64,000 nt of DNA from Flavobacteriales bacterium. Its GTDB lineage: Bacteria; Bacteroidota; Bacteroidia; NS11-12g; UBA955. Shown piece by piece: positions 1 through 64,000 of this stretch (its first letter is position 1; the number at the start of each line of letters is the position of its first letter). The translations under genes were made by a program, and so were the position numbers. Below the pieces are notes generated by a model, which did no database searches, was not told the origin of the DNA, and saw nothing but the letters and a program-made list of their open reading frames with translations. The stretch covers positions 62,001-126,000 of the forward strand of contig CANHQZ010000001.1 of assembly GCA_947463125.1 (NCBI GenBank). Reading direction: 5' to 3'.

Positions 1-717
1 CATGGAAGGGCTGTCGGGGGCGGGCGCGGTAATATCCAGAATCAGGTTGTGCTCGAGAATTGCCTTCTGGGTGCTGTCACCAAAACCCGCAATACGGGTA
101 TCATTCTGCACAAAATCGGGGAAGTTATCGTACAGTGACTTGATATCGGCAGGGCTGAAAAACACAAGAATATCATAGAACACTTCGCGCAGATCACTGA
201 GATCGCTGCTTACCGTTCTGTATATAATACATTCTTTAAAATTCAGTTTATGCTCCGCAAAAAAATCTGGAATACTGGGTTTGCGTATATCGGAACAAGG
301 AAACAGAAACTTTTCCGATCCGTGGTTTTTCATCAGATTCAGAAAATCTTTTTCGGTGCCCTTGCCGTGAAACATTTTGCGCTTGCGTGGCACAATGTAT
401 TTCTGCACATAGTTGGATACATTCTCGTTGATAGAGAAATATTTGGTATCCTGCGGCATTTCCACTTTCATTTCCAATGCCATGGTAAAGAATGAATCTA
501 CCGCATTTTTTGAATTAAAAATGATGGCTGTGTACTCCGGAAAGCTCACCTTTTGTCTTCTGATTTCCTTTGCCGTGAGGGGCTCAATGTGAATAAAGGA
601 TCGGAAATCTATCTTGAGTTTATATTTTTTGGCAAAATCCTCATAGACATTTTTGCCGACTTCCGGCTGGGGCTGGGTAATGAGAATGCTCTTTACCTTT
701 TTCTCTCTTTCGTTCAT
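1..717 (-). CDS. hemD: Uroporphyrinogen-III synthase (HemD), C-terminus truncated by window edge
   Basis: Reverse-strand frame from ATG at 717 (MNEREKKVKSILITQPQPEVGKNVYEDFAKKY...) is open to position 1; ATGA overlap with the upstream DUF4271 gene; sequence resembles Bacteroidota HemD. Confidence 0.8.
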   Translation of the reverse strand, partial: MNEREKKVKSILITQPQPEVGKNVYEDFAKKYKLKIDFRSFIHIEPLTAKEIRRQKVSFPEYTAIIFNSKNAVDSFFTMALEMKVEMPQDTKYFSINENVSNYVQKYIVPRKRKMFHGKGTEKDFLNLMKNHGSEKFLFPCSDIRKPSIPDFFAEHKLNFKECIIYRTVSSDLSDLREVFYDILVFFSPADIKSLYDNFPDFVQNDTRIAGFGDSTQKAILEHNLILDITAPAPDSPSM

Positions 718-1664
718 GGAGTCTGTGAGATACTGAAAAGGGTTTTAGTCAGAATTGCATGGGGCAAAACTTCCAGGGCGCAAAAATACAACATATTCGT
801 AAATGAATAATTTTTTTCCCGAAACAAGTAAACCAATTGCACAAGCATTCTTAATAAAAACCATGCAATCACCATGAATACAAGGTACTTAGAGACAGGA
901 AATTCTTTCAGCCTAGATGGATTGTAATATACAATATTTATAAGCAGAAACACTACAATAGCGGCCCATAAATCTACAGTAATCTGCTTTTGAAGCATGG
1001 CTCTTGAAACTTCGCCGGAGGCAAAAACAAACGATTGCAAACGCTGCGAAAAATAAAGCAAAACCTTCCACAAGGAAACACCAACCAGCATCACAAAAAA
1101 GAAAATAATGCTGTTCAATTGCAAAAACTGGCTGTAAACAGCAATTAAAAGACCTAACTGCGCCATTACGAAGGTAGAAATCAAGATACAAACAAAGCTC
1201 CCCGAAGTAAATGAAAGGGATCGGTCCATGATTAACTCATTAAAATAATAATGATTAAATACACCTCTGTACCGCTGATGAAGTTGTTTGGGAAATGCGG
1301 CTCTGTAATACACGAACAAGCCAAGCACTATAAGAGATATAAGGAAAAACCAGAATTTGGCCTGTCCCACGCGGTAAAACGCCTGATGCGCAAACGGGTC
1401 AAACGGATTTTTCACCCTGGGAAGTACTGTTTTATTGACCTTAATGGAAAATCTCGACTTGAGTGCACTGTAGAGCGTATCATCTTTGAGACTGTCCAGA
1501 AAGCGGTTCTGAGCCCGTTTCTGGGTATCTCTGCCCTCTCTGCGCTCTGTGCGTACTATTCTTTTGCGCTTTTTTTGGCTTTCGGCAACTGAAGCTTGCG
1601 CGACTGAAACCAGCGTAAACAAAGCCAGCAGTGCAATTAAGAGATTTTTACGTTTAAAAAGCAT
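714..1664 (-). CDS. DUF4271 domain-containing membrane protein
   Basis: 316 aa, signal peptide plus multiple TM segments; directly upstream of hemD as commonly seen for DUF4271. Confidence 0.75.
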   Translation of the reverse strand: MLFKRKNLLIALLALFTLVSVAQASVAESQKKRKRIVRTERREGRDTQKRAQNRFLDSLKDDTLYSALKSRFSIKVNKTVLPRVKNPFDPFAHQAFYRVGQAKFWFFLISLIVLGLFVYYRAAFPKQLHQRYRGVFNHYYFNELIMDRSLSFTSGSFVCILISTFVMAQLGLLIAVYSQFLQLNSIIFFFVMLVGVSLWKVLLYFSQRLQSFVFASGEVSRAMLQKQITVDLWAAIVVFLLINIVYYNPSRLKEFPVSKYLVFMVIAWFLLRMLVQLVYLFREKNYSFTNMLYFCALEVLPHAILTKTLFSISQTP

Positions 1665-3357
1665 TGCTTAGTCCCAGATGAAATTTAGCATCACGCAGCG
1701 TAAATCCCTGACCTTCATTACCCAGCGCCCATGCAAAGCTAAGAACTCCGGCTCCTGTTTTCAGCCCACCCGCCAGCCCAAGGCTGTAAATTGACTGAAA
1801 CCTTTCCTGCATGCGGGTTTCATTACGGAATACAGCCCCCGAAATAAAGGGAGCAACAAATCCGGACTCGCCGGCCATGAAGCGAAATTCTGCATTGGCC
1901 ATGTGAAAAGCGTTCGCAAAAATACGTTGCTCATTGAACCCGCGGATAGAATTTATTCCTCCCCAGCGAGACAATTCTGCAAAATTGATACCGGGCGCCC
2001 TGTATTCCTCGCCCTGAAAAGACAAATACAAAACCCAGTTTTTAAAAACAGGTTGAAAAAATGCTCCGTTATACCGAATTTTAAAGGTGTTTTGCCTCAG
2101 CTTTCCGGTTCGTTGAAAACTGTCATACAGGTTCTCTGATACCCCTTCAGCATTTTTCCATACCACCGATGAAACACCTGCATCCCGCAGCCAGGTGCGG
2201 CTTCCCACACCGGCCTCCAACCTGAATGACCAGCCTTTTCGGGGGAAAAACACAACCTGCAAATTCACTTTTTCTAGCGCGGCCGTGTATGACGTGGCCC
2301 TGCTGGGTGCATTTTGCGGCAAACTGCGTCGGGTTTTTACAAAAAATGTATCTATGCCCAGCCCTGTGATATCCGTGCGTTCCACACCCAAACTCCAGCG
2401 CCATTCCCGTGAAGCAGGAAACCGCAGCACTGCACTGCGCCTGAAACGCGTGTATACCGTATCATATTTTTCCAATCCAAAATAAAAACCCGTAACAAAC
2501 GGAGATCCCAGCAAATACGGCAATTCTGTACCTGCAAACAGCTCCTGTGAACGTGCCTGAAAACGACGCCACCTCGAGTAAAAGGAAACTCCATGGCCAA
2601 ACAAATCATAGAAGGCGGCATCGGCTTCGCCGGTCAAAACAGGCTTCAAGTTTGCCTGTGTTGCCAGCCCCAGCAAACCCGACAAACGATCGCGCTTCTG
2701 GCGAATAACGGAGGGGTCCAGTACAAACCGGCCATAATAAAATGAAGGAATTACCGCACCCTTTAAAGCATAACCGTCTACCGCAAGCATTTTGCTTCTA
2801 AATCGCTGAATTTCATCTTCATTATAGGGCATTCCGGCCTCAAATCCACCAATCTTTCGGTAAAAATAGGCCGACAACCGCAAATCATTGCGGCTAATGG
2901 AGTCATAGAGACAAAGAGGACCCGCCGAACGGTCAGCCGAAACATAAACAACACTTCCCCTTGCGCTGTCGGGCACGCAGCGGGCAGTGGCAAAAGGATA
3001 ACCCGTTTGCAGCTGTAACATCAGCCAGCTGTCGAGATATTGAATGTATTCCCGCGGAGTAAACTGTTTGGAGTTTCCGGACTCATGGAAGACAAATGGC
3101 TCTTTTACCCTTGTAATCTCACGCACCGTTCTTTGGTCTCGGGTATTAAAAACCCCTTGCATACGCAACGAGGCCGGCACATTCTTTGGAAAAGCGCTGT
3201 CTCCCCTCTCATTTTCTGTTTTGAATTTCAGAACTTTAGCCGGCACAAACTTAAGTCCCGGGACTGCAAAAGCCCGTTGTGCCTGCAAGGCAGCCAGTAA
3301 GAATATGAAATGAAAGTAGCGCAACCGGTATTGTGTGCAAATTACGAACTTTGCCAT
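1654..3357 (-). CDS. BamA/TamA (Omp85)-superfamily outer membrane protein
   Basis: 567 aa, signal peptide, beta-rich C-terminus, RGF motif (NSIRGFNEQRIF) typical of Omp85 barrels. Confidence 0.7.
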   Translation of the reverse strand: MAKFVICTQYRLRYFHFIFLLAALQAQRAFAVPGLKFVPAKVLKFKTENERGDSAFPKNVPASLRMQGVFNTRDQRTVREITRVKEPFVFHESGNSKQFTPREYIQYLDSWLMLQLQTGYPFATARCVPDSARGSVVYVSADRSAGPLCLYDSISRNDLRLSAYFYRKIGGFEAGMPYNEDEIQRFRSKMLAVDGYALKGAVIPSFYYGRFVLDPSVIRQKRDRLSGLLGLATQANLKPVLTGEADAAFYDLFGHGVSFYSRWRRFQARSQELFAGTELPYLLGSPFVTGFYFGLEKYDTVYTRFRRSAVLRFPASREWRWSLGVERTDITGLGIDTFFVKTRRSLPQNAPSRATSYTAALEKVNLQVVFFPRKGWSFRLEAGVGSRTWLRDAGVSSVVWKNAEGVSENLYDSFQRTGKLRQNTFKIRYNGAFFQPVFKNWVLYLSFQGEEYRAPGINFAELSRWGGINSIRGFNEQRIFANAFHMANAEFRFMAGESGFVAPFISGAVFRNETRMQERFQSIYSLGLAGGLKTGAGVLSFAWALGNEGQGFTLRDAKFHLGLSNAF

Positions 3358-3360
3358 GAA

Positions 3361-4482
3361 TTGTCAGGACTTTATATTCATATTCCGTATTGCCGAAAAG
3401 CCTGTACCTACTGCAATTTTCATTTTACAACGGGCAGCCGGTACCGGGAACAATTCACTGAAATCCTTCAAATGGAGTATAATGCCTGCCTGCCAAACTG
3501 GCCTGATGTTTGGGAAACAATATACTTTGGGGGAGGCACCCCTTCCCTGCTTCCACCGCAGCAACTGGGCAGTTTTATAGAACATGTGGGTAAAACGCGC
3601 GGAATTTCAACCAATGCCGAAATCACGCTGGAGGCCAATCCGGAGGATGTGACACCACAGAACATCCAACAATGGAAACAGGCCGGCATTAACCGAATTA
3701 GCGTGGGTGTGCAGTCGCTCAGCGATTTGGAATTGGAAGCCATGAACCGGGCTCACAATGCGGAAACTTCACTCACTGCAGTTCAAATGCTGCTGGATGT
3801 AGAATTCAGGTCTGTAAACCTGGATTTGATTTATGGCAGTCCCTGGCTTTCAGATGAAGCCTGGGAAACTACCCTGAAGTGGGCTTTCAACTGCGGGGTA
3901 CAGCACATTTCGGCATACGCGCTGACCGCAGAACCAAACACCCGGCTGCAAAAGGATATAGAGAGCGGAAAAACCGGAGAACCGGATGACGAAAAACAGG
4001 CCCGCCATTTCCTGCTTCTGCAGGATTACGCCGCTAATAGCGGCTGGCTGCATTATGAAATCAGCAACATTTGCAAACCCGGTTTTGAAGCCCAACACAA
4101 CAGCAATTACTGGGAAAATAAACCATACCTTGGATTGGGCCCTTCTGCACATAGTTTTGATGGCAAACGCACCCGGCGCTGGAATGTCTCAGACAACCGG
4201 CTGTATGTCACCGGCATTGAAAAAAGGCAACCCGTTTTTGAAGAAGAACTGCTTAGCGACGAAGACAGAATCAATGAAATTATCATCACCCGCCTTAGAC
4301 TGACAAAAGGCCTTGACATAGGTGAAATTGGCGGAATAAATGCTGAATGGTGGAAACAAAAACATGCAGTTATTTTGGATTTTTTGCAAAAAAACCTAGT
4401 ATTAGTAGAAGATAATCATATAAAGCTAACAGCACAGGGACGTTTATTTTCGGACGCAATAAGCAGAGAAATAATGATTTAA
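3361..4482 (+). CDS. hemW: Radical SAM family heme chaperone HemW (TTG start proposed; ORF track start 3310)
   Basis: LSGLYIHIPYCRKACTYCNFHF radical SAM CxxxCxxC motif, GGGTPS, full HemW-like length. Confidence 0.9.
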   Translation: MSGLYIHIPYCRKACTYCNFHFTTGSRYREQFTEILQMEYNACLPNWPDVWETIYFGGGTPSLLPPQQLGSFIEHVGKTRGISTNAEITLEANPEDVTPQNIQQWKQAGINRISVGVQSLSDLELEAMNRAHNAETSLTAVQMLLDVEFRSVNLDLIYGSPWLSDEAWETTLKWAFNCGVQHISAYALTAEPNTRLQKDIESGKTGEPDDEKQARHFLLLQDYAANSGWLHYEISNICKPGFEAQHNSNYWENKPYLGLGPSAHSFDGKRTRRWNVSDNRLYVTGIEKRQPVFEEELLSDEDRINEIIITRLRLTKGLDIGEIGGINAEWWKQKHAVILDFLQKNLVLVEDNHIKLTAQGRLFSDAISREIMI

Positions 4483-4631
4483 AATTTTACAACTTCCTAA
4501 ATCACGCAATATCTATGGGCGTTTCTACATTATTACCACACTATTTTATACTTTTGTTTAACATTTGGAGCAACGCTCCTGTAAAAAAACGTGTCTATCA
4601 CTAAAATCAATAACCTAACATTGCTCATAAT

Positions 4632-6767
4632 ATGAAATTCAAATACTCCCTGCTTATTGCCTGTTTCGCTCTGCTTTTTGGTAAAAATCATGAACTGAAA
4701 GCCCAAAACCAATATGGCTGGACTTTTCGAACAGAATGCTTAACAGTGCTGGCGAGCAACAGCGGCAAGCCAGACAGTTGCCTCACCGTGACCTGGCAGA
4801 CTGCCGGATCAACCTTTAGCGGAAACAGCCTGACTTACAAGTTTCCCGCCAGAGGCACGTACCAGATTTGCATGAAGTTGAAAAGCAAATGCAAAACATG
4901 GGACACAATTATTTGTAAAGCTGTAACCGTAGACACTTGCGCAACCAACCCTTGCCTGAATTTTAAACCGGATTTCACCTGGAAAACCGATTGCAGAACC
5001 GTGAGATTCCTGGCCACATCGGGCATGAGCAGCGCCACAGGGGTTACCTATTCATGGACCTGGGGTGACGGCAGCACAGGCTCTGGTGCGAATCCAACCA
5101 AGCAATATGTAAAAGATGGAGTATACAAGGTATGTCTTAAAGCTTCCTGGAAAATTCCCGGAACCAACACTGTTTGTAACAAGGAAATATGCAAGGAAAT
5201 AAAGGTTGGCTGTAACAACCCGTGTAATATCAAGGGCGAATTAAAGATAACCTATGGCACAGGTGGACAGATTAAGTTTGATGCTTCCAGCAATACAGGT
5301 TTCTACTACACATGGACCTTTGGTGATGGGAGCACCGGTAGTGGCCAAAGCGTTACAAAATGGTATAAAAAACCTGGCACCTATGATGTTTGCGTTCGTA
5401 TATGCGATAAGACACAAAAATGCTGCACCACTATTTGCAGAAAAGTAGTTATCGAAGAACCCTGCAGACTTCAAGGTGGTTTCTCATTCAAAAATACGGG
5501 AAGTGGCAGCTTTAGCTTTAACGGTTACAGCAGCGACAAAGGAGCTTCCTATTCATGGAGTTTTGGCGATGGCACGTCGGGCACAGGATTAAATCCTAAA
5601 AAAACCTACCTGCGCAGTGGAACATACAATGTATGTGTAACCATTACATCTGCTGACAAGCGCTGCAAAATTACCATTTGCAAAAAAGTAGTGGTGGAAA
5701 GCAAGCGCTGCTCGTGGAGTCAGGCCGGATTCAATATCACGAGCACTTCAACCTGTGCCGTAGTAAAACTGGAAGCTTATAACCTTCTTGATACATGCAT
5801 TTCTTACCAATGGACCATAAACGGTGCATTGGTTGACAATGTCGGCGGTCGTTTGAAAACCGTTACGCTCCCTCAGAACGGCACCTACACGATTTGTCTT
5901 AAACTAATTAATAAATGCAGAAATTGCGATACTGTCATTTGCAAATCAGTGAATGTTTCCTGCTACAAATCGCCGTGCAACTGGGCAAAAAGAGGTGCAG
6001 GATTTACAGCCAATGTTAAATGCCCGAATCTTTTACTGGAGGGCAACAACCTGAACAGCGGCTGTGTAAAATATTCCTACACCATCAGCAATATGAATAA
6101 CGTACCGCTAGCCACCTTTAACGGTCGTGTACAAAGTATCGGATTTAACAATAATGGCGATTACAATGTTTGCCTAAAACTAACAGACACCTGCCTCAAA
6201 TGCGATACAATCATCTGTAAAAAAGTAACCGTAAACTGCACTCCATGCAAAGCCGTTGCCAAATTCAGGGTCGACAGTGTAAGTAAAAAAGGTATCGTTT
6301 ATGTAACTAATCAAAGTACCGGGGCGTTTACCTACCTATGGAACTGGGGCGACACAACTACAAGTTCACTTCGTTCCCCAATCTATAAAGTGTACAAATA
6401 CAGTGGTAGCCGCAATATTTGCCTAACCGTATGGGATACGGCAGGAAAATGCAGTACCACCTTCTGCATAACCGTCCAGGTTATCAAATCCAGGTCTTCA
6501 GAACCATCTGCACAAACCACAGGCAGCTTAAACAGAATTGAGGTTTATCCCAATCCTGCAGACCAGACAACTGCAGTAGTATGGAATGGAGCATTTACAA
6601 AGCTGTCGGTGTATTCAACTTCGGGCATGCTGGTTTATCAAAAAAATGTAACCGGCAACCACACAGATGTTCCAACCGCAGACCTCCCAACCGGTATCTA
6701 CACACTGCAACTGCAAGGTGTGGATGGAAAACAAACAAGCCGTTTGCTGGTAAACAGAAACCCCTAA
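4632..6767 (+). CDS. Multi-PKD-domain secreted protein with T9SS type A C-terminal sorting domain
   Basis: Signal peptide; about seven PKD/PKD-like repeats (YSWTWGDGSTGSG etc.); C-terminal NRIEVYPNPADQTTAV...GIYTLQL sorting domain. Confidence 0.88.
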   Translation: MKFKYSLLIACFALLFGKNHELKAQNQYGWTFRTECLTVLASNSGKPDSCLTVTWQTAGSTFSGNSLTYKFPARGTYQICMKLKSKCKTWDTIICKAVTVDTCATNPCLNFKPDFTWKTDCRTVRFLATSGMSSATGVTYSWTWGDGSTGSGANPTKQYVKDGVYKVCLKASWKIPGTNTVCNKEICKEIKVGCNNPCNIKGELKITYGTGGQIKFDASSNTGFYYTWTFGDGSTGSGQSVTKWYKKPGTYDVCVRICDKTQKCCTTICRKVVIEEPCRLQGGFSFKNTGSGSFSFNGYSSDKGASYSWSFGDGTSGTGLNPKKTYLRSGTYNVCVTITSADKRCKITICKKVVVESKRCSWSQAGFNITSTSTCAVVKLEAYNLLDTCISYQWTINGALVDNVGGRLKTVTLPQNGTYTICLKLINKCRNCDTVICKSVNVSCYKSPCNWAKRGAGFTANVKCPNLLLEGNNLNSGCVKYSYTISNMNNVPLATFNGRVQSIGFNNNGDYNVCLKLTDTCLKCDTIICKKVTVNCTPCKAVAKFRVDSVSKKGIVYVTNQSTGAFTYLWNWGDTTTSSLRSPIYKVYKYSGSRNICLTVWDTAGKCSTTFCITVQVIKSRSSEPSAQTTGSLNRIEVYPNPADQTTAVVWNGAFTKLSVYSTSGMLVYQKNVTGNHTDVPTADLPTGIYTLQLQGVDGKQTSRLLVNRNP

Positions 6768-6778
6768 ACCCTTCATTG

Positions 6779-6824
6779 AATTTAACAGAAAAAGCAGGCA
6801 AACGCCTGCTTTTTCTGTTAAATT
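6779..6824 (+). terminator. Perfect 21-bp stem, 4-nt loop hairpin downstream of the PKD protein
   Basis: AATTTAACAGAAAAAGCAGGC-AAAC-GCCTGCTTTTTCTGTTAAATT. Confidence 0.85.
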
Positions 6825-6871
6825 AGCGTAAATAATGTGATATATATCGCTTTTATTCGTTTTATTAGCAG

Positions 6872-6879
6872 TAATTTTG
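6872..6879 (+). promoter_or_regulatory. Bacteroidota -7 promoter element TAATTTTG upstream of universal stress protein
   Basis: Matches TAnnTTTG, 20 nt before ATG at 6899. Confidence 0.5.
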
Positions 6880-6898
6880 CATCATCAATACACACGCT

Positions 6899-7765
6899 AT
6901 GCAACGTAAAACCAATAACAATATTCTTGTCCCCACCGATTTTTCAGATGTCGCCTCGAGTGCTTTAGGCCACGCTATTAAAGTTGCCCAGATTTACAAA
7001 AATGAAATCACCCTGCTGAACATCGTAGATGAAGGATTGTTCGGGGGGATATTCTCCGGCGGAAACCAAACCGAACTTGTCAAAGAAGCAATTCAAAACA
7101 GGCTGAACAACATTGCCGATGAGGTAAAATCCAAACACGGCATTGCGGTACACACCCGCATCGGTTCCGGACGTATCTATAAAACCATTTCCCACATTGC
7201 CAACGATGAAAACTTTGACTCCATTATTATGGGAAGCCACGGTGCCAATGGTCTGGAGCAGGTAATCGGATCAAATGCCAGCAGAACCATTCAGAGCGCT
7301 GAAGTGCCGGTTGTGGTTGTAAAAAACCATTCTGTGGGAGAAGGATACAAAAAAATTGTTATGCCCATGGATCTTTCCATTGAAAGCCGTCAGAAAACAG
7401 ACTGGGCGATACATGTGGCCAAAAAATTCAATTCTGAAATCCATGTAGCCTACCAGGGAAGCAGCGACGAATTTACCCAAAACCGCATCAAAGCCAATAT
7501 CAAGGCGGTTGAAAACAAGCTGTCTCAAAACGGGGTAAACTACAAAGCCGCTGAGATTGAAGACAAATTGCTGGAAAACTACGCGACAGAGATTATGAAT
7601 TATGCTGAAAAAGCCAATGCAGACCTGATTCTCGTAATGACCGATCTGGAAGTTGGATTAACAGATATGCTTCGCGGCACCTACACCCAGCAGATTGTAA
7701 ACAGAAGCAATACACCGGTAATGTGCATCCACCCCAAGGAAACCGGTTTTACCTACGATTATTAA
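6899..7765 (+). CDS. Universal stress protein (tandem UspA domains)
   Basis: NNNILVPTDFSDVASSALGHAIKVA...IIMGSHGANGLEQVIGSNA...VPVVVVK; second Usp domain follows. Confidence 0.9.
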   Translation: MQRKTNNNILVPTDFSDVASSALGHAIKVAQIYKNEITLLNIVDEGLFGGIFSGGNQTELVKEAIQNRLNNIADEVKSKHGIAVHTRIGSGRIYKTISHIANDENFDSIIMGSHGANGLEQVIGSNASRTIQSAEVPVVVVKNHSVGEGYKKIVMPMDLSIESRQKTDWAIHVAKKFNSEIHVAYQGSSDEFTQNRIKANIKAVENKLSQNGVNYKAAEIEDKLLENYATEIMNYAEKANADLILVMTDLEVGLTDMLRGTYTQQIVNRSNTPVMCIHPKETGFTYDY

Positions 7766-7783
7766 TCACGTAAGATTTATATG

Positions 7784-7812
7784 AAAAACCCGTCTGACTG
7801 ACGGGTTTTTTT
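7784..7812. terminator. Bidirectional Rho-independent terminator between convergent usp and TonB receptor genes
   Basis: AAAAACCCGTC-TGACT-GACGGGTTTTTTT. Confidence 0.85.
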
Positions 7813-7817
7813 ATGCT

Positions 7818-10220
7818 TTAAAAGTCCAGAATTACGCCAATGGTAGGCAATACAGTGCCCGATGTATTGGGAAGAAAATCGGCTCTGTACTGCAGCGGAT
7901 TCGCGGGATCGGTGATAAGCGAACCGTCCGCATTGCGTGCCGCCACCAGCGTATTGGGGCCTACATACTGGGTGTTGAAGAAGTTCTGAATATCGAGATA
8001 CAGGTTCAATGAACTTTTTCTGAAGTACCAAACCTTATCCACCCTAACATCAAACTGATTAAAATCACCCACTCTAAGGGTATTCAAACGGCGGTAATCG
8101 GGCAATGCCTGCCCTACCACATCCCAGCTGGATCTGGACAGGGAACGGTTTGTGTCATACGGCGTAAACGGTCTGCCTGTGATAAACCGCCACTTCACAC
8201 CCAACTCCCAGTTGCGCTTCAGTTTCATGCCACCGGTTAGCACAACCGTGTGGCGGCTGTCCCAGGCGCTCGCCACCAGTTTACCCGATGGATCTGCAAA
8301 ACTGCTCCAGCAAAGCGTATAGCTGGCAATACCATACAACCCTTTGCGGCTGCGCCTTTGTACCAAAAATTCCATGCCGTATGCCCTGCCCGTTCCGTTG
8401 GATATCACAGGTTCATTGCCCACAATCGCAAAATCACCGCCCAGATTGCCCAGACTGATACCTTCGCGCAGCGCTACAGGATAACGTTGATATTGCTTAT
8501 AGAAACCCTCCAGGGTAATTTTGGTTTCGGGTCCGTAATTGTACTGAAAACCGGCAGCAGCCATGCTGTTCCGCAGGTACTGCAATGTATTTTGATTGGC
8601 AAGCCTTCCTGAACTGTCACGGTAGCCCATCAGCGTGTAGGCAGGCAACTGGTGAAATCTGCCCACATTGGCATTGAAAAACAATCCGTCTGCAACCGGC
8701 AAAGACGCCGACAATGAAATTCCCGGCTGATTGAGCGGATTACGGGTATTTTCGTTGTAGCCCGAGCCATCGAGCCTGAAACCCATGGCTACCATGGCGC
8801 CGGAAGCAAAACTGCGGTTCCACTTGCTGAAGACATTGTATTTCAGCAAGTTCAAATCACCCCTAAAATTAATGGTCTGAGGACCCACAGGCGTGCTGAT
8901 TCTGTTAAATGTGCTGTTTCCATATTGCGCGAATTCGAAGCCACCGCCATTCATTACAGACCATCTACCAAAGCGGCGAGACTGCTCATATCGCAACTTA
9001 TTTTCTTCCTCGGTGCTGCGGTAATCCAAAATCTTCTTGGAAGGATCCGATTCATCGTTGTCTTGAAATTTGGTGCTGATGTTGCTCAGCATATTCCGGC
9101 TCAAAAAAACCTGGTGCTTGGCTTTGCCAAAATAAGTATAGGAAGCACCAATCATATAGTTCCATTGCTGGTAATCCGGTATGTAACCGAGAAGATACTG
9201 GTTGGTTTTGAGTTTAATGGAATCTGTAATTCCGTCGTTTACATTTGTGTTAATGCGGAAATAATCTACTGCTCCCAGCATCACCACATTTAGTTCTGAT
9301 TTGTTGCTAAGCTTGGTTTTTACTTTGGCCTGATAATCAATAAAATTGGGCAAAAACGGCAGTTTAAGCAAGGTAAATAAACCCTGCAGATAGCTTTGGC
9401 GTGCCGACACTATAAAGGTGGTCTTTTTCGATTTGCCCAGCGGGCCATCGGCCGTGAAACCCAGATCAGAACTCCCCAGGGTAAAGCGAAACTTGGGCTT
9501 GTCTGTATTTCCGTCTATTTGTCTGAAATCAACTACTGCACTCATACCATTGGCATAGTTTATGGGAAAAGCACCGGTGTAAAAATTTACTTCCTTGATA
9601 AAATTTACATTTAGAATTCCAACGGGACCGCCAGTACTGCCCTGGGTCTGAAAGTGATTGATGACAGGAATTTCAAATCCGTCGAGGTAAAACTTGTTTT
9701 CAACCGGCGAACCACCGCGAATCACAATATCATTTCTAAAGCTTGGAACACTAATTACACCCGGAAGCGATTGTACAATTTTACTAATATCGCGGTTACC
9801 GCCCGGATTTCTTTCTATTTCGCGGATGCTCAGTGACTGAGCCCCCACCGGACTTTCTGCCCTGCGGGTCTGCAAAGCGCTGCGTGAAATGTTTACGGTG
9901 CCAATGCTTCTGCTTAAACTCTCCATACTAATCTGCACAAACGGACTTTTATCATAGGTAAACAGCATTTCGGCCGCAAAGGCATCGAAATAACCCTCCC
10001 GGGTTGCACCAATCACATAAAAACCGGGTTCAGCAAGCTCTAAAGCAAAGTTTCCTGCAGAATCGGACTTCCCGGAAATGGATGTCTTTAGAATTTTCAC
10101 CTCAGCCATGGCAATAGGAGCATTTGTGGAAGCATCCTTTACAGTGCCTTTAATTATTATGTTTTGTGAAAAAACAGTTGTGGCTATAAGACACAAAGTA
10201 GAAACGATAGCATAACGCAT
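7818..10220 (-). CDS. TonB-dependent receptor with N-terminal carboxypeptidase-regulatory-like domain
   Basis: IIKGTVKDASTNAPIAMAEVKI...; plug region QSLPGVISVPSFRNDIVIRGGSPVENKFYLDGFEIP; beta-barrel C-terminus. Confidence 0.92.
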   Translation of the reverse strand: MRYAIVSTLCLIATTVFSQNIIIKGTVKDASTNAPIAMAEVKILKTSISGKSDSAGNFALELAEPGFYVIGATREGYFDAFAAEMLFTYDKSPFVQISMESLSRSIGTVNISRSALQTRRAESPVGAQSLSIREIERNPGGNRDISKIVQSLPGVISVPSFRNDIVIRGGSPVENKFYLDGFEIPVINHFQTQGSTGGPVGILNVNFIKEVNFYTGAFPINYANGMSAVVDFRQIDGNTDKPKFRFTLGSSDLGFTADGPLGKSKKTTFIVSARQSYLQGLFTLLKLPFLPNFIDYQAKVKTKLSNKSELNVVMLGAVDYFRINTNVNDGITDSIKLKTNQYLLGYIPDYQQWNYMIGASYTYFGKAKHQVFLSRNMLSNISTKFQDNDESDPSKKILDYRSTEEENKLRYEQSRRFGRWSVMNGGGFEFAQYGNSTFNRISTPVGPQTINFRGDLNLLKYNVFSKWNRSFASGAMVAMGFRLDGSGYNENTRNPLNQPGISLSASLPVADGLFFNANVGRFHQLPAYTLMGYRDSSGRLANQNTLQYLRNSMAAAGFQYNYGPETKITLEGFYKQYQRYPVALREGISLGNLGGDFAIVGNEPVISNGTGRAYGMEFLVQRRSRKGLYGIASYTLCWSSFADPSGKLVASAWDSRHTVVLTGGMKLKRNWELGVKWRFITGRPFTPYDTNRSLSRSSWDVVGQALPDYRRLNTLRVGDFNQFDVRVDKVWYFRKSSLNLYLDIQNFFNTQYVGPNTLVAARNADGSLITDPANPLQYRADFLPNTSGTVLPTIGVILDF

Positions 10221-10387
10221 AAAAGATTAAACAAAAAAACCTTGAAAAAGTTCAACAAAAACAGCAAAATATATCCATTTACAGAAAAAAATACGGGCAC
10301 TGAGCACATGCAGGCTTTTGACCTTGGTCAGTAAACTCAGGACTTTCAGACTTCAACTTTGCAGCTCAACATTTAATTTTTTTAATC

Positions 10388-10828
10388 ATGAGCACATTAG
10401 CCACCACCACCGCCCGGATGTTTCCGGCATTCACCTCCCTGTGGGAAGATTTTCTGAACAAAGACCTGCTGGAATGGGACGGAGATTTAACAGCCACTAC
10501 CCCATCGGTAAACGTTAGGGAAACAGACAAAGACTTTAAAATTGAACTGGCTGCACCGGGCATGAAAAAAGACGATTTCAACATTGAACTTCAGAACAAC
10601 GTTTTGACCATATCTACCGAGAAGAAAGAACAAAAAGAAGAAAAACTGGATGGAAAATTCCTAAGACGTGAATTTAATTACAAAGCTTTTCAACGTTCGT
10701 TTGCCCTACCGGAAAATTGCGAAAAAGACAGTATTAAAGCCACGTATACGGATGGAATCCTAAACATCAGCCTGAACAAGAAATACGTGGAAGCCATTAC
10801 CACTTCCAAGAAAGTCCAGGTAAAGTAA
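10388..10828 (+). CDS. Hsp20/alpha-crystallin family small heat-shock protein
   Basis: KIELAAPGMKKDDFNIELQNNVLTIS...FNYKAFQRSFALPENC...ATYTDGILNISLNKK. Confidence 0.93.
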   Translation: MSTLATTTARMFPAFTSLWEDFLNKDLLEWDGDLTATTPSVNVRETDKDFKIELAAPGMKKDDFNIELQNNVLTISTEKKEQKEEKLDGKFLRREFNYKAFQRSFALPENCEKDSIKATYTDGILNISLNKKYVEAITTSKKVQVK

Positions 10829-10848
10829 AAGTCTGCTTTTAGTGACAG

Positions 10849-10877
10849 AAAAATCCCTCTTTGCCGAGGGATTTTTT
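10849..10877 (+). terminator. Rho-independent terminator after hsp20
   Basis: AAAAATCCCTC-TTTGCC-GAGGGATTTTTT. Confidence 0.85.
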
Positions 10878-10916
10878 ATTTTCAGCCAAAATGTCGGTAT
10901 TTTCATCATTTCCTTA

Positions 10917-10947
10917 TTTGGCTTACATCTTGTAATATGTAATTTCG
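10917..10947 (+). promoter_or_regulatory. Bacteroidota-type promoter for secA (TTTG-N19-TAATTTCG)
   Basis: TTTG at 10917-10920 and TAATTTCG at 10940-10947 (one mismatch to TAnnTTTG), just upstream of ATG 10959. Confidence 0.55.
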
Positions 10948-10958
10948 CAGCTTATCCC

Positions 10959-13900
10959 ATGATTGGAAAACTTATAACCGGACTGAGTAATATTTTCGGC
11001 GGAAACAAAACCGACCGTGACCGCAAGGAAATAGAACCCATTGTCGTAAAGATAAACGAGCATTTTGCTTCCTACGCCACGTTGAGTAACGATGAACTTC
11101 GCAACAAGACCAATGAATTCATTCAGCGAATCAATCTTCACCTGACTGAAATTGACGGCAGGATTGCCGAAACGCGCGAACAGCTGAACCAAACGCCTGA
11201 AGACCAAACTGATGTGAGGGACGGACTTTTTCACGAAATAGACGAGCTGGAAAAGAGCCGTGACGCCAGCCTGGAAGAGATACTGGCAGAAATATTGCCG
11301 GAAGCCTTTGCTGCCGTAAAGGAAGCTGCACGGAGGCTGACCGAAAACGAAAAACTGACTGTTACCGCCACCGACCTTGACCGAGAAATTGCCGTTAGTC
11401 GTGGCCATGTTGAGATACAGGGCGATAAAGCCATTTACAGCAATGAATGGACCGCTGCAGGCGGACAAATTCGCTGGAATATGGTGCATTATGATGTGCA
11501 GCTGATAGGCGGCATTGCGCTGCACCGCGGCAAAATTGCAGAAATGGCTACGGGTGAAGGTAAAACCCTGGTAAGCACGCTTCCCGTTTACCTGAATGCC
11601 CTGGGCAAACGCGGTGTACATTTGGTTACCGTAAACGACTATCTGGCCCGACGCGACTGTGAATGGAACGGCCCGCTCTACAACTTCCTGGGGCTTTCCG
11701 TAGATTGTTTGGAATATCATCAGCCTAACAGTGCTTCGCGCCGTAAAGCCTATCTGGCAGACATTACCTACGGGACCAACAACGAATTTGGTTTCGACTA
11801 CCTGCGTGACAATATGGCGCACAGCCCCGAGGAGCAGGTGCAGAAAAAACACCATTTTGCCATTGTGGATGAGGTAGACAGCGTATTGATTGATGATGCA
11901 AGGACACCACTGATCATCAGCGGCCCAACGCCGCACGGCGATGACCAGCAGTTTGATGCACTGAAACCCAGAATTCAGAAACTGGTGGAAGCGCAGAAAA
12001 AATACATTGTAACGGCACTAAACGATGCCAAAAGGCTAATCAGTGAAGGGAACACAGGAAGCAAAGAAGGCGAAGGCGGACTCGCGTTGTTGCGCGCCCA
12101 CCGTGGTTTGCCCAAAAACCGGGCACTGATAAAATTCCTAAGCGAATCAGGGGTTAGAACCATTTTAACAAAAACTGAAAGCTACTACCTTCAGGATCAG
12201 CAAAAAGAAATGCCCAAGGCCGATGCCCCGCTTTTCTTTACCATTGATGAAAAAACCAGCAGTGTAGACCTCACAGACAAAGGTATTGAACTCATTACCG
12301 GTGCCGGTGAAGACCCAAATTTCTTTGTATTGCCCGATGTGGGAAGTGAAATCGCAGAAATTGAAAGAACCGCTGCCGATGAAACGGAAAAACTGCGCCG
12401 CAAGGATGAACTTATGCGTGAGTTCGCCATCAAAAGCGACCGTATTCACAGCGTGCAGCAGCTGCTGAAAGCCTACACCATGTTTGAAAAGGATGTGGAA
12501 TACATCATTCAGGATAACAAGGTAAAAATTGTAGATGAGCAAACAGGCCGTGTGCTTGATGGACGTCGTTACAGCGACGGTTTACACCAGGCCATTGAAG
12601 CCAAGGAAAATGTGCGGATTGAAGCTGCTACGCAAACCTATGCTACCATTACCCTGCAAAACTATTTCAGAATGTACCACAAGCTTGCCGGTATGACGGG
12701 TACGGCAGAAACGGAAGCACAGGAATTGTGGGACATTTATAAACTTGGCGTAATGGTTATTCCTACAAACAGACCAGCTATACGCAAGGATTATGAGGAC
12801 CAGGTTTACAAATCCATGCGCGAAAAATTCAATGCGGTTATAGATGAAGTGGTAAAGCTGCAGGAAGCAGGAAGGCCGGTACTTGTGGGAACTACCAGTG
12901 TGGAATACAGCGAATTGCTGAGCCGCATGCTGACCATGAAAAAGATTAAGCACAACGTGCTGAATGCCAAGCAGCACCAGCGAGAAGCTGAGATTGTGGC
13001 CGAGGCCGGAAAACCCGGTGCTGTTACCATCGCAACCAACATGGCCGGTCGTGGTACGGATATTAAAATCGGAGATGAAGTAAAAGCAGCAGGCGGTTTA
13101 GCCATTATAGGTACCGAACGCCACGACAGCCGCCGTGTGGACCGACAGCTGCGCGGACGTGCCGGACGTCAGGGAGACCCCGGAACTTCCAGGTTTTATG
13201 TGAGCCTTGAGGATGATCTGATGCGCATATTCGGTTCGGAGCGGGTGAGCCGCTTTATGGACAAATTTGGATATAAAGAAGGCGATGTGATTGAACATAG
13301 CTGGATGACCAAAACAATCGAGCGCAACCAGAAGCGCATGGAGCAAAACAACTTTGGTGTGCGCAAACGCCTGCTTGAATATGATGATGTGATGAACAAG
13401 CAGCGCACCAATATATACAGGATGCGCCGAAACGCCCTGTTTGGCGACCGCCTCAGCATCGACCTGAAAAACATGCTCTACAACTGGTGCACAGAACAGG
13501 TACAATCAGCCAAAGACGCCGACAGCTATGAGCAACTTGAACTGGAAGTAATTAAAACGCTGGCTTCAGCCCTGCCTTTCGATCAGCAAACTTTCCAGAC
13601 TACCAAAGAAGAAGCCCTTATCGAACAGCTGTTTGAAAGTCTGACCAAACATTACCAGGATAAAAACGAGCGATTGCGCATGCAGGCGCTGCCTGTTTTC
13701 CGTGGTATTTTCCAGGAACAGGGCGAGAAAATTGAGAATGTTTTGGTTCCCATGACCGATGGTATCCACAGCTTCCAGATAGTTACGCCCCTGCAAAAAG
13801 CCCTGGCTTCGGATTGTAAGGAGCTGATTCATGAACTGGAGAAAATGGTTACCCTGCAGATGATTGATGATGAGTGGAAAGAACATTTGCGCGAATTGGA

Positions 13901-14288
13901 TGAACTGAAGCAAAGCACCTACAATGCCCAGTATGAGCAGAAAGATCCCTTACTAATTTATAAAATAGAGAGCTTTGAACTGTTCGGTCAAATGCTGAAC
14001 CGTTTGAACCAGCGTGTGCTGGGACTGCTGTTCCGCAGTGAAATTGAGAGCGGTGACCGCGTAGAAGAAGCCAGGGTAAGCAAAAGAAAAGAGGAACCCA
14101 AAATGAAGACGGGACGGGAAGAAATTGGTGGTGGAAATATGCCGCAGGATCCAAGTATGCCGCCACCCCAGCCCGAACATCAAGGTATTCCGCAATCCCC
14201 CATTCGCAATGAGCTGAAAGTGGGCAGAAACGACCCTTGCCCTTGTGGAAGTGGCAAGAAATTTAAGAGCTGCCACGGTAAGGACTAA
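10959..14288 (+). CDS. secA: Preprotein translocase subunit SecA (internal ATG preferred over ORF-track start 10842)
   Basis: MATGEGKTL, VTVNDYLARRD, TNMAGRGTDIKIG, C-terminal CPCGSGKKFKSCHG SEC-C motif. Confidence 0.97.
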   Translation: MIGKLITGLSNIFGGNKTDRDRKEIEPIVVKINEHFASYATLSNDELRNKTNEFIQRINLHLTEIDGRIAETREQLNQTPEDQTDVRDGLFHEIDELEKSRDASLEEILAEILPEAFAAVKEAARRLTENEKLTVTATDLDREIAVSRGHVEIQGDKAIYSNEWTAAGGQIRWNMVHYDVQLIGGIALHRGKIAEMATGEGKTLVSTLPVYLNALGKRGVHLVTVNDYLARRDCEWNGPLYNFLGLSVDCLEYHQPNSASRRKAYLADITYGTNNEFGFDYLRDNMAHSPEEQVQKKHHFAIVDEVDSVLIDDARTPLIISGPTPHGDDQQFDALKPRIQKLVEAQKKYIVTALNDAKRLISEGNTGSKEGEGGLALLRAHRGLPKNRALIKFLSESGVRTILTKTESYYLQDQQKEMPKADAPLFFTIDEKTSSVDLTDKGIELITGAGEDPNFFVLPDVGSEIAEIERTAADETEKLRRKDELMREFAIKSDRIHSVQQLLKAYTMFEKDVEYIIQDNKVKIVDEQTGRVLDGRRYSDGLHQAIEAKENVRIEAATQTYATITLQNYFRMYHKLAGMTGTAETEAQELWDIYKLGVMVIPTNRPAIRKDYEDQVYKSMREKFNAVIDEVVKLQEAGRPVLVGTTSVEYSELLSRMLTMKKIKHNVLNAKQHQREAEIVAEAGKPGAVTIATNMAGRGTDIKIGDEVKAAGGLAIIGTERHDSRRVDRQLRGRAGRQGDPGTSRFYVSLEDDLMRIFGSERVSRFMDKFGYKEGDVIEHSWMTKTIERNQKRMEQNNFGVRKRLLEYDDVMNKQRTNIYRMRRNALFGDRLSIDLKNMLYNWCTEQVQSAKDADSYEQLELEVIKTLASALPFDQQTFQTTKEEALIEQLFESLTKHYQDKNERLRMQALPVFRGIFQEQGEKIENVLVPMTDGIHSFQIVTPLQKALASDCKELIHELEKMVTLQMIDDEWKEHLRELDELKQSTYNAQYEQKDPLLIYKIESFELFGQMLNRLNQRVLGLLFRSEIESGDRVEEARVSKRKEEPKMKTGREEIGGGNMPQDPSMPPPQPEHQGIPQSPIRNELKVGRNDPCPCGSGKKFKSCHGKD

Positions 14289-14300
14289 AACGGCTTAGTA

Positions 14301-14498
14301 ATGAGTAAAAACGAGCCTGAAAAGGCGCATTCAGATTATTACTTCGACAACGGGTACCTGGTTTTTACGGAATATTATCTGACCAAACGGGGAATATGCT
14401 GTGGCAACGGCTGCAGGCATTGCCCGTTTGAACCAAAACATGTGAAAGGCAATCGTCATCTTAGTGACACTTCTACAACTAAAGATAAAAATGACTGA
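14301..14498 (+). CDS. DUF5522 domain-containing small Cys-rich protein
   Basis: 65 aa; YYFDNGYLVFTEYYLTKRGICCGNGCRHCPF. Confidence 0.8.
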   Translation: MSKNEPEKAHSDYYFDNGYLVFTEYYLTKRGICCGNGCRHCPFEPKHVKGNRHLSDTSTTKDKND

Positions 14499-14538
14499 TT
14501 GCTGATGCTATTTTTCAGCCATTGTCAATTAACTTTGA

Positions 14539-16401
14539 TTGATGCGTAACCTGAAAACACGTTTAGCGTCCCTGATTTTTCTAGCATGTTTTTCAATTCA
14601 TGCACAGTCTGTTAAATTGATTGACAGCGGTGATCTGCCTGTTGTTTATAAAATAAATGGGCGAATCGTCTATTTTAATCAAGGCAGGATTTATTTCTCA
14701 AATGGAAATTTAGCTCAAACTGCCTCGATGACTATTGATCAATATGATGCATGGTTTTTTAAACGCGGTGTTAAAATAAACAATGGTCAAAAAGATCAAT
14801 ATATATGGCACGGTAGCCAAGGAAGGCTAATAAAAACGGATGGCACATTAAAAGGAAGCGGCATTTTTCTTGATACCGGTGGACATCACTTTTCTACCTC
14901 AAAAACTAAGTTATACTATTCCATTTATGAAAAGGTATTTGAAACAGATGGCACCAAAGAAGGCACAAGATTAATTATAAATGACCTTCACTGGGACAGC
15001 CAAATTTTCGAAGTTGTTTTTTATAATAAAGATAGCTTCATCATTTATCTAGCTAAACACGATAGTACGCTGTGTCTTAAATCTACAAACATCCACAATC
15101 TAAAATCTGAGATTCTTATAGACAGCTTAAGCCCCTATTCTCTGCACTACACAACCATTTATCCATTTGCGGATAAGAACTTAAGTCCTGTAATCGTTTT
15201 AAAGAAAAATGAAGAAAAGCAATTGTATTTGACCGATGGCAGAAGAAACAATACGCGATTTATAAAGCGCGTTAGTGAATATGAGTATAATTATCCCTTA
15301 AACAAAATAGCAAGGCTAAACGACACATTTTATTATGTTTCAGGCTATCCTATATCATACCTTTGGAAATTTCACAACCAAACCAACAGCCTTATCAATC
15401 TATTTCAGCTATCAGGCGGTGGAGCGATTGAAACCCGAATGGGCGATTACATCCAAATCGGTGTCCTCAGCAATCAATCCATTGTTGTGCCAGGCTATTC
15501 CAAAGCCAATTCCTTTGAACTATGGCATTCGGACGGCACCGCACAAAACACCCGAATGCTAAAAGATATCAATCCGGGAAAAGACAGTTCCATACCCCGC
15601 ATTTTGCTAACAGCTAATAAAAAGGCTTATTTTAGGGCTACTACACCCGGTGCCGGCAGAGAACTTTGGGTCACCAACGGAACAGCCATCGGAACACGAA
15701 TGATTAAAGATTGTATTCCGGGTCCTGCGACATCCTTTCCGGACCAATTTCTAGGTTCAGGTTCTTTTAAATCATTTACTATCTATGGCCCGGATTCCTT
15801 TATGTCTGATTACAGAATTGTATTGGGACTAGACACACGCAATGATTCCGTATATTCATATTCTGATTTAGCCAGAAACCCTCAAGGTTTATTACATTAC
15901 ATTTATCGAAATGACTCACAGATTGCCATTTACTACCTAAATAACAATGGCCCTGAAATAGTTGTCACAAGTCTTGATAAGACCAAAGTTCAATATCTCA
16001 CTTTCCCTTGTCAATTGAAACTATCAAATCCCCCCGGAAAAACAATAAAAATTTCTTCAACAGATTGGGTTTTCCTAAAATTCGCAGACAACAATAATGG
16101 CACACCCAACAAATTATGGTGGTATTTTGTTGGACAACCATGCATAGAGGATCAGAAGCTATTAATAAATCCAAACCCTGCTTCTGACGAACTTCGGGTA
16201 TTATTTGAAACTCCACTACCTAAAAACGCTGTACTCCGTATTTACAACATTTTGGGGCAATTAATTCGGGAAGAAAAATTGCCTGAAAACATGCCCATGG
16301 GATGGCGTATTTTCGATATCAGCAACATAAAAACCGGTTCTTATCTTATTCAGGTAAAATCTGGCAGTGTAAATAAATCTGCAAAATGGATTAAAATCTG
16401 A
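14539..16401 (+). CDS. ELWxxDGT-repeat protein with T9SS type A sorting domain
   Basis: Repeats TDGTKEGTRLI, LWHSDGTAQNTRML, LWVTNGTAIGTRMI; C-terminal LLINPNPASDELRV...GSYLIQVKSG. Confidence 0.82.
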   Translation: MMRNLKTRLASLIFLACFSIHAQSVKLIDSGDLPVVYKINGRIVYFNQGRIYFSNGNLAQTASMTIDQYDAWFFKRGVKINNGQKDQYIWHGSQGRLIKTDGTLKGSGIFLDTGGHHFSTSKTKLYYSIYEKVFETDGTKEGTRLIINDLHWDSQIFEVVFYNKDSFIIYLAKHDSTLCLKSTNIHNLKSEILIDSLSPYSLHYTTIYPFADKNLSPVIVLKKNEEKQLYLTDGRRNNTRFIKRVSEYEYNYPLNKIARLNDTFYYVSGYPISYLWKFHNQTNSLINLFQLSGGGAIETRMGDYIQIGVLSNQSIVVPGYSKANSFELWHSDGTAQNTRMLKDINPGKDSSIPRILLTANKKAYFRATTPGAGRELWVTNGTAIGTRMIKDCIPGPATSFPDQFLGSGSFKSFTIYGPDSFMSDYRIVLGLDTRNDSVYSYSDLARNPQGLLHYIYRNDSQIAIYYLNNNGPEIVVTSLDKTKVQYLTFPCQLKLSNPPGKTIKISSTDWVFLKFADNNNGTPNKLWWYFVGQPCIEDQKLLINPNPASDELRVLFETPLPKNAVLRIYNILGQLIREEKLPENMPMGWRIFDISNIKTGSYLIQVKSGSVNKSAKWIKI

Positions 16402-16516
16402 TGAAGAATTTCGCAAATTGAAGCCAAAGTTCAAAAAACACCCCCCCCCTTAGGTTTTGTGTACAAAATGTAAAAACCTTTGTGAGGATTGGCATCCGTT
16501 CCACTTCATTCAAAGC

Positions 16517-16524
16517 TAATTTCG
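16517..16524 (+). promoter_or_regulatory. Candidate -7 element TAATTTCG directly upstream of purH
   Basis: One mismatch to TAnnTTTG; ends 4 nt before the GTG start at 16529. Confidence 0.35.
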
Positions 16525-16528
16525 CCCC

Positions 16529-18025
16529 GTGGATGTCAAAATAAAATCTGCGCTGATTTCTGTTTTCTACAAAGACGGTCTTGAGCCCATCGTTCGTGCA
16601 CTACATCAAAATAATGTAACCCTTTACAGCACCGGAGGAACCCAAAAATTTATTGAAGACCTGGGTATCCCATGCACCGGAATTGAACAGGTTACAGGCT
16701 ATCCCAGCATTCTGGGCGGCCGTGTTAAAACCCTGCATCCAAAAGTGTTTGGGGGAATCCTTGCCCGTCGGGAAAATCATCAGGACATGCAGGAAATTGC
16801 GCATTACGACATTCCCATGCTTGATCTGGTCATCGTGGATTTATATCCCTTCGCAGAAACCCTGAATGCCGGCGGTTCTGAGCAGGAAATCATAGAGAAA
16901 ATTGACATCGGAGGGGTTTCCCTTATCCGCGCTGCAGCCAAAAATTTCAACCACAGCGCCATCATCAGCGATAAGTCAGACTACCGCTGGTTTCTGGACA
17001 AATACACCGGTGGCAACGGTTTCCTGAATATATCCGAAAGAAAAGAACTCGCCCGCAGGGCTTTCAATACTACAGCCAACTACGACCGTCAGATTGGCGA
17101 CTGGTTTGGCGGCGCCAAAAATTATCCTTTGCGCTACGGCGAAAACCCACACCAAAAGGCCGAATTCAGGGGCAACCTGGAAGCTATATTTACCAAGTTA
17201 CAGGGCAAGGAACTCAGCTATAACAACCTGCTGGACGTGGACAGCGCCCTCTGCCTGCTGCGCGACTTCGATAAAAACCAGGGTGTAACCTGCGTAATTG
17301 TGAAGCACAATAATGCTTGCGGCGTAGCAACCCGCGCTACGGCAGAAGCGGCCTGGGACGATGCCCTGGCCTGCGATCCCGTTTCTGCGTTTGGTGGAAT
17401 TCTGGCCATTAATACCACCGTGGATGAGGCAACTGCCAGAAAAATAGATACACTGTTCTTTGAGGTGCTGCTGGCCGAAGATTACACCCCTGAGGCTTTA
17501 CAAATTCTTCAGGCAAAAACCAACCGGATTTTGCTAAAAACACATCAGGGCGCATTCAAGCAACAACTTATCAGAACTGTGCTGAACGGCGAACTTGTGC
17601 AGGACAGAGACAACGGACTTGCCACAAAGGCAGAAATGAAGCCGGCCACTACCCTTTCCCCCACGGATAGTCAGTTTGCGGATCTGGAATTTGCCCTGAA
17701 AATTGTGAAGCATACCAAAAGCAATACCATTGTGCTGGCAAAAAACAACCAGTTGCTGGCCAGCGGCACCGGGCAAACCAGCCGCGTAGATGCGCTGAAT
17801 CAGGCGATAGAAAAGGCAGGGCGATTCGGTTTTGACCTGGAAGGCGCTGTTATGGCTTCCGATGCCTTCTTCCCCTTCCCCGACTGCGTAGAAATTGCCG
17901 ATAAAGCCGGCATCAAAGCCGTCGTGCAACCCGGAGGCAGCATCAAGGACCAGGCCAGCATTGATTACTGCAATGCCAATAACATGGCCATGGTGATGAC
18001 CGGTATGCGTCACTTTAAACATTAA
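16529..18025 (+). CDS. purH: Bifunctional AICAR formyltransferase / IMP cyclohydrolase (GTG start)
   Basis: ALISVFYKDG, STGGTQKFIEDLG, GGRVKTLHPKVFGGILARR, RYGENPHQKAEF, VVQPGGSIKDQ. Confidence 0.96.
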   Translation: MDVKIKSALISVFYKDGLEPIVRALHQNNVTLYSTGGTQKFIEDLGIPCTGIEQVTGYPSILGGRVKTLHPKVFGGILARRENHQDMQEIAHYDIPMLDLVIVDLYPFAETLNAGGSEQEIIEKIDIGGVSLIRAAAKNFNHSAIISDKSDYRWFLDKYTGGNGFLNISERKELARRAFNTTANYDRQIGDWFGGAKNYPLRYGENPHQKAEFRGNLEAIFTKLQGKELSYNNLLDVDSALCLLRDFDKNQGVTCVIVKHNNACGVATRATAEAAWDDALACDPVSAFGGILAINTTVDEATARKIDTLFFEVLLAEDYTPEALQILQAKTNRILLKTHQGAFKQQLIRTVLNGELVQDRDNGLATKAEMKPATTLSPTDSQFADLEFALKIVKHTKSNTIVLAKNNQLLASGTGQTSRVDALNQAIEKAGRFGFDLEGAVMASDAFFPFPDCVEIADKAGIKAVVQPGGSIKDQASIDYCNANNMAMVMTGMRHFKH

Positions 18026-18029
18026 TCCC

Positions 18030-19046
18030 ATGTATAGCCTGCTGCGCTTTTTTCTTTTCATGTTCCCCCCCGAGAAGGCGCACTATCTGGCCATGGATCT
18101 GCTTTCCATTGGGCTGAAATTGCCTGTCATCAGAATTATTTTAAAGCATCAATACCAAAGCAACACCCAACATCCTGTAACTTTTCTGGGTATCAATTTC
18201 CCCAACCCCATCGGCCTGGCCGCGGGATTTGACAAGGATGCCCGATGGCTGCATTTGCTGAAAAATCTGGGATTTGGCTTTGTGGAAGTGGGAACCGTTA
18301 CTCCATTGCCGCAGGATGGCAATCCCAAGCCCCGTTTGTTCCGCCTGAAAAAAGACCTGGCACTTATTAACCGAATGGGATTTAACAACCAAGGCATAGA
18401 TGCCATGGTAACTCGCCTAAAAAACAGACCGTCCGGACTGATAGTGGGTGGAAATATTGGGAAAAACAAGGTTACACCCAACGATAAAGCCATTGATGAT
18501 TACCGCATCTGTTTTGAAAAAATCTATCCCTGGGTAGATTACATTGTGGTGAATGTGAGCAGTCCCAATACTCCTGGCTTACGAGAATTACAGGAGAAGG
18601 AATTTTTAACAAATCTGTTCCGTGAATTGCATGCGTTGAGAAGTCAATACGAGACGCAGAAGCCGATTCTATTAAAAATAGCACCGGATTTAACCACCGA
18701 AGCCCTTCAGGAGATTGCCGACACCGTGCAGGAATGTGGCATTGAGGGCATCATTGCCACCAATACTACCATTTCAAGGGAAGGTCTGATCTGCAGCAAA
18801 GAAACGCTGGAAGCAATCGGGGCCGGAGGATTGAGCGGAGCGCCTGTAAGGGAAAAAAGCAACGAAGTAATCGCACAATTGCGGCAAATGCTGGGTAAAG
18901 ATTATCCCGTTATGGGCGTTGGCGGTATTTTCACCGCCAAGGATATCCGCGAGAAAAAAGCAGCAGGTGCTAATCTTTATCAGGTATACACCGGATTTGT
19001 ATATCAGGGTCCGGGCATGGTAAAACAATTGCTTTCTGGTCTTTAA
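18030..19046 (+). CDS. pyrD: Quinone-dependent dihydroorotate dehydrogenase
   Basis: NPIGLAAGFDKDARW, FVEVGTVTPLPQDGNPKPRLFRL, NRMGFNNQG, NVSSPNTPGLR. Confidence 0.96.
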   Translation: MYSLLRFFLFMFPPEKAHYLAMDLLSIGLKLPVIRIILKHQYQSNTQHPVTFLGINFPNPIGLAAGFDKDARWLHLLKNLGFGFVEVGTVTPLPQDGNPKPRLFRLKKDLALINRMGFNNQGIDAMVTRLKNRPSGLIVGGNIGKNKVTPNDKAIDDYRICFEKIYPWVDYIVVNVSSPNTPGLRELQEKEFLTNLFRELHALRSQYETQKPILLKIAPDLTTEALQEIADTVQECGIEGIIATNTTISREGLICSKETLEAIGAGGLSGAPVREKSNEVIAQLRQMLGKDYPVMGVGGIFTAKDIREKKAAGANLYQVYTGFVYQGPGMVKQLLSGL

Positions 19047-19573
19047 CGAATCCGGGTGCGGTCTTCAAAGAAATCGATGTTCCCGGTGTAATACCAGCCG
19101 TCTTCAGCATTCCAAACCATAAAACGCAGGCAATACTGTATTTTACTCTTGGTAAAATAGATTTCCACCCTTCTAATCTCCGCATTTTTTGCGTCGAATG
19201 AAACCAGTATAGTATCCCTTTTGGCCCGCTGCAGGCTTATTTTCTGCTTTCTGAGTTGCTTGTAAGCCTTGCCGTAGGATTTATCTACCTTGTAACCATA
19301 ATTCAGCCACAAACCGCGCATAATCTGCTCCTGCAATTCAGGATTCTGCTTTCTGAGCATGCGATAATAGACTGAATCGGATGCGGTAAATTCCAGCAGG
19401 GTTGTTTTCTTTCGGGAAGCCAGTTTGCTCCACAGCGTATCTGCCGCTTCGCGATAGCCGGAAAAGGATTTTCTTGGTAGAGTATCTGCCGTAAGTATGC
19501 GCTGACCCAACGAAACATTAATCATCAGTATTGTGCTGATAATTGACGTCACCAAACGAACTTTGCGCATCAT
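19043..19573 (-). CDS. Hypothetical secreted protein
   Basis: 176 aa ORF with N-terminal hydrophobic signal; fills the gap between pyrD and the DUF255 gene. Confidence 0.6.
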   Translation of the reverse strand: MMRKVRLVTSIISTILMINVSLGQRILTADTLPRKSFSGYREAADTLWSKLASRKKTTLLEFTASDSVYYRMLRKQNPELQEQIMRGLWLNYGYKVDKSYGKAYKQLRKQKISLQRAKRDTILVSFDAKNAEIRRVEIYFTKSKIQYCLRFMVWNAEDGWYYTGNIDFFEDRTRIR

Positions 19574-19597
19574 TGTTCAAATTAACATCAAGTTTTC

Positions 19598-21634
19598 GTG
19601 AAAGCCAATCCCAAACACACCAATGCCCTCATCCATGCCGGAAGCCCCTACCTTTTGCAGCACGCCCAAAACCCAGTAAACTGGATTGAGTGGTATGATG
19701 GCTTATGGGAACAGGCCCAACGGGAAAACAAGCCCGTATTAATCAGCGTGGGCTACAGCGCTTGTCATTGGTGTCACGTAATGGAAAAAGAGTGCTTTGA
19801 AGACGAAAAAACCGCCGAGCTGATGAATACTTTTTTCATCAATGTGAAAGTAGACAGAGAAGAGCGCCCGGATATCGACATGGTGTATATGGATGCCTGT
19901 CAGCTAATGACGGGCCGTGGCGGCTGGCCGCTGAACGTTTTCTGCCTGCCCGATGGCAGACCCATTTATGCAGGAACCTATTTTCCGGTTGAAAAATGGC
20001 AGCAGGTTTTGTTGCAGATACATAGTTTGTGGGCCCACGACAAAGACAAAGCGCTGGATTACGCCACAAAAGTGATGGGAGGTCTGAAAAGCATGAACGA
20101 TGTTGTTTCGGCTGGCACTTCTCAAATCACCAAATCGGAATTGCCCCCGCTGTATGAGAAAATGGCGGAAGGCTTTGACTGGGAAGAGGGCGGTGCGAAC
20201 CGAGTGCCCAAATTCCCATTGCCCAATCAATATGAATTTTTACTGGATTATTACCTCCAAACCGGCAATGACGAGGCGTTGGACTTCACACATCTTTCCT
20301 TGTTAAAAATGGCCAATGGCGGTATTTATGACCACTTACGCGGCGGATTTTGCCGGTACAGCACCGACGGAAAATGGTTTGCGCCCCATTTTGAAAAAAT
20401 GCTGTATGACAATGCCCAACTCATCAGTGTATACAGCCGTGCTTATGCTATTTCGGACGCTCCGCTTTACAAAGAAATTGCCACAGAATGCATTCAGTTT
20501 TGCTTAAATGAGCTGTATAATGACCATGCCTTTTACAGCGCACTGGATGCAGACAGTGAGGGCGTAGAGGGCAAATTTTATGTATTCAGTCATGCTGAAT
20601 TGGAACAATGCCTAACTGTTGAAGAACTTGAATTTGCCAAAACCCTTTTTTCCTGCACAGAAAACGGAAACTGGGAGCATGGTCAAAACATTCTTTACCG
20701 CAAACAGGCACCTTTGCAGGTGCTGGAAGCCCTCAACATAGATGTAAGTTCCTACACGGCATTGCTAAGAACCGTCAAACAAAAACTTCGCAATTTTCAG
20801 GATTTGCGTCCGCGTCCAGGGCTTGACAATAAAACCATAACAGCCTGGAATGGCCTGATGCTAAAGGCCCTGGCGGATGCAGGCTTGTATTTTAAAAACC
20901 CTGAATACACTCAACGAGCCGAACAACTGGCAGCATGGATTCAGGAAAATCTATGGCAAAACCATGAGCTGTTTCGTATTCATAGCCGCGGAAAAGCCGG
21001 TATTTCTGCCTTTTTGGAAGACTATGCCTGTTTAGCGGAGGGTTTACTTTCCTTGTATTCATCCACCGGCAAGGCTGAATATGCTCAATTTGCCAAAACC
21101 CTTACCGAACAAGCCATTCAAAAATTCCGCGATCCTGAAACCGGCGTTTTCTACTTCACCTCGTCTGACGGTGAAAACCTGATTGTGAGAAAAACCGACC
21201 TCGCCGATGACGTCATCAACAGTTCCGTATCTGTGATGGCACACGTGCTTTGCAAGCTGGGAACTATTTTTCAAAAACCGGGCTTAACCGCCATGGGAAC
21301 GGACTTACTGGGTTTTGTCAAAAAACAATTGATGGAATATCCCGGCTGGTACAGCAACTGGGGCCGACTGGCGCTGGCATCCACCGCAGGATTTATTCAT
21401 GTTTCCTGCACAGGTCCGGGTTCGCAGGAGGCTGCGCAAAAAATGTGCTCCGTCTTGCCTGCCCATTCGCAAATTTCATTTGCTGAATCAGCATCTGATT
21501 TACCCCAGTTTACCGGTAAAAAAACCGATACGCTGCATATTTATGTTTGCCTGGGAGAAACCTGCCTGGAGCCTGTGCACACTGCCGAACAGGCTATTGA
21601 TATGATACAGGATCTGATATCGCTTAATCAGTGA
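19598..21634 (+). CDS. Thioredoxin domain-containing protein (DUF255 / YyaL / SSP411 family)
   Basis: NALIHAGSPYLLQHAQNPVNWIEW, GYSACHWCHVMEKECFED, MTGRGGWPLNVFCLPDGRPIYAGTYFP, C-terminal six-hairpin-like region. Confidence 0.93.
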   Translation: MKANPKHTNALIHAGSPYLLQHAQNPVNWIEWYDGLWEQAQRENKPVLISVGYSACHWCHVMEKECFEDEKTAELMNTFFINVKVDREERPDIDMVYMDACQLMTGRGGWPLNVFCLPDGRPIYAGTYFPVEKWQQVLLQIHSLWAHDKDKALDYATKVMGGLKSMNDVVSAGTSQITKSELPPLYEKMAEGFDWEEGGANRVPKFPLPNQYEFLLDYYLQTGNDEALDFTHLSLLKMANGGIYDHLRGGFCRYSTDGKWFAPHFEKMLYDNAQLISVYSRAYAISDAPLYKEIATECIQFCLNELYNDHAFYSALDADSEGVEGKFYVFSHAELEQCLTVEELEFAKTLFSCTENGNWEHGQNILYRKQAPLQVLEALNIDVSSYTALLRTVKQKLRNFQDLRPRPGLDNKTITAWNGLMLKALADAGLYFKNPEYTQRAEQLAAWIQENLWQNHELFRIHSRGKAGISAFLEDYACLAEGLLSLYSSTGKAEYAQFAKTLTEQAIQKFRDPETGVFYFTSSDGENLIVRKTDLADDVINSSVSVMAHVLCKLGTIFQKPGLTAMGTDLLGFVKKQLMEYPGWYSNWGRLALASTAGFIHVSCTGPGSQEAAQKMCSVLPAHSQISFAESASDLPQFTGKKTDTLHIYVCLGETCLEPVHTAEQAIDMIQDLISLNQ

Positions 21635-23781
21635 CGCACCAAAAGTGAAACCTGCTTTGAACCTTCGTTAGTGATGCATCTCAGAAAATAAACTCCGTCT
21701 GCGAGGCCTGCCGTTGAAATCATCACATCGCCCTCATGGGTGTTGTATTCAAGAACAATCCGGCCTGATGATGACAGCATTACAATTCGCTTCTCCCCTG
21801 CCATTCCCGTTTCGAGTATTGTTTGACCCGAAGCCGGATTGGGATACAGGCGCATCGTGGTTTTATTGACTGCGTTTTTCTTCAGACTCACATCCCATAA
21901 TCTGGACTGTGTTACCGATAAAATGCTTCTGTCTTCATTTTGTCCGCTGAGCGCCAGAAAAGCTACTACACTCATATCAATCGGCTTGCCTGAAACAAAC
22001 ACATCGGTGCCTTTGGGTAAATACTGCGCTGTACCCGCCATAAACTCCTTTCTCAACAGTTTGGGAAACCGATAATTCATGTTCCATTCAAAACTATCGC
22101 CCGGCTTTAGTACGCTGCCACCGGCTATTATGGGTGAACCCCACACGCCTGCTGGTGCTGAAACCAGCACATTGCGGTGATAGTATCCCACCAATGGACT
22201 CGACTTACCCTTGAAAGTACTGCCATCTGCAATCAGGTATTTGTTGGCAATCTGCTGGTCATAGGCCTGTCCGTTTCCGCGGATATTGTCTTCCACCACC
22301 ACACTCCCAACACGAACATCTGCCTTTGCTACATAATCAAGCATTTTAGCCTTTACCTTCCATGAAAGTAAACCCTGTGTATCCAGTTGCAAATCGCTCA
22401 CCCGAATATCCGCCCAGCGCTGGCTTTGCAAAGCATTGCGAACGGTAGACGTCCAAACGGAGGTTCCCTCTGTTCCAATCTGCTGATTTGAAGGAATGGA
22501 AGTTCGCTGCACGATTGCAGACGGGAAAGAATCGATTTTATCGTTTACCAGAGAATCCGCCTGCAACGCCATGCCATCGAGGGTATGATGCGCAATGGCA
22601 ATTACGGTATCACCCAGCTGTTTCTTCATTTTTTCCACCACGGCTTCGGCAGGCGGACAATCAGCACACCAGGCTCCGGTAGCATATTCCAGCAGCACCC
22701 TTGACGTTTTCGGCGCATTGCCTGAATAAACCGTTGTATGCGAAGTTGCACTGTCATTGGCGGTATTGGGTTCCGAAGCACCATTTACATGGCTAACCCA
22801 AACCTTTACATTCAACAAGTCACCGGGAGTGACCGCAGCAATGCCCGCAGGTGCTGTAAGGGTATCGAAGGAACCGGATGATGGTAAAATAGTTAAACCA
22901 CTGAAATCAAAGGTCTGAACAGTGCCATTGTTTACCGTGTAATTTAGTTTCAATGAGGTTACAGCCTGTGAGCCTTCATTTTTTACCACCACTTTTACTG
23001 CATTGGTATTTCCCGTAACGGTCAAAACCGGCAGTTGAAAAGCAACAACAGCAATATCGGTAACCGGCTGTGTTCCATAGGTAAATCGGTAATAAAAATT
23101 GTCTTTATACGACTCCCCCAATGGCAAATTGGAAATATTGGGACTACCCGCAACCATGGTAGCATTGGTCGCAGAAACCTGAATTCCCGGTGTATGTTTT
23201 GGAGAAACAAAATCGCGCACCGCACCGTGATTCATGGAAACCAGATAAATATTGTGTGTACCTTCCTCCAGTACCATACTCCAGTAGGTGTAAGACAAAC
23301 TATCGCCCGGGGTGCTCATGCTGTAAAACTTCACCCAAAACTGTCTGTTTGGCGGATTACCAAAGACTTTGCAGATTACCTTATCATTATTGCCATTGGC
23401 ACCCATACCCCATAACGTGATGGTTTTGTTGGGTAAATTATTGCTTGGAAGAATTTCAGGCCCGGTAAGGGGAGCATTCGCGGCCAGGGTATCAAAGGTA
23501 AGAAAGCCGGTACTGCTAACCTTGAAATGGGTTACGGGCTGTCCGGCAAAGCGAAAATCAAAACCGATGGGCAATGCCTGTACACTGGAATAGGAAGGCT
23601 TTGCGGCAGAATCCATGATAAGCACCCAGCCACCGCCATTCTCACTTGCCTGGTCATTTTCTCGGTTGAGTCCACCGGGATTGCCCTTCTGGGGCATCTG
23701 ATAAAAATAAGACTGGGCAAATGCCGAAGTACTGAAAAATAATATTGCGGAAAGAATACCCTGTCTCATCGTGTACTGCAA
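21628..23781 (-). CDS. Omp28-like/thioredoxin-fold secreted protein with T9SS sorting domain
   Basis: LLEYATGAWCADCPPAEAVVEKMKKQLGDTVIAIAHHT; C-terminal MRLYPNPASGQTILE...GVYFLRCITNEGSKQVSLLVRH. Confidence 0.75.
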   Translation of the reverse strand: MQYTMRQGILSAILFFSTSAFAQSYFYQMPQKGNPGGLNRENDQASENGGGWVLIMDSAAKPSYSSVQALPIGFDFRFAGQPVTHFKVSSTGFLTFDTLAANAPLTGPEILPSNNLPNKTITLWGMGANGNNDKVICKVFGNPPNRQFWVKFYSMSTPGDSLSYTYWSMVLEEGTHNIYLVSMNHGAVRDFVSPKHTPGIQVSATNATMVAGSPNISNLPLGESYKDNFYYRFTYGTQPVTDIAVVAFQLPVLTVTGNTNAVKVVVKNEGSQAVTSLKLNYTVNNGTVQTFDFSGLTILPSSGSFDTLTAPAGIAAVTPGDLLNVKVWVSHVNGASEPNTANDSATSHTTVYSGNAPKTSRVLLEYATGAWCADCPPAEAVVEKMKKQLGDTVIAIAHHTLDGMALQADSLVNDKIDSFPSAIVQRTSIPSNQQIGTEGTSVWTSTVRNALQSQRWADIRVSDLQLDTQGLLSWKVKAKMLDYVAKADVRVGSVVVEDNIRGNGQAYDQQIANKYLIADGSTFKGKSSPLVGYYHRNVLVSAPAGVWGSPIIAGGSVLKPGDSFEWNMNYRFPKLLRKEFMAGTAQYLPKGTDVFVSGKPIDMSVVAFLALSGQNEDRSILSVTQSRLWDVSLKKNAVNKTTMRLYPNPASGQTILETGMAGEKRIVMLSSSGRIVLEYNTHEGDVMISTAGLADGVYFLRCITNEGSKQVSLLVRH

Positions 23782-23815
23782 ATTACGGCAATAAACCGTA
23801 GTCTGCCAATAACCA

Positions 23816-25222
23816 TCAAAGGGTTTTCACTTCGTTCACCAGCTTCTGCAGACTGTCTTTGGCATCACCAAAGAGCATTCCGCACTTGCTGTTGTAGAAC
23901 AATTCATTTTCAATTCCTGCATAGCCTGATTTCATGCTGCGCTTAAGCACCACAATCTGCTTGGCATTTTCCACATCCAGGATAGGCATGCCGTAAATTG
24001 GGCTGGCGGGATCGGTTTTGGCCGCAGGATTCACCACATCATTGGCCCCAACTACCAGCACCACGTCTGTGGTAGCAAATTCAGGGTTGATATGTTCCAT
24101 TTCAACGAGTTTATCGTAGCTGACATTGCTCTCTGCCAGCAACACATTCATATGACCCGGCATACGTCCGGCAACAGGATGAATGGCGTATTTCACCTCT
24201 ACCCCTTCCGCTTCCAGCAGGCCTTCCAGTTCATGCACCACATGCTGTGCCTGTGCTACCGCCAGGCCATATCCGGGCACTACGATTACCTTTTGGGCAT
24301 ACTTCATCAGAATAGCCACATCGGTTGCCTGCACTTCGCGCACGGTACCACCTGATTTACCTGAGGGGGCAACAGCACCTGAACTGCCACCTACCGCGCC
24401 AATCAGCACGTTGGTCAAACTGCGGTTCATGGCTTTACACATCACAATAGTGAGAATGGTACCGGCAGAACCCACAAGTACACCGCCCATCAGCATTACA
24501 TTGTTGTGGTATAAAAATCCGCCGCAGGCAGCAGCCACACCGGTGAATGAATTCAGCAATGAAATCACCACAGGCATATCGGCTCCGCCGATAGGAAACA
24601 CAAATAACAAACCATAAACAGATGCCAGTATGATTACCAAATAAAAATACAGCATGTTGCCATCTGCTGCGGCACCGAAGTTCATCCATGCGGTTCCTGC
24701 AATGGCAATTAGCATGATGATATTGATAAACTGCTGGCCGGGAAAATGAAAATCACCCAGTTTACCACTGAGTTTGCCCCAGGCCACAATGCTTCCCACA
24801 AATGATACTGTACCAATAATTAAACCTGCAATAATGGCAAGGTATTCCCCTGTGGGCATGGTAGCAATGGAATCTCCCTTAAACTTCCATTCCAGCAAGG
24901 AAATAAGGGCAGCACACAAACCACCCATTCCGTTAAACAAAGAAACCATTTCGGGCATTGCCGTCATTTGTACACGCTTGGCCATAAGCCAGCCCACCAG
25001 GGTTCCAACGCCAATAGCAGCAGCTATCAGGCCGGCATTGTTCACAATATGAATGCCTTCTTCAGCATGCTTGAAAAACATAATTCCCAAAACGGCAAAC
25101 AACATGCCTGCTGCCGCTACCAGATTACCTTTACGGGCGCTATCGGGCTTACCCATCATTTTTAAACCCACTACAAAACCCAGTGAGCCCAGCAGAAACA
25201 GTACTTCCTGAATATGCTTCAT
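23816..25222 (-). CDS. pntB: NAD(P) transhydrogenase subunit beta
   Basis: YAQKVIVVPGYGLAVAQAQHVVHEL, HPVAGRMPGHMNVLLAESNVSYD, NPAAKTDPASPIYGMPILDV. Confidence 0.96.
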   Translation of the reverse strand: MKHIQEVLFLLGSLGFVVGLKMMGKPDSARKGNLVAAAGMLFAVLGIMFFKHAEEGIHIVNNAGLIAAAIGVGTLVGWLMAKRVQMTAMPEMVSLFNGMGGLCAALISLLEWKFKGDSIATMPTGEYLAIIAGLIIGTVSFVGSIVAWGKLSGKLGDFHFPGQQFINIIMLIAIAGTAWMNFGAAADGNMLYFYLVIILASVYGLLFVFPIGGADMPVVISLLNSFTGVAAACGGFLYHNNVMLMGGVLVGSAGTILTIVMCKAMNRSLTNVLIGAVGGSSGAVAPSGKSGGTVREVQATDVAILMKYAQKVIVVPGYGLAVAQAQHVVHELEGLLEAEGVEVKYAIHPVAGRMPGHMNVLLAESNVSYDKLVEMEHINPEFATTDVVLVVGANDVVNPAAKTDPASPIYGMPILDVENAKQIVVLKRSMKSGYAGIENELFYNSKCGMLFGDAKDSLQKLVNEVKTL

Positions 25223-25545
25223 GACTTGGCTCCTTTCCCTGGCTTCTTCTTAAACATTTCCAGCATGCGATCTGTCACCACAAATCCACCGATAACATTC
25301 AGGGTTCCTACAATCACACCCACAAAACCCACCACCAGACTGAACATATCATCTTCGGCAGCGTGACCCATCACATAAATTGCGCCAATCAATACAACTC
25401 CGTGAATGGCATTGGCACCGCTCATGAGTGGCGTATGAAGCACGCTGGGTACATGCCCGATTAATTCAATACCCACAAAAACCATGAGTATTACCAAATA
25501 TATCATGGAGATATTTTCTCCGATGAAGTTAAATATTGTGTCCAT
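25219..25545 (-). CDS. pntAB: NAD(P) transhydrogenase subunit alpha part 2 (membrane domain)
   Basis: LVILMVFVGIELIGHVPSVLHTPLMSGANAIHGVVLIGAI. Confidence 0.93.
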   Translation of the reverse strand: MDTIFNFIGENISMIYLVILMVFVGIELIGHVPSVLHTPLMSGANAIHGVVLIGAIYVMGHAAEDDMFSLVVGFVGVIVGTLNVIGGFVVTDRMLEMFKKKPGKGAKS

Positions 25546-25569
25546 TTGTTGTTTGTTAATTGTTTATTG

Positions 25570-25588
25570 GTTTAATAGTTTATTTATT
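25570..25588. repeat. Left arm of imperfect inverted repeat flanking the four-helix-bundle ORF
   Basis: GTTTAATAGTTTATTTATT; 17/19 match to the reverse complement of 26077-26095. Confidence 0.65.
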
Positions 25589-25609
25589 CTACCTTTTTAC
25601 TTATGATTT

Positions 25610-26059
25610 TCATTTATCATAATGCTGATTTTGATTGTCAGCTAATCTCTTTTTTAAATATTTAACATTTCCATTTAATAATAGAATGCTATCATTGATA
25701 TCCAAATTAAATTTCTTTAATTGTTCTGAAGAAATATAACTTTCATCCTTTGCTGTAATGAGATGGTCATATAACTCTACAAGGGAACCACGGGCATGAA
25801 TGCAAAACCTGATTTGATCTTTGAAATGAAACCGACCATAACCCTCCGCAATATTGGCAGTAACAGATCTGGAAGACCTGATGATTTGATCTGACAGACG
25901 ATAACGCTCTGATTCCGGAAAAGATTTTATTAACTCTGATACTTTCTTTTTTAATTCATGTGCTGATTTCCAGCAAGTTAAATTCTGAAAATCTGACCAT
26001 CCATAATTGACAACCGACTCTGCAACTAAATAACTATTCATATATAAATTTTTAAACAT
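25610..26059 (-). CDS. Four helix bundle protein (S23 / 23S rRNA intervening-sequence family)
   Basis: LTCWKSAHELKKKVSELIKSFPESERYRLSDQIIRSSRSVTANIAEGYGRFHFKDQIRFCIHARGSLVELYDHLITA. Confidence 0.93.
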   Translation of the reverse strand: MFKNLYMNSYLVAESVVNYGWSDFQNLTCWKSAHELKKKVSELIKSFPESERYRLSDQIIRSSRSVTANIAEGYGRFHFKDQIRFCIHARGSLVELYDHLITAKDESYISSEQLKKFNLDINDSILLLNGNVKYLKKRLADNQNQHYDK

Positions 26060-26076
26060 ACACTTTTAAACAATTA

Positions 26077-26095
26077 AACAAATAAACCATTAAAC
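26077..26095. repeat. Right arm of imperfect inverted repeat, overlapping the pntAA stop codon
   Basis: AACAAATAAACCATTAAAC (reverse complement GTTTAATGGTTTATTTGTT). Confidence 0.65.
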
Positions 26096-27193
26096 GCCAT
26101 GGAGAACTTTTCCCTCATGACAGATTAAACATCCCGCCACTATCTCATCCGCAAGATCCAAAACCAACTCCGATTTCGGGGCAATCAGCTTCATCAATTC
26201 CACGAGGTTTTTTGCGAATAATTCACTGGCGTTAATGGGCAATTCAGCGGCCATATTGCCTGCTCCTACGATGCGAACTCCATTCTGATCTACTACCTCA
26301 TAAGGCTTGGTGTAAACACAGTTACCTCCCTGTTCGGCGGCCATATCAATCAATACAGACCCGGGCTTCATCATACCTACCTGTTCTTCGTCAACCAGAA
26401 TCGGTGCTTTGCGTCCGGGGACCAACGCAGTGGTGATAACCAAATCAGCCTGTGCTAAGGATTTATTAACAGCTTCACGCTGTTTTGCGCGGTACTCTTC
26501 AGTTGCTTCCTTGGCATAACCTCCTTCTGAGCCTACTTCTGCACCTTTAACTTCAATAAACTTACCTCCCAAAGATTCTACCTGCTCTTTGGTTTCGGGG
26601 CGAACATCCGTGGCTTCCACAACGGCACCCAGTCTTTTTGCGGTAGCAATGGCCTGTAATCCAGCAACGCCTACTCCAAAAATCAAAACGCGGGCCGGGG
26701 TGATGGTTCCGGCGGCTGTCATCAGTAAAGGGAAAATCTTGTCCAAATGACCTGCCCCTTTGATCACTGCCATATAGCCTGCCAGGTTGGATTGTGAACT
26801 GAGTACATCCATCGCCTGCGCCCTGGAAATACGCGGTATTGCATCCAATGAAATGGCGGATATCTTTTTTGCGTTTAGTGCAGAAACCATATCGGAATTG
26901 CTGCGGTGATAGAGCAAACTGCAAAGAAGACAACCTTCCGGCAGGGCAGTGATTTCCTCTGCTGTTGGCGGATTAATTTTCATAACAATCCGCGCACCTG
27001 CGAGTACATCTTTTTGGCTGCCAACAGAGGCACCGGCATCTGTGTATTGTTGGTCGCTGAACCAGCTGCCTGTGCCGGCCCCTGTTTCAACAGAAACTTC
27101 CAAACCTTGCTTAACCCAGGCGGCTGCCACCTGGGGCGAAACGGCAACCCTGTGCTCACGCTCGCGGGTTTCTTTTATTATTGCTATCTTCAC
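26090..27193 (-). CDS. pntAA: NAD(P) transhydrogenase subunit alpha part 1 (NAD-binding)
   Basis: MKIAIIKETREREHRVAVSPQVAAAWVKQGLEVSVETGAG...VLIFGVGVAGLQAIATAKRLGAVVEATDVRPETKEQVESLGGKF. Confidence 0.95.
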   Translation of the reverse strand: MKIAIIKETREREHRVAVSPQVAAAWVKQGLEVSVETGAGTGSWFSDQQYTDAGASVGSQKDVLAGARIVMKINPPTAEEITALPEGCLLCSLLYHRSNSDMVSALNAKKISAISLDAIPRISRAQAMDVLSSQSNLAGYMAVIKGAGHLDKIFPLLMTAAGTITPARVLIFGVGVAGLQAIATAKRLGAVVEATDVRPETKEQVESLGGKFIEVKGAEVGSEGGYAKEATEEYRAKQREAVNKSLAQADLVITTALVPGRKAPILVDEEQVGMMKPGSVLIDMAAEQGGNCVYTKPYEVVDQNGVRIVGAGNMAAELPINASELFAKNLVELMKLIAPKSELVLDLADEIVAGCLICHEGKVLHGV

Positions 27194-27214
27194 AACAGTT
27201 ATGAATAACCATTG

Positions 27215-27246
27215 CGAATGTAGGTATTTGCTTATGGATTGTCAAA
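27215..27246 (-). promoter_or_regulatory. Promoter of the pnt operon (minus strand TTTG-N20-TACATTCG)
   Basis: Plus-strand CGAATGTA at 27215-27222 and CAAA at 27243-27246, spacer 20 nt. Confidence 0.55.
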
Positions 27247-27290
27247 TTATACGGGCTAATTAACCCGATATATTTATTAAGTTAAATTAT

Positions 27291-28592
27291 TTAATAATGC
27301 AGCAACGTAGCTGGAATACTGCCATTAATTTTAACGGTATAAAATCCTTTGGGAAGCACAGAAATTGAAACAGTTTCATTGGCATTTACACTGCGATTCA
27401 GCACACATCTTCCTGCACCGTCAAATACTTCCAGTTTTCCAGATAGCTTCACAGTTACCTCGCCATGACTGGGATTGGGATAGAAAAACAAATTCTCACG
27501 GGCAATTCCTTGCGTGGAAAGACCATACTGTATACTGATGGCATTGGGCGCCGTAGTATCATCCGATCCGAAATTATTGGTTGCAACCAATGATACATTG
27601 TACAATCCGGCCTGCCGGAAAACCACGCGGGGATTGCGACTGCTCGCGGAAGTTCCACCTACAAAAGAAACACCTGCAGTGGGTGTTATCTGCCAGTTTA
27701 AACTGGTGGCAAACGGTTGGCTTCTATCCGTAAAATTGAAAGTATCCACAGTTACGAATCCTGAGGTTTTACTGATACGGAAGCCTGCCCTGGGTCTCAA
27801 CGGACTCACTATCCCCAGATATTTATCGCGGTAGCGAATTTGATTGGCGGTAAAATTGCCTCCGTTTTCGGTACCGGTAATTTCCAGTACCGGAATCTTT
27901 TCATCTGCACTCAGCCATTTGTAGATTACCTGCCTGCGTGGAATGGGTACGCGACCAAACTGTGTAATTAGAGAATCTGTTCCATTGACCAATGTTTTTA
28001 CCCGCAAAACACTTGGATAGGTTTTGTATGGCGTGGTGATACTTCCCCAACCATCAACCACATTGGTTCTCACACCTGCTTGCACGAACGTGAGGATATT
28101 ACCCGGAATCACAAACCTGAAGTTATATGTTGAAACATCCGAATCTCCATATTTTAAGGGAAACTGATAGATTTCATCATCATCTTTATTCTGTGCTGCA
28201 AGCGGAAACCCCTGGTAAGAATAACCAATGCCTTCCTGCTTGAAAACGGTAGCGTTTTTGGTATAAAACGAATAAATATTTTTGAGCATAACCGGTCCTG
28301 CACCCAGACTATCCGCTGTTTTTAGGCCAATCTGATTAAAGAAATAGAGTAAATAGGGTGTACTGTTTGCTGCCGCATAACGATAGATATCCTGTCCGTT
28401 GGGAACAAGTTTGCTGTAATCCCATGTCTGAGAAGCCCCTTTTTGCTGAATATTTAAATTCACTCCTGCCGTTGCAACTGTCGAATAACGAAGGGTATCA
28501 TTTGCAGCGGGCATGGAAGTCTGTGTAATTGTTATCTGCGCATTTGCCATTCCAGAAAGTATGGCTGCAAGTGCTAATGCAATTATTCTCAT
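27291..28592 (-). CDS. PKD-containing secreted protein with T9SS sorting domain (start at MRIIALALAAILSG preferred)
   Basis: Signal peptide at the internal Met; PKD-like region with VSLVATNNFGSDDT; C-terminal ENLFFYPNPSHGEVTVKL...GFYTVKINGS. Confidence 0.75.
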   Translation of the reverse strand: MRIIALALAAILSGMANAQITITQTSMPAANDTLRYSTVATAGVNLNIQQKGASQTWDYSKLVPNGQDIYRYAAANSTPYLLYFFNQIGLKTADSLGAGPVMLKNIYSFYTKNATVFKQEGIGYSYQGFPLAAQNKDDDEIYQFPLKYGDSDVSTYNFRFVIPGNILTFVQAGVRTNVVDGWGSITTPYKTYPSVLRVKTLVNGTDSLITQFGRVPIPRRQVIYKWLSADEKIPVLEITGTENGGNFTANQIRYRDKYLGIVSPLRPRAGFRISKTSGFVTVDTFNFTDRSQPFATSLNWQITPTAGVSFVGGTSASSRNPRVVFRQAGLYNVSLVATNNFGSDDTTAPNAISIQYGLSTQGIARENLFFYPNPSHGEVTVKLSGKLEVFDGAGRCVLNRSVNANETVSISVLPKGFYTVKINGSIPATLLHY

Positions 28593-28601
28593 ATTTATAT
28601 T

Positions 28602-28609
28602 CAAAAGTA
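28602..28609 (-). promoter_or_regulatory. Candidate -7 element TACTTTTG for the 27291-28592 gene
   Basis: Plus-strand CAAAAGTA, 10 nt upstream of the start. Confidence 0.4.
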
Positions 28610-28641
28610 CGAAATTTGCAGCAATCATATTCATTTTTACC

Positions 28642-29190
28642 GTGCATTCAGACAACATCATTATTCGCAGCTACCGAAACGAAGATGCTGCGGCCGTGCT
28701 CGGAATTTATGAATACTACATTTTAAATGGACCCTACACTTTTGAAATTACTGTACCGGAATTAGCAGTATTTAGTTCCAGACTTAGAGACATTTCAGCG
28801 AAGTTTCCGTTTTACGTTTTGGAAAAAGGGGGCTTGGTTTTAGGCTACGCCTATGCCTGCGCTCACCGCGAGCGTGCTGCCTATCGATGGGCCGTGGAAA
28901 CTTCCGTATATCTTGAGAAAGAATTTACCGGCAGTGGCTACGGTAAAATCCTGTATGGCAAACTTTTAAAAACCCTCAAGGACAGGCATTTTACACATGC
29001 TTTTGCTCTGATAGGGCTGCCCAATGAAAAAAGCATTCGTCTTCATAAATCCTGCGGTTTTACAGAACAAACCATACACCAAAAAGCCGGCTGGAAAAAT
29101 GGAAAATGGATAGATGTATGCTGGATGCGTGCACAACTTTCCGAACCTACTCAAACCCCTTCGGAGCCAATGTTTTGTCCATCTTCATAA
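28642..29190 (+). CDS. GNAT family N-acetyltransferase (phosphinothricin acetyltransferase-like), GTG start proposed
   Basis: IIIRSYRNEDAAAVLGIYEYYILNGPYTFEITVPE...GYAYACAHRERAAYRWAVETSVYLEKEFTGSGYGKILY. Confidence 0.85.
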   Translation: MHSDNIIIRSYRNEDAAAVLGIYEYYILNGPYTFEITVPELAVFSSRLRDISAKFPFYVLEKGGLVLGYAYACAHRERAAYRWAVETSVYLEKEFTGSGYGKILYGKLLKTLKDRHFTHAFALIGLPNEKSIRLHKSCGFTEQTIHQKAGWKNGKWIDVCWMRAQLSEPTQTPSEPMFCPSS

Positions 29191-29268
29191 AACATCGGTT
29201 ATCGGCATTAAACACAATATCATCGATTTATTTTTTACCCTCGCTAAAATTTACGAATTTTGCAGGAT

Positions 29269-30966
29269 ATGGAATTTATCTGGCGTGCAAAACCCCTACC
29301 CTCCGAAGAAAAAGTTGCACGTCTTGCAGGGGAATTGAATATTCATCCCCACCTGTCAAGCATACTCATACAGCGCGGTATAGAAACCTATCAGCAAGCT
29401 GAAAAATTCTTTCGCCCAAAAATCGAAGACCTGCATGACCCCTTCCTCATGCAGGACATGGAAAAAGCCATTGAGCGCATCGATAAAGCGATTGCCAATG
29501 GAGAAAAAATCATGGTCTTCGGCGATTATGATGTGGATGGAACCACAGCCGTAAGTATCGTTTACAGTTTTCTGCGAAACAGACATACAGGCGACATAGA
29601 CTACTATATACCGGACCGCTACAAGGAAGGCTACGGCATCAGCAAAATGGGCATAGATTATGCCGCCGAAAATGGCTTTGGACTGGTCATCGCGCTGGAT
29701 TGCGGAATCCGTTCCAACGACTTGATTGACTATGCCAACTCTAAAGGCGTAGATTTCATCATTTGTGATCACCATTTGCCCGGAAGCACCATTCCTAAGG
29801 CTGCAGCAATCCTGAATCCCAAGCGAAGCGACTGTGAATACCCGTACAAAGAACTATCCGGCGCCGGCATTGGTTTCAAATTGATTCAGGCATTCGCCGA
29901 AAAACACGGACTGCCCCTGGATTCCATCATGGAATACATTGACATGGTGGCTGTGAGCATTGCCAGCGACCTGGTAGATATACGCGGTGAAAACAGAACA
30001 CTGGCTTACTACGGACTGAAAAAAATCAATGAAAGTCCCTCTCTGGGAATACAGGCACTGCTTGAAGGATACCAGCAAAAAAGTTCACTGTCTATCTCCG
30101 ATATCGTTTTTGGAATAGGACCACGCATCAATGCGGCCGGAAGGATAGCCGATGCAAAAGCTGCTGTGGCTGTGCTGATTGAAAAAGACTTCAACACAGC
30201 CCGCAAGCTGGCAAAAGTGCTTCAGGACAGAAACCATGAACGCAAAGAGCTCGATAATGACATCACCCGAGAAGCCATTTCCCTGGTGGAAACCAGCCCG
30301 GCATTGCTTGCAAAGAAAAGTACAGTTCTGTTCGGAAATCAGTGGCATAAAGGGGTTATTGGAATTGTAGCAAGCAGGCTCGTAGAACAGTTTTACAAGC
30401 CTACCATTGTTTTTTCAGAGAATGACGGCATGCTGACCGGCTCCGCACGCAGTGTAAAAGATTTTGATATTCATGAGGCCATTGGTGCCTGCAGCGATGT
30501 GGTGGAGCAGTACGGCGGACATAAATATGCGGCCGGTTTGTCCATACGCACCGAAAATTTTGAAGAATTTGCAAAGCGTTTTGAAGATATTGTCAGGCAG
30601 AAAGCCGATGGTGTGCCAACCTTGCCTGAAATTGAATACGATTTACAGATTGCGCTCAGCGATATCAATACAAACATGTTGAATATCGTAAACCAAATGG
30701 CTCCTTTTGGACCCGGCAACATGATTCCGGTCTTCCGCAGCAATAATCTGCATTCCAACGGCACTGCAAGGGTACTCAAAGACAAGCACCTGAAGATGAT
30801 GGTTCACCAGCAAGGTTTAGGGCTCGACAGCATTGGTTTTGGCATGAGCCACCATATTCACACCGTTAGCAACCGGCAGGTATTCAGTGCCTGTTATTGT
30901 ATTGAAGAAAACACCTTTAACGGAAGAACCAACATTCAGTTAAAATTAAAAGATGTAAAGGCCTAA
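29269..30966 (+). CDS. recJ: Single-stranded-DNA-specific exonuclease RecJ
   Basis: MVFGDYDVDGTTAVSIVYSFLR, ICDHHLPG, NAAGRIADAKAAV, QYGGHKYAAGLSI. Confidence 0.96.
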   Translation: MEFIWRAKPLPSEEKVARLAGELNIHPHLSSILIQRGIETYQQAEKFFRPKIEDLHDPFLMQDMEKAIERIDKAIANGEKIMVFGDYDVDGTTAVSIVYSFLRNRHTGDIDYYIPDRYKEGYGISKMGIDYAAENGFGLVIALDCGIRSNDLIDYANSKGVDFIICDHHLPGSTIPKAAAILNPKRSDCEYPYKELSGAGIGFKLIQAFAEKHGLPLDSIMEYIDMVAVSIASDLVDIRGENRTLAYYGLKKINESPSLGIQALLEGYQQKSSLSISDIVFGIGPRINAAGRIADAKAAVAVLIEKDFNTARKLAKVLQDRNHERKELDNDITREAISLVETSPALLAKKSTVLFGNQWHKGVIGIVASRLVEQFYKPTIVFSENDGMLTGSARSVKDFDIHEAIGACSDVVEQYGGHKYAAGLSIRTENFEEFAKRFEDIVRQKADGVPTLPEIEYDLQIALSDINTNMLNIVNQMAPFGPGNMIPVFRSNNLHSNGTARVLKDKHLKMMVHQQGLGLDSIGFGMSHHIHTVSNRQVFSACYCIEENTFNGRTNIQLKLKDVKA

Positions 30967-30970
30967 ATTT

Positions 30971-31732
30971 ATGGACATAGAAATAATTATTTCCATTCTG
31001 ACGCTGGTGCTGCTGGAAGCGGTGCTGGGTATTGACAATGTTATATTCATATCAATACTCGCAGCCAAACTACCAAAAGAACAACAACGCAAGGCACGAC
31101 GCATTGGTTTAATACTTGCCGGCGTTTTACGATTGGCTTTGTTGGGCCTGATTACCCTAATCATGCAACTGCAAGACCCGCTAATCACCTTGCTGGGTAA
31201 GGGCTTCACAGGCAAAGACCTCATACTGATCTCAGGTGGTTTGTTTTTGCTTTACAAGAGTGTTGCTGAAATTTATCACAAAACAGAAGGCGAATCCGGG
31301 GACATTTCATCCAAAATAAAGATTGCAGGTTTTTCGGCCGTGGTATTTCAAATTCTATTAATGGATTTGGTTTTTTCCGTTGACTCAATTATTACCGCCG
31401 TTGGCATGGTTAAAGAATTATGGGTAATGTATGTTGCAGTGATTTTATCGGTGGTTATGATGCTGTTTGCTGCAGGTCCTATCAGCAATTTTGTAAACAA
31501 ACACCCCGCATTCAAAATGCTGGCACTGGCATTTCTTCTGCTGATCGGATTTTCGCTGGTGGCAGAAGGTTGGGGACTGGAGATCCCCAAAGGATACATT
31601 TATTTCGCCATGGCTTTTTCTTTCCTGGTGGATATACTTCAAATGCGCATGCACCGCAAACCACAACCACCGGCAGAACTCAGGGAACATTACAAACCCG
31701 GAGAGGAAAATTTGCCCAAGGATATGATTTAA
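30971..31732 (+). CDS. TerC family integral membrane protein
   Basis: LVLLEAVLGIDNVIFISILAAKLPKEQQRKARRIGLILA; DLVFSVDSIITAVGM. Confidence 0.93.
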   Translation: MDIEIIISILTLVLLEAVLGIDNVIFISILAAKLPKEQQRKARRIGLILAGVLRLALLGLITLIMQLQDPLITLLGKGFTGKDLILISGGLFLLYKSVAEIYHKTEGESGDISSKIKIAGFSAVVFQILLMDLVFSVDSIITAVGMVKELWVMYVAVILSVVMMLFAAGPISNFVNKHPAFKMLALAFLLLIGFSLVAEGWGLEIPKGYIYFAMAFSFLVDILQMRMHRKPQPPAELREHYKPGEENLPKDMI

Positions 31733-31748
31733 AATGATAAATTGCGGC

Positions 31749-33011
31749 ATGCAGCGCCGCGATTTTCTTTCCGGTTCCCTGGCCCTGGCCGGGACAGCCC
31801 TAATCTCACCCCGTTTAACAGCCAATGAACTGCCTTCGCCACCCGATTGGGACCAAGGAGTGACGGATGAAAATTACTGGAACGCAGTCAGGGCTTTTTA
31901 TACCAGACCCGAAGGTTTTATAAATCTGGAAAACGGCTATTTCAGCCACCAGCCGGCTTCCACAATGGCTTCCCATCAACAACGCGAAAAAGACATAAAT
32001 ACACGAACAAGCGTATTTATGCGAACAGAGCAACAAGCAGTTATAGAAAACGCGAGAGAGGCACTTGCTAACTTTCTGAAATGCGATACAGAAGAACTGG
32101 CATTGCTTCGCAATACAACGGAAGCCATGAATATTGTCATCATGGGCTTTCCATGGAAAAAAGGAGATGAAGTAGTACTGGGCAATCAGGATTACGGCAG
32201 CATGACAGAAGCGTTCCAACAGGCTGCCAAACGGTTTGGCATCGTACTGAAATACGCACAGGTTCCGCTCAGACCCCGCAACGAGGAGGATATTATAGAT
32301 GCTTATACACGCTTGTTTACGAGGAAAACCCGGATGGTGCATCTCACGCACCTAATCAATCTTTCCGGACAGGTAATTCCGGTTGCCAAAATTGCTGTAG
32401 AAGCCAAAAAACGCAATATTACCGTAGCTGTTGATTCTGCGCATGCTGTTGCACAGCTTGAATTTGGCATCCCGGATCTTCAGGCTGATTTTGTGGGTGC
32501 CAGTCTGCATAAATGGCTCTGCAATCCACTGGGTTCCGGCTTTTTGTGGATTAGAAAAGAATTTATACCCCAAATATGGCCCCTCATGGGCGACACATCA
32601 CAGCCAGTAAACAATATCCGAAAATTTGAACATGTAGGGACCCGCCCCATTCATACCCTGCAATGCATAGCGGATTCCATCGCATTTCACAATAAAATAG
32701 GAAGTGAACTAAAAGAAAAAAGACTGCGGTATATGATGCAATACTGGACCAGTAAGGTGGCCAAACAGCCGAAAGTACACATCAACACCCCATGGGAAGA
32801 CACAGCACGTTGCGGTGCCATTGCCAACGTTGCCATTGAGGGATATACCGCCGGCAAACTTGCAGAAGTCTTGTTTTCAAAATACCGCATTTTTACGGTG
32901 GCTATTGAGCATCCTGCCATTAATGGCATTCGAATTACACCCCACTTGAGTAATACCATTGAAGATTTGGATGCCTTGGTTAACGCCCTCACCGAAATAT
33001 CATCCGGCTGA
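31749..33011 (+). CDS. Class V aminotransferase-fold PLP-dependent enzyme with Tat-like signal
   Basis: MQRRDFLSGSLALAGTALISP (RRDFL); FINLENGYFSHQP, VAVDSAHAVAQLEFGIPDLQADFVGASLHKWLCNPLGSGFLWI. Confidence 0.88.
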   Translation: MQRRDFLSGSLALAGTALISPRLTANELPSPPDWDQGVTDENYWNAVRAFYTRPEGFINLENGYFSHQPASTMASHQQREKDINTRTSVFMRTEQQAVIENAREALANFLKCDTEELALLRNTTEAMNIVIMGFPWKKGDEVVLGNQDYGSMTEAFQQAAKRFGIVLKYAQVPLRPRNEEDIIDAYTRLFTRKTRMVHLTHLINLSGQVIPVAKIAVEAKKRNITVAVDSAHAVAQLEFGIPDLQADFVGASLHKWLCNPLGSGFLWIRKEFIPQIWPLMGDTSQPVNNIRKFEHVGTRPIHTLQCIADSIAFHNKIGSELKEKRLRYMMQYWTSKVAKQPKVHINTPWEDTARCGAIANVAIEGYTAGKLAEVLFSKYRIFTVAIEHPAINGIRITPHLSNTIEDLDALVNALTEISSG

Positions 33012-33063
33012 TTGATCTGGATCAGCCTTACTGCAAGTATTACATTCCTTCTTTGCGGCATCC

Positions 33064-33870
33064 ATGAATGTTGTACAAAAAACCATTGCCGTTACCGGTG
33101 CCGGAAATGGCATTGGCAGGGCGTTAACGCTGCATCTGCTCAATAAAGGAGCCCGTGTGGCCTGCATAGACAAAGATGAAGAAGGACTGCAGAAAACCGA
33201 AATGGAAGCGGGATCGCTGGCAGTAAGGCTTTCCTGCCATGCAGTTGACATTACAAATCGGGAAACGCTTCCCGGATTGGTGAATCAGATTCTGCATCAG
33301 CATGGTTGCATAGACGGGCTCATAAACAATGCCGGCGTAATTCAGCCATTCACTACCGTAAAAAATATTGAAATGAAAGACATCGAAAGGGTCATGAACA
33401 TTAACTTTTACGGAACCGTAAACATGATAAAGGCATTTTTGCCACACCTGTTGCCTCGCAACGAAGCCCATATTGTGAATGTATGCAGTATGGGTGGTTT
33501 TGTTCCTGTGCCTGGACAAGTATTTTACGGCGCTTCCAAAGCTGCTGTTAAACTGATGACTGAGGGCCTGCATTCTGAATTGAAAAATACAGGTATTGGC
33601 GTATCTGTTGCCTTTCCAGGCGCTGTAGCTACCGAAATTACATTACACTCCGGAGTTCCCCCGCCGGATATTCCGATTTCAAAAAAGAAAAATTACACCG
33701 CCATTTCTCCACAAAAAGCGGCTGAAGCCATTGTGAAAGGTATTGAGGACAATGCTTATCATATTTTCATAGGCAGCGATTCGAAATGGATGAACATGCT
33801 TTATCGCTTTAACCCCGAACTGGCTGCAAATATGATACAGCGAAAAATGCGTGATCTGTTGAAGCTGTAA
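33064..33870 (+). CDS. SDR family NAD(P)-dependent oxidoreductase
   Basis: IAVTGAGNGIGRALT, GLINNAGV, YGASKAAVKLMTEGL. Confidence 0.94.
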   Translation: MNVVQKTIAVTGAGNGIGRALTLHLLNKGARVACIDKDEEGLQKTEMEAGSLAVRLSCHAVDITNRETLPGLVNQILHQHGCIDGLINNAGVIQPFTTVKNIEMKDIERVMNINFYGTVNMIKAFLPHLLPRNEAHIVNVCSMGGFVPVPGQVFYGASKAAVKLMTEGLHSELKNTGIGVSVAFPGAVATEITLHSGVPPPDIPISKKKNYTAISPQKAAEAIVKGIEDNAYHIFIGSDSKWMNMLYRFNPELAANMIQRKMRDLLKL

Positions 33871-33875
33871 CCCCG

Positions 33876-35342
33876 TTACCTAACTTTTATAAATACACGC
33901 ACATCGTATATGCTATCCGAAGCCTGAAAATACCCCAGTTCTTTGTAATGCTTCAGTTTTCGCATATCCGACAACGTCATGGGCGCATCTCTGCGGGCGT
34001 GAAAATTATCCCATAAAACAACACAGCTATCCGGCATCCAGTCTTGTCCAGGCCGCTTATCAATACTCCATATATAGAACGTTTCAGCATCTTCCGGCTT
34101 TGCCCAGGGATCCAGTCCCAAACGGGCATTCAGCCATGGCATTTGGTGCAGCAAAACCTTGTCATTTAAACCCTGCGTCGCTATAAATTTCAAAGCAGCA
34201 TCCAGTTGCGGCTCGCCGGGAAAGGCCGCAACCGAGGGAGCCGACTCCCATGGATAGGGTGTTTTGTTTCCTGCATAGCTTCCCATTACAGATAAAATGA
34301 TGGCTATGGCAATAAAAACTCTTCTGATAATTTTCACATCAACCGACAAAAGCTTATCGGATGCATATTGTGCAAGCAATGCCGTGAGTGGTGCAGTAAG
34401 AAGAAAAACCCTGAGTAAACCGTGAGAACCGAAAGATCCTTTGTACCAGATCCATGAATGGGCCAGAAAAAAAGCAATAAACATGGGCGCCACCAGCCAA
34501 AAGCAAAATCTGCTTTTTTCTTCGGGTGTTTTTCTTTGAACCAGATAAACAACGTGCGCAAGCAGCCAGGCCAACGCCAGCGCCGATAATGCCGTAACTG
34601 CGATTCCCCATATCTGTCTTTGTGCCCGTAAATAATGCCAAAAGTCACCATGCTCGATTTGAAACCGATTTTCAATTTCTGCCTTGAAATAGGGGTTGTG
34701 TGTCAATATCCAAAATGGATCCCCGGAAAAAACTCCGCCTGCCAGACTCAGAGCCAGGGTGCCGGAGAATAGCCATATCAAAGGTTTCCAGCGACTGCGG
34801 ATTACAAAAAACAGGAGAACAACAGCCCACAGAATAATCCCTTCAGACCGGAAGAACGGAAACAGCGACACAAGGATAGCCGCAGGCACATAACGCAGTG
34901 ATGCCAGCCAGTAAAGGGCAAGACAAAGCACAAATGCATTTAAAGGCTCCGTAAGCGCGCTGATGGTATTCCCAAATACAACAGGCTGAAACAGGAAAAA
35001 CAATGAGGCTAGCCATGGCATTTTAAAATTCAGGCGACGCGCAGTTAAAAACAACAACCAGGCGCCGAAAGCCATGCAAAGAATGTTCATCACATAAATA
35101 CCTTCTATACCAAAACGGGCAAACGGAACAGCCATCAAGGTAAAAAAAGGCTTGCCCCACTGATCGGCAAACAATTCCGGATGCGCCGGCGCAAACCGCG
35201 CATATAAGTAATGATTCCAGCTATCCTGTCCACCTGCCGGCCATTCGGCATTTAACCAAAACAAGCATTGCAACAGTGAAGCCAAGCCAATAAAGAGAAG
35301 GGCAATAGCCGAATTCTGCAAATTGGGGCGCACCGACTTCAT
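33876..35342 (-). CDS. Multi-pass membrane protein, possible GT-C/GT39-like glycosyltransferase
   Basis: 488 aa with about 10 hydrophobic segments; PAGGQDSWNHYLYARFA near the first extracytoplasmic loop. Confidence 0.55.
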   Translation of the reverse strand: MKSVRPNLQNSAIALLFIGLASLLQCLFWLNAEWPAGGQDSWNHYLYARFAPAHPELFADQWGKPFFTLMAVPFARFGIEGIYVMNILCMAFGAWLLFLTARRLNFKMPWLASLFFLFQPVVFGNTISALTEPLNAFVLCLALYWLASLRYVPAAILVSLFPFFRSEGIILWAVVLLFFVIRSRWKPLIWLFSGTLALSLAGGVFSGDPFWILTHNPYFKAEIENRFQIEHGDFWHYLRAQRQIWGIAVTALSALALAWLLAHVVYLVQRKTPEEKSRFCFWLVAPMFIAFFLAHSWIWYKGSFGSHGLLRVFLLTAPLTALLAQYASDKLLSVDVKIIRRVFIAIAIILSVMGSYAGNKTPYPWESAPSVAAFPGEPQLDAALKFIATQGLNDKVLLHQMPWLNARLGLDPWAKPEDAETFYIWSIDKRPGQDWMPDSCVVLWDNFHARRDAPMTLSDMRKLKHYKELGYFQASDSIYDVRVFIKVR

Positions 35343-35431
35343 TTCACGTGCAATTACTGCAATTTGTTCGAAATAAAAGGAATAAGGCCCGAAAAATCAG
35401 GTTAAAATTAGGATAGTTATGGTTTTTAACC

Positions 35432-36532
35432 TTAATACGTGCTGTGCACCAGCATCATGTCGTTGATGCGCTTTTCAGCGAGTTTGATGGCAGCCTGCTG
35501 GTTGTTCACGCTTTGTGCATCAGCCAGGTTGTATATATCAAGAATGGTCTTGTAAATATTTTCTGCCTGTGCCATGGCCTGCTCGCGCACATATCCTGTG
35601 TATTCGCTGTATACGTTAATTAATCCTCCGGCATTGATAACAAAATCGGGAGCGTATACTATACCCTTGGATTTCAGCAAATCACCATGCACTTTCTCAT
35701 CTTCAAGCTGATTGTTGGCAGCACCTGCCACAATCTGACATTTCAAACGCGGAATGGTATTGTCATTCAGGATTGCACCCAGCGCGCAGGGAGCGAAAAC
35801 ATCCACATCCAGATCGTACATGTCATCACCGCTCACAGGAATAGCGCCCATTTCGGCGGCCTGTTTCAGCGCAGATTCATTGATATCGGCAACATAAAGG
35901 GTTGCACCTTCTTTTTTCAGATGCTCCAGCAAATGCATACCTACCTTTCCTATACCCTGCACAGCCACGCTTTTACCGCTGAGGCTGTCACTGCCCCATG
36001 CTTTTTTGGCAGATGCCTTGATTCCCATGTAAGTACCGAATGCAGTAACAGGCGAAGGATCACCGCCACCGCCCATAGATTCCGGCAAACCCACCACATG
36101 GTCAGTCTCCATATTCACATATTCCATGTCACGGGTGGTGGTTCCCACGTCTTCAGCTGTTATGTATTTGCCGTTCAGGTTTTCTACAAAACGTCCGAAC
36201 TTACGCATCAGTGCTTCGCTTTTCGCTGTTTTGGGATCGCCAATGATTACTGCTTTGGCACCGCCCAGATTAAGTCCGGCAACAGAAGCCTTGTAAGTCA
36301 TACCACGGCTCAGACGCAATGCATCACGCACGGCATCTTTTTCGTTGGCATAAGTCCACATGCGCGTACCACCCAAACCAGGTCCGAGAACGGTATTATG
36401 AATGGCAATGATAGCCTTAAGGCCTGTTGCATTGTCCTGACAAAAAACGATTTGCTCGTGTTGGGTAGATTCAAGCCCTGCAAAAAGATCAAAGACCGTA
36501 GCGGGCATATTCATGGTTTGAATATCAGCCAT
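35432..36532 (-). CDS. Glu/Leu/Phe/Val dehydrogenase, leucine dehydrogenase-like
   Basis: HNTVLGPGLGGTRMW, SRGMTYKASVAGLNLGGAKAVIIGDP, VAVQGIGKVGMHLLEHLKKEGATLYVADI. Confidence 0.92.
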   Translation of the reverse strand: MADIQTMNMPATVFDLFAGLESTQHEQIVFCQDNATGLKAIIAIHNTVLGPGLGGTRMWTYANEKDAVRDALRLSRGMTYKASVAGLNLGGAKAVIIGDPKTAKSEALMRKFGRFVENLNGKYITAEDVGTTTRDMEYVNMETDHVVGLPESMGGGGDPSPVTAFGTYMGIKASAKKAWGSDSLSGKSVAVQGIGKVGMHLLEHLKKEGATLYVADINESALKQAAEMGAIPVSGDDMYDLDVDVFAPCALGAILNDNTIPRLKCQIVAGAANNQLEDEKVHGDLLKSKGIVYAPDFVINAGGLINVYSEYTGYVREQAMAQAENIYKTILDIYNLADAQSVNNQQAAIKLAEKRINDMMLVHSTY

Positions 36533-36547
36533 TTTTTAATGAGTTTG

Positions 36548-36555
36548 CAAAGATA
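36548..36555 (-). promoter_or_regulatory. -7 element TATCTTTG upstream of the leucine dehydrogenase-like gene
   Basis: Plus-strand CAAAGATA, exact TAnnTTTG match on the minus strand. Confidence 0.5.
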
Positions 36556-36589
36556 CAACCAAATGAATGAAAAACGAACGCTTTGCCAC

Positions 36590-37606
36590 TTAAGGTGCGG
36601 ATAGGACAGGTAGCTGGCGGGGCTTATACCTGGCGGCCACATCTGCAATTGCTTTAATATGATCCGGAGTTGTGCCACAGCAGCCTCCAACGATATTCAC
36701 CCATCCTTCCTTGCACCAGCCTTCAAGCACACCTGCCATTCCCTCGGGGGTATCATCGTATTCTCCAAATTCATTTGGCAGCCCAGCGTTGGGATAGCAA
36801 CTCACATTGATCCAGGCCACCCGGCTGAGCTCCTGGATATACGGACGCATCTGATCTGCTCCCAAGGCACAATTAAAACCTACTGAAATAATATCGCCGT
36901 GCGAAACCGAATTCCAGAAAGCTTCCGGGGTCTGCCCACTAAGGGTGCGGCCGGAGTTATCCGTTATGGTTCCGCTAACCATTACCGGAATATCCGAATT
37001 CAATTCCTCTTTCAATTCATTGATAGCAAATAGCGCTGCTTTGCAATTAAGGGTATCAAACACGGTTTCTACCAGCAATAAATCGCACCCGGCTTCCATC
37101 AGGGCCTGCACCTGTTCGCGATAAGCCACGCGCAGATCATCAAAATTCACAGCCCTGTAGCCCGGATTGTTCACATCGGGACTGAGACTGGCAGTACGGT
37201 TGGTTGGGCCTATAGAACCGGCTACAAATCTGGGTTTATCCGGATTTTTCAAAGTGTATTCATCCGCTGCTTGCCTGGCCAGCTTTGTAGCTTCCACGTT
37301 CAGTTCCCAAACCAAGTTTTCCATATGGTAATCTGCCATGGAAATAGCATTGGCACTGAAGGTATTTGTTTCCAAAATATCGGCACCGGCTTCCAGAAAA
37401 GCCCGGTGTATATCCAGAATAATTTGCGGCTGGGCAAGCACGAGCAGGTCATTATTGCCCTTTAGTGAATGTGCATAATCACTGAAGCGGGATCCGCGGT
37501 AATCCTCCTCCGTCAGTTTATGCTTTTGAATCATGGTACCCATGGCACCGTCAATAATTAGTATGCGCTCACTCAGAAGCTTGTTTATGGTTGTTGAAAC
37601 ACTCAT
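36590..37606 (-). CDS. Homocysteine S-methyltransferase family protein (stand-alone N-terminal module of MetH)
   Basis: [24 protein letters not shown]...[16 protein letters not shown]...[15 protein letters not shown]...[19 protein letters not shown]. Confidence 0.93.
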
Positions 37607-38487
37607 TTTACAAAAGGTTTTAAGAAGTAAAACATGGCCCGGAAAGTCTGGTTTAAATATTCTCTTGATTTGATCCGGTTGTTTTTATCCAGCATCCGCT
37701 CCACATCTGCTTCGCCGTATTTCAATCCGGCCTTGCTGAACAGATACAGAGGCGAAACAGGCTGTTTGTTTCTTGCAGAATCTGTATAATAAAACTGCGC
37801 ATAATCCCCTGAAAGCTGCACCCCATGCCCGGTGGATTTCTGCCAAAAAACAATCTGACAATCCCGGTCATACAATTCCTGCAGCGCTGCCACATTGTAA
37901 ATACTGCTGTCTTTACGGGTAAAAACCTCACGAAGTGCCTGCTCTGCAAAAGCAACATCCGCTGCCGTATCAGACGGTATATAAAAAACACATGCTTTGT
38001 GTTTATAGGCAAAATACAGGTTTCTGGTTTTGGATTTTACATAGGTAAACTCTTCTTTATTGACCGGTGCTTCAATTAGATCTGCCGGAACATTGTCTCT
38101 GCAAAAAGCATTGAGTTTTTCTTCAGATGTTACGGTTAGTGCAGCATACCAACCTTTTTCGTCTGCAAAGAGCACAACATCCGTCATAAGATATATACCA
38201 GGCTGCCCGGCATCTTTCACATTGTGCAATACCGGCAGTTTAACCAGGGTATAGTAAAAACTGTCATAATACAGCGGACGGCTGTCAGCTGATTTTCTGG
38301 CCGCCTCATCCACACTTCTGCTTTGAAAATGATAAAACCAGTTAGCATCCTTCGGAACTATTAGCGGAAGATTGCTGCGGGAATGAACTCCGTATGCAAG
38401 ATAAACCGCTACCACCGCTGCTGTTACGAGCGTTACGGAAATGAGCGTAATTACCCTGCGGCGAAACCCCTTGTCCTTTTGCATATC
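37603..38487 (-). CDS. Hypothetical single-TM membrane protein
   Basis: [32 protein letters not shown]; 4-bp ATGA-type overlap with the MetH-N gene. Confidence 0.6.
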
Positions 38488-38524
38488 AACTGCAAAATAA
38501 CATGCAGAACAACGCATAAAAAAG

Positions 38525-38555
38525 AAAAGGCCACCCGAAGGCAGCCTTTTTTTAC
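38525..38555 (-). terminator. Rho-independent terminator with UUCG loop (minus strand)
   Basis: Minus strand AAAAGGCTGCC-TTCG-GGTGGCCTTTTCTTTTTT. Confidence 0.75.
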
Positions 38556-38568
38556 GGGTTAATGAAAT

Positions 38569-38943
38569 TTAGTTTTCAGATTTCTTGCAGCAAGGCTTCG
38601 CGCAGGATTTCTTTTCACCTCCGGCAGAGGCCTCGTGGCCCTTGCAACCGGCAGAAGCTGCGGCTTTGTCTTTGCAGCATGATTTAGCTGCAGGAGCGGC
38701 GGCAGCAGTGGTCTTTGCTTTGCAGCAAGATTTGGTTGCAGCTGTTCCGCTGCAGGATTTTGCAGCACCTGCACACTGTTTTTTCTCTGCAGCCTGCGCA
38801 GGAGCAGCAACAGCAGAAGCTGCTGCTTCATCTTTTGCAGATTCTACTGCCGGAGTAGCAGTAATAACAGGCATAGCGGTTTGAGCTTTGGCAGCCATCT
38901 GAATTCCGAAGGCGCACACAGCAAGAATGATTATCTTTTTCAT
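38569..38943 (-). CDS. Small secreted Ala/Lys/Cys-rich repeat protein (KSCCK motifs)
   Basis: MKKIIILAVCAFGIQMAAKAQ signal peptide; KQCAGAAKSCSGTAATKSCCKAKTTAAAAPAAKSCCKDKAAASAGCKGHEASAGGEKKSCAKPCCKKSEN; own terminator. Confidence 0.7.
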   Translation of the reverse strand: MKKIIILAVCAFGIQMAAKAQTAMPVITATPAVESAKDEAAASAVAAPAQAAEKKQCAGAAKSCSGTAATKSCCKAKTTAAAAPAAKSCCKDKAAASAGCKGHEASAGGEKKSCAKPCCKKSEN

Positions 38944-38984
38944 ATTTTGTTTTTTTAATTGTTCGTTATACAAATTTACTAAAG

Positions 38985-39638
38985 TCATGCCAAAATTGCA
39001 AGTATGGTTTCTCCGCCGGTAGTTTTTTGCCCTAAACTGACATTAACCTTACAGTCTGTTGGCAAAAAGAGATCTATTCTGCTTCCAAATTTGATGAAAC
39101 CATACTCCTGGCCCTGGGCTGCTGTATCGCCTTCATTGGCGTAGCAAACAATACGGCGGGCAAGCGCACCGGCAATCTGCCTGAACAACACCTGTACTTT
39201 AGGATTTTCAACCACCACGGTGGTTCTCTCGTTTTCTGTGCTGCTCTTGGGATGCCAGGCAACAAGGTATTTTCCCGCATAATACCGCTGATAAACAACC
39301 TTCCCGGAAATGGGATAGCGATTTACATGCACATTCAAAGGAGACATAAAAATACTGATTTGTTTACGCTTACCCTTGAAAAACTCAGGTTCTTCCACAT
39401 CTTCAATCACAACTACTTTTCCGTCGGCGGGGGCAATGATGTGATTTTCGCTGACCGGAGTTGTGCGGGAGGGATTTCTGAAAAACTGCAGAATCAGCAC
39501 GTACAATACCAGTGATACTATCAACAGCGCCCGGGAAATCCAACCGTCTCCCAACCATTCATACAGCCCAAAATTCAATCCACCCAGAAGCAGGGTTGAA
39601 AACAGAATAATCTTGAATCCTTCTCTGTGAAAAATCAT
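38985..39638 (-). CDS. psd: Phosphatidylserine decarboxylase family protein
   Basis: IIAPADGKVVVIEDV, SIFMSPLNVHVNRYPISGKV, YGFIKFGSRIDLFLP (GS cleavage site). Confidence 0.94.
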   Translation of the reverse strand: MIFHREGFKIILFSTLLLGGLNFGLYEWLGDGWISRALLIVSLVLYVLILQFFRNPSRTTPVSENHIIAPADGKVVVIEDVEEPEFFKGKRKQISIFMSPLNVHVNRYPISGKVVYQRYYAGKYLVAWHPKSSTENERTTVVVENPKVQVLFRQIAGALARRIVCYANEGDTAAQGQEYGFIKFGSRIDLFLPTDCKVNVSLGQKTTGGETILAILA

Positions 39639-39647
39639 AGGGTATTT

Positions 39648-40922
39648 TTAGAAAGATCCTCTCAGTTTAAGCGTGCTGGCAACTTTGTCTATTGCCACAA
39701 CATAAGCGGCAATACGCATGTTTACCTTATATTTTTCCGAAGCAGCGTAAACATTGTCAAATGCCATTTTCATGACCCTGTCTGCACGGCGGTGCACACG
39801 CTCTTCTGTCCAGTAATAACCCAGTCGGTTTTGAACCCACTCAAAGTAACTCACAGTTACGCCGCCTGCATTGGCCAGAATATCGGGAACAACCAAAACG
39901 CCCTTTGCATTCAGAATAGGATCCGCATCGGCTGTGGTGGGTCCATTGGCACCTTCCACAATGAGTTTGGCCTTTATATCCGCTGCATTTTCTGCGGTAA
40001 TCTGATCTTCCATGGCAGCCGGAACCAGCACATCACAAGGCAAGGTGAGAAGTTCTGCATTGGACACTTTAGAACCGGCAGTAAATCCTTCCAGGCTACG
40101 GCTGGGACTATTGGCCACATAGGCTATGGCTGCTTCCACGTCAATACCATCCGGATTGAAGTAACCGCCGCTGATGTCTGAAATTCCGACAATCTTTACG
40201 CCCAGCTTGGATATCAGTTTAGCAGAAATACTGCCCACATTGCCAAAACCCTGCACCACGCAGGTAGCATCGGTGGGTTTAATTCCCAGTTTGGCAAGCG
40301 CACTGCGGGTGCTTACCATCACACCACGGCCGGTAGCTTCTACCCTCCCCTGGCTTCCGCCAAGTACCAAAGGCTTTCCGGTTACTACACCCCAGCTGTT
40401 TTGTCCGCGGATTTTACTGAATTCATCGAGAATCCAGGCCATTTCCTGTTGACCTGTGCCCATATCAGGAGCGGGTATATCTTTATCTTCGCCGAAAACA
40501 TCTTTCATCGCAAGGGTATAACCGCGCGTCAGTCTTTCCAGCTCTCCTTTGCTCATGCTGCGGGGATCGCATTTGATACCGCCTTTGGCACCGCCATAAG
40601 GAATATTGACCACAGCGCATTTCCATGTCATCCAGGCTGCAAGCGCTTTCACTTCATCCAGGTGCACGTCCATACTGTAGCGAATACCGCCTTTACTGGG
40701 ACCCAGATGCACACTGTGAACCACACGGTAGCCTTCAAAAACCTTGATGGTACCATCATCCATGGTAACCGGTATATTAACGCTTACGGCCTTGTCCGGC
40801 ACTTTAAGAACACTGGCGAAATTATCGTCCAATCCTAAAATATTCACTGCCTCATTAAAACGGCTCATCATGCTCTCCAGTGGATTATACTGGGGAGCCC
40901 CTTTGCTGCTTATGTCTGTCAT
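39648..40922 (-). CDS. Glutamate dehydrogenase (Glu/Leu/Phe/Val dehydrogenase family)
   Basis: HLGPSKGGIRYSMDVHLDEVKALAAWMTWKCAVVNIPYGGAKGGIKCDP; ATCVVQGFGNVGS. Confidence 0.94.
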   Translation of the reverse strand: MTDISSKGAPQYNPLESMMSRFNEAVNILGLDDNFASVLKVPDKAVSVNIPVTMDDGTIKVFEGYRVVHSVHLGPSKGGIRYSMDVHLDEVKALAAWMTWKCAVVNIPYGGAKGGIKCDPRSMSKGELERLTRGYTLAMKDVFGEDKDIPAPDMGTGQQEMAWILDEFSKIRGQNSWGVVTGKPLVLGGSQGRVEATGRGVMVSTRSALAKLGIKPTDATCVVQGFGNVGSISAKLISKLGVKIVGISDISGGYFNPDGIDVEAAIAYVANSPSRSLEGFTAGSKVSNAELLTLPCDVLVPAAMEDQITAENAADIKAKLIVEGANGPTTADADPILNAKGVLVVPDILANAGGVTVSYFEWVQNRLGYYWTEERVHRRADRVMKMAFDNVYAASEKYKVNMRIAAYVVAIDKVASTLKLRGSF

Positions 40923-40947
40923 GCTTTATTTTTAGTTGTTAGCGGGG

Positions 40948-40955
40948 CAAATTTA
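40948..40955 (-). promoter_or_regulatory. -7 element TAAATTTG upstream of the glutamate dehydrogenase gene
   Basis: Plus-strand CAAATTTA; CAAA at 40979-40982 gives a 23-nt spacer. Confidence 0.45.
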
Positions 40956-41032
40956 ACCCTGCCATACTTGTAAACACTCAAAATGGTTCAAAATTATTCA
41001 CACAATGAATCCATTGTCCAAATCCAATGCCA

Positions 41033-41977
41033 CTAGCTATCAGCAGTTTCTGCCTTTTTCAGGGCAAAGGAAAATACACTGCCGGCTCCTTCCGTACTCA
41101 TTACCTCAATGTATTCGCCGTGCGCATCCATGATATGTTTGCATATACTCAAACCCAGCCCACTACCGCCGCTCTCTCTGTTTCTGCTTTTATCGGCTCG
41201 GAAAAATCGTTCAAAAATGCGGGGCTTTGCTTCCTCAGCAATACCGATTCCATTATCTGCAACTTCAACGATAATTTTCTCACCCGTATCACTCAGCCTT
41301 ATTTTGGTATAACCACCGGCCTTGCCATACCGAATGCTGTTCAACACCAGATTGGTAAGTACCTGCCTGATTCTAAATTTGTCGGCATGTACAATGTACT
41401 GGCCGGCACCTGAATATTCATACAAGGTTATCTTCTTCTCGCTTGCCTGAATTTCAAGACTTTCAGCAACCTCATCAGCCAGTTCTTTGATGTCAAAATC
41501 TTCGTGTTCCAGCCGAAGAAAACCACTTTCATATTTGGTAATCGTATCCAGATCACTCACAATCTGCACCAGACGCTGTGTGTTTTTAGAAGCTTTTTCC
41601 AGAAATAGTTTTCGGGTTTCGGAATCCATTTCATCCTCATCCAGAACATTGTCGAGATAACCCTGTATACTGAAAATAGGCGTTTTGAGCTCATGCGCCA
41701 CGTTGCCTATGTAATCGCGGCGATAGCCTTCCAGCCTTTTCAGGTGTTCCATTTCTTCATTGCGTGCTTCAAAGAGTTTTTTCAGCGCTTCCTCTACATC
41801 TTTAACCTGCGAAAAATCGCGCTGGTTGTGGTCTTCTTTTTCGGTAGCGATTAGTTTTGAAAGAGAACGCAAAATCCTGCGCTCACGCCTGCGCCAGAGC
41901 AAACTCACAACCAGCGCACCCGAGGCGATTATTACCAGAAAAACCCAGAATAAATCAGCGCCAAGGTGAATTTGCAT
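41033..41977 (-). CDS. Sensor histidine kinase (single TM, PhoR-like)
   Basis: GNVAHELKTPIFSIQGYLDN H-box; NLVLNSIRYG, VADNGIGI, FFRADKSRNRESGGSGLGLSICK. Confidence 0.93.
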   Translation of the reverse strand: MQIHLGADLFWVFLVIIASGALVVSLLWRRRERRILRSLSKLIATEKEDHNQRDFSQVKDVEEALKKLFEARNEEMEHLKRLEGYRRDYIGNVAHELKTPIFSIQGYLDNVLDEDEMDSETRKLFLEKASKNTQRLVQIVSDLDTITKYESGFLRLEHEDFDIKELADEVAESLEIQASEKKITLYEYSGAGQYIVHADKFRIRQVLTNLVLNSIRYGKAGGYTKIRLSDTGEKIIVEVADNGIGIAEEAKPRIFERFFRADKSRNRESGGSGLGLSICKHIMDAHGEYIEVMSTEGAGSVFSFALKKAETADS

Positions 41978-41981
41978 AATG

Positions 41982-41989
41982 CAAAGATA
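41982..41989 (-). promoter_or_regulatory. -7 element TATCTTTG upstream of the histidine kinase
   Basis: Plus-strand CAAAGATA, 5 nt upstream of the annotated start. Confidence 0.45.
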
Positions 41990-42022
41990 AACGATTACAA
42001 TTAGCTCTTCCCAACGGCAGGT

Positions 42023-42355
42023 CTATTTGGCCGGATAACCCGCATCATACCAGGCTTTGAACTGATCTCGTTCTGCCTGCGACAACCCCGAAGGTGGCAT
42101 AGTTTTGTTGAGGTAGACCTCCTGATAAATATGACTAATGTGCTTTTTTATCGAAGATTCATAATTATTTGCATCGTACGACCACGCGCCACGATTGGAT
42201 CCGCCGGTTCCATGGCATGACTTGCAGTTCTTGTCGAACCAGGGACGCATGACCGAATGATCAAATTCAGAATCTGCAGATTTTTTGCAACGGCTAAGGC
42301 TAATGATACAGCCGGAGGCAAAGAGAAAGGCAAATATGATTTTTCTCATAAACAA
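42023..42355 (-). CDS. Small c-type cytochrome / heme-binding lipoprotein-like protein
   Basis: Signal sequence with Cys; single CKSCH heme motif and distal TMPPSGLSQAERDQFKAWYDAG. Confidence 0.78.
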   Translation of the reverse strand: MFMRKIIFAFLFASGCIISLSRCKKSADSEFDHSVMRPWFDKNCKSCHGTGGSNRGAWSYDANNYESSIKKHISHIYQEVYLNKTMPPSGLSQAERDQFKAWYDAGYPAK

Positions 42356-42397
42356 TCACAATTTACGAATTTTTTAGCAGATTTCCAAATTATTCGG

Positions 42398-43285
42398 TCA
42401 CTGAATAATAAAACTCCGCATACTGATACCGCCGTACTCCACACTTTCGTAAAATGAATGAACGGACTCGGCCTTGCCGGCAAGCCCAAGACTATAGAGC
42501 ATAGGAATGTAGTGATCCGGGGAGGGAACAGACAAAGTTCCTGACCTGCCCGCGCTTTCATAGTTAATGAGTTTTCGGTAATCGCCATTCTGCAGTGCAC
42601 CTCCTACCCAGCCATCAAATTCAATAGCCCAGTCAAAAGCGGATTTATCCCCACTTCCCAGCATGGGAATGCTGGCTCCAAGATTGTGAACGATGTTGCC
42701 GCTGCCTATAATGAGCACGCCCCTGTCGCGAAGTCTGTCAAGCATTCCTGCCAGCTCAAAATGATGATGCATGGGCTTCCCCCAGTCAATGCTGAGTTGA
42801 AAACACGGAATGTCGGCCTTGGGAAACAGGTGCTTCAAAACGGCCCATGCTCCGTGATCCAGTCCCCAGTCAGCCGTGGGCTTTGCCTCGGGCAGCAGAC
42901 CTGCAGTTTCGTTTGCAAAATCCGGTGAACCAACAACAGGGTACTGAACCTTATACAGTTCATCAGGGAAGCCGCCAAAATCATAAATAATTTCGGGCTT
43001 TTCTGCCACCTGCACAAAGGTTCCGCGGGTGAGCCAATGAGCGGATACGACCAGTACGGCTTTGGGTCTGTTTTTCTCCAGAATTCCGGCTCCCATAGCC
43101 TGCAGCGCTTTGGTGTATGGGTTGGTTTCAATGGCATTCATGGGACTGCCGTGCCCGATAAATAAAACCGGCTGACGGGTGGTGGCCGGCGTTTCGTCTA
43201 TCCATTGACGTAAAATCTTTAAATCTGTTACCATACTTCCCAATGGAAGCGCGCATAACGAGTGGATGAATGTACGCCGCTTCAT
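42398..43285 (-). CDS. 4,5-DOPA-extradiol-type dioxygenase (class III extradiol, YgiD family)
   Basis: LFIGHGSPMNAIETNPYTKAL, VVSAHWLTRGTFV, WGLDHGAWAVLKHLFPKADIPCFQLSID, GSGNIVHNLG. Confidence 0.93.
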   Translation of the reverse strand: MKRRTFIHSLCALPLGSMVTDLKILRQWIDETPATTRQPVLFIGHGSPMNAIETNPYTKALQAMGAGILEKNRPKAVLVVSAHWLTRGTFVQVAEKPEIIYDFGGFPDELYKVQYPVVGSPDFANETAGLLPEAKPTADWGLDHGAWAVLKHLFPKADIPCFQLSIDWGKPMHHHFELAGMLDRLRDRGVLIIGSGNIVHNLGASIPMLGSGDKSAFDWAIEFDGWVGGALQNGDYRKLINYESAGRSGTLSVPSPDHYIPMLYSLGLAGKAESVHSFYESVEYGGISMRSFIIQ

Positions 43286-43296
43286 GTTTGTTCAAA

Positions 43297-43304
43297 CAAA
43301 TTTA
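43297..43304 (-). promoter_or_regulatory. -7 element TAAATTTG upstream of the dioxygenase gene
   Basis: Plus-strand CAAATTTA. Confidence 0.4.
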
Positions 43305-43384
43305 TGAACATTCAGTCAAAAATACAAACATTTTTTGGGCATGAACTGTGCAAAAGTGTTTTACAGGCAGCGTCAAAGCAGGAG

Positions 43385-43392
43385 TAAATTTG
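43385..43392 (+). promoter_or_regulatory. -7 element TAAATTTG just upstream of the UvrD/PcrA-like gene
   Basis: Exact TAnnTTTG; supports start at ATG 43402. Confidence 0.4.
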
Positions 43393-43401
43393 TGGTTCTC
43401 T

Positions 43402-45708
43402 ATGCGCTGGCCTGACCAAAATGAACCTGACGATATTCCGCCGTATCTGGAAAAACTGAATGAACCGCAAAGACAGGCAGTAACCCATACCGACGGACCT
43501 GTGATGATTATTGCCGGCGCAGGCTCGGGCAAAACGCGTGTGCTCACTTTCAGGATTGCCCACCTGCTGAACAAAGGTGTGGATCCGTTCAGTATACTTT
43601 CGCTGACTTTTACCAACAAAGCGGCCCGCGAAATGCGCAACCGCATTGAAAACCTGGTTGGGCCTGCGGCCAAAAGCCTATGGATGGGTACTTTTCACAG
43701 TGTTTTTGCCAGAATACTGAGACAGGAAGCCGAGAAGCTGGGCTATCCGTCCAATTTCACGATTTACGATACGGATGACAGCAAAAGCCTGATAAAAAGC
43801 ATTCTGAAAGAGCTGAACCTGGATGACAAAACCTACAAGCCGGGCATGGTGCTGGGGCGCATCAGCATGGCAAAAAACAACCTGATTACAGCAGCTGCAT
43901 ACAGCCGCAACGAAGAGTTAAACCAACAGGATAAAAATGCAAACCGTCCTAAGTTTGGAGACATTTTCGCTGCCTATTCCGAACGTTGTTTTAGGGCCGG
44001 GGCCATGGATTTTGACGACATTCTTATTAACACCTACATCCTTCTTGAAAAGCATCCGGATGTTTGCCACAAATGGCAGCATCGCTTTAAATATGTGATG
44101 GTAGATGAGTATCAGGACACCAACACGGTGCAGTACATGATTACCAAGCGCATTGCGGCAGTGCATCAGAATATCTGCGTAGTGGGTGATGATGCACAGA
44201 GTATTTATGCTTTTCGCGGCGCCAACATACAAAACATCCTCAACTTTAACCGCGATTATCCCGATGTGTTTACCGTTAAGCTGGAACAGAACTACCGGAG
44301 CACCAGTAACATTATCAATGCCGCCTCCAGCGTCATTAAAAACAACCGAAAGCAGCTAGATAAGGAAGTTTGGACCGCCAATGAAACCGGCGATAAAATC
44401 AAGGTGGTGCGCTCTGCCACCGATAGCGATGAAGCCCGTTTTGTGGCCCAGCAAATCATTGAACAAAAAAACCAGAAACACCTTCCCAACAAGGCTTTTG
44501 CCATCCTTTACCGCACCAACAGCCAAAGCAGAAGTTTTGAAGAAGCATTAAGAAGACAAAGCATCGATTATCGCATTTACGGTGGCACGAGCTTTTACCA
44601 GCGTAAGGAAATTAAGGACCTTCTCTCCTACCTCAGATTAACGGTCAACCCCAACGATGAAGAAGCGCTGAAAAGAATTATCAATTATCCCGCCAGGGGC
44701 ATTGGCGATACAACCATTAACAGACTGTTGTTTCTGGCATCCGAAAACAAAGCGGGAATTTGGGAAATTGTAGCCAACGCCCGCAACTATCCTGATTTGG
44801 GAACCGGTGCGCCGCGGGTGGAGAATTTCGCCATCATGATGAAAAGCTTCATGGCCATGACCACTACGCACAATGCCTATGAGCTCGCCACGCATGTAGC
44901 AAAACAGACAACACTGCTCAAAACCCTGTATGACGATAAAACGGTAGAAGGCATCAGCCGGTATGAAAACGTGACCGAATTGCTGAACGGTATTCAGGAA
45001 TTTACGGAAGATGACGAAAGTGAAAAGGACAAAACGCTGGCGAATTTTCTGGAAGAAGTGGCACTTTACACCGATGACCAGAAAGACAAGGATCCGGACC
45101 GCGACTGTGTTAGCCTGATGACCATCCACAGCAGCAAGGGCCTTGAATTTCCGCATGTGTTTATTGGCGGACTGGAAGAAAACCTTTTCCCATCGCAAAT
45201 GGCATTGACCTCAAGGGCGGATCTGGAAGAAGAGAGAAGGTTGTTTTATGTTGCCATAACCCGGGCTGAAAAAGCCCTGACACTTTGCTATGCCAGCAGC
45301 CGTTTCCGTTACGGAAGCCTCACCCCCTGTGAACCCAGTCGTTTTATTGATGAAATAGACAACCAGTACCTGGACATGAACCTGGCAGGGCTAAAAAAGG
45401 AAAGTCCGCTGAATGCATTGTTCGAAAGGCGCGAAAACCGCCAAGGCAGCAGCAAAACGCCGGTTTCAACGTTGCTGGGAACAAATGCGACACGAAACAC
45501 CAACCTTCCGGAACCAGACCCCAATTTTGAAGCCGGTGACATAAGCGGCCTGAAATCGGGAGATAAAGTTCAACACCAACGATTTGGCACCGGAGTGGTT
45601 AGTGCCATTGAGGGAGAAGCTGACAATAAAAAAGCAACGGTAATATTTGAGGGACTGGGGGAGAAAAAACTGGTGCTCAAATTCGCCAAGATGCGAATTA
45701 TTGGATAG
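43402..45708 (+). CDS. UvrD/PcrA-type ATP-dependent DNA helicase (start 43402 preferred over 43348)
   Basis: LNEPQRQAVTHTDGPVMIIAGAGSGKTRVLTFRIA; VDEYQDTN; QNYRSTSNI; LMTIHSSKGLEFPHVFIGG; FYVAITRA. Confidence 0.95.
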   Translation: MRWPDQNEPDDIPPYLEKLNEPQRQAVTHTDGPVMIIAGAGSGKTRVLTFRIAHLLNKGVDPFSILSLTFTNKAAREMRNRIENLVGPAAKSLWMGTFHSVFARILRQEAEKLGYPSNFTIYDTDDSKSLIKSILKELNLDDKTYKPGMVLGRISMAKNNLITAAAYSRNEELNQQDKNANRPKFGDIFAAYSERCFRAGAMDFDDILINTYILLEKHPDVCHKWQHRFKYVMVDEYQDTNTVQYMITKRIAAVHQNICVVGDDAQSIYAFRGANIQNILNFNRDYPDVFTVKLEQNYRSTSNIINAASSVIKNNRKQLDKEVWTANETGDKIKVVRSATDSDEARFVAQQIIEQKNQKHLPNKAFAILYRTNSQSRSFEEALRRQSIDYRIYGGTSFYQRKEIKDLLSYLRLTVNPNDEEALKRIINYPARGIGDTTINRLLFLASENKAGIWEIVANARNYPDLGTGAPRVENFAIMMKSFMAMTTTHNAYELATHVAKQTTLLKTLYDDKTVEGISRYENVTELLNGIQEFTEDDESEKDKTLANFLEEVALYTDDQKDKDPDRDCVSLMTIHSSKGLEFPHVFIGGLEENLFPSQMALTSRADLEEERRLFYVAITRAEKALTLCYASSRFRYGSLTPCEPSRFIDEIDNQYLDMNLAGLKKESPLNALFERRENRQGSSKTPVSTLLGTNATRNTNLPEPDPNFEAGDISGLKSGDKVQHQRFGTGVVSAIEGEADNKKATVIFEGLGEKKLVLKFAKMRIIG

Positions 45709-47167
45709 ACGTAGGATCGATGGGGGCCGCCTTGCCATCACCTTTTGTCCTTCCCGGATCTTCGGAGCCAACCCCACGGCTTTTGATTCTGCCAAAAGTC
45801 AGGTTGATTCCGGTTCTGAAAGCCGCACCCCTTGCACTGCCGGGGGAAAACGGGGCCAGAAAATTCTCGGAGGCAACGTACATTTGAACAGCCCCTGCGT
45901 TAAATGCCATGCAAATACCCGGATTTAACCAGGCACGGCCGTAAAAGGTATTGTTGATATTGAGGCTGAACATCTTTACCGGTCGCCAGAACAAGCCGAG
46001 GGTTAAACCACCCATAAGGCGCTTATTGTACACATCACCGTAGAACAAGGCATTCAACTTCATGTTTTTACGCAATGCGTAAGATGCGCCCAGCATCATT
46101 TCTGTACTCAGCGAACTGCGGAATGACCTGCGCAGGGTATCCAATCCAAACAATCCGCTCAGCGAATCGGCAAGCTTGTCAAAGTATACATCTGCATTAA
46201 TGGCTGTATCTGCAGATGATATTTTAAAACCATCGTAAACAAAAGTGGCGGCAGGGTTGGCAGACACCAGACTGGCGGTATTTTGGGTCCAATTAATAGA
46301 ACCAAGGTCAATAAGGCCGGCAGACAGCTTCAATTTATCGGTTGCTGCATATTCTGCGCCGAAATCCAGTCCCCAGCCGTTGTTTTTTATACCTTTCACA
46401 AACCCTGCAGCATTGAGAAAAGGTCCATTAACATCCTGCGTAACAATTTCACCCAGAGAACTTGCCACATTCAATTCAAAATTGGAACTTACCTCAAACG
46501 CATAATCATCCGGGCGGGTGCGCACTTTTAGGCTTGCTTCCTTCAATTCTGCCCTGCTGATACCCTTTAGGTACTTTATCCTGATGCCGAGTGTTATTTT
46601 ATCCGATAGCCGGTAAGCATAGCCCAAGCCGAACTCTCTATAGTGGTAAGCATCTGCGCTGAACCGAAAATCAAAGGTTTCGCCCAGATTAGGCCCGCCG
46701 TTTCCATCAATGATAAACCGAAACAAATCTTTGGGATAGCCGAATTTAAAACCTGCCTTATCGGTCACATTAGCAGAAAAGAAATGCTTTTTTGCCCGAA
46801 ATCCAAAATGAGCCCAGGTCTGATCGGCCTTAATGCTCAGGTAATTCTGACGTGAAAACACATCCAGCATTGCATTCAAATCCAAAAAATTTCCATTGGG
46901 TTTCACTACAATGGCATTGTTTATCGCATTCAGGTTAAAACCGCTGTTGGTAGCCTGCAACCCCAGGCTGTTAAAGCCCGGAAAGCCCATAAACCACTTG
47001 CAGTCGGGCAGCAGTGCAGGATTGAGAGCGCTGCGCTGTGGCAGGCTTTCCATGTGATACAAACTGAAGTTTTGCTGGGCCGCCAACCAGGATGAAACCG
47101 AAAGCAGGACCGCAAAAAGACCAGAGCGTTTAGAATTCTGCATCGGCTGATAATTTAATTTCTGCAC
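45698..47167 (-). CDS. DUF5723-like outer membrane beta-barrel protein
   Basis: Signal peptide, NFSLYHMESLPQRSALNPALLPDCKWFMGFPGFNSLGL; barrel-like alternation, RLMGGLTLGLFWRP. Confidence 0.65.
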   Translation of the reverse strand: MQKLNYQPMQNSKRSGLFAVLLSVSSWLAAQQNFSLYHMESLPQRSALNPALLPDCKWFMGFPGFNSLGLQATNSGFNLNAINNAIVVKPNGNFLDLNAMLDVFSRQNYLSIKADQTWAHFGFRAKKHFFSANVTDKAGFKFGYPKDLFRFIIDGNGGPNLGETFDFRFSADAYHYREFGLGYAYRLSDKITLGIRIKYLKGISRAELKEASLKVRTRPDDYAFEVSSNFELNVASSLGEIVTQDVNGPFLNAAGFVKGIKNNGWGLDFGAEYAATDKLKLSAGLIDLGSINWTQNTASLVSANPAATFVYDGFKISSADTAINADVYFDKLADSLSGLFGLDTLRRSFRSSLSTEMMLGASYALRKNMKLNALFYGDVYNKRLMGGLTLGLFWRPVKMFSLNINNTFYGRAWLNPGICMAFNAGAVQMYVASENFLAPFSPGSARGAAFRTGINLTFGRIKSRGVGSEDPGRTKGDGKAAPIDPTSIQ

Positions 47168-48740
47168 CCAACTTAAATTTTAGTTTCTGGTCTGTGGTAA
47201 TCCGAACCGGCACAGGGCTGCCGTTGATGCTTGATGTGGGAATCCACGCCCGTGTTCGCAATCGTTTTGCCTTAAGAATATTGGACAGCCGCGGTTTATC
47301 TACCACCAGCTCCCACTGCTCAACATAAGGTGATATAACGTTGCCCCCGGCATCCACATTGGCCTGTTTTAACATGTATCTGAAGGGCTGAAACAGCGAA
47401 TCCAGCATCTTGTTGGCAGCATCAAGAAAAAAACACTGAACCCCGACACCCAGCGGAATCCCGTTTTCAGCATTCACTTTGAATTTGATCATTTCAACAT
47501 AGTCGCCTTCCTTTCCAATACCCAGATCAAGATCGGAAGTATCTTCCAGCACCAGGTCTTTTGTGCTTACCGACATTGGCAATTCAACCGACACGGTCAG
47601 TCCGAGTGTGCTGTTATCCCACACAAAACCGCGCCCAAGACCGGGAGACGCTCCCACCTTGTATGTCAGATAGTGAGGCTCTGTGCGCATCACGGCTGCA
47701 ACATTGCTTCCCGAAGCTTTTGTTATGTAAACAGAATCTGCTCTTCGGGTTTCTGCACCTCCGTCTGTTGCGGCGCCAATGCTGCCCGATGCATTGTATG
47801 CGGTTACCGGAACAGGCGACCCATTTTTGTCTACCAGCGAAAGCTGCTGTATCTGATACTGCGATTGAAAACCTGTTCCGTTATTGAAATGAACCTTAAT
47901 TCTGGCATCTTCAAAAACGATGCTTCCTTTTAAAATATTGACCGAAAAGAGCGACAAATTAATGGAATCCTGCACATTCAGGAGGCTAGGCTGTCCAAGA
48001 AAACCATATAGCTTTCTGAATTTCAAACCCTGCGTAGACAGGTTGAGCTGCAATTGCTCACTGCCACCCACAGCGCCCGATTTGGTCATTTCCCATGAAA
48101 CCTTAACGCGAATCTGATTAAACCCCTGATTGCCTTTGGAAAGATCGAGAGATTCAATATCGGAAACATTGTGAAAAGAACTGCGGCTGATGGGACCACC
48201 ACTGCTCCAGGCTTCAGAAAGCAACACCGGCGCACCTGTTTTTTTCAAATCAGGAAACTCAATGGTCACTTTGCCCTGATGCCCTGTAGCTGCAGCAATA
48301 TCGGCCGTAAACACCCCTTCTTTCAGCCAGATAGAATCAAACTGTAATCCGCCACCGGGCGTTAAGTCAAAAACAAAATTGCGGACTACCGTTACCGTAC
48401 CGGAGCTGTTTAACGCACTCAGTTCGGCCGCAGTAGGCACTACATTGCCTGAAAAATTGCGATCATAAATCGTGTACAACGCCTCCCCTTTTTTAGAAAA
48501 ATGCTTTTTGTCGTAATGAACTACCAGGGTTTTGTCAGGAAATGAGTTAATCCATTCCGGATTGACCAGCGCAACCGCATCTTCCAGGTTTAATTCAGCA
48601 TTCACCAACGGTGCCGCATACTGACCCTTCCATCGCACTCCATTTACATCTTTGATTTTTCGGAGAGGGTCCTTCATACAGCCCGTTACTGCAAGTAAAA
48701 AGACCAGAGAAAGAATTACATTTGTTGAATGTCTTGTCAT
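47130..48740 (-). CDS. Hypothetical lipoprotein
   Basis: MTRHSTNVILSLVFLLAVTGCMKDP lipobox; overlaps the start of the downstream barrel gene. Confidence 0.7.
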   Translation of the reverse strand: MTRHSTNVILSLVFLLAVTGCMKDPLRKIKDVNGVRWKGQYAAPLVNAELNLEDAVALVNPEWINSFPDKTLVVHYDKKHFSKKGEALYTIYDRNFSGNVVPTAAELSALNSSGTVTVVRNFVFDLTPGGGLQFDSIWLKEGVFTADIAAATGHQGKVTIEFPDLKKTGAPVLLSEAWSSGGPISRSSFHNVSDIESLDLSKGNQGFNQIRVKVSWEMTKSGAVGGSEQLQLNLSTQGLKFRKLYGFLGQPSLLNVQDSINLSLFSVNILKGSIVFEDARIKVHFNNGTGFQSQYQIQQLSLVDKNGSPVPVTAYNASGSIGAATDGGAETRRADSVYITKASGSNVAAVMRTEPHYLTYKVGASPGLGRGFVWDNSTLGLTVSVELPMSVSTKDLVLEDTSDLDLGIGKEGDYVEMIKFKVNAENGIPLGVGVQCFFLDAANKMLDSLFQPFRYMLKQANVDAGGNVISPYVEQWELVVDKPRLSNILKAKRLRTRAWIPTSSINGSPVPVRITTDQKLKFKLGAEIKLSADAEF

Positions 48741-48843
48741 GGTAGATTTAAGATAGTTAAGATGTGAAAGCCACCAAAGCTAATTATTTAATACAGCTTT
48801 AATTGAGACTACCACCAAAGACCTCGAATTTAAGCAAAATCAC

Positions 48844-48874
48844 TTGCTTTTCAAGAATATTTGTATTTATTTTG
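48844..48874 (+). promoter_or_regulatory. Candidate promoter of the rpsP operon (TTG-N20-TTATTTTG)
   Basis: TTG at 48844-48846, TTATTTTG at 48867-48874. Confidence 0.35.
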
Positions 48875-48921
48875 CACCCCCGGATTTAGGAGACCCGGGC
48901 ATAAATTAAAAAAAGAAGAAA

Positions 48922-49608
48922 ATGGCAACTAAAATCAGATTGCAAAGACATGGCCGGAAGAAACGTGCTTTCTTCCACATTGTGGTGGCGGATTCGCGTG
49001 CTCCTAGGGATGGCCGTTTTATCGATAAAATCGGTACTTACAACCCTATCACCAATCCTGCAACCATCGACATCAACTTAGACAAGGCCGTTCAATGGAT
49101 GGCCAATGGCGCTCAACCCTCAGACACGGCCCGTGCCATCCTGAGCTACAAAGGCGTTCTCTACAAACATCACCTGCAGGTGGGTGTGCGCAAAGGCGCC
49201 ATCACCCAGGAACAGGCCGATGCGAAATTTGCGGAATGGATGACTTCAAAAGAAGCCAAAATCGCAGACAAACGCAGCAACCTTGAAAAAGCAAGCAACA
49301 GCCGCAAATCAGATGCGATGAAAGCAGAAGCACAGAAGCGTGAAGCCATTGCAGCCCGTGTTCTGGCCAAGCAAAGTGCAGCAAGCGAAGAAGCAGCCGA
49401 AGAAACTGAAAGCTCTGAATCAGAAGCCAGCGCAGAAGTAACCGAAAACGTTGCTGCTGAGGAAACCGCTGCAACCGAAGAAGTAGCTGAAGAAACTCCC
49501 GCTGCTGAAGAATCAGCACCGGTTGAAGAGCCTGCTACTGAGGAACCTGCAAGCGAAGAGCCTGCTGCTGAAGAATCAGCACCTACTGAAGGTGAAAACG
49601 CCGAGTAA
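48922..49608 (+). CDS. rpsP: 30S ribosomal protein S16 with long acidic C-terminal extension
   Basis: [40 protein letters not shown]; tail of E/A/S/T/P repeats. Confidence 0.96.
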
Positions 49609-49614
49609 TCGCCT

Positions 49615-50118
49615 ATGATTCCTCCACTGACCCGCATCGGTCGGATTTCCGCCAAGCACGGATTTAAAGGAGAAGTCAGCATTGCTCTGGATGATTCTTC
49701 ATTAAGTAAAAACATCAAAAAAGGGAATTTCCTTTTCATCGAATTCGATGGCAAGGGAGTTCCCTTTCTCATTGAAAACTGCAGCGACGGTGGTTCAGTC
49801 GTAAAACTGGCTGACATAGACACCGAAGAAGCCGCGAAAGAGATTTTAGGCTTCACACTTTTTCTTGAGAAAAATAAAGTAAAAGAAAATAAGCAGCCCG
49901 GATTCGATCACCTTACAGGCTTTTCTATTAAGGATGAAGACTCTGATTTCACGGCAACCATTTCACAAATCGAAATCTATCCGCAGGGGCCCATGCTTGA
50001 AGTTTTATCCAATGATAAAACCTTTCTGATTCCCCTGGTGGAAGAATGGATTACCGAAATTGATGAAGACAATAAACGCATAGGGATGCGGCTTCCGGCC
50101 GGACTTACCGAAATTTGA
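49615..50118 (+). CDS. rimM: Ribosome maturation factor RimM
   Basis: RIGRISAKHGFKGEVSIAL; position between rpsP and trmD. Confidence 0.92.
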   Translation: MIPPLTRIGRISAKHGFKGEVSIALDDSSLSKNIKKGNFLFIEFDGKGVPFLIENCSDGGSVVKLADIDTEEAAKEILGFTLFLEKNKVKENKQPGFDHLTGFSIKDEDSDFTATISQIEIYPQGPMLEVLSNDKTFLIPLVEEWITEIDEDNKRIGMRLPAGLTEI

Positions 50119-50124
50119 GAAATT

Positions 50125-50820
50125 TTGCTGCGCATTGACATCATATCAGCCGTGCCCGGCCTGCTTGAAAGCCCGCTCAGGCAAAGCATTCCCAAAAGAG
50201 CCACTGACAAACAACTGGCAGAAATACACATTCATAACCTGCACGATTACGGGCTGGGTAAATACAGGCAGATTGATGATTACCCCTTTGGCGGCGGTGC
50301 AGGCATGGTGCTCATGGCAGAACCGCTCTCGATGGTGATCGAAAAACTGCAGTCGGAAAGAAAATACGACGAAGTTATTTATACCAGTCCTGACGGTGAG
50401 CCATTTCAGCAGGGTATTGCCAATACACTTTCGCTGAAAGAAAACATCATCATCATTTGCGGCCATTACAAAGGCATAGACCAACGAATCCGTGACATGT
50501 ATGTAACCCGCGAAATTTCGCTGGGAGATTTTGTACTTAGCGGAGGTGAAATTGCCGCTGCAGCCATCACCGATGCCGTTGTAAGGCTTCTTCCCGGTGT
50601 GCTGGGCAATGAAGAAAGTGCATTATCTGATAGTTTTCAGGATGGCCTGCTTGCCCCTCCCCTCTACACCCGACCAGAGGTGTTCAAAGACCGGAAAGTA
50701 CCGGAAATACTGATGAGCGGCGACCACAAGAAAATTGAAGCCTGGCGACTGGAACAATCCATGGAAAGAACCCTGAAACTGAGACCCGACTTATATAAAA
50801 AACTCGATAACGACATATAA
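50125..50820 (+). CDS. trmD: tRNA (guanine-N1)-methyltransferase (TTG start)
   Basis: [66 protein letters not shown]. Confidence 0.96.
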
Positions 50821-50841
50821 TTTCTTATTTTTACATCGCTG

Positions 50842-51609
50842 ATGAAACTTACCCTGAAACGCCCGCTGGTTATCTTTGATCTTGAAACAACCGGCGTAAA
50901 TACCTCTTCCGACCGCATTGTGGAAATTTGCATGATTAAGGTTTTTCCGGAAGGACACGAGGAACTCCGCACGTATCGTATTAACCCGGAAATCCCCATT
51001 CCCCCACAAGCTACAGCCGTGCATGGCATTTCGGATGAAGACATAGCCGATAAACCTACCTTTAAAATGCTGGCAACAGAGCTGAATCAGTTTATGCAGG
51101 AATGCGATTTTGGCGGTTTTAACAGCAACAAATTCGATTTTCCCATGCTTGTAGAGGAATTTTACCGCGCCGGTGTGGATTTTGAGGTAGAGAAACGCAA
51201 ATTCATTGATGCTCAGCGCATTTTTCATGTGAAAGAACCCAGAAATCTGACAGCCGCGTACCGTTTTTACTGCAACCGCGAACTGGAAAATGCCCACAGT
51301 GCGGAAGCCGACACCCTGGCAACCTGGGCCATTTTAAAAGCCCAGATTGAACGATACGATGATTTGCCCGGAGATATTGATGCGCTGCACAAAATGAGCG
51401 GCCAGAGCAACCTGGCAGACCTTGCAGGCAGATTTGTTTTCAATGACGCGGGAGAGGTTGTATTTAACTTTGGAAAGCACAAAAATAAACTGGTAAAAGA
51501 CGTTTTGCGCGATGAGCCCGGCTATTACAACTGGATGATGGACGGTGATTTCCCCATGCAAACCAAAAACGTACTGACCCGCATACGGCTGAGCATGCGC
51601 AACGAATGA
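50842..51609 (+). CDS. DnaQ-like 3'-5' exonuclease
   Basis: LVIFDLETTGVNTSSDRIVEICMIKV; GFNSNKFDFPMLVEEF; HSAEADTLATW. Confidence 0.93.
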   Translation: MKLTLKRPLVIFDLETTGVNTSSDRIVEICMIKVFPEGHEELRTYRINPEIPIPPQATAVHGISDEDIADKPTFKMLATELNQFMQECDFGGFNSNKFDFPMLVEEFYRAGVDFEVEKRKFIDAQRIFHVKEPRNLTAAYRFYCNRELENAHSAEADTLATWAILKAQIERYDDLPGDIDALHKMSGQSNLADLAGRFVFNDAGEVVFNFGKHKNKLVKDVLRDEPGYYNWMMDGDFPMQTKNVLTRIRLSMRNE

Positions 51610-52325
51610 AACAACATTCCAAAGAATTTGAATCCTGGATACTGTACCGCGATGATGATTTCATTGTGGTAAACAAACCTCCTTTTGTTCCATCCCTTCA
51701 CGAACGCGGCAAATTCACCCATATTTCCCTGCTCGAAATGGCCCGGGAATTTCATCCTGAAGCAACACTTTGTCACCGCCTGGACCGCGAAACCAGTGGG
51801 GCTGTGGTTATTGCCCTGCATGCTGAAGCCTACCGGCACATGAGCATTCAGTTTGAAGACCGCAAAGTGGAAAAAATATACCATGCTGTGGTGGAAGGTC
51901 AGATTCAGTTTGATGACCACCTGGTGGATCTGCCCATACAGACCGAAATCCCCGGCAGGGTTAGAATTGACCGCACCGGAAAGCCATCGGCCACGTTTTT
52001 TAAAACCCTGGAAATATTCAGGCATTTTACCCTCATGGAGTGCCAGCCTGTGACAGGCAGAATGCACCAGATTCGTGTGCATCTGGAATCACAAAACACC
52101 CATATTCTAGCAGATGAACTTTATGGTGGCAAAACTTTTTTGCTTTCGCAACTAAAACGCAAACACAAAGGCGAAGACAGTCCGCTGATAAAGCGGTTTG
52201 CGCTGCATGCCGCCATGATAGCTTTCCGCAAGATGAATGATGACATACTGGGCATAGAAGCACCCTACCCCAAGGACATGGAAGTATTATTGAAAATCCT
52301 TCGCAAATACGATTCGGTATCATGA
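51606..52325 (+). CDS. RluA-family RNA pseudouridine synthase
   Basis: DDDFIVVNKPPFVPSLHE...CHRLDRETSGAVVIALHAEA...VTGRMHQIRVHLE. Confidence 0.93.
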   Translation: MKQHSKEFESWILYRDDDFIVVNKPPFVPSLHERGKFTHISLLEMAREFHPEATLCHRLDRETSGAVVIALHAEAYRHMSIQFEDRKVEKIYHAVVEGQIQFDDHLVDLPIQTEIPGRVRIDRTGKPSATFFKTLEIFRHFTLMECQPVTGRMHQIRVHLESQNTHILADELYGGKTFLLSQLKRKHKGEDSPLIKRFALHAAMIAFRKMNDDILGIEAPYPKDMEVLLKILRKYDSVS

Positions 52326-53269
52326 GGTTACTCGTGAAAATATGGCCCTTGTTTATTGGGATTTCACTATGGATGGCCTTTTCAGCGCCTCCCGATGCGG
52401 ATGACATGACGGAAGCGCAGATGGGAAGAAAACTGTTTTTTGACAAGCGGTTTTCACTCAACAACACTATCAGTTGTGCCGATTGTCACATTCCAACCTT
52501 TGCTTTTTCAGACACAACCGCATTATCCAAAGGTTTTGAAGGTAAAACCACCACCCGCAATGCACCACCGCTGACCAACCTGAGCGGAAGACCTTACTTT
52601 TTCTGGGATGGACGTTCGCCCAGCCTGGAAGATCAGGTATTACATCCCATTCAGCACCCGGTAGAAATGGGTCTAAACCTGAAAGAATTGAACAAAAGAC
52701 TCAGGGCAGATAAACTCTATGTAAAATGGTTCAAAAAGCATTACGGAAAACTTCCGGATGCCTCTCTGGCAGCGCGCGCCATCGCAGCATTTGAGCGCAC
52801 CTTGGAAACCGGTAACGCCCCCATTGACCGTTTTATGGATGGAGACTCCGGCGCTATTAGTCTTTCTGCCATGCGGGGCCGTGAGATTTTTACCGAAAAA
52901 GGCAAGTGTTTTGAATGCCATTTCACCCCAGATTTTACTGCCGATGAATTTAAAAATATTGGGCTGTTCAATGCAAAAAACCTCAATGACAGCGGACGTT
53001 TCAGCATTACCAAAAAGCAGGATGACTTGGGTAAATTCAGGGTTCCCGGCTTGCGAAACGTTACCCTTACGGCACCTTACATGCACAATGGTATGTTCAA
53101 AAGCCTGGAAGAAGTAATCGATTACTACAACGATCCTTCCGTTGTGGTTCCTGATGCCATCAACCGCGATACCCTGCTAAACGGCAGATTGAACCTGACT
53201 ACCCAGGAAAAAGCAGACCTGCTGGCCTTTCTGCAAACCCTGACTTCTGCTTCCGCCTCGCGTAAATAA
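52322..53269 (+). CDS. Di-heme cytochrome c peroxidase (MauG/CcpA family)
   Basis: Two CxxCH motifs (CADCH, CFECH); LFFDKRFSLNNTISCADCH; RVPGLRNVTLTAPYMHNGMFKSLEEVIDYYN. Confidence 0.94.
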   Translation: MRLLVKIWPLFIGISLWMAFSAPPDADDMTEAQMGRKLFFDKRFSLNNTISCADCHIPTFAFSDTTALSKGFEGKTTTRNAPPLTNLSGRPYFFWDGRSPSLEDQVLHPIQHPVEMGLNLKELNKRLRADKLYVKWFKKHYGKLPDASLAARAIAAFERTLETGNAPIDRFMDGDSGAISLSAMRGREIFTEKGKCFECHFTPDFTADEFKNIGLFNAKNLNDSGRFSITKKQDDLGKFRVPGLRNVTLTAPYMHNGMFKSLEEVIDYYNDPSVVVPDAINRDTLLNGRLNLTTQEKADLLAFLQTLTSASASRK

Positions 53270-53277
53270 TTTCGCTC

Positions 53278-53748
53278 ATGAACGTTGATAAGCCGTCTTT
53301 CAAAGAACTTGCGGAAATTGCGGAGAAACTGCGCAGGCTAAAAAAGAAACCTCCCGGAAACCTGGACCGGCAATTTGAAGAGGCACACGACGAGGTTTTT
53401 TCCAAAACGGACTGCCTGACCTGCGCCAACTGCTGCAAAACCGCTTCTCCCATGTTGTTTGAAAAAGACATTGAACGGTTGGCAAAGCATTTAAAACTGA
53501 AACCCGGTGCGTTTATTGAGCAGTATTTATTTCTTGACACCGACGGAATTTTTGCTTTCAGACAAACACCCTGTCCATTTTTAGGCAGCGATAATTATTG
53601 CAGCGTATATGAGCACAGGCCCAAAGCCTGCAGGGAGTACCCGCACACCAACATGCGAAAAATGCATACATTGCTGAAACTGGCTGAAAAAAATCTGCAA
53701 ATTTGTCCGGCGGTGGCCCAAATTGTGCAACGCATTGAAAATGCCTAA
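53278..53748 (+). CDS. YkgJ family cysteine cluster protein
   Basis: DCLTCANCCKTASPMLFEKD; CPFLGSDNYCSVYEHRPKACREYPH. Confidence 0.92.
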   Translation: MNVDKPSFKELAEIAEKLRRLKKKPPGNLDRQFEEAHDEVFSKTDCLTCANCCKTASPMLFEKDIERLAKHLKLKPGAFIEQYLFLDTDGIFAFRQTPCPFLGSDNYCSVYEHRPKACREYPHTNMRKMHTLLKLAEKNLQICPAVAQIVQRIENA

Positions 53749-53777
53749 AACCCTGCCATTTGGGGCAAGCTGTGGCG

Positions 53778-53785
53778 TATATTTG
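53778..53785 (+). promoter_or_regulatory. -7 element TATATTTG upstream of lepA
   Basis: Exact TAnnTTTG, 11 nt before ATG 53797. Confidence 0.45.
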
Positions 53786-53796
53786 CAGTGCCTTTT

Positions 53797-55587
53797 ATGA
53801 AAAACATCCGCAACTTCTGCATCATTGCCCACATTGACCACGGAAAAAGCACGCTGGCAGACCGTTTGCTGGAATATACCGGAACCCTGGATAAACGCCA
53901 GCTGCAGGCCCAGACCCTGGACGATATGGATCTGGAGCGCGAGCGCGGTATCACCATCAAGAGCCACGCCATCCAGATGAATTACAGCCTGGACGGCCAG
54001 GATTACGTGCTGAACCTGATTGATACGCCCGGTCACGTGGATTTCAGCTACGAAGTAAGCAGAAGTATTGCCGCCTGCGAAGGCGCCCTGCTGATTGTGG
54101 ATGCCAGCCAGGGCATTGAAGCCCAGACCATCAGCAACCTTTTTATGGCGCTGGAACACGGACTGGAAATCATTCCCGTTCTCAATAAAATTGATCTTCC
54201 CGGCGCCATGCCCGAGGAAGTGAAGGACGAGATTGTGGAATTGCTGGGCTGCAAACGTGAAGAAATAATTCCCGCCAGCGGCAAAACCGGGCAGGGTGTT
54301 TACGATGTACTGCGGGCCATTATAGAACGCGTTCCCGCGCCCAAAGGCAATCCGGATGCACCGTTGAAGGCACTCATCTTTGATTCTGTATTCAATTCTT
54401 TCAGGGGAATTATTGCCTATTACAGGGTGCTGGATGGCAGCATCAAAAGCGGTCAGCATGTAAAATTCATGAACACAAGCCTTGATTATCACGCCGATGA
54501 AATTGGGGTGCTCAAACTAGACCTTTCACCCAAAAAACAGATATCCGCAGGTGATGTAGGCTATATTATTTCTGGCATCAAAGATGCCAAGGAAGTGAAG
54601 GTAGGCGATACCATCACTGATTTTGAAAAGCCTGCATCTGAGGCCATTAAAGGATTTGAAGATGTGAAACCCATGGTTTTTGCCGGTATTTATCCGGTAG
54701 ACACTGAAGACTACGAAGAACTGCGTGAGAGTATGTCAAAGTTACAGCTCAACGATGCATCCATCGTATTTGAGCCTGAAAGCTCTGCGGCATTGGGTTT
54801 TGGATTCCGCTGCGGGTTCCTGGGTATGCTGCACCTCGAAATTATTCAGGAGCGCCTGGAGCGTGAGTTTGGCATGACAGTGATTACCACCGTACCGAAC
54901 GTTAGCTACAATGCCTACGATACAAAGGGAGAAGAAATACTCGTAAACAATCCTAGCGATCTTCCGCCACCCGAGAAGATTGATTACGTAGAAGAGCCAT
55001 ATATCACAGCCTCAGTCATTACCAAATCTGAATATGTGGGTTCGGTGATGAGCCTTTGTCTGGACAAGCGCGGCATACTGAAAAATCAGGTGTACCTGAC
55101 TTCTGAACGTGTAGAAATGACGTTTGAAATGCCGCTGGCAGAAATCGTGTTTGATTTCTATGACCGCCTGAAAACCATTAGCCGCGGGTATGCCAGCTTT
55201 GATTATCAACCGTTGGGTTACAGGGAAAGTAAGCTGGTAAAAATGGACATCCTGCTGAACGGCAAGCAAGTAGATGCACTCAGTGCCATCATCCACCGCG
55301 ATAACGCGCATGACCTGGGCAAGAAAATCTGCAAAAAACTGAAGGACCTGATTCCCAAACAGCAGTTTGAAATTGCGATTCAGGCTGCCATTGGTGCCAA
55401 GATTATATCGCGTGAGAATATATCTGCCATTAGAAAAGATGTAACTGCGAAGTGTTATGGCGGTGATATCAGCCGTAAGCGCAAACTGCTCGAAAAGCAG
55501 AAAGCGGGTAAGAAACGAATGCGTCAGGTGGGCAATGTGGAAATTCCACAAAGCGCCTTTATGGCAGTATTGAAACTGAACGATTAA
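53797..55587 (+). CDS. lepA: Elongation factor 4 (LepA); start at MKNIRNFC
   Basis: [73 protein letters not shown]. Confidence 0.98.
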
Positions 55588-55612
55588 TTCCAAACCGGAT
55601 TTTTCAGAACAA

Positions 55613-55644
55613 TTTGGAAATCCGATAAAAATCGCCTATATTTG
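55613..55644 (+). promoter_or_regulatory. Near-consensus Bacteroidota promoter upstream of dprA (TTTG-N20-TATATTTG)
   Basis: TTTG 55613-55616, TATATTTG 55637-55644. Confidence 0.65.
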
Positions 55645-55654
55645 GAAATATAGG
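55635..55654. promoter_or_regulatory. Perfect 20-bp palindrome, candidate operator upstream of dprA
   Basis: CCTATATTT-GG-AAATATAGG; overlaps the -7 element. Confidence 0.6.
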
Positions 55655-55675
55655 TTTGTTAATATTTTTATCATT

Positions 55676-56779
55676 TTGGAATTATTTTATTTATTGTCTT
55701 TATCTCAGATTCCCGGTATCGGGCCCATTTCAGGAAAAACACTTATCAGCCACTGCGGCTCTGCCGAAGCTGTTTTCAAGGAAAAGAAACGTGTGCTTGA
55801 AAAAATTCCCGGAATCGGAAGTATGGGTGCGGCTGCCATACGGCAGGAACAGGGTGCATACATTGCTGAAAAAGAGCTCTCCTTTATTGAGAAGGAAGGA
55901 GTTCGGGTTTTACCCTACACATCCCCTGAATACCCCATCCGGCTGAAACAAATCCTGGACAGCCCACTCCTGCTGTTTGTCAGAGGCAATACCGAGCTCA
56001 ACCCCATGCGCACCTGCGCCATTGTGGGGACGCGAAAAAACACGCCAGAAGGGGCGCTTACCACACGCAGCATCGTTTCCGGCTTAAAACAGCACAACTG
56101 CCATATCATCAGTGGGCTGGCTTTTGGCATTGACATCGTTGCACACAAAACGGCTGTGGATGAGCAGATACCTACGGTTGCGGTCGTGGCTCACGGGCTT
56201 GACATGGTTTATCCATTGCGGCATAAGGCCGTTGCAGATAAGATGATGGCCTCCGGTGGTGCCATTGTAAGCGAGCTTTTCAGCGGCACCCCGCTGCACC
56301 CGGATCTATTTCCGCGCAGAAACCGCATTGTGGCCGGCATGAGCGATGCGGTGGTGGTAATAGAAAGTATGATCAGGGGCGGCAGCATGATTACAGCACA
56401 AATTGCTCACAGTTATGACCGCGATGTATTTGCCGTGCCAGGAAAACCCGGAGACAAAATGAGTGAAGGCTGCAATTATCTGATAAAAAACCTAAAAGCA
56501 GGGTTGTGTGAAAATGCCGGAGATGTGGCCAGAGGTATGAATTGGGATATTGGTTGTGTGAAGAAAACGAATGTTCAGACCTCCATGCTTTTTGACCTTT
56601 CGCCTGAAGAGAAGTTGATTATGGATTGCCTCAAAGGCAAAGCCAAACATGCGGATGAACTGCTATTGTCTACCGGTCTTCCAATGAGCCGGCTAACGCT
56701 CCTGCTGCTGGAAATGGAAATGAAACAGATGGTAAGCAGTCTTCCCGGAAAGATGTATAGGAATATCGCCTTCGGCTGA
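55676..56779 (+). CDS. dprA: DNA-processing protein DprA (non-ATG start in ORF track)
   Basis: IPGIGPISGKTLISHCGSAEAVF HhH-like; CAIVGTRKNTPEG; ISGLAFGIDIVAHKTAV; LFPRRNRIVAGMSDAVVVIES. Confidence 0.95.
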   Translation: MELFYLLSLSQIPGIGPISGKTLISHCGSAEAVFKEKKRVLEKIPGIGSMGAAAIRQEQGAYIAEKELSFIEKEGVRVLPYTSPEYPIRLKQILDSPLLLFVRGNTELNPMRTCAIVGTRKNTPEGALTTRSIVSGLKQHNCHIISGLAFGIDIVAHKTAVDEQIPTVAVVAHGLDMVYPLRHKAVADKMMASGGAIVSELFSGTPLHPDLFPRRNRIVAGMSDAVVVIESMIRGGSMITAQIAHSYDRDVFAVPGKPGDKMSEGCNYLIKNLKAGLCENAGDVARGMNWDIGCVKKTNVQTSMLFDLSPEEKLIMDCLKGKAKHADELLLSTGLPMSRLTLLLLEMEMKQMVSSLPGKMYRNIAFG

Positions 56780-58627
56780 TTACTTTTTTCCGCCCGGCTT
56801 GCGGGGTTTAGCCTGCGTTTTTTGTTGCTGGGCCTTCATAACTTCTTCCAGTCGACGCGAAAAATTGCTTTTCTTCACCGGCTTTTTGCGGGCTTCGGCA
56901 ATCTGCTGGTGCAGTTTCTGATCGTCTACCAAACGGCGGATAGCAAACTGCTGTCCGAAAGTTACCATGTTGCTCACAAAGTAGTACCAGGTAAGACCGC
57001 TGGGGTAATCGTTTAGTACACCTAAGAAAATGATGGGCATGATATAGCCAATCCATTTCATTTGACCGGTTACACCGGAAATCTGATTATTCAGATGGGT
57101 GTAAATAAGGGTAGAAATGGTCATCAGCAGGGTAAACAAGCTGATGTGACTGCCGTAACCGGGAACGTGGAAACCCAATTCTAGAATGCTATCGTACGCA
57201 CTCAGGTCGGTGCTCCAAAGGAATGTTTTCTGCCTGAGTTCAAACAAAACCGGAAAAAACTGGAACAAAGCAAATAAAATGGGCATCTGCAGCAGCATGG
57301 GCACGCAGCCGCTCATGGGATTGACACCGGCTTTCTTGTACAAAGCCAGATTCTCTACCTGAATCTTTTGCATATCATTGCCAAACTTCTCCTTTATCTG
57401 ATCGATTTCAGGTTTTAGTATGCGCATTTTTGCCGTTGATATGTAGCTCTTGTACACTAAAGGCAGCAGGATAAACTTGATAATCAGCGTAAGCAATAGA
57501 ATCAGAATACCCATACTTCCGATTTTCCCATCCAGAAAATTGAATATGGGCAATACCATCCAGCGGTTAACCCAACCAAAAATCCCCCATCCCAGCGGAA
57601 TCATACGGTGCAACTCATGGTCAGCAAATCCGGGATTAACCGCCTGCAGCGTTTTGTAGCTGTTGGGCCCGAAGAAAAAAGACATATTCCATGTTTTTTC
57701 TTTTTCCCGGCTGTAAGGCAGGTAGAGTTCCGATTGCATATCCTTTATATAACCGGCCTCGCGGGTTTCTTTCCACTCCAGATTGCTTCCCTGGGCAAAA
57801 CCATCCTTATTGATAATGGTGGCATTGAAATACTGCTGTTTAAACGCTATCCACTGCAGGTTTCCGGGGATTTTCTCCAGTCTTTCGGGGCTACTTGATG
57901 AAAGCGATTCAGGATGTTCGCCCGGAACACGGTAGGTAATGGTACTGTGCTGATTTTCAAACTGCATTCCCTTCTCCTGTTTGTGGAGAATGGCTCTCCA
58001 AATGAGTTTGAGGTCATTGTTGCGCTGAAATTCATTTTCAAGACCTTGCACTTTTACGCTGTAATCCAACAAGAAATCCTGTTTTGACAGCGAGTATTTT
58101 TGTTCAATGTAGCCGCCGGTGCCGTTGTCGAGCCTAAAAGTAACACTTTCGGGGGTTTGCGATGCAATCTGCCAGTTAAACCTGTCGGTTCTAAGGACAT
58201 CGTTTTTGGTGGTTATTTCATAAAAAAATTCCGTGTGCTTTTTATCCAGCAAAATCAGGTCGGTAGAGTCTGCCCGGCGGTATCGGTTTAGTTTAATCTG
58301 TGTTGGTCTGCCGCCCATGGTTGTGAAGGAAACTGTCATAGAAGCATTGGCCAGCGTTACTTCCGATGGCTGTCCGCCGAAGTGCTTTGAGAATCCTCCG
58401 TATATGGTTTTTAGCAGAGAGCTGTCTTTTTCTGCCACAGCAGACTTAAGTGTGTCGGCAGAAATTTCCTTTTCAACCGACTTGCCGACGGCAGCCTCGG
58501 TTTTAGCCAGGCTGTCGGCCATTCTTTTTTGACTGGCAATTTCCTGTTCAGAAGGAGCAGCCCACCAGTAATAACCTACCAGTATCAAAAAGATGAGCGA
58601 AAAACCTATGATTGTATTGCGATCCAT
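56780..58627 (-). CDS. yidC: Membrane protein insertase YidC
   Basis: LPLVYKSYISTAKMRILKPEIDQIKEKFGND; KKAGVNPMSGCVPMLLQMPILFALFQFFP; LTWYYFVSN. Confidence 0.97.
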   Translation of the reverse strand: MDRNTIIGFSLIFLILVGYYWWAAPSEQEIASQKRMADSLAKTEAAVGKSVEKEISADTLKSAVAEKDSSLLKTIYGGFSKHFGGQPSEVTLANASMTVSFTTMGGRPTQIKLNRYRRADSTDLILLDKKHTEFFYEITTKNDVLRTDRFNWQIASQTPESVTFRLDNGTGGYIEQKYSLSKQDFLLDYSVKVQGLENEFQRNNDLKLIWRAILHKQEKGMQFENQHSTITYRVPGEHPESLSSSSPERLEKIPGNLQWIAFKQQYFNATIINKDGFAQGSNLEWKETREAGYIKDMQSELYLPYSREKEKTWNMSFFFGPNSYKTLQAVNPGFADHELHRMIPLGWGIFGWVNRWMVLPIFNFLDGKIGSMGILILLLTLIIKFILLPLVYKSYISTAKMRILKPEIDQIKEKFGNDMQKIQVENLALYKKAGVNPMSGCVPMLLQMPILFALFQFFPVLFELRQKTFLWSTDLSAYDSILELGFHVPGYGSHISLFTLLMTISTLIYTHLNNQISGVTGQMKWIGYIMPIIFLGVLNDYPSGLTWYYFVSNMVTFGQQFAIRRLVDDQKLHQQIAEARKKPVKKSNFSRRLEEVMKAQQQKTQAKPRKPGGKK

Positions 58628-58637
58628 GTTGAAGGGG

Positions 58638-58645
58638 CGAAATTA
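58638..58645 (-). promoter_or_regulatory. Candidate -7 element TAATTTCG upstream of yidC
   Basis: Plus-strand CGAAATTA; one mismatch to TAnnTTTG. Confidence 0.35.
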
Positions 58646-58740
58646 GGGATATTCTGCCTAAATTCACAGTAAAAATGCCTTTGAAAGATGGTTCCAAAAT
58701 CCAATAAACAGGATGCAAAAAGATTTCAGCATTTATATGA

Positions 58741-60293
<1,553 letters not shown>

Positions 60294-60294
<1 letters not shown>

Positions 60295-60524
60295 TGATAG
60301 TAGAAATTTTAACTCCCGACAAAACGCTTTTCAGCGGAGAAGCCGACGTAGTTACCCTACCCGGAGCCCACGGCAGTTTTCAGGTTTTAAAAAACCACGC
60401 ACCCATGATTGCCAATCTGAGCAAAGGAACCCTCAGCATCAAATCCGCTGACGGTAAACAACAGTTTGAGGTAAACGGCGGACTTGTCGAGGTGCTTAAA
60501 AACAAGGTAATTGTGCTGGTTTAA
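60294..60524 (+). CDS. atpC: F0F1 ATP synthase subunit epsilon (short, delta/epsilon N-domain only)
   Basis: MIVEILTPDKTLFSGEADVVTLPGAHGSFQVLKNHAPMIANLSKG; TGATG overlap with atpD. Confidence 0.95.
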
Positions 60525-60541
60525 TACGACCAACATACACT

Positions 60542-60580
60542 AAACAAAAAGGGATGGCCTTCAGCCATCCCTTTTTGTTT
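60542..60580 (+). terminator. Rho-independent terminator after atpDC
   Basis: AAACAAAAAGGGATGGC-CTTCA-GCCATCCCTTTTTGTTT. Confidence 0.9.
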
Positions 60581-60807
60581 ACCATTTTGTCATGACAATA
60601 TCATTTGTATTGTTTAACTTTTCAACAACTACTTAAAACAAAACTCAAGCACAATCATCTTCAAAACTGCGCCATTATTGCTTTACAAGTCTTTTTAACC
60701 ACAACATCATATCGTTGTGATTTATTGTGTTTAACTTTTGTATTGCAATATTTACACATTTTACTTGAACAAAAGACTTGTTTTGTTAAACTTTGCTAAA
60801 CAAATCT

Positions 60808-61347
60808 ATGACAAAACTAACCTCAGACTTCAACAAACTCATGGTGCATGAATTGCAACCCTTGAGAAACTATGCATTGTCGTTGACCCACAACATGGAC
60901 GATACGAAAGACCTGGTGCAGGAAACCTTGTTGAAGGCCCTGCGCTACAAAGACAAATTTGCTGAAGGCACCAATCTTCGCGGATGGTTGTACACCATCA
61001 TGAAGAACAACTTCATCAACAACTACCGCAGGGATGCCAAAAGAAACACGTTTCTTGACAGCACAGATAACACCTACTTCATCGATTTGCCTTCACACCG
61101 TGTAGATAACGATGCCGAACTGAAGTTCATCAGAAAGGATTTGGAAGATGCCATTGACAGCTTGCCCCTTGAGTTAAAAATCACTTTTACGATGAATGCG
61201 GAAGGATACAAGTACCACGAGATTGCAGAAGAACTCAACATTCCGATAGGCACTGTTAAAACAAGAATATTTGTTGCAAGAAGAATTCTTCGCGAACAAT
61301 TGGCTTCCTACGGAACTGAATTTGGCATGAGTGCAATGAATGCATAA
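60808..61347 (+). CDS. ECF-type RNA polymerase sigma factor
   Basis: LSLTHNMDDTKDLVQETLLKALRYKDKF...NLRGWLYTIMKNNFINNYRR...YHEIAEELNIPIGTVKTRIFVARRILREQL. Confidence 0.95.
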   Translation: MTKLTSDFNKLMVHELQPLRNYALSLTHNMDDTKDLVQETLLKALRYKDKFAEGTNLRGWLYTIMKNNFINNYRRDAKRNTFLDSTDNTYFIDLPSHRVDNDAELKFIRKDLEDAIDSLPLELKITFTMNAEGYKYHEIAEELNIPIGTVKTRIFVARRILREQLASYGTEFGMSAMNA

Positions 61348-61367
61348 CAATAATTAACGACCTTTGC

Positions 61368-61397
61368 AGGCATCCCACCATGGGATGCCTTTTTTTA
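61368..61397 (+). terminator. Rho-independent terminator-like hairpin between sigma factor and lycopene cyclase genes
   Basis: AGGCATCCCA-CCA-TGGGATGCCTTTTTTTA. Confidence 0.85.
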
Positions 61398-61401
61398 TAC
61401 T

Positions 61402-62130
61402 ATGAGCAACAGCACCTATTTCTGGATAGATATCGCAACGATTGCAGGCCCGCTTGCACTGTCTTTTGACAAAAGGGTTGCCTTTCATACCCAATGGAAA
61501 TATTTCCTTTCTGCCATGCTCATTACATCGGGCATCTACCTGATCTGGGACGTGATTTTTACCGCAATCGGGGTTTGGCATTTTAATCCAGCATTTGTAA
61601 CCGGATTGTATATCGGCAACCTGCCGTGGGAAGAAGTCTTTTTCTTTGTCGCCGTTCCCTATGCATGCCTGTTTATTTACGCTTGTTTACGCCATTACTT
61701 TCCGAACCTGGAAAACAGAAACGCAGCAAGATTTATCTCACTCACATTGCTGGCATTCAGTATTGGCATGGTGGTATTGCATTACAACCGGCTGTACACA
61801 GCGGTTACATTCAGTTTGATTGCATTTACCCTATTGAACCAGCTGCTGGTTACACGGGGTAGCTACATGTCTCATCTTTATGCTGCATGGTTCCTGAGTA
61901 TTATCCCCATGCTGGTGGTGAACGGACTTCTGACCGGGTTACCTATCCTAATTTATGAAAATGCGGAAAATCTGGGAATCAGGGTACCTGCCATGCTTCC
62001 CGGTATGCAATATGGCATTCCGGTTGAAGATTTCTTTTATAATTTACTGTATATGATGTGGATGATCTGGATTTACGAAGCAAGAAAAAACAGAAAAGCC
62101 ATTCACATCTTTACACCGGAGCCGGAATAA
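61402..62130 (+). CDS. Lycopene cyclase domain-containing protein (CrtYcd-like)
   Basis: Multi-TM 242 aa; LIWDVIFTAIGVWHFNPAFVTGLYIGNLPWEEVFFFVAVPYACLFIY; GIPVEDFFYNLLYMMWMIWIYE. Confidence 0.9.
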   Translation: MSNSTYFWIDIATIAGPLALSFDKRVAFHTQWKYFLSAMLITSGIYLIWDVIFTAIGVWHFNPAFVTGLYIGNLPWEEVFFFVAVPYACLFIYACLRHYFPNLENRNAARFISLTLLAFSIGMVVLHYNRLYTAVTFSLIAFTLLNQLLVTRGSYMSHLYAAWFLSIIPMLVVNGLLTGLPILIYENAENLGIRVPAMLPGMQYGIPVEDFFYNLLYMMWMIWIYEARKNRKAIHIFTPEPE

Positions 62131-62139
62131 AGGCTACTG

Positions 62140-63132
62140 TTAGCGCGCTGTATCCGCCGATACACCCCTTTTTTCACTCGCCTTTTTGGCTTTCTTACGC
62201 TGCGATTTCCCCCATGGCAAAGGCAAGAACTTTTCAGGATAATGATTGATGTCATACGCCAGGGTTTCCAGGTTTTTGGTGGTTTTCACCAGGTTGTCAT
62301 ACAGAACAGGATCTTTGGCAAGTTTTCCCAAAGAACCTTTACCCTGCTCAATATTTCTGGTTATCACCGCCAAAGAGGAGGCAGTTTCTTTTAAATCCCT
62401 GCCAATTTTCTGCAATTCAATGCTGTCCAGCCGTGCGGTTGTTCTGTTTAGGTTTTTCAAACTGCCCTCGATGCTTTTGCCATACTGATCCAGACTCGAT
62501 GAAAAACGGGCGGCATTATCCAGGGTTGCTGTCAATCCGGGGCGCGAAGCCGCCAGTGTTCCCCGTATTTCGGAAATAGTGCTATTCAAGGAAGCGAGTA
62601 CCACCGGTAGCTGATCAACAGCCTGGGTAAGACTTTGACGGGCTATAATAGCGTTCAGATGTGCTAACAGCGAATCTGCACCTGCTGCAATGGGAGCAAT
62701 TTTTTCATTCACCATACTCATCACATCCTGCGTATACATGGGCAGTAGGGTATCTCCATCTTCCGCGTAGGTTTTGGAATTACCCGGTATCAGTTTCAGT
62801 GTAGTGGAACCGAGCAACGCAGATTCTATTTTTATTTTTGAATTTTTGGGAATTTTAATTTCGCTGTAGATTTCAATTTCAGTGACCACTTTGCCCGACT
62901 GGGGATCCATTTCCATGGTGCGTAGCTGCCCGACCCTGAATCCGTTGTACATAACGGCTGTATTGTCTGCGAGCCCCTGAGCACTGTCATACAACACCAC
63001 AAATTCCCGGGCACCTCCGAGCGGATTGTCTCTTCCGACCATGTAATTATAACCCAGAATCAGAACGGTGATGGCTACCGCTGCCAGTGTGCCTACTTTT
63101 GTTTCTTTGGATACGCCTGTAAATAATGCCAC
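62140..63132 (-). CDS. MlaD/MCE domain-containing lipid transport protein
   Basis: N-terminal TM then FVVLYDSAQGLADNTAVMYNGFRVGQLRTMEMDPQSGKVVTEIEI; SALLGSTTLKLIPG. Confidence 0.93.
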   Translation of the reverse strand: MALFTGVSKETKVGTLAAVAITVLILGYNYMVGRDNPLGGAREFVVLYDSAQGLADNTAVMYNGFRVGQLRTMEMDPQSGKVVTEIEIYSEIKIPKNSKIKIESALLGSTTLKLIPGNSKTYAEDGDTLLPMYTQDVMSMVNEKIAPIAAGADSLLAHLNAIIARQSLTQAVDQLPVVLASLNSTISEIRGTLAASRPGLTATLDNAARFSSSLDQYGKSIEGSLKNLNRTTARLDSIELQKIGRDLKETASSLAVITRNIEQGKGSLGKLAKDPVLYDNLVKTTKNLETLAYDINHYPEKFLPLPWGKSQRKKAKKASEKRGVSADTAR

Positions 63133-63145
63133 GTTAAATGTTGTT

Positions 63146-63153
63146 CAAAGATA
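63146..63153 (-). promoter_or_regulatory. -7 element TATCTTTG upstream of the mlaD-like gene
   Basis: Plus-strand CAAAGATA. Confidence 0.4.
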
Positions 63154-63164
63154 AGACTAAATCA

Positions 63165-64000
63165 TTAACGGCGCATATCACCGCTGTCACGCACCTGTGC
63201 TGACTTTTCCTCCTGATTTTTTGCAGGTGTCGCTTTTTCAAGTTCACGCTTGTACTGCCGAACAGCCCTGAAAATCCCTTTGGCAATGGTCCTCTGCCCT
63301 TCTTCGGTTTTCAAAAAACTCCGGTCAGACTGATTTGTTAAAAACCCAATTTCCACCAAAACGGAAGGCATGGCTGTTTGCCACAATACCAAAAATCCGG
63401 CTTGTTTAACACCACGGCTTTTTATTTTGGAAATCTTATGGGTATGAGATTCAACAAGGGTGCTAAATTTCAGGCTTTGCTGTAAAAATGCATTTTGAAC
63501 CAGAGAAAAAATAATGTGTCCCTCCGGCGAATTGGGATCAAAACCTCCATAACGTTCATTGGTTTTGTAATTGGATTCAAATTTAATCGCGGAGTTTTCC
63601 CGTTTGGCAACATCCAGATTCCCCTGGGTTTTGTGCAATCCCATAAAATAGGTCTCTGAGCCTGCTGCCGAGGTATTTACATTGCTGTTGCAATGAATGG
63701 AAACAAATAAATCTGCCTTTATTTTATTTGCCATATTTGGCCGCTCCCAAAGCTCCACAAACTTGTCTGTTTTGCGGGTAAAGACTACCTGCACATCCTG
63801 CAAACTATCTTCTATCATTTTACCCAGTTTCAGTGAAACCGCCAGCGTTACTGCTTTTTCCCAAATTTCATTGGCCCCGTTGCAACCGGGATCCAGGCCA
63901 CCGTGTCCTGGATCTATAACAATGGTTTTAACCTGTTTTCCGGGAACGCGGTTCACAGGCTTGCCTGAAGGAAGCGTGGTAATCAGCAGAAGCAGCAGCA
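63165..64000 (-). CDS. N-acetylmuramoyl-L-alanine amidase (5' end beyond window)
   Basis: TIVIDPGHGGLDPGC...FVSIHCNSN...VLVEIGFLTNQSDRSFLKTEEGQRTIAKGIFRAV; frame open through 64000 with a Leu-rich signal segment. Confidence 0.95.
   Translation of the reverse strand, partial: LLLLLITTLPSGKPVNRVPGKQVKTIVIDPGHGGLDPGCNGANEIWEKAVTLAVSLKLGKMIEDSLQDVQVVFTRKTDKFVELWERPNMANKIKADLFVSIHCNSNVNTSAAGSETYFMGLHKTQGNLDVAKRENSAIKFESNYKTNERYGGFDPNSPEGHIIFSLVQNAFLQQSLKFSTLVESHTHKISKIKSRGVKQAGFLVLWQTAMPSVLVEIGFLTNQSDRSFLKTEEGQRTIAKGIFRAVRQYKRELEKATPAKNQEEKSAQVRDSGDMRR

Follow-up and report, generated by a model that had tools for sequence, protein, structure and literature searches.

The insertion site in the pnt operon

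The window analysed here is a stretch of 64,000 nucleotides from a Flavobacteriales genome (assembly GCA_947463125.1; hereafter G000, 2.34 Mb and 98.9% complete), and it carries the pnt operon on its minus strand. The upstream host gene, pntAA, encodes the NAD(P) transhydrogenase alpha subunit part 1 (26090..27193; Pfam AlaDh_PNT_N and AlaDh_PNT_C), and downstream of it lie pntAB (25219..25545; PNTB_4TM) and pntB (23816..25222; PNTB), which completes the operon. Between pntAA and pntAB, and not within a 23S rRNA gene, sits a gene of the IVP/S23 four-helix-bundle family, also on the minus strand (25610..26059; 149 aa, or 143 aa from an alternative in-frame ATG at 26041). Profile matches and the sequence itself confirm the proposal of the first-pass annotation that such a gene is present here and is bracketed by inverted arrays of the word GTTTAWTN.

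The upstream (5′) array comprises four units on the coding strand, GTTTAATG GTTTATTT GTTTAATT GTTTAAAA, spanning 26095-26064 on the minus strand, and its first unit contains the pntAA stop codon (TAA, 26092-26090). The downstream (3′) array (25555..25588, plus strand) is its inverted copy, with the units GTTTATTG GTTTAATA GTTTATTT at 25562-25585, one base later than first noted although the arrays themselves are real, and a degenerate unit, G(T)TTAATT, that reaches approximately 25555; about 10 bases separate the end of this array from the pntAB start codon. The reported match of 17/19 between the core arms in inverted orientation is exact, and the best inverted alignment of the arrays reaches 24/27, with a score of 21 compared with a maximum of 17 among 300 dinucleotide-preserving shuffles of both flanks. 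When the sense RNA of the region is folded, the arms pair around the ORF (whole-region z = -2.2), and the ends of the cassette are thus able to pair, as had been suggested. An Rfam search of window positions 25000-26700 gave no match. Elsewhere in the window, intergenic inverted repeats at 6768-6898 and 55588-55675 resemble ordinary terminator-type hairpins, not arrays.

The protein encoded by the window ORF matches PF05635 (1.6e-31, 109 bits against a curated cut-off of 33.8) and TIGR02436, ‘four helix bundle protein’ (4.1e-29, 101 bits against a cut-off of 24). Its AlphaFold monomer model (pLDDT 91.9) has the S23 four-helix-bundle fold, without a known catalytic site, and is matched in Foldseek by Xcc0516 (2GSC, target-normalised TM 0.91-0.94), by BT_0352 (2RLD) and, more remotely, by Avd, a protein of diversity-generating retroelements (DGRs; 4DWL and 8UBE, target-normalised TM 0.82-0.88, with 0.83-0.88 for 4DWL; 8-9% identity). 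Xcc0516 is known to form a homopentameric ring (PMC4990558). PF05635 is the sole profile match of the ORF, with no Y1 (HuH) transposase, and the protein has no match in PHROGs or PADLOC. A search of G000 for the reverse transcriptase profile RVT_1, the controls of which gave their signal, returned no match, so this genome lacks a standard partner of the DGR type.

Empty sites and the age of the cassette

Comparison of the pntAA-pntAB gap across six congeners, the check that the first-pass annotation had proposed, revealed four empty sites, one occupied site and one that is truncated where a contig ends within an array. In G002, G004, G005 and G006, pntAA and pntAB are contiguous, 28-54 bp apart with no ORF between them, which upholds the view of the cassette as an addition that splits an otherwise contiguous operon; splitting need not amount to breaking, as all reading frames stay in sense. 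The junction of G001 is occupied by an IVP gene whose product is 78% identical to that of G000, and the G003 contig starts within a AATAAACC array directly before pntAB.

In a tree built from pntAA, pntAB-pntB and ychF, G000 groups with G002 and G004 (support 99/97), both of which are empty, which implies repeated loss or gain of the cassette. Between G000 and G001, dS is 1.11 for the cassette IVP gene and 0.93 for the host gene pntAB, values that would fit, without proving, one old insertion followed by later losses. The IVP genes are under purifying selection, with pN/pS of 0.10-0.45 in nine pairs. No target duplication and no recent copy of the cassette were found, nor was a direct transposition event. 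Recent mobility is accordingly not supported, given the purifying selection, the similarity of dS to that of pntAB and the several losses or gains on the tree.

Inverted flanks around IVP genes

The arrangement at the pnt operon recurs in related genomes. A profile search of G000 and 58 relatives gave 99 IVP matches and 98 usable loci, at each of which the 250-base upstream flank was compared with the reverse-complemented downstream flank of equal length, a score of at least 17 being taken as the cut; this test is blind to the order in which gene and arms arrived. The inverted score of a locus against its own flank has a median of 19, compared with 10 for mismatched pairs, and among the 98 candidate partners the own flank ranks first for 41 loci and within the top three for 66, while comparison in direct orientation gives a much weaker signal. 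A score of 17 is reached by 67/98 IVP loci (68%), the remaining 32% lying below it, and by 42/64 scored clusters when orthologous loci are grouped. Among non-IVP control genes that have 40 or more intergenic bases on each side, a set in which gaps were required on both sides, IVP bodies were removed and gene calling was simple, only 10/284 (3.5%) do so, a difference with a Fisher p of about 2e-39 that is to be read with the loci not being independent, because they were picked by profile score from related genomes. The full set of non-IVP controls gives 19/976. Some loci are, moreover, hidden, because contigs of metagenome-assembled genomes often end in such arrays. The layout is specific to IVP genes, and the word differs at nearly every site. 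The expectation that arrays would accompany four-helix-bundle genes elsewhere is thus sustained, the link being to locus-specific inverted words and not to GTTTAWTN itself.

Arms persist around some broken IVP ORFs (in G004 and G041), and an intact local gene is therefore not required at all times. Longer proteins of approximately 190-210 aa partly match the IVP profile below its cut-off (G012:C285, G020:C10, G001:C165, G007:C77 and G028:C75) and may represent a distinct subfamily that lacks arms; the one in G001 scores 9.

The two strongest controls (scores 52 and 46) are Y1/IS200-like transposase genes, of the RAYT type, a class known to carry inverted REP repeats, which surfaced here unsought. 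Y1/IS200-like genes with strong inverted flanks are found in G043 (L286:10159-10749, just below the Pfam cut-off, and L290:16150-16614), a genome with 11 IVP matches, and these two are probably RAYTs with their own REPs.

Arm anatomy and joint change of the word

The arms are built on a short period, the dominant lag being 7 in 32 loci, 14 in 10 and 8 in 11. Over 80 loci, the median segment between the arms measures 460 nt and the median arm 35.5 nt, a figure that is suggestive only, because arm length depends on alignment scoring. The upstream arm contains more G than C in 73/78 loci (p = 1.5e-16; mean 24% G and 8% C), and the C-poor strand of the arms faces inward. The words vary by locus and include GTTTAWTN, AGTTTACAG, GAGTACAGA, CGGGTTT, GAATTACG, ATTTGAAAA and GGTAAGTG, among others. 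A genome-wide word common to the IVP loci of one genome was considered and rejected, word sharing between loci within a genome (3.0%) not being above the background across genomes (1.9%).

At orthologous sites, the word can change on both sides together, as observed in only some pairs. The site between a glmM-like gene and ychF, where an IVP gene is present in 6/7 congeners, provides an example: both arms carry GAGTTTAG/GAGTTAGG-type words in G003, AGTGTAT-type words in G002 and AGTTTACAG-type words in G000, G005 and G004, and own scores of 18-26 compare with 12-18 across word classes. In a small and non-independent sample of 15 orthologous pairs (protein identity under 80%, and an own score of 17 or more for each member), the own score averages 22.5 and the cross score 18.2, and own exceeds cross both ways in eight.

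IVP genes are largely placed in sense within operons. Among the 91 loci with both neighbours called, 59 have the arrangement ++ and 8 the arrangement --, so that the IVP gene is in sense in 59/67 co-directional gaps; the operon gaps that hold it, as read from sequence, include pntAA/pntAB, sdhA/sdhB and thiolase/acyl-CoA dehydrogenase. This sense placement, together with the closure of the arms around the ORF in the folded sense RNA of the window, favours the main rival explanation, that of an intervening sequence at the mRNA level, in which the arms would be selected to pair in the transcript and RNase III would cut the stem and remove the IVP segment, so that insertion into an operon would cost nothing. 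The S23/IVP family is also found in 23S rRNA intervening sequence (IVS) elements, the complementary ends of which are cut by RNase III (PMC4990558), and this precedent speaks for it as well. The arms themselves give it no support. Selection for pairing in sense RNA should put G-U pairs in place of A-C mismatches, but mismatches of the G-U kind number 71 and those of the A-C kind 96, against a composition expectation of 300:327, so that this signature is absent, and sense arm duplexes are no more stable than antisense ones. Selection for pairing would also leave the tandem words and the solitary arrays without an IVP gene, described below, unexplained. As G-U is not favoured over A-C, the pairing looks maintained as DNA, which would be the simpler reading and leaves room for a role in RNA. 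Removal as an mRNA intervening sequence is, on balance, unlikely to be the main account, with perhaps a quarter of our confidence, and it could be true together with the repeat-gene system that we propose below.

Arrays without an IVP gene

In G000, pairs of GTTTAWTN units occur at about 20 other intergenic places without an IVP gene, many of them as inverted pairs. GTTTAWTN triplets number 32 in G000, 1-13 in its congeners and 0-2 in other genera. GTTTACR, the word of the G008 IVP gene, has 56 tandem occurrences in G008 and none in 57 other genomes. These two genomes, G000 and G008, are those in which the word of an IVP locus is also dispersed in intergenic space; in the pair G043/G055, words of IVP loci are found at 49 places in their own genome and at 40 in the other, which is not significant, and word dispersal may accordingly not be general.

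The G-containing strand points inward from the gene edge in 28/33 GTTTAWTN arrays of G000. Solitary arrays as mere markers of the 3′ ends of convergent genes were considered, which is true of several sites, and the inward C-poor strand is the rule that holds. A reading of solitary arrays as decayed IVP cassettes found no support, the interiors of the C4 arrays being, in congeners, AT-rich and non-coding or, in G004, occupied by an unrelated small ORF. The IVP-free GTTTAWTN arrays bracket intergenic regions on contigs C3, C4, C8, C24, C29, C60 and others of G000 (L161-L180), often as inverted pairs 100-430 bp apart and sometimes mixed with CTCTTAACTC, TTCATTCCTTCATTA and ACTGTCAACT arrays. At G004:C48:2060-2960 (L255), a GTTTAWT-bracketed region that is non-coding in G000 holds an unrelated small-lipoprotein-like ORF (MKQSIQKFKATSLFVAIIVSAIGC...). 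At G008:C2:1-4500 (L277), six GTTTAC arrays of alternating orientation surround an IVP gene (+ - IVP + - ... + -). The assembly breaks at GTTTAC arrays, several contigs of G008 ending in one.

Solitary GTTTAWTN arrays and other heptamer arrays without an IVP gene, together with published heptamer arrays that lack a named gene partner (PMC4679880), might suggest that the repeats arise independently by slippage in these genomes and that IVP genes merely survive where repeats are. Set against this are the rarity of tandem period-7 arrays in 144 kb of G000 and the gulf between spaced controls and IVP loci (3.5% vs 68%), and we regard such an origin as improbable.

Dispersal also bears on transposition proper of the RAYT/REPIN-like kind, in which IVP would be a transposase, or an essential partner of one, that mobilises array-ended cassettes, with the solitary arrays as non-autonomous copies. 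The genome-restricted dispersed words of G000 and G008, some of them in inverted pairs, the empty sites in congeners and the emergence of Y1 transposase genes as the two strongest controls would agree with it. The four-helix bundle with no known catalytic site, the lack of an RVT_1 match in G000, the mostly dissimilar words at the several IVP loci within a genome, and the failure to find a target duplication or recent copy all count against it, and we consider it distinctly unlikely.

Breadth across taxa

IVP genes are widespread in the phylum, being carried by 116/148 Bacteroidota genomes sampled, and 13 of the 30 best loci phylum-wide reach a score of 17, compared with 1.8% of mismatched pairs. 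On cyanobacterial and Riemerella plasmids, this score is reached in 9/15 records, or 8/14 distinct loci as two Calothrix plasmid copies are identical, compared with 4.8% of mismatched pairs; the loci concerned include those of Calothrix, Nostoc edaphicum, Geminocystis, Anabaena, Picosynechococcus, Pseudanabaena and Riemerella. Mucilaginibacter also shows the pattern, and a Peregrinibacteria locus scores 16, just under the cut. Within CRISPR operons of plasmids (L250, L326 and L329), IVP genes with inverted heptamer arms are found in the orders cas6-IVP-cas4 (Anabaena and Pseudanabaena) and cas10-IVP-cmr3 (Picosynechococcus). A CRISPR association of ‘23S rRNA IVP’ has been listed (PMC10910872) and may correspond to the putative passenger type on these cyanobacterial plasmids.

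The range of hosts weighs on the idea that IVP regulates its host operon, with the arms as operator or RNA target. Placement inside operons and purifying selection on the IVP gene would accord with regulation; the host operons, however, are unrelated (pnt, sdh, thiolase/acyl-CoA dehydrogenase, glmM-like/ychF and cas), and empty sites are common, which makes this the least probable of the explanations considered.

Relation to known systems

Cyanobacterial STRR repeats are heptamer arrays and, like the TAACTGA arrays, resemble those described here in being intergenic tandem repeats of a 7-base unit in the same phyla. The TAACTGA arrays were described in Beggiatoaceae, Cyanobacteria and Bacteroidetes and, as far as the accessible part of that article goes, are mostly direct repeats with no reported link to IVP (PMC4679880), whereas the IVP arrays are inverted around a gene. 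The 23S rRNA IVS of Coxiella and Leptospira (PMC4990558) belong with the same protein family and likewise have complementary ends that pair into a stem with the ORF in its loop, but the elements described here lie outside rRNA, in many unrelated operons, and end in tandem arrays of a word proper to each locus. The RAYT/REP-REPIN system (PMC8049555) is comparable in that a gene passed on vertically has its own short repeats, in inverted copies, on either side and, as in G000 and G008, lineage-confined dispersed intergenic copies in inverted pairs; it differs in that the IVP system has no Y1 transposase and consists of heptamer or octamer arrays rather than palindromic REPs, and in that one REP word serves a genome while the IVP word is usually that of a single locus. 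Avd (4DWL, 8UBE) has the same fold as the window IVP, but shares 8-9% identity with it, and the IVP arms are not template and variable repeats, nor does G000 contain an RVT_1 match. Intervening sequences with S23 ORFs, TAACTGA-type heptamer arrays and RAYT/REPIN are thus already known (PMC4990558, PMC4679880, PMC8049555). A search of an open-access library, subscription papers and preprints lying outside it, returned no paper linking orphan IVP genes to inverted heptamer arrays.

A possible resident repeat-gene system

The reading that we tentatively prefer, to which we would give somewhat less than even chances, is that the window contains a single instance of a resident repeat-gene system that occurs widely, resembles RAYT/REP and relies on an Avd-like pentameric protein in place of a transposase. 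Its unit would consist of a sense-oriented IVP gene flanked by operon genes and enclosed by its own inverted array pair, each arm having a few copies of a 7-8-base word and turning its C-poor strand inward. Copying of the DNA would keep the arms alike, through slippage within an arm and hairpin- or conversion-type copying between arms. By homology, IVP may form a homopentameric, Avd-like nucleic-acid-binding ring whose targets would be its own arrays in single-stranded form. Each subunit might then take up approximately one heptamer (5 x 7 = 35, where the median arm has 35.5 nt), a suggestion derived from the length of the repeat unit, that of the arm and the pentamer of a related protein. By analogy with RAYT and its REP/REPIN repeats, IVP might protect, copy or occasionally spread the arrays, any binding to the arrays or copying of them by IVP being inferred. 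In the operon mRNA, the arms could also close a long stem, by which the insert would be set apart and perhaps tolerated. Of this picture, the analysis shows the architecture, its specificity for IVP genes, the word proper to each locus, the sense placement, the joint change of both arms at some orthologous sites, the empty sites and the purifying selection on the protein. Counting against it are word sharing within genomes that hardly exceeds that between genomes, unlike the one word per genome of RAYT/REP, the non-significant dispersal in G043/G055, the 32% of loci below 17, the arms around broken ORFs and a joint word change that is clear in only 8 of 15 orthologous pairs.

A broader generalisation, which we hold possible with more reserve, is that IVP proteins are cognate factors of short tandem (heptamer) arrays across bacterial phyla, a non-transposase ring propagating and homogenising an inverted array pair whose word drifts by locus, in a system that encodes no transposase, integrase or reverse transcriptase.

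Numerous orphan S23/IVP genes carry no functional description beyond ‘four helix bundle’, and no gene has accompanied the descriptions of short heptamer arrays in Bacteroidota and cyanobacteria; the pattern reported here ties these arrays to the orphan IVP family. The link makes it testable whether an IVP protein binds its own word and whether it is the cause of the joint change of the arms. IVP genes within CRISPR or other operons may, in turn, be passengers of a repeat-gene system rather than parts of the operons in which they are found.
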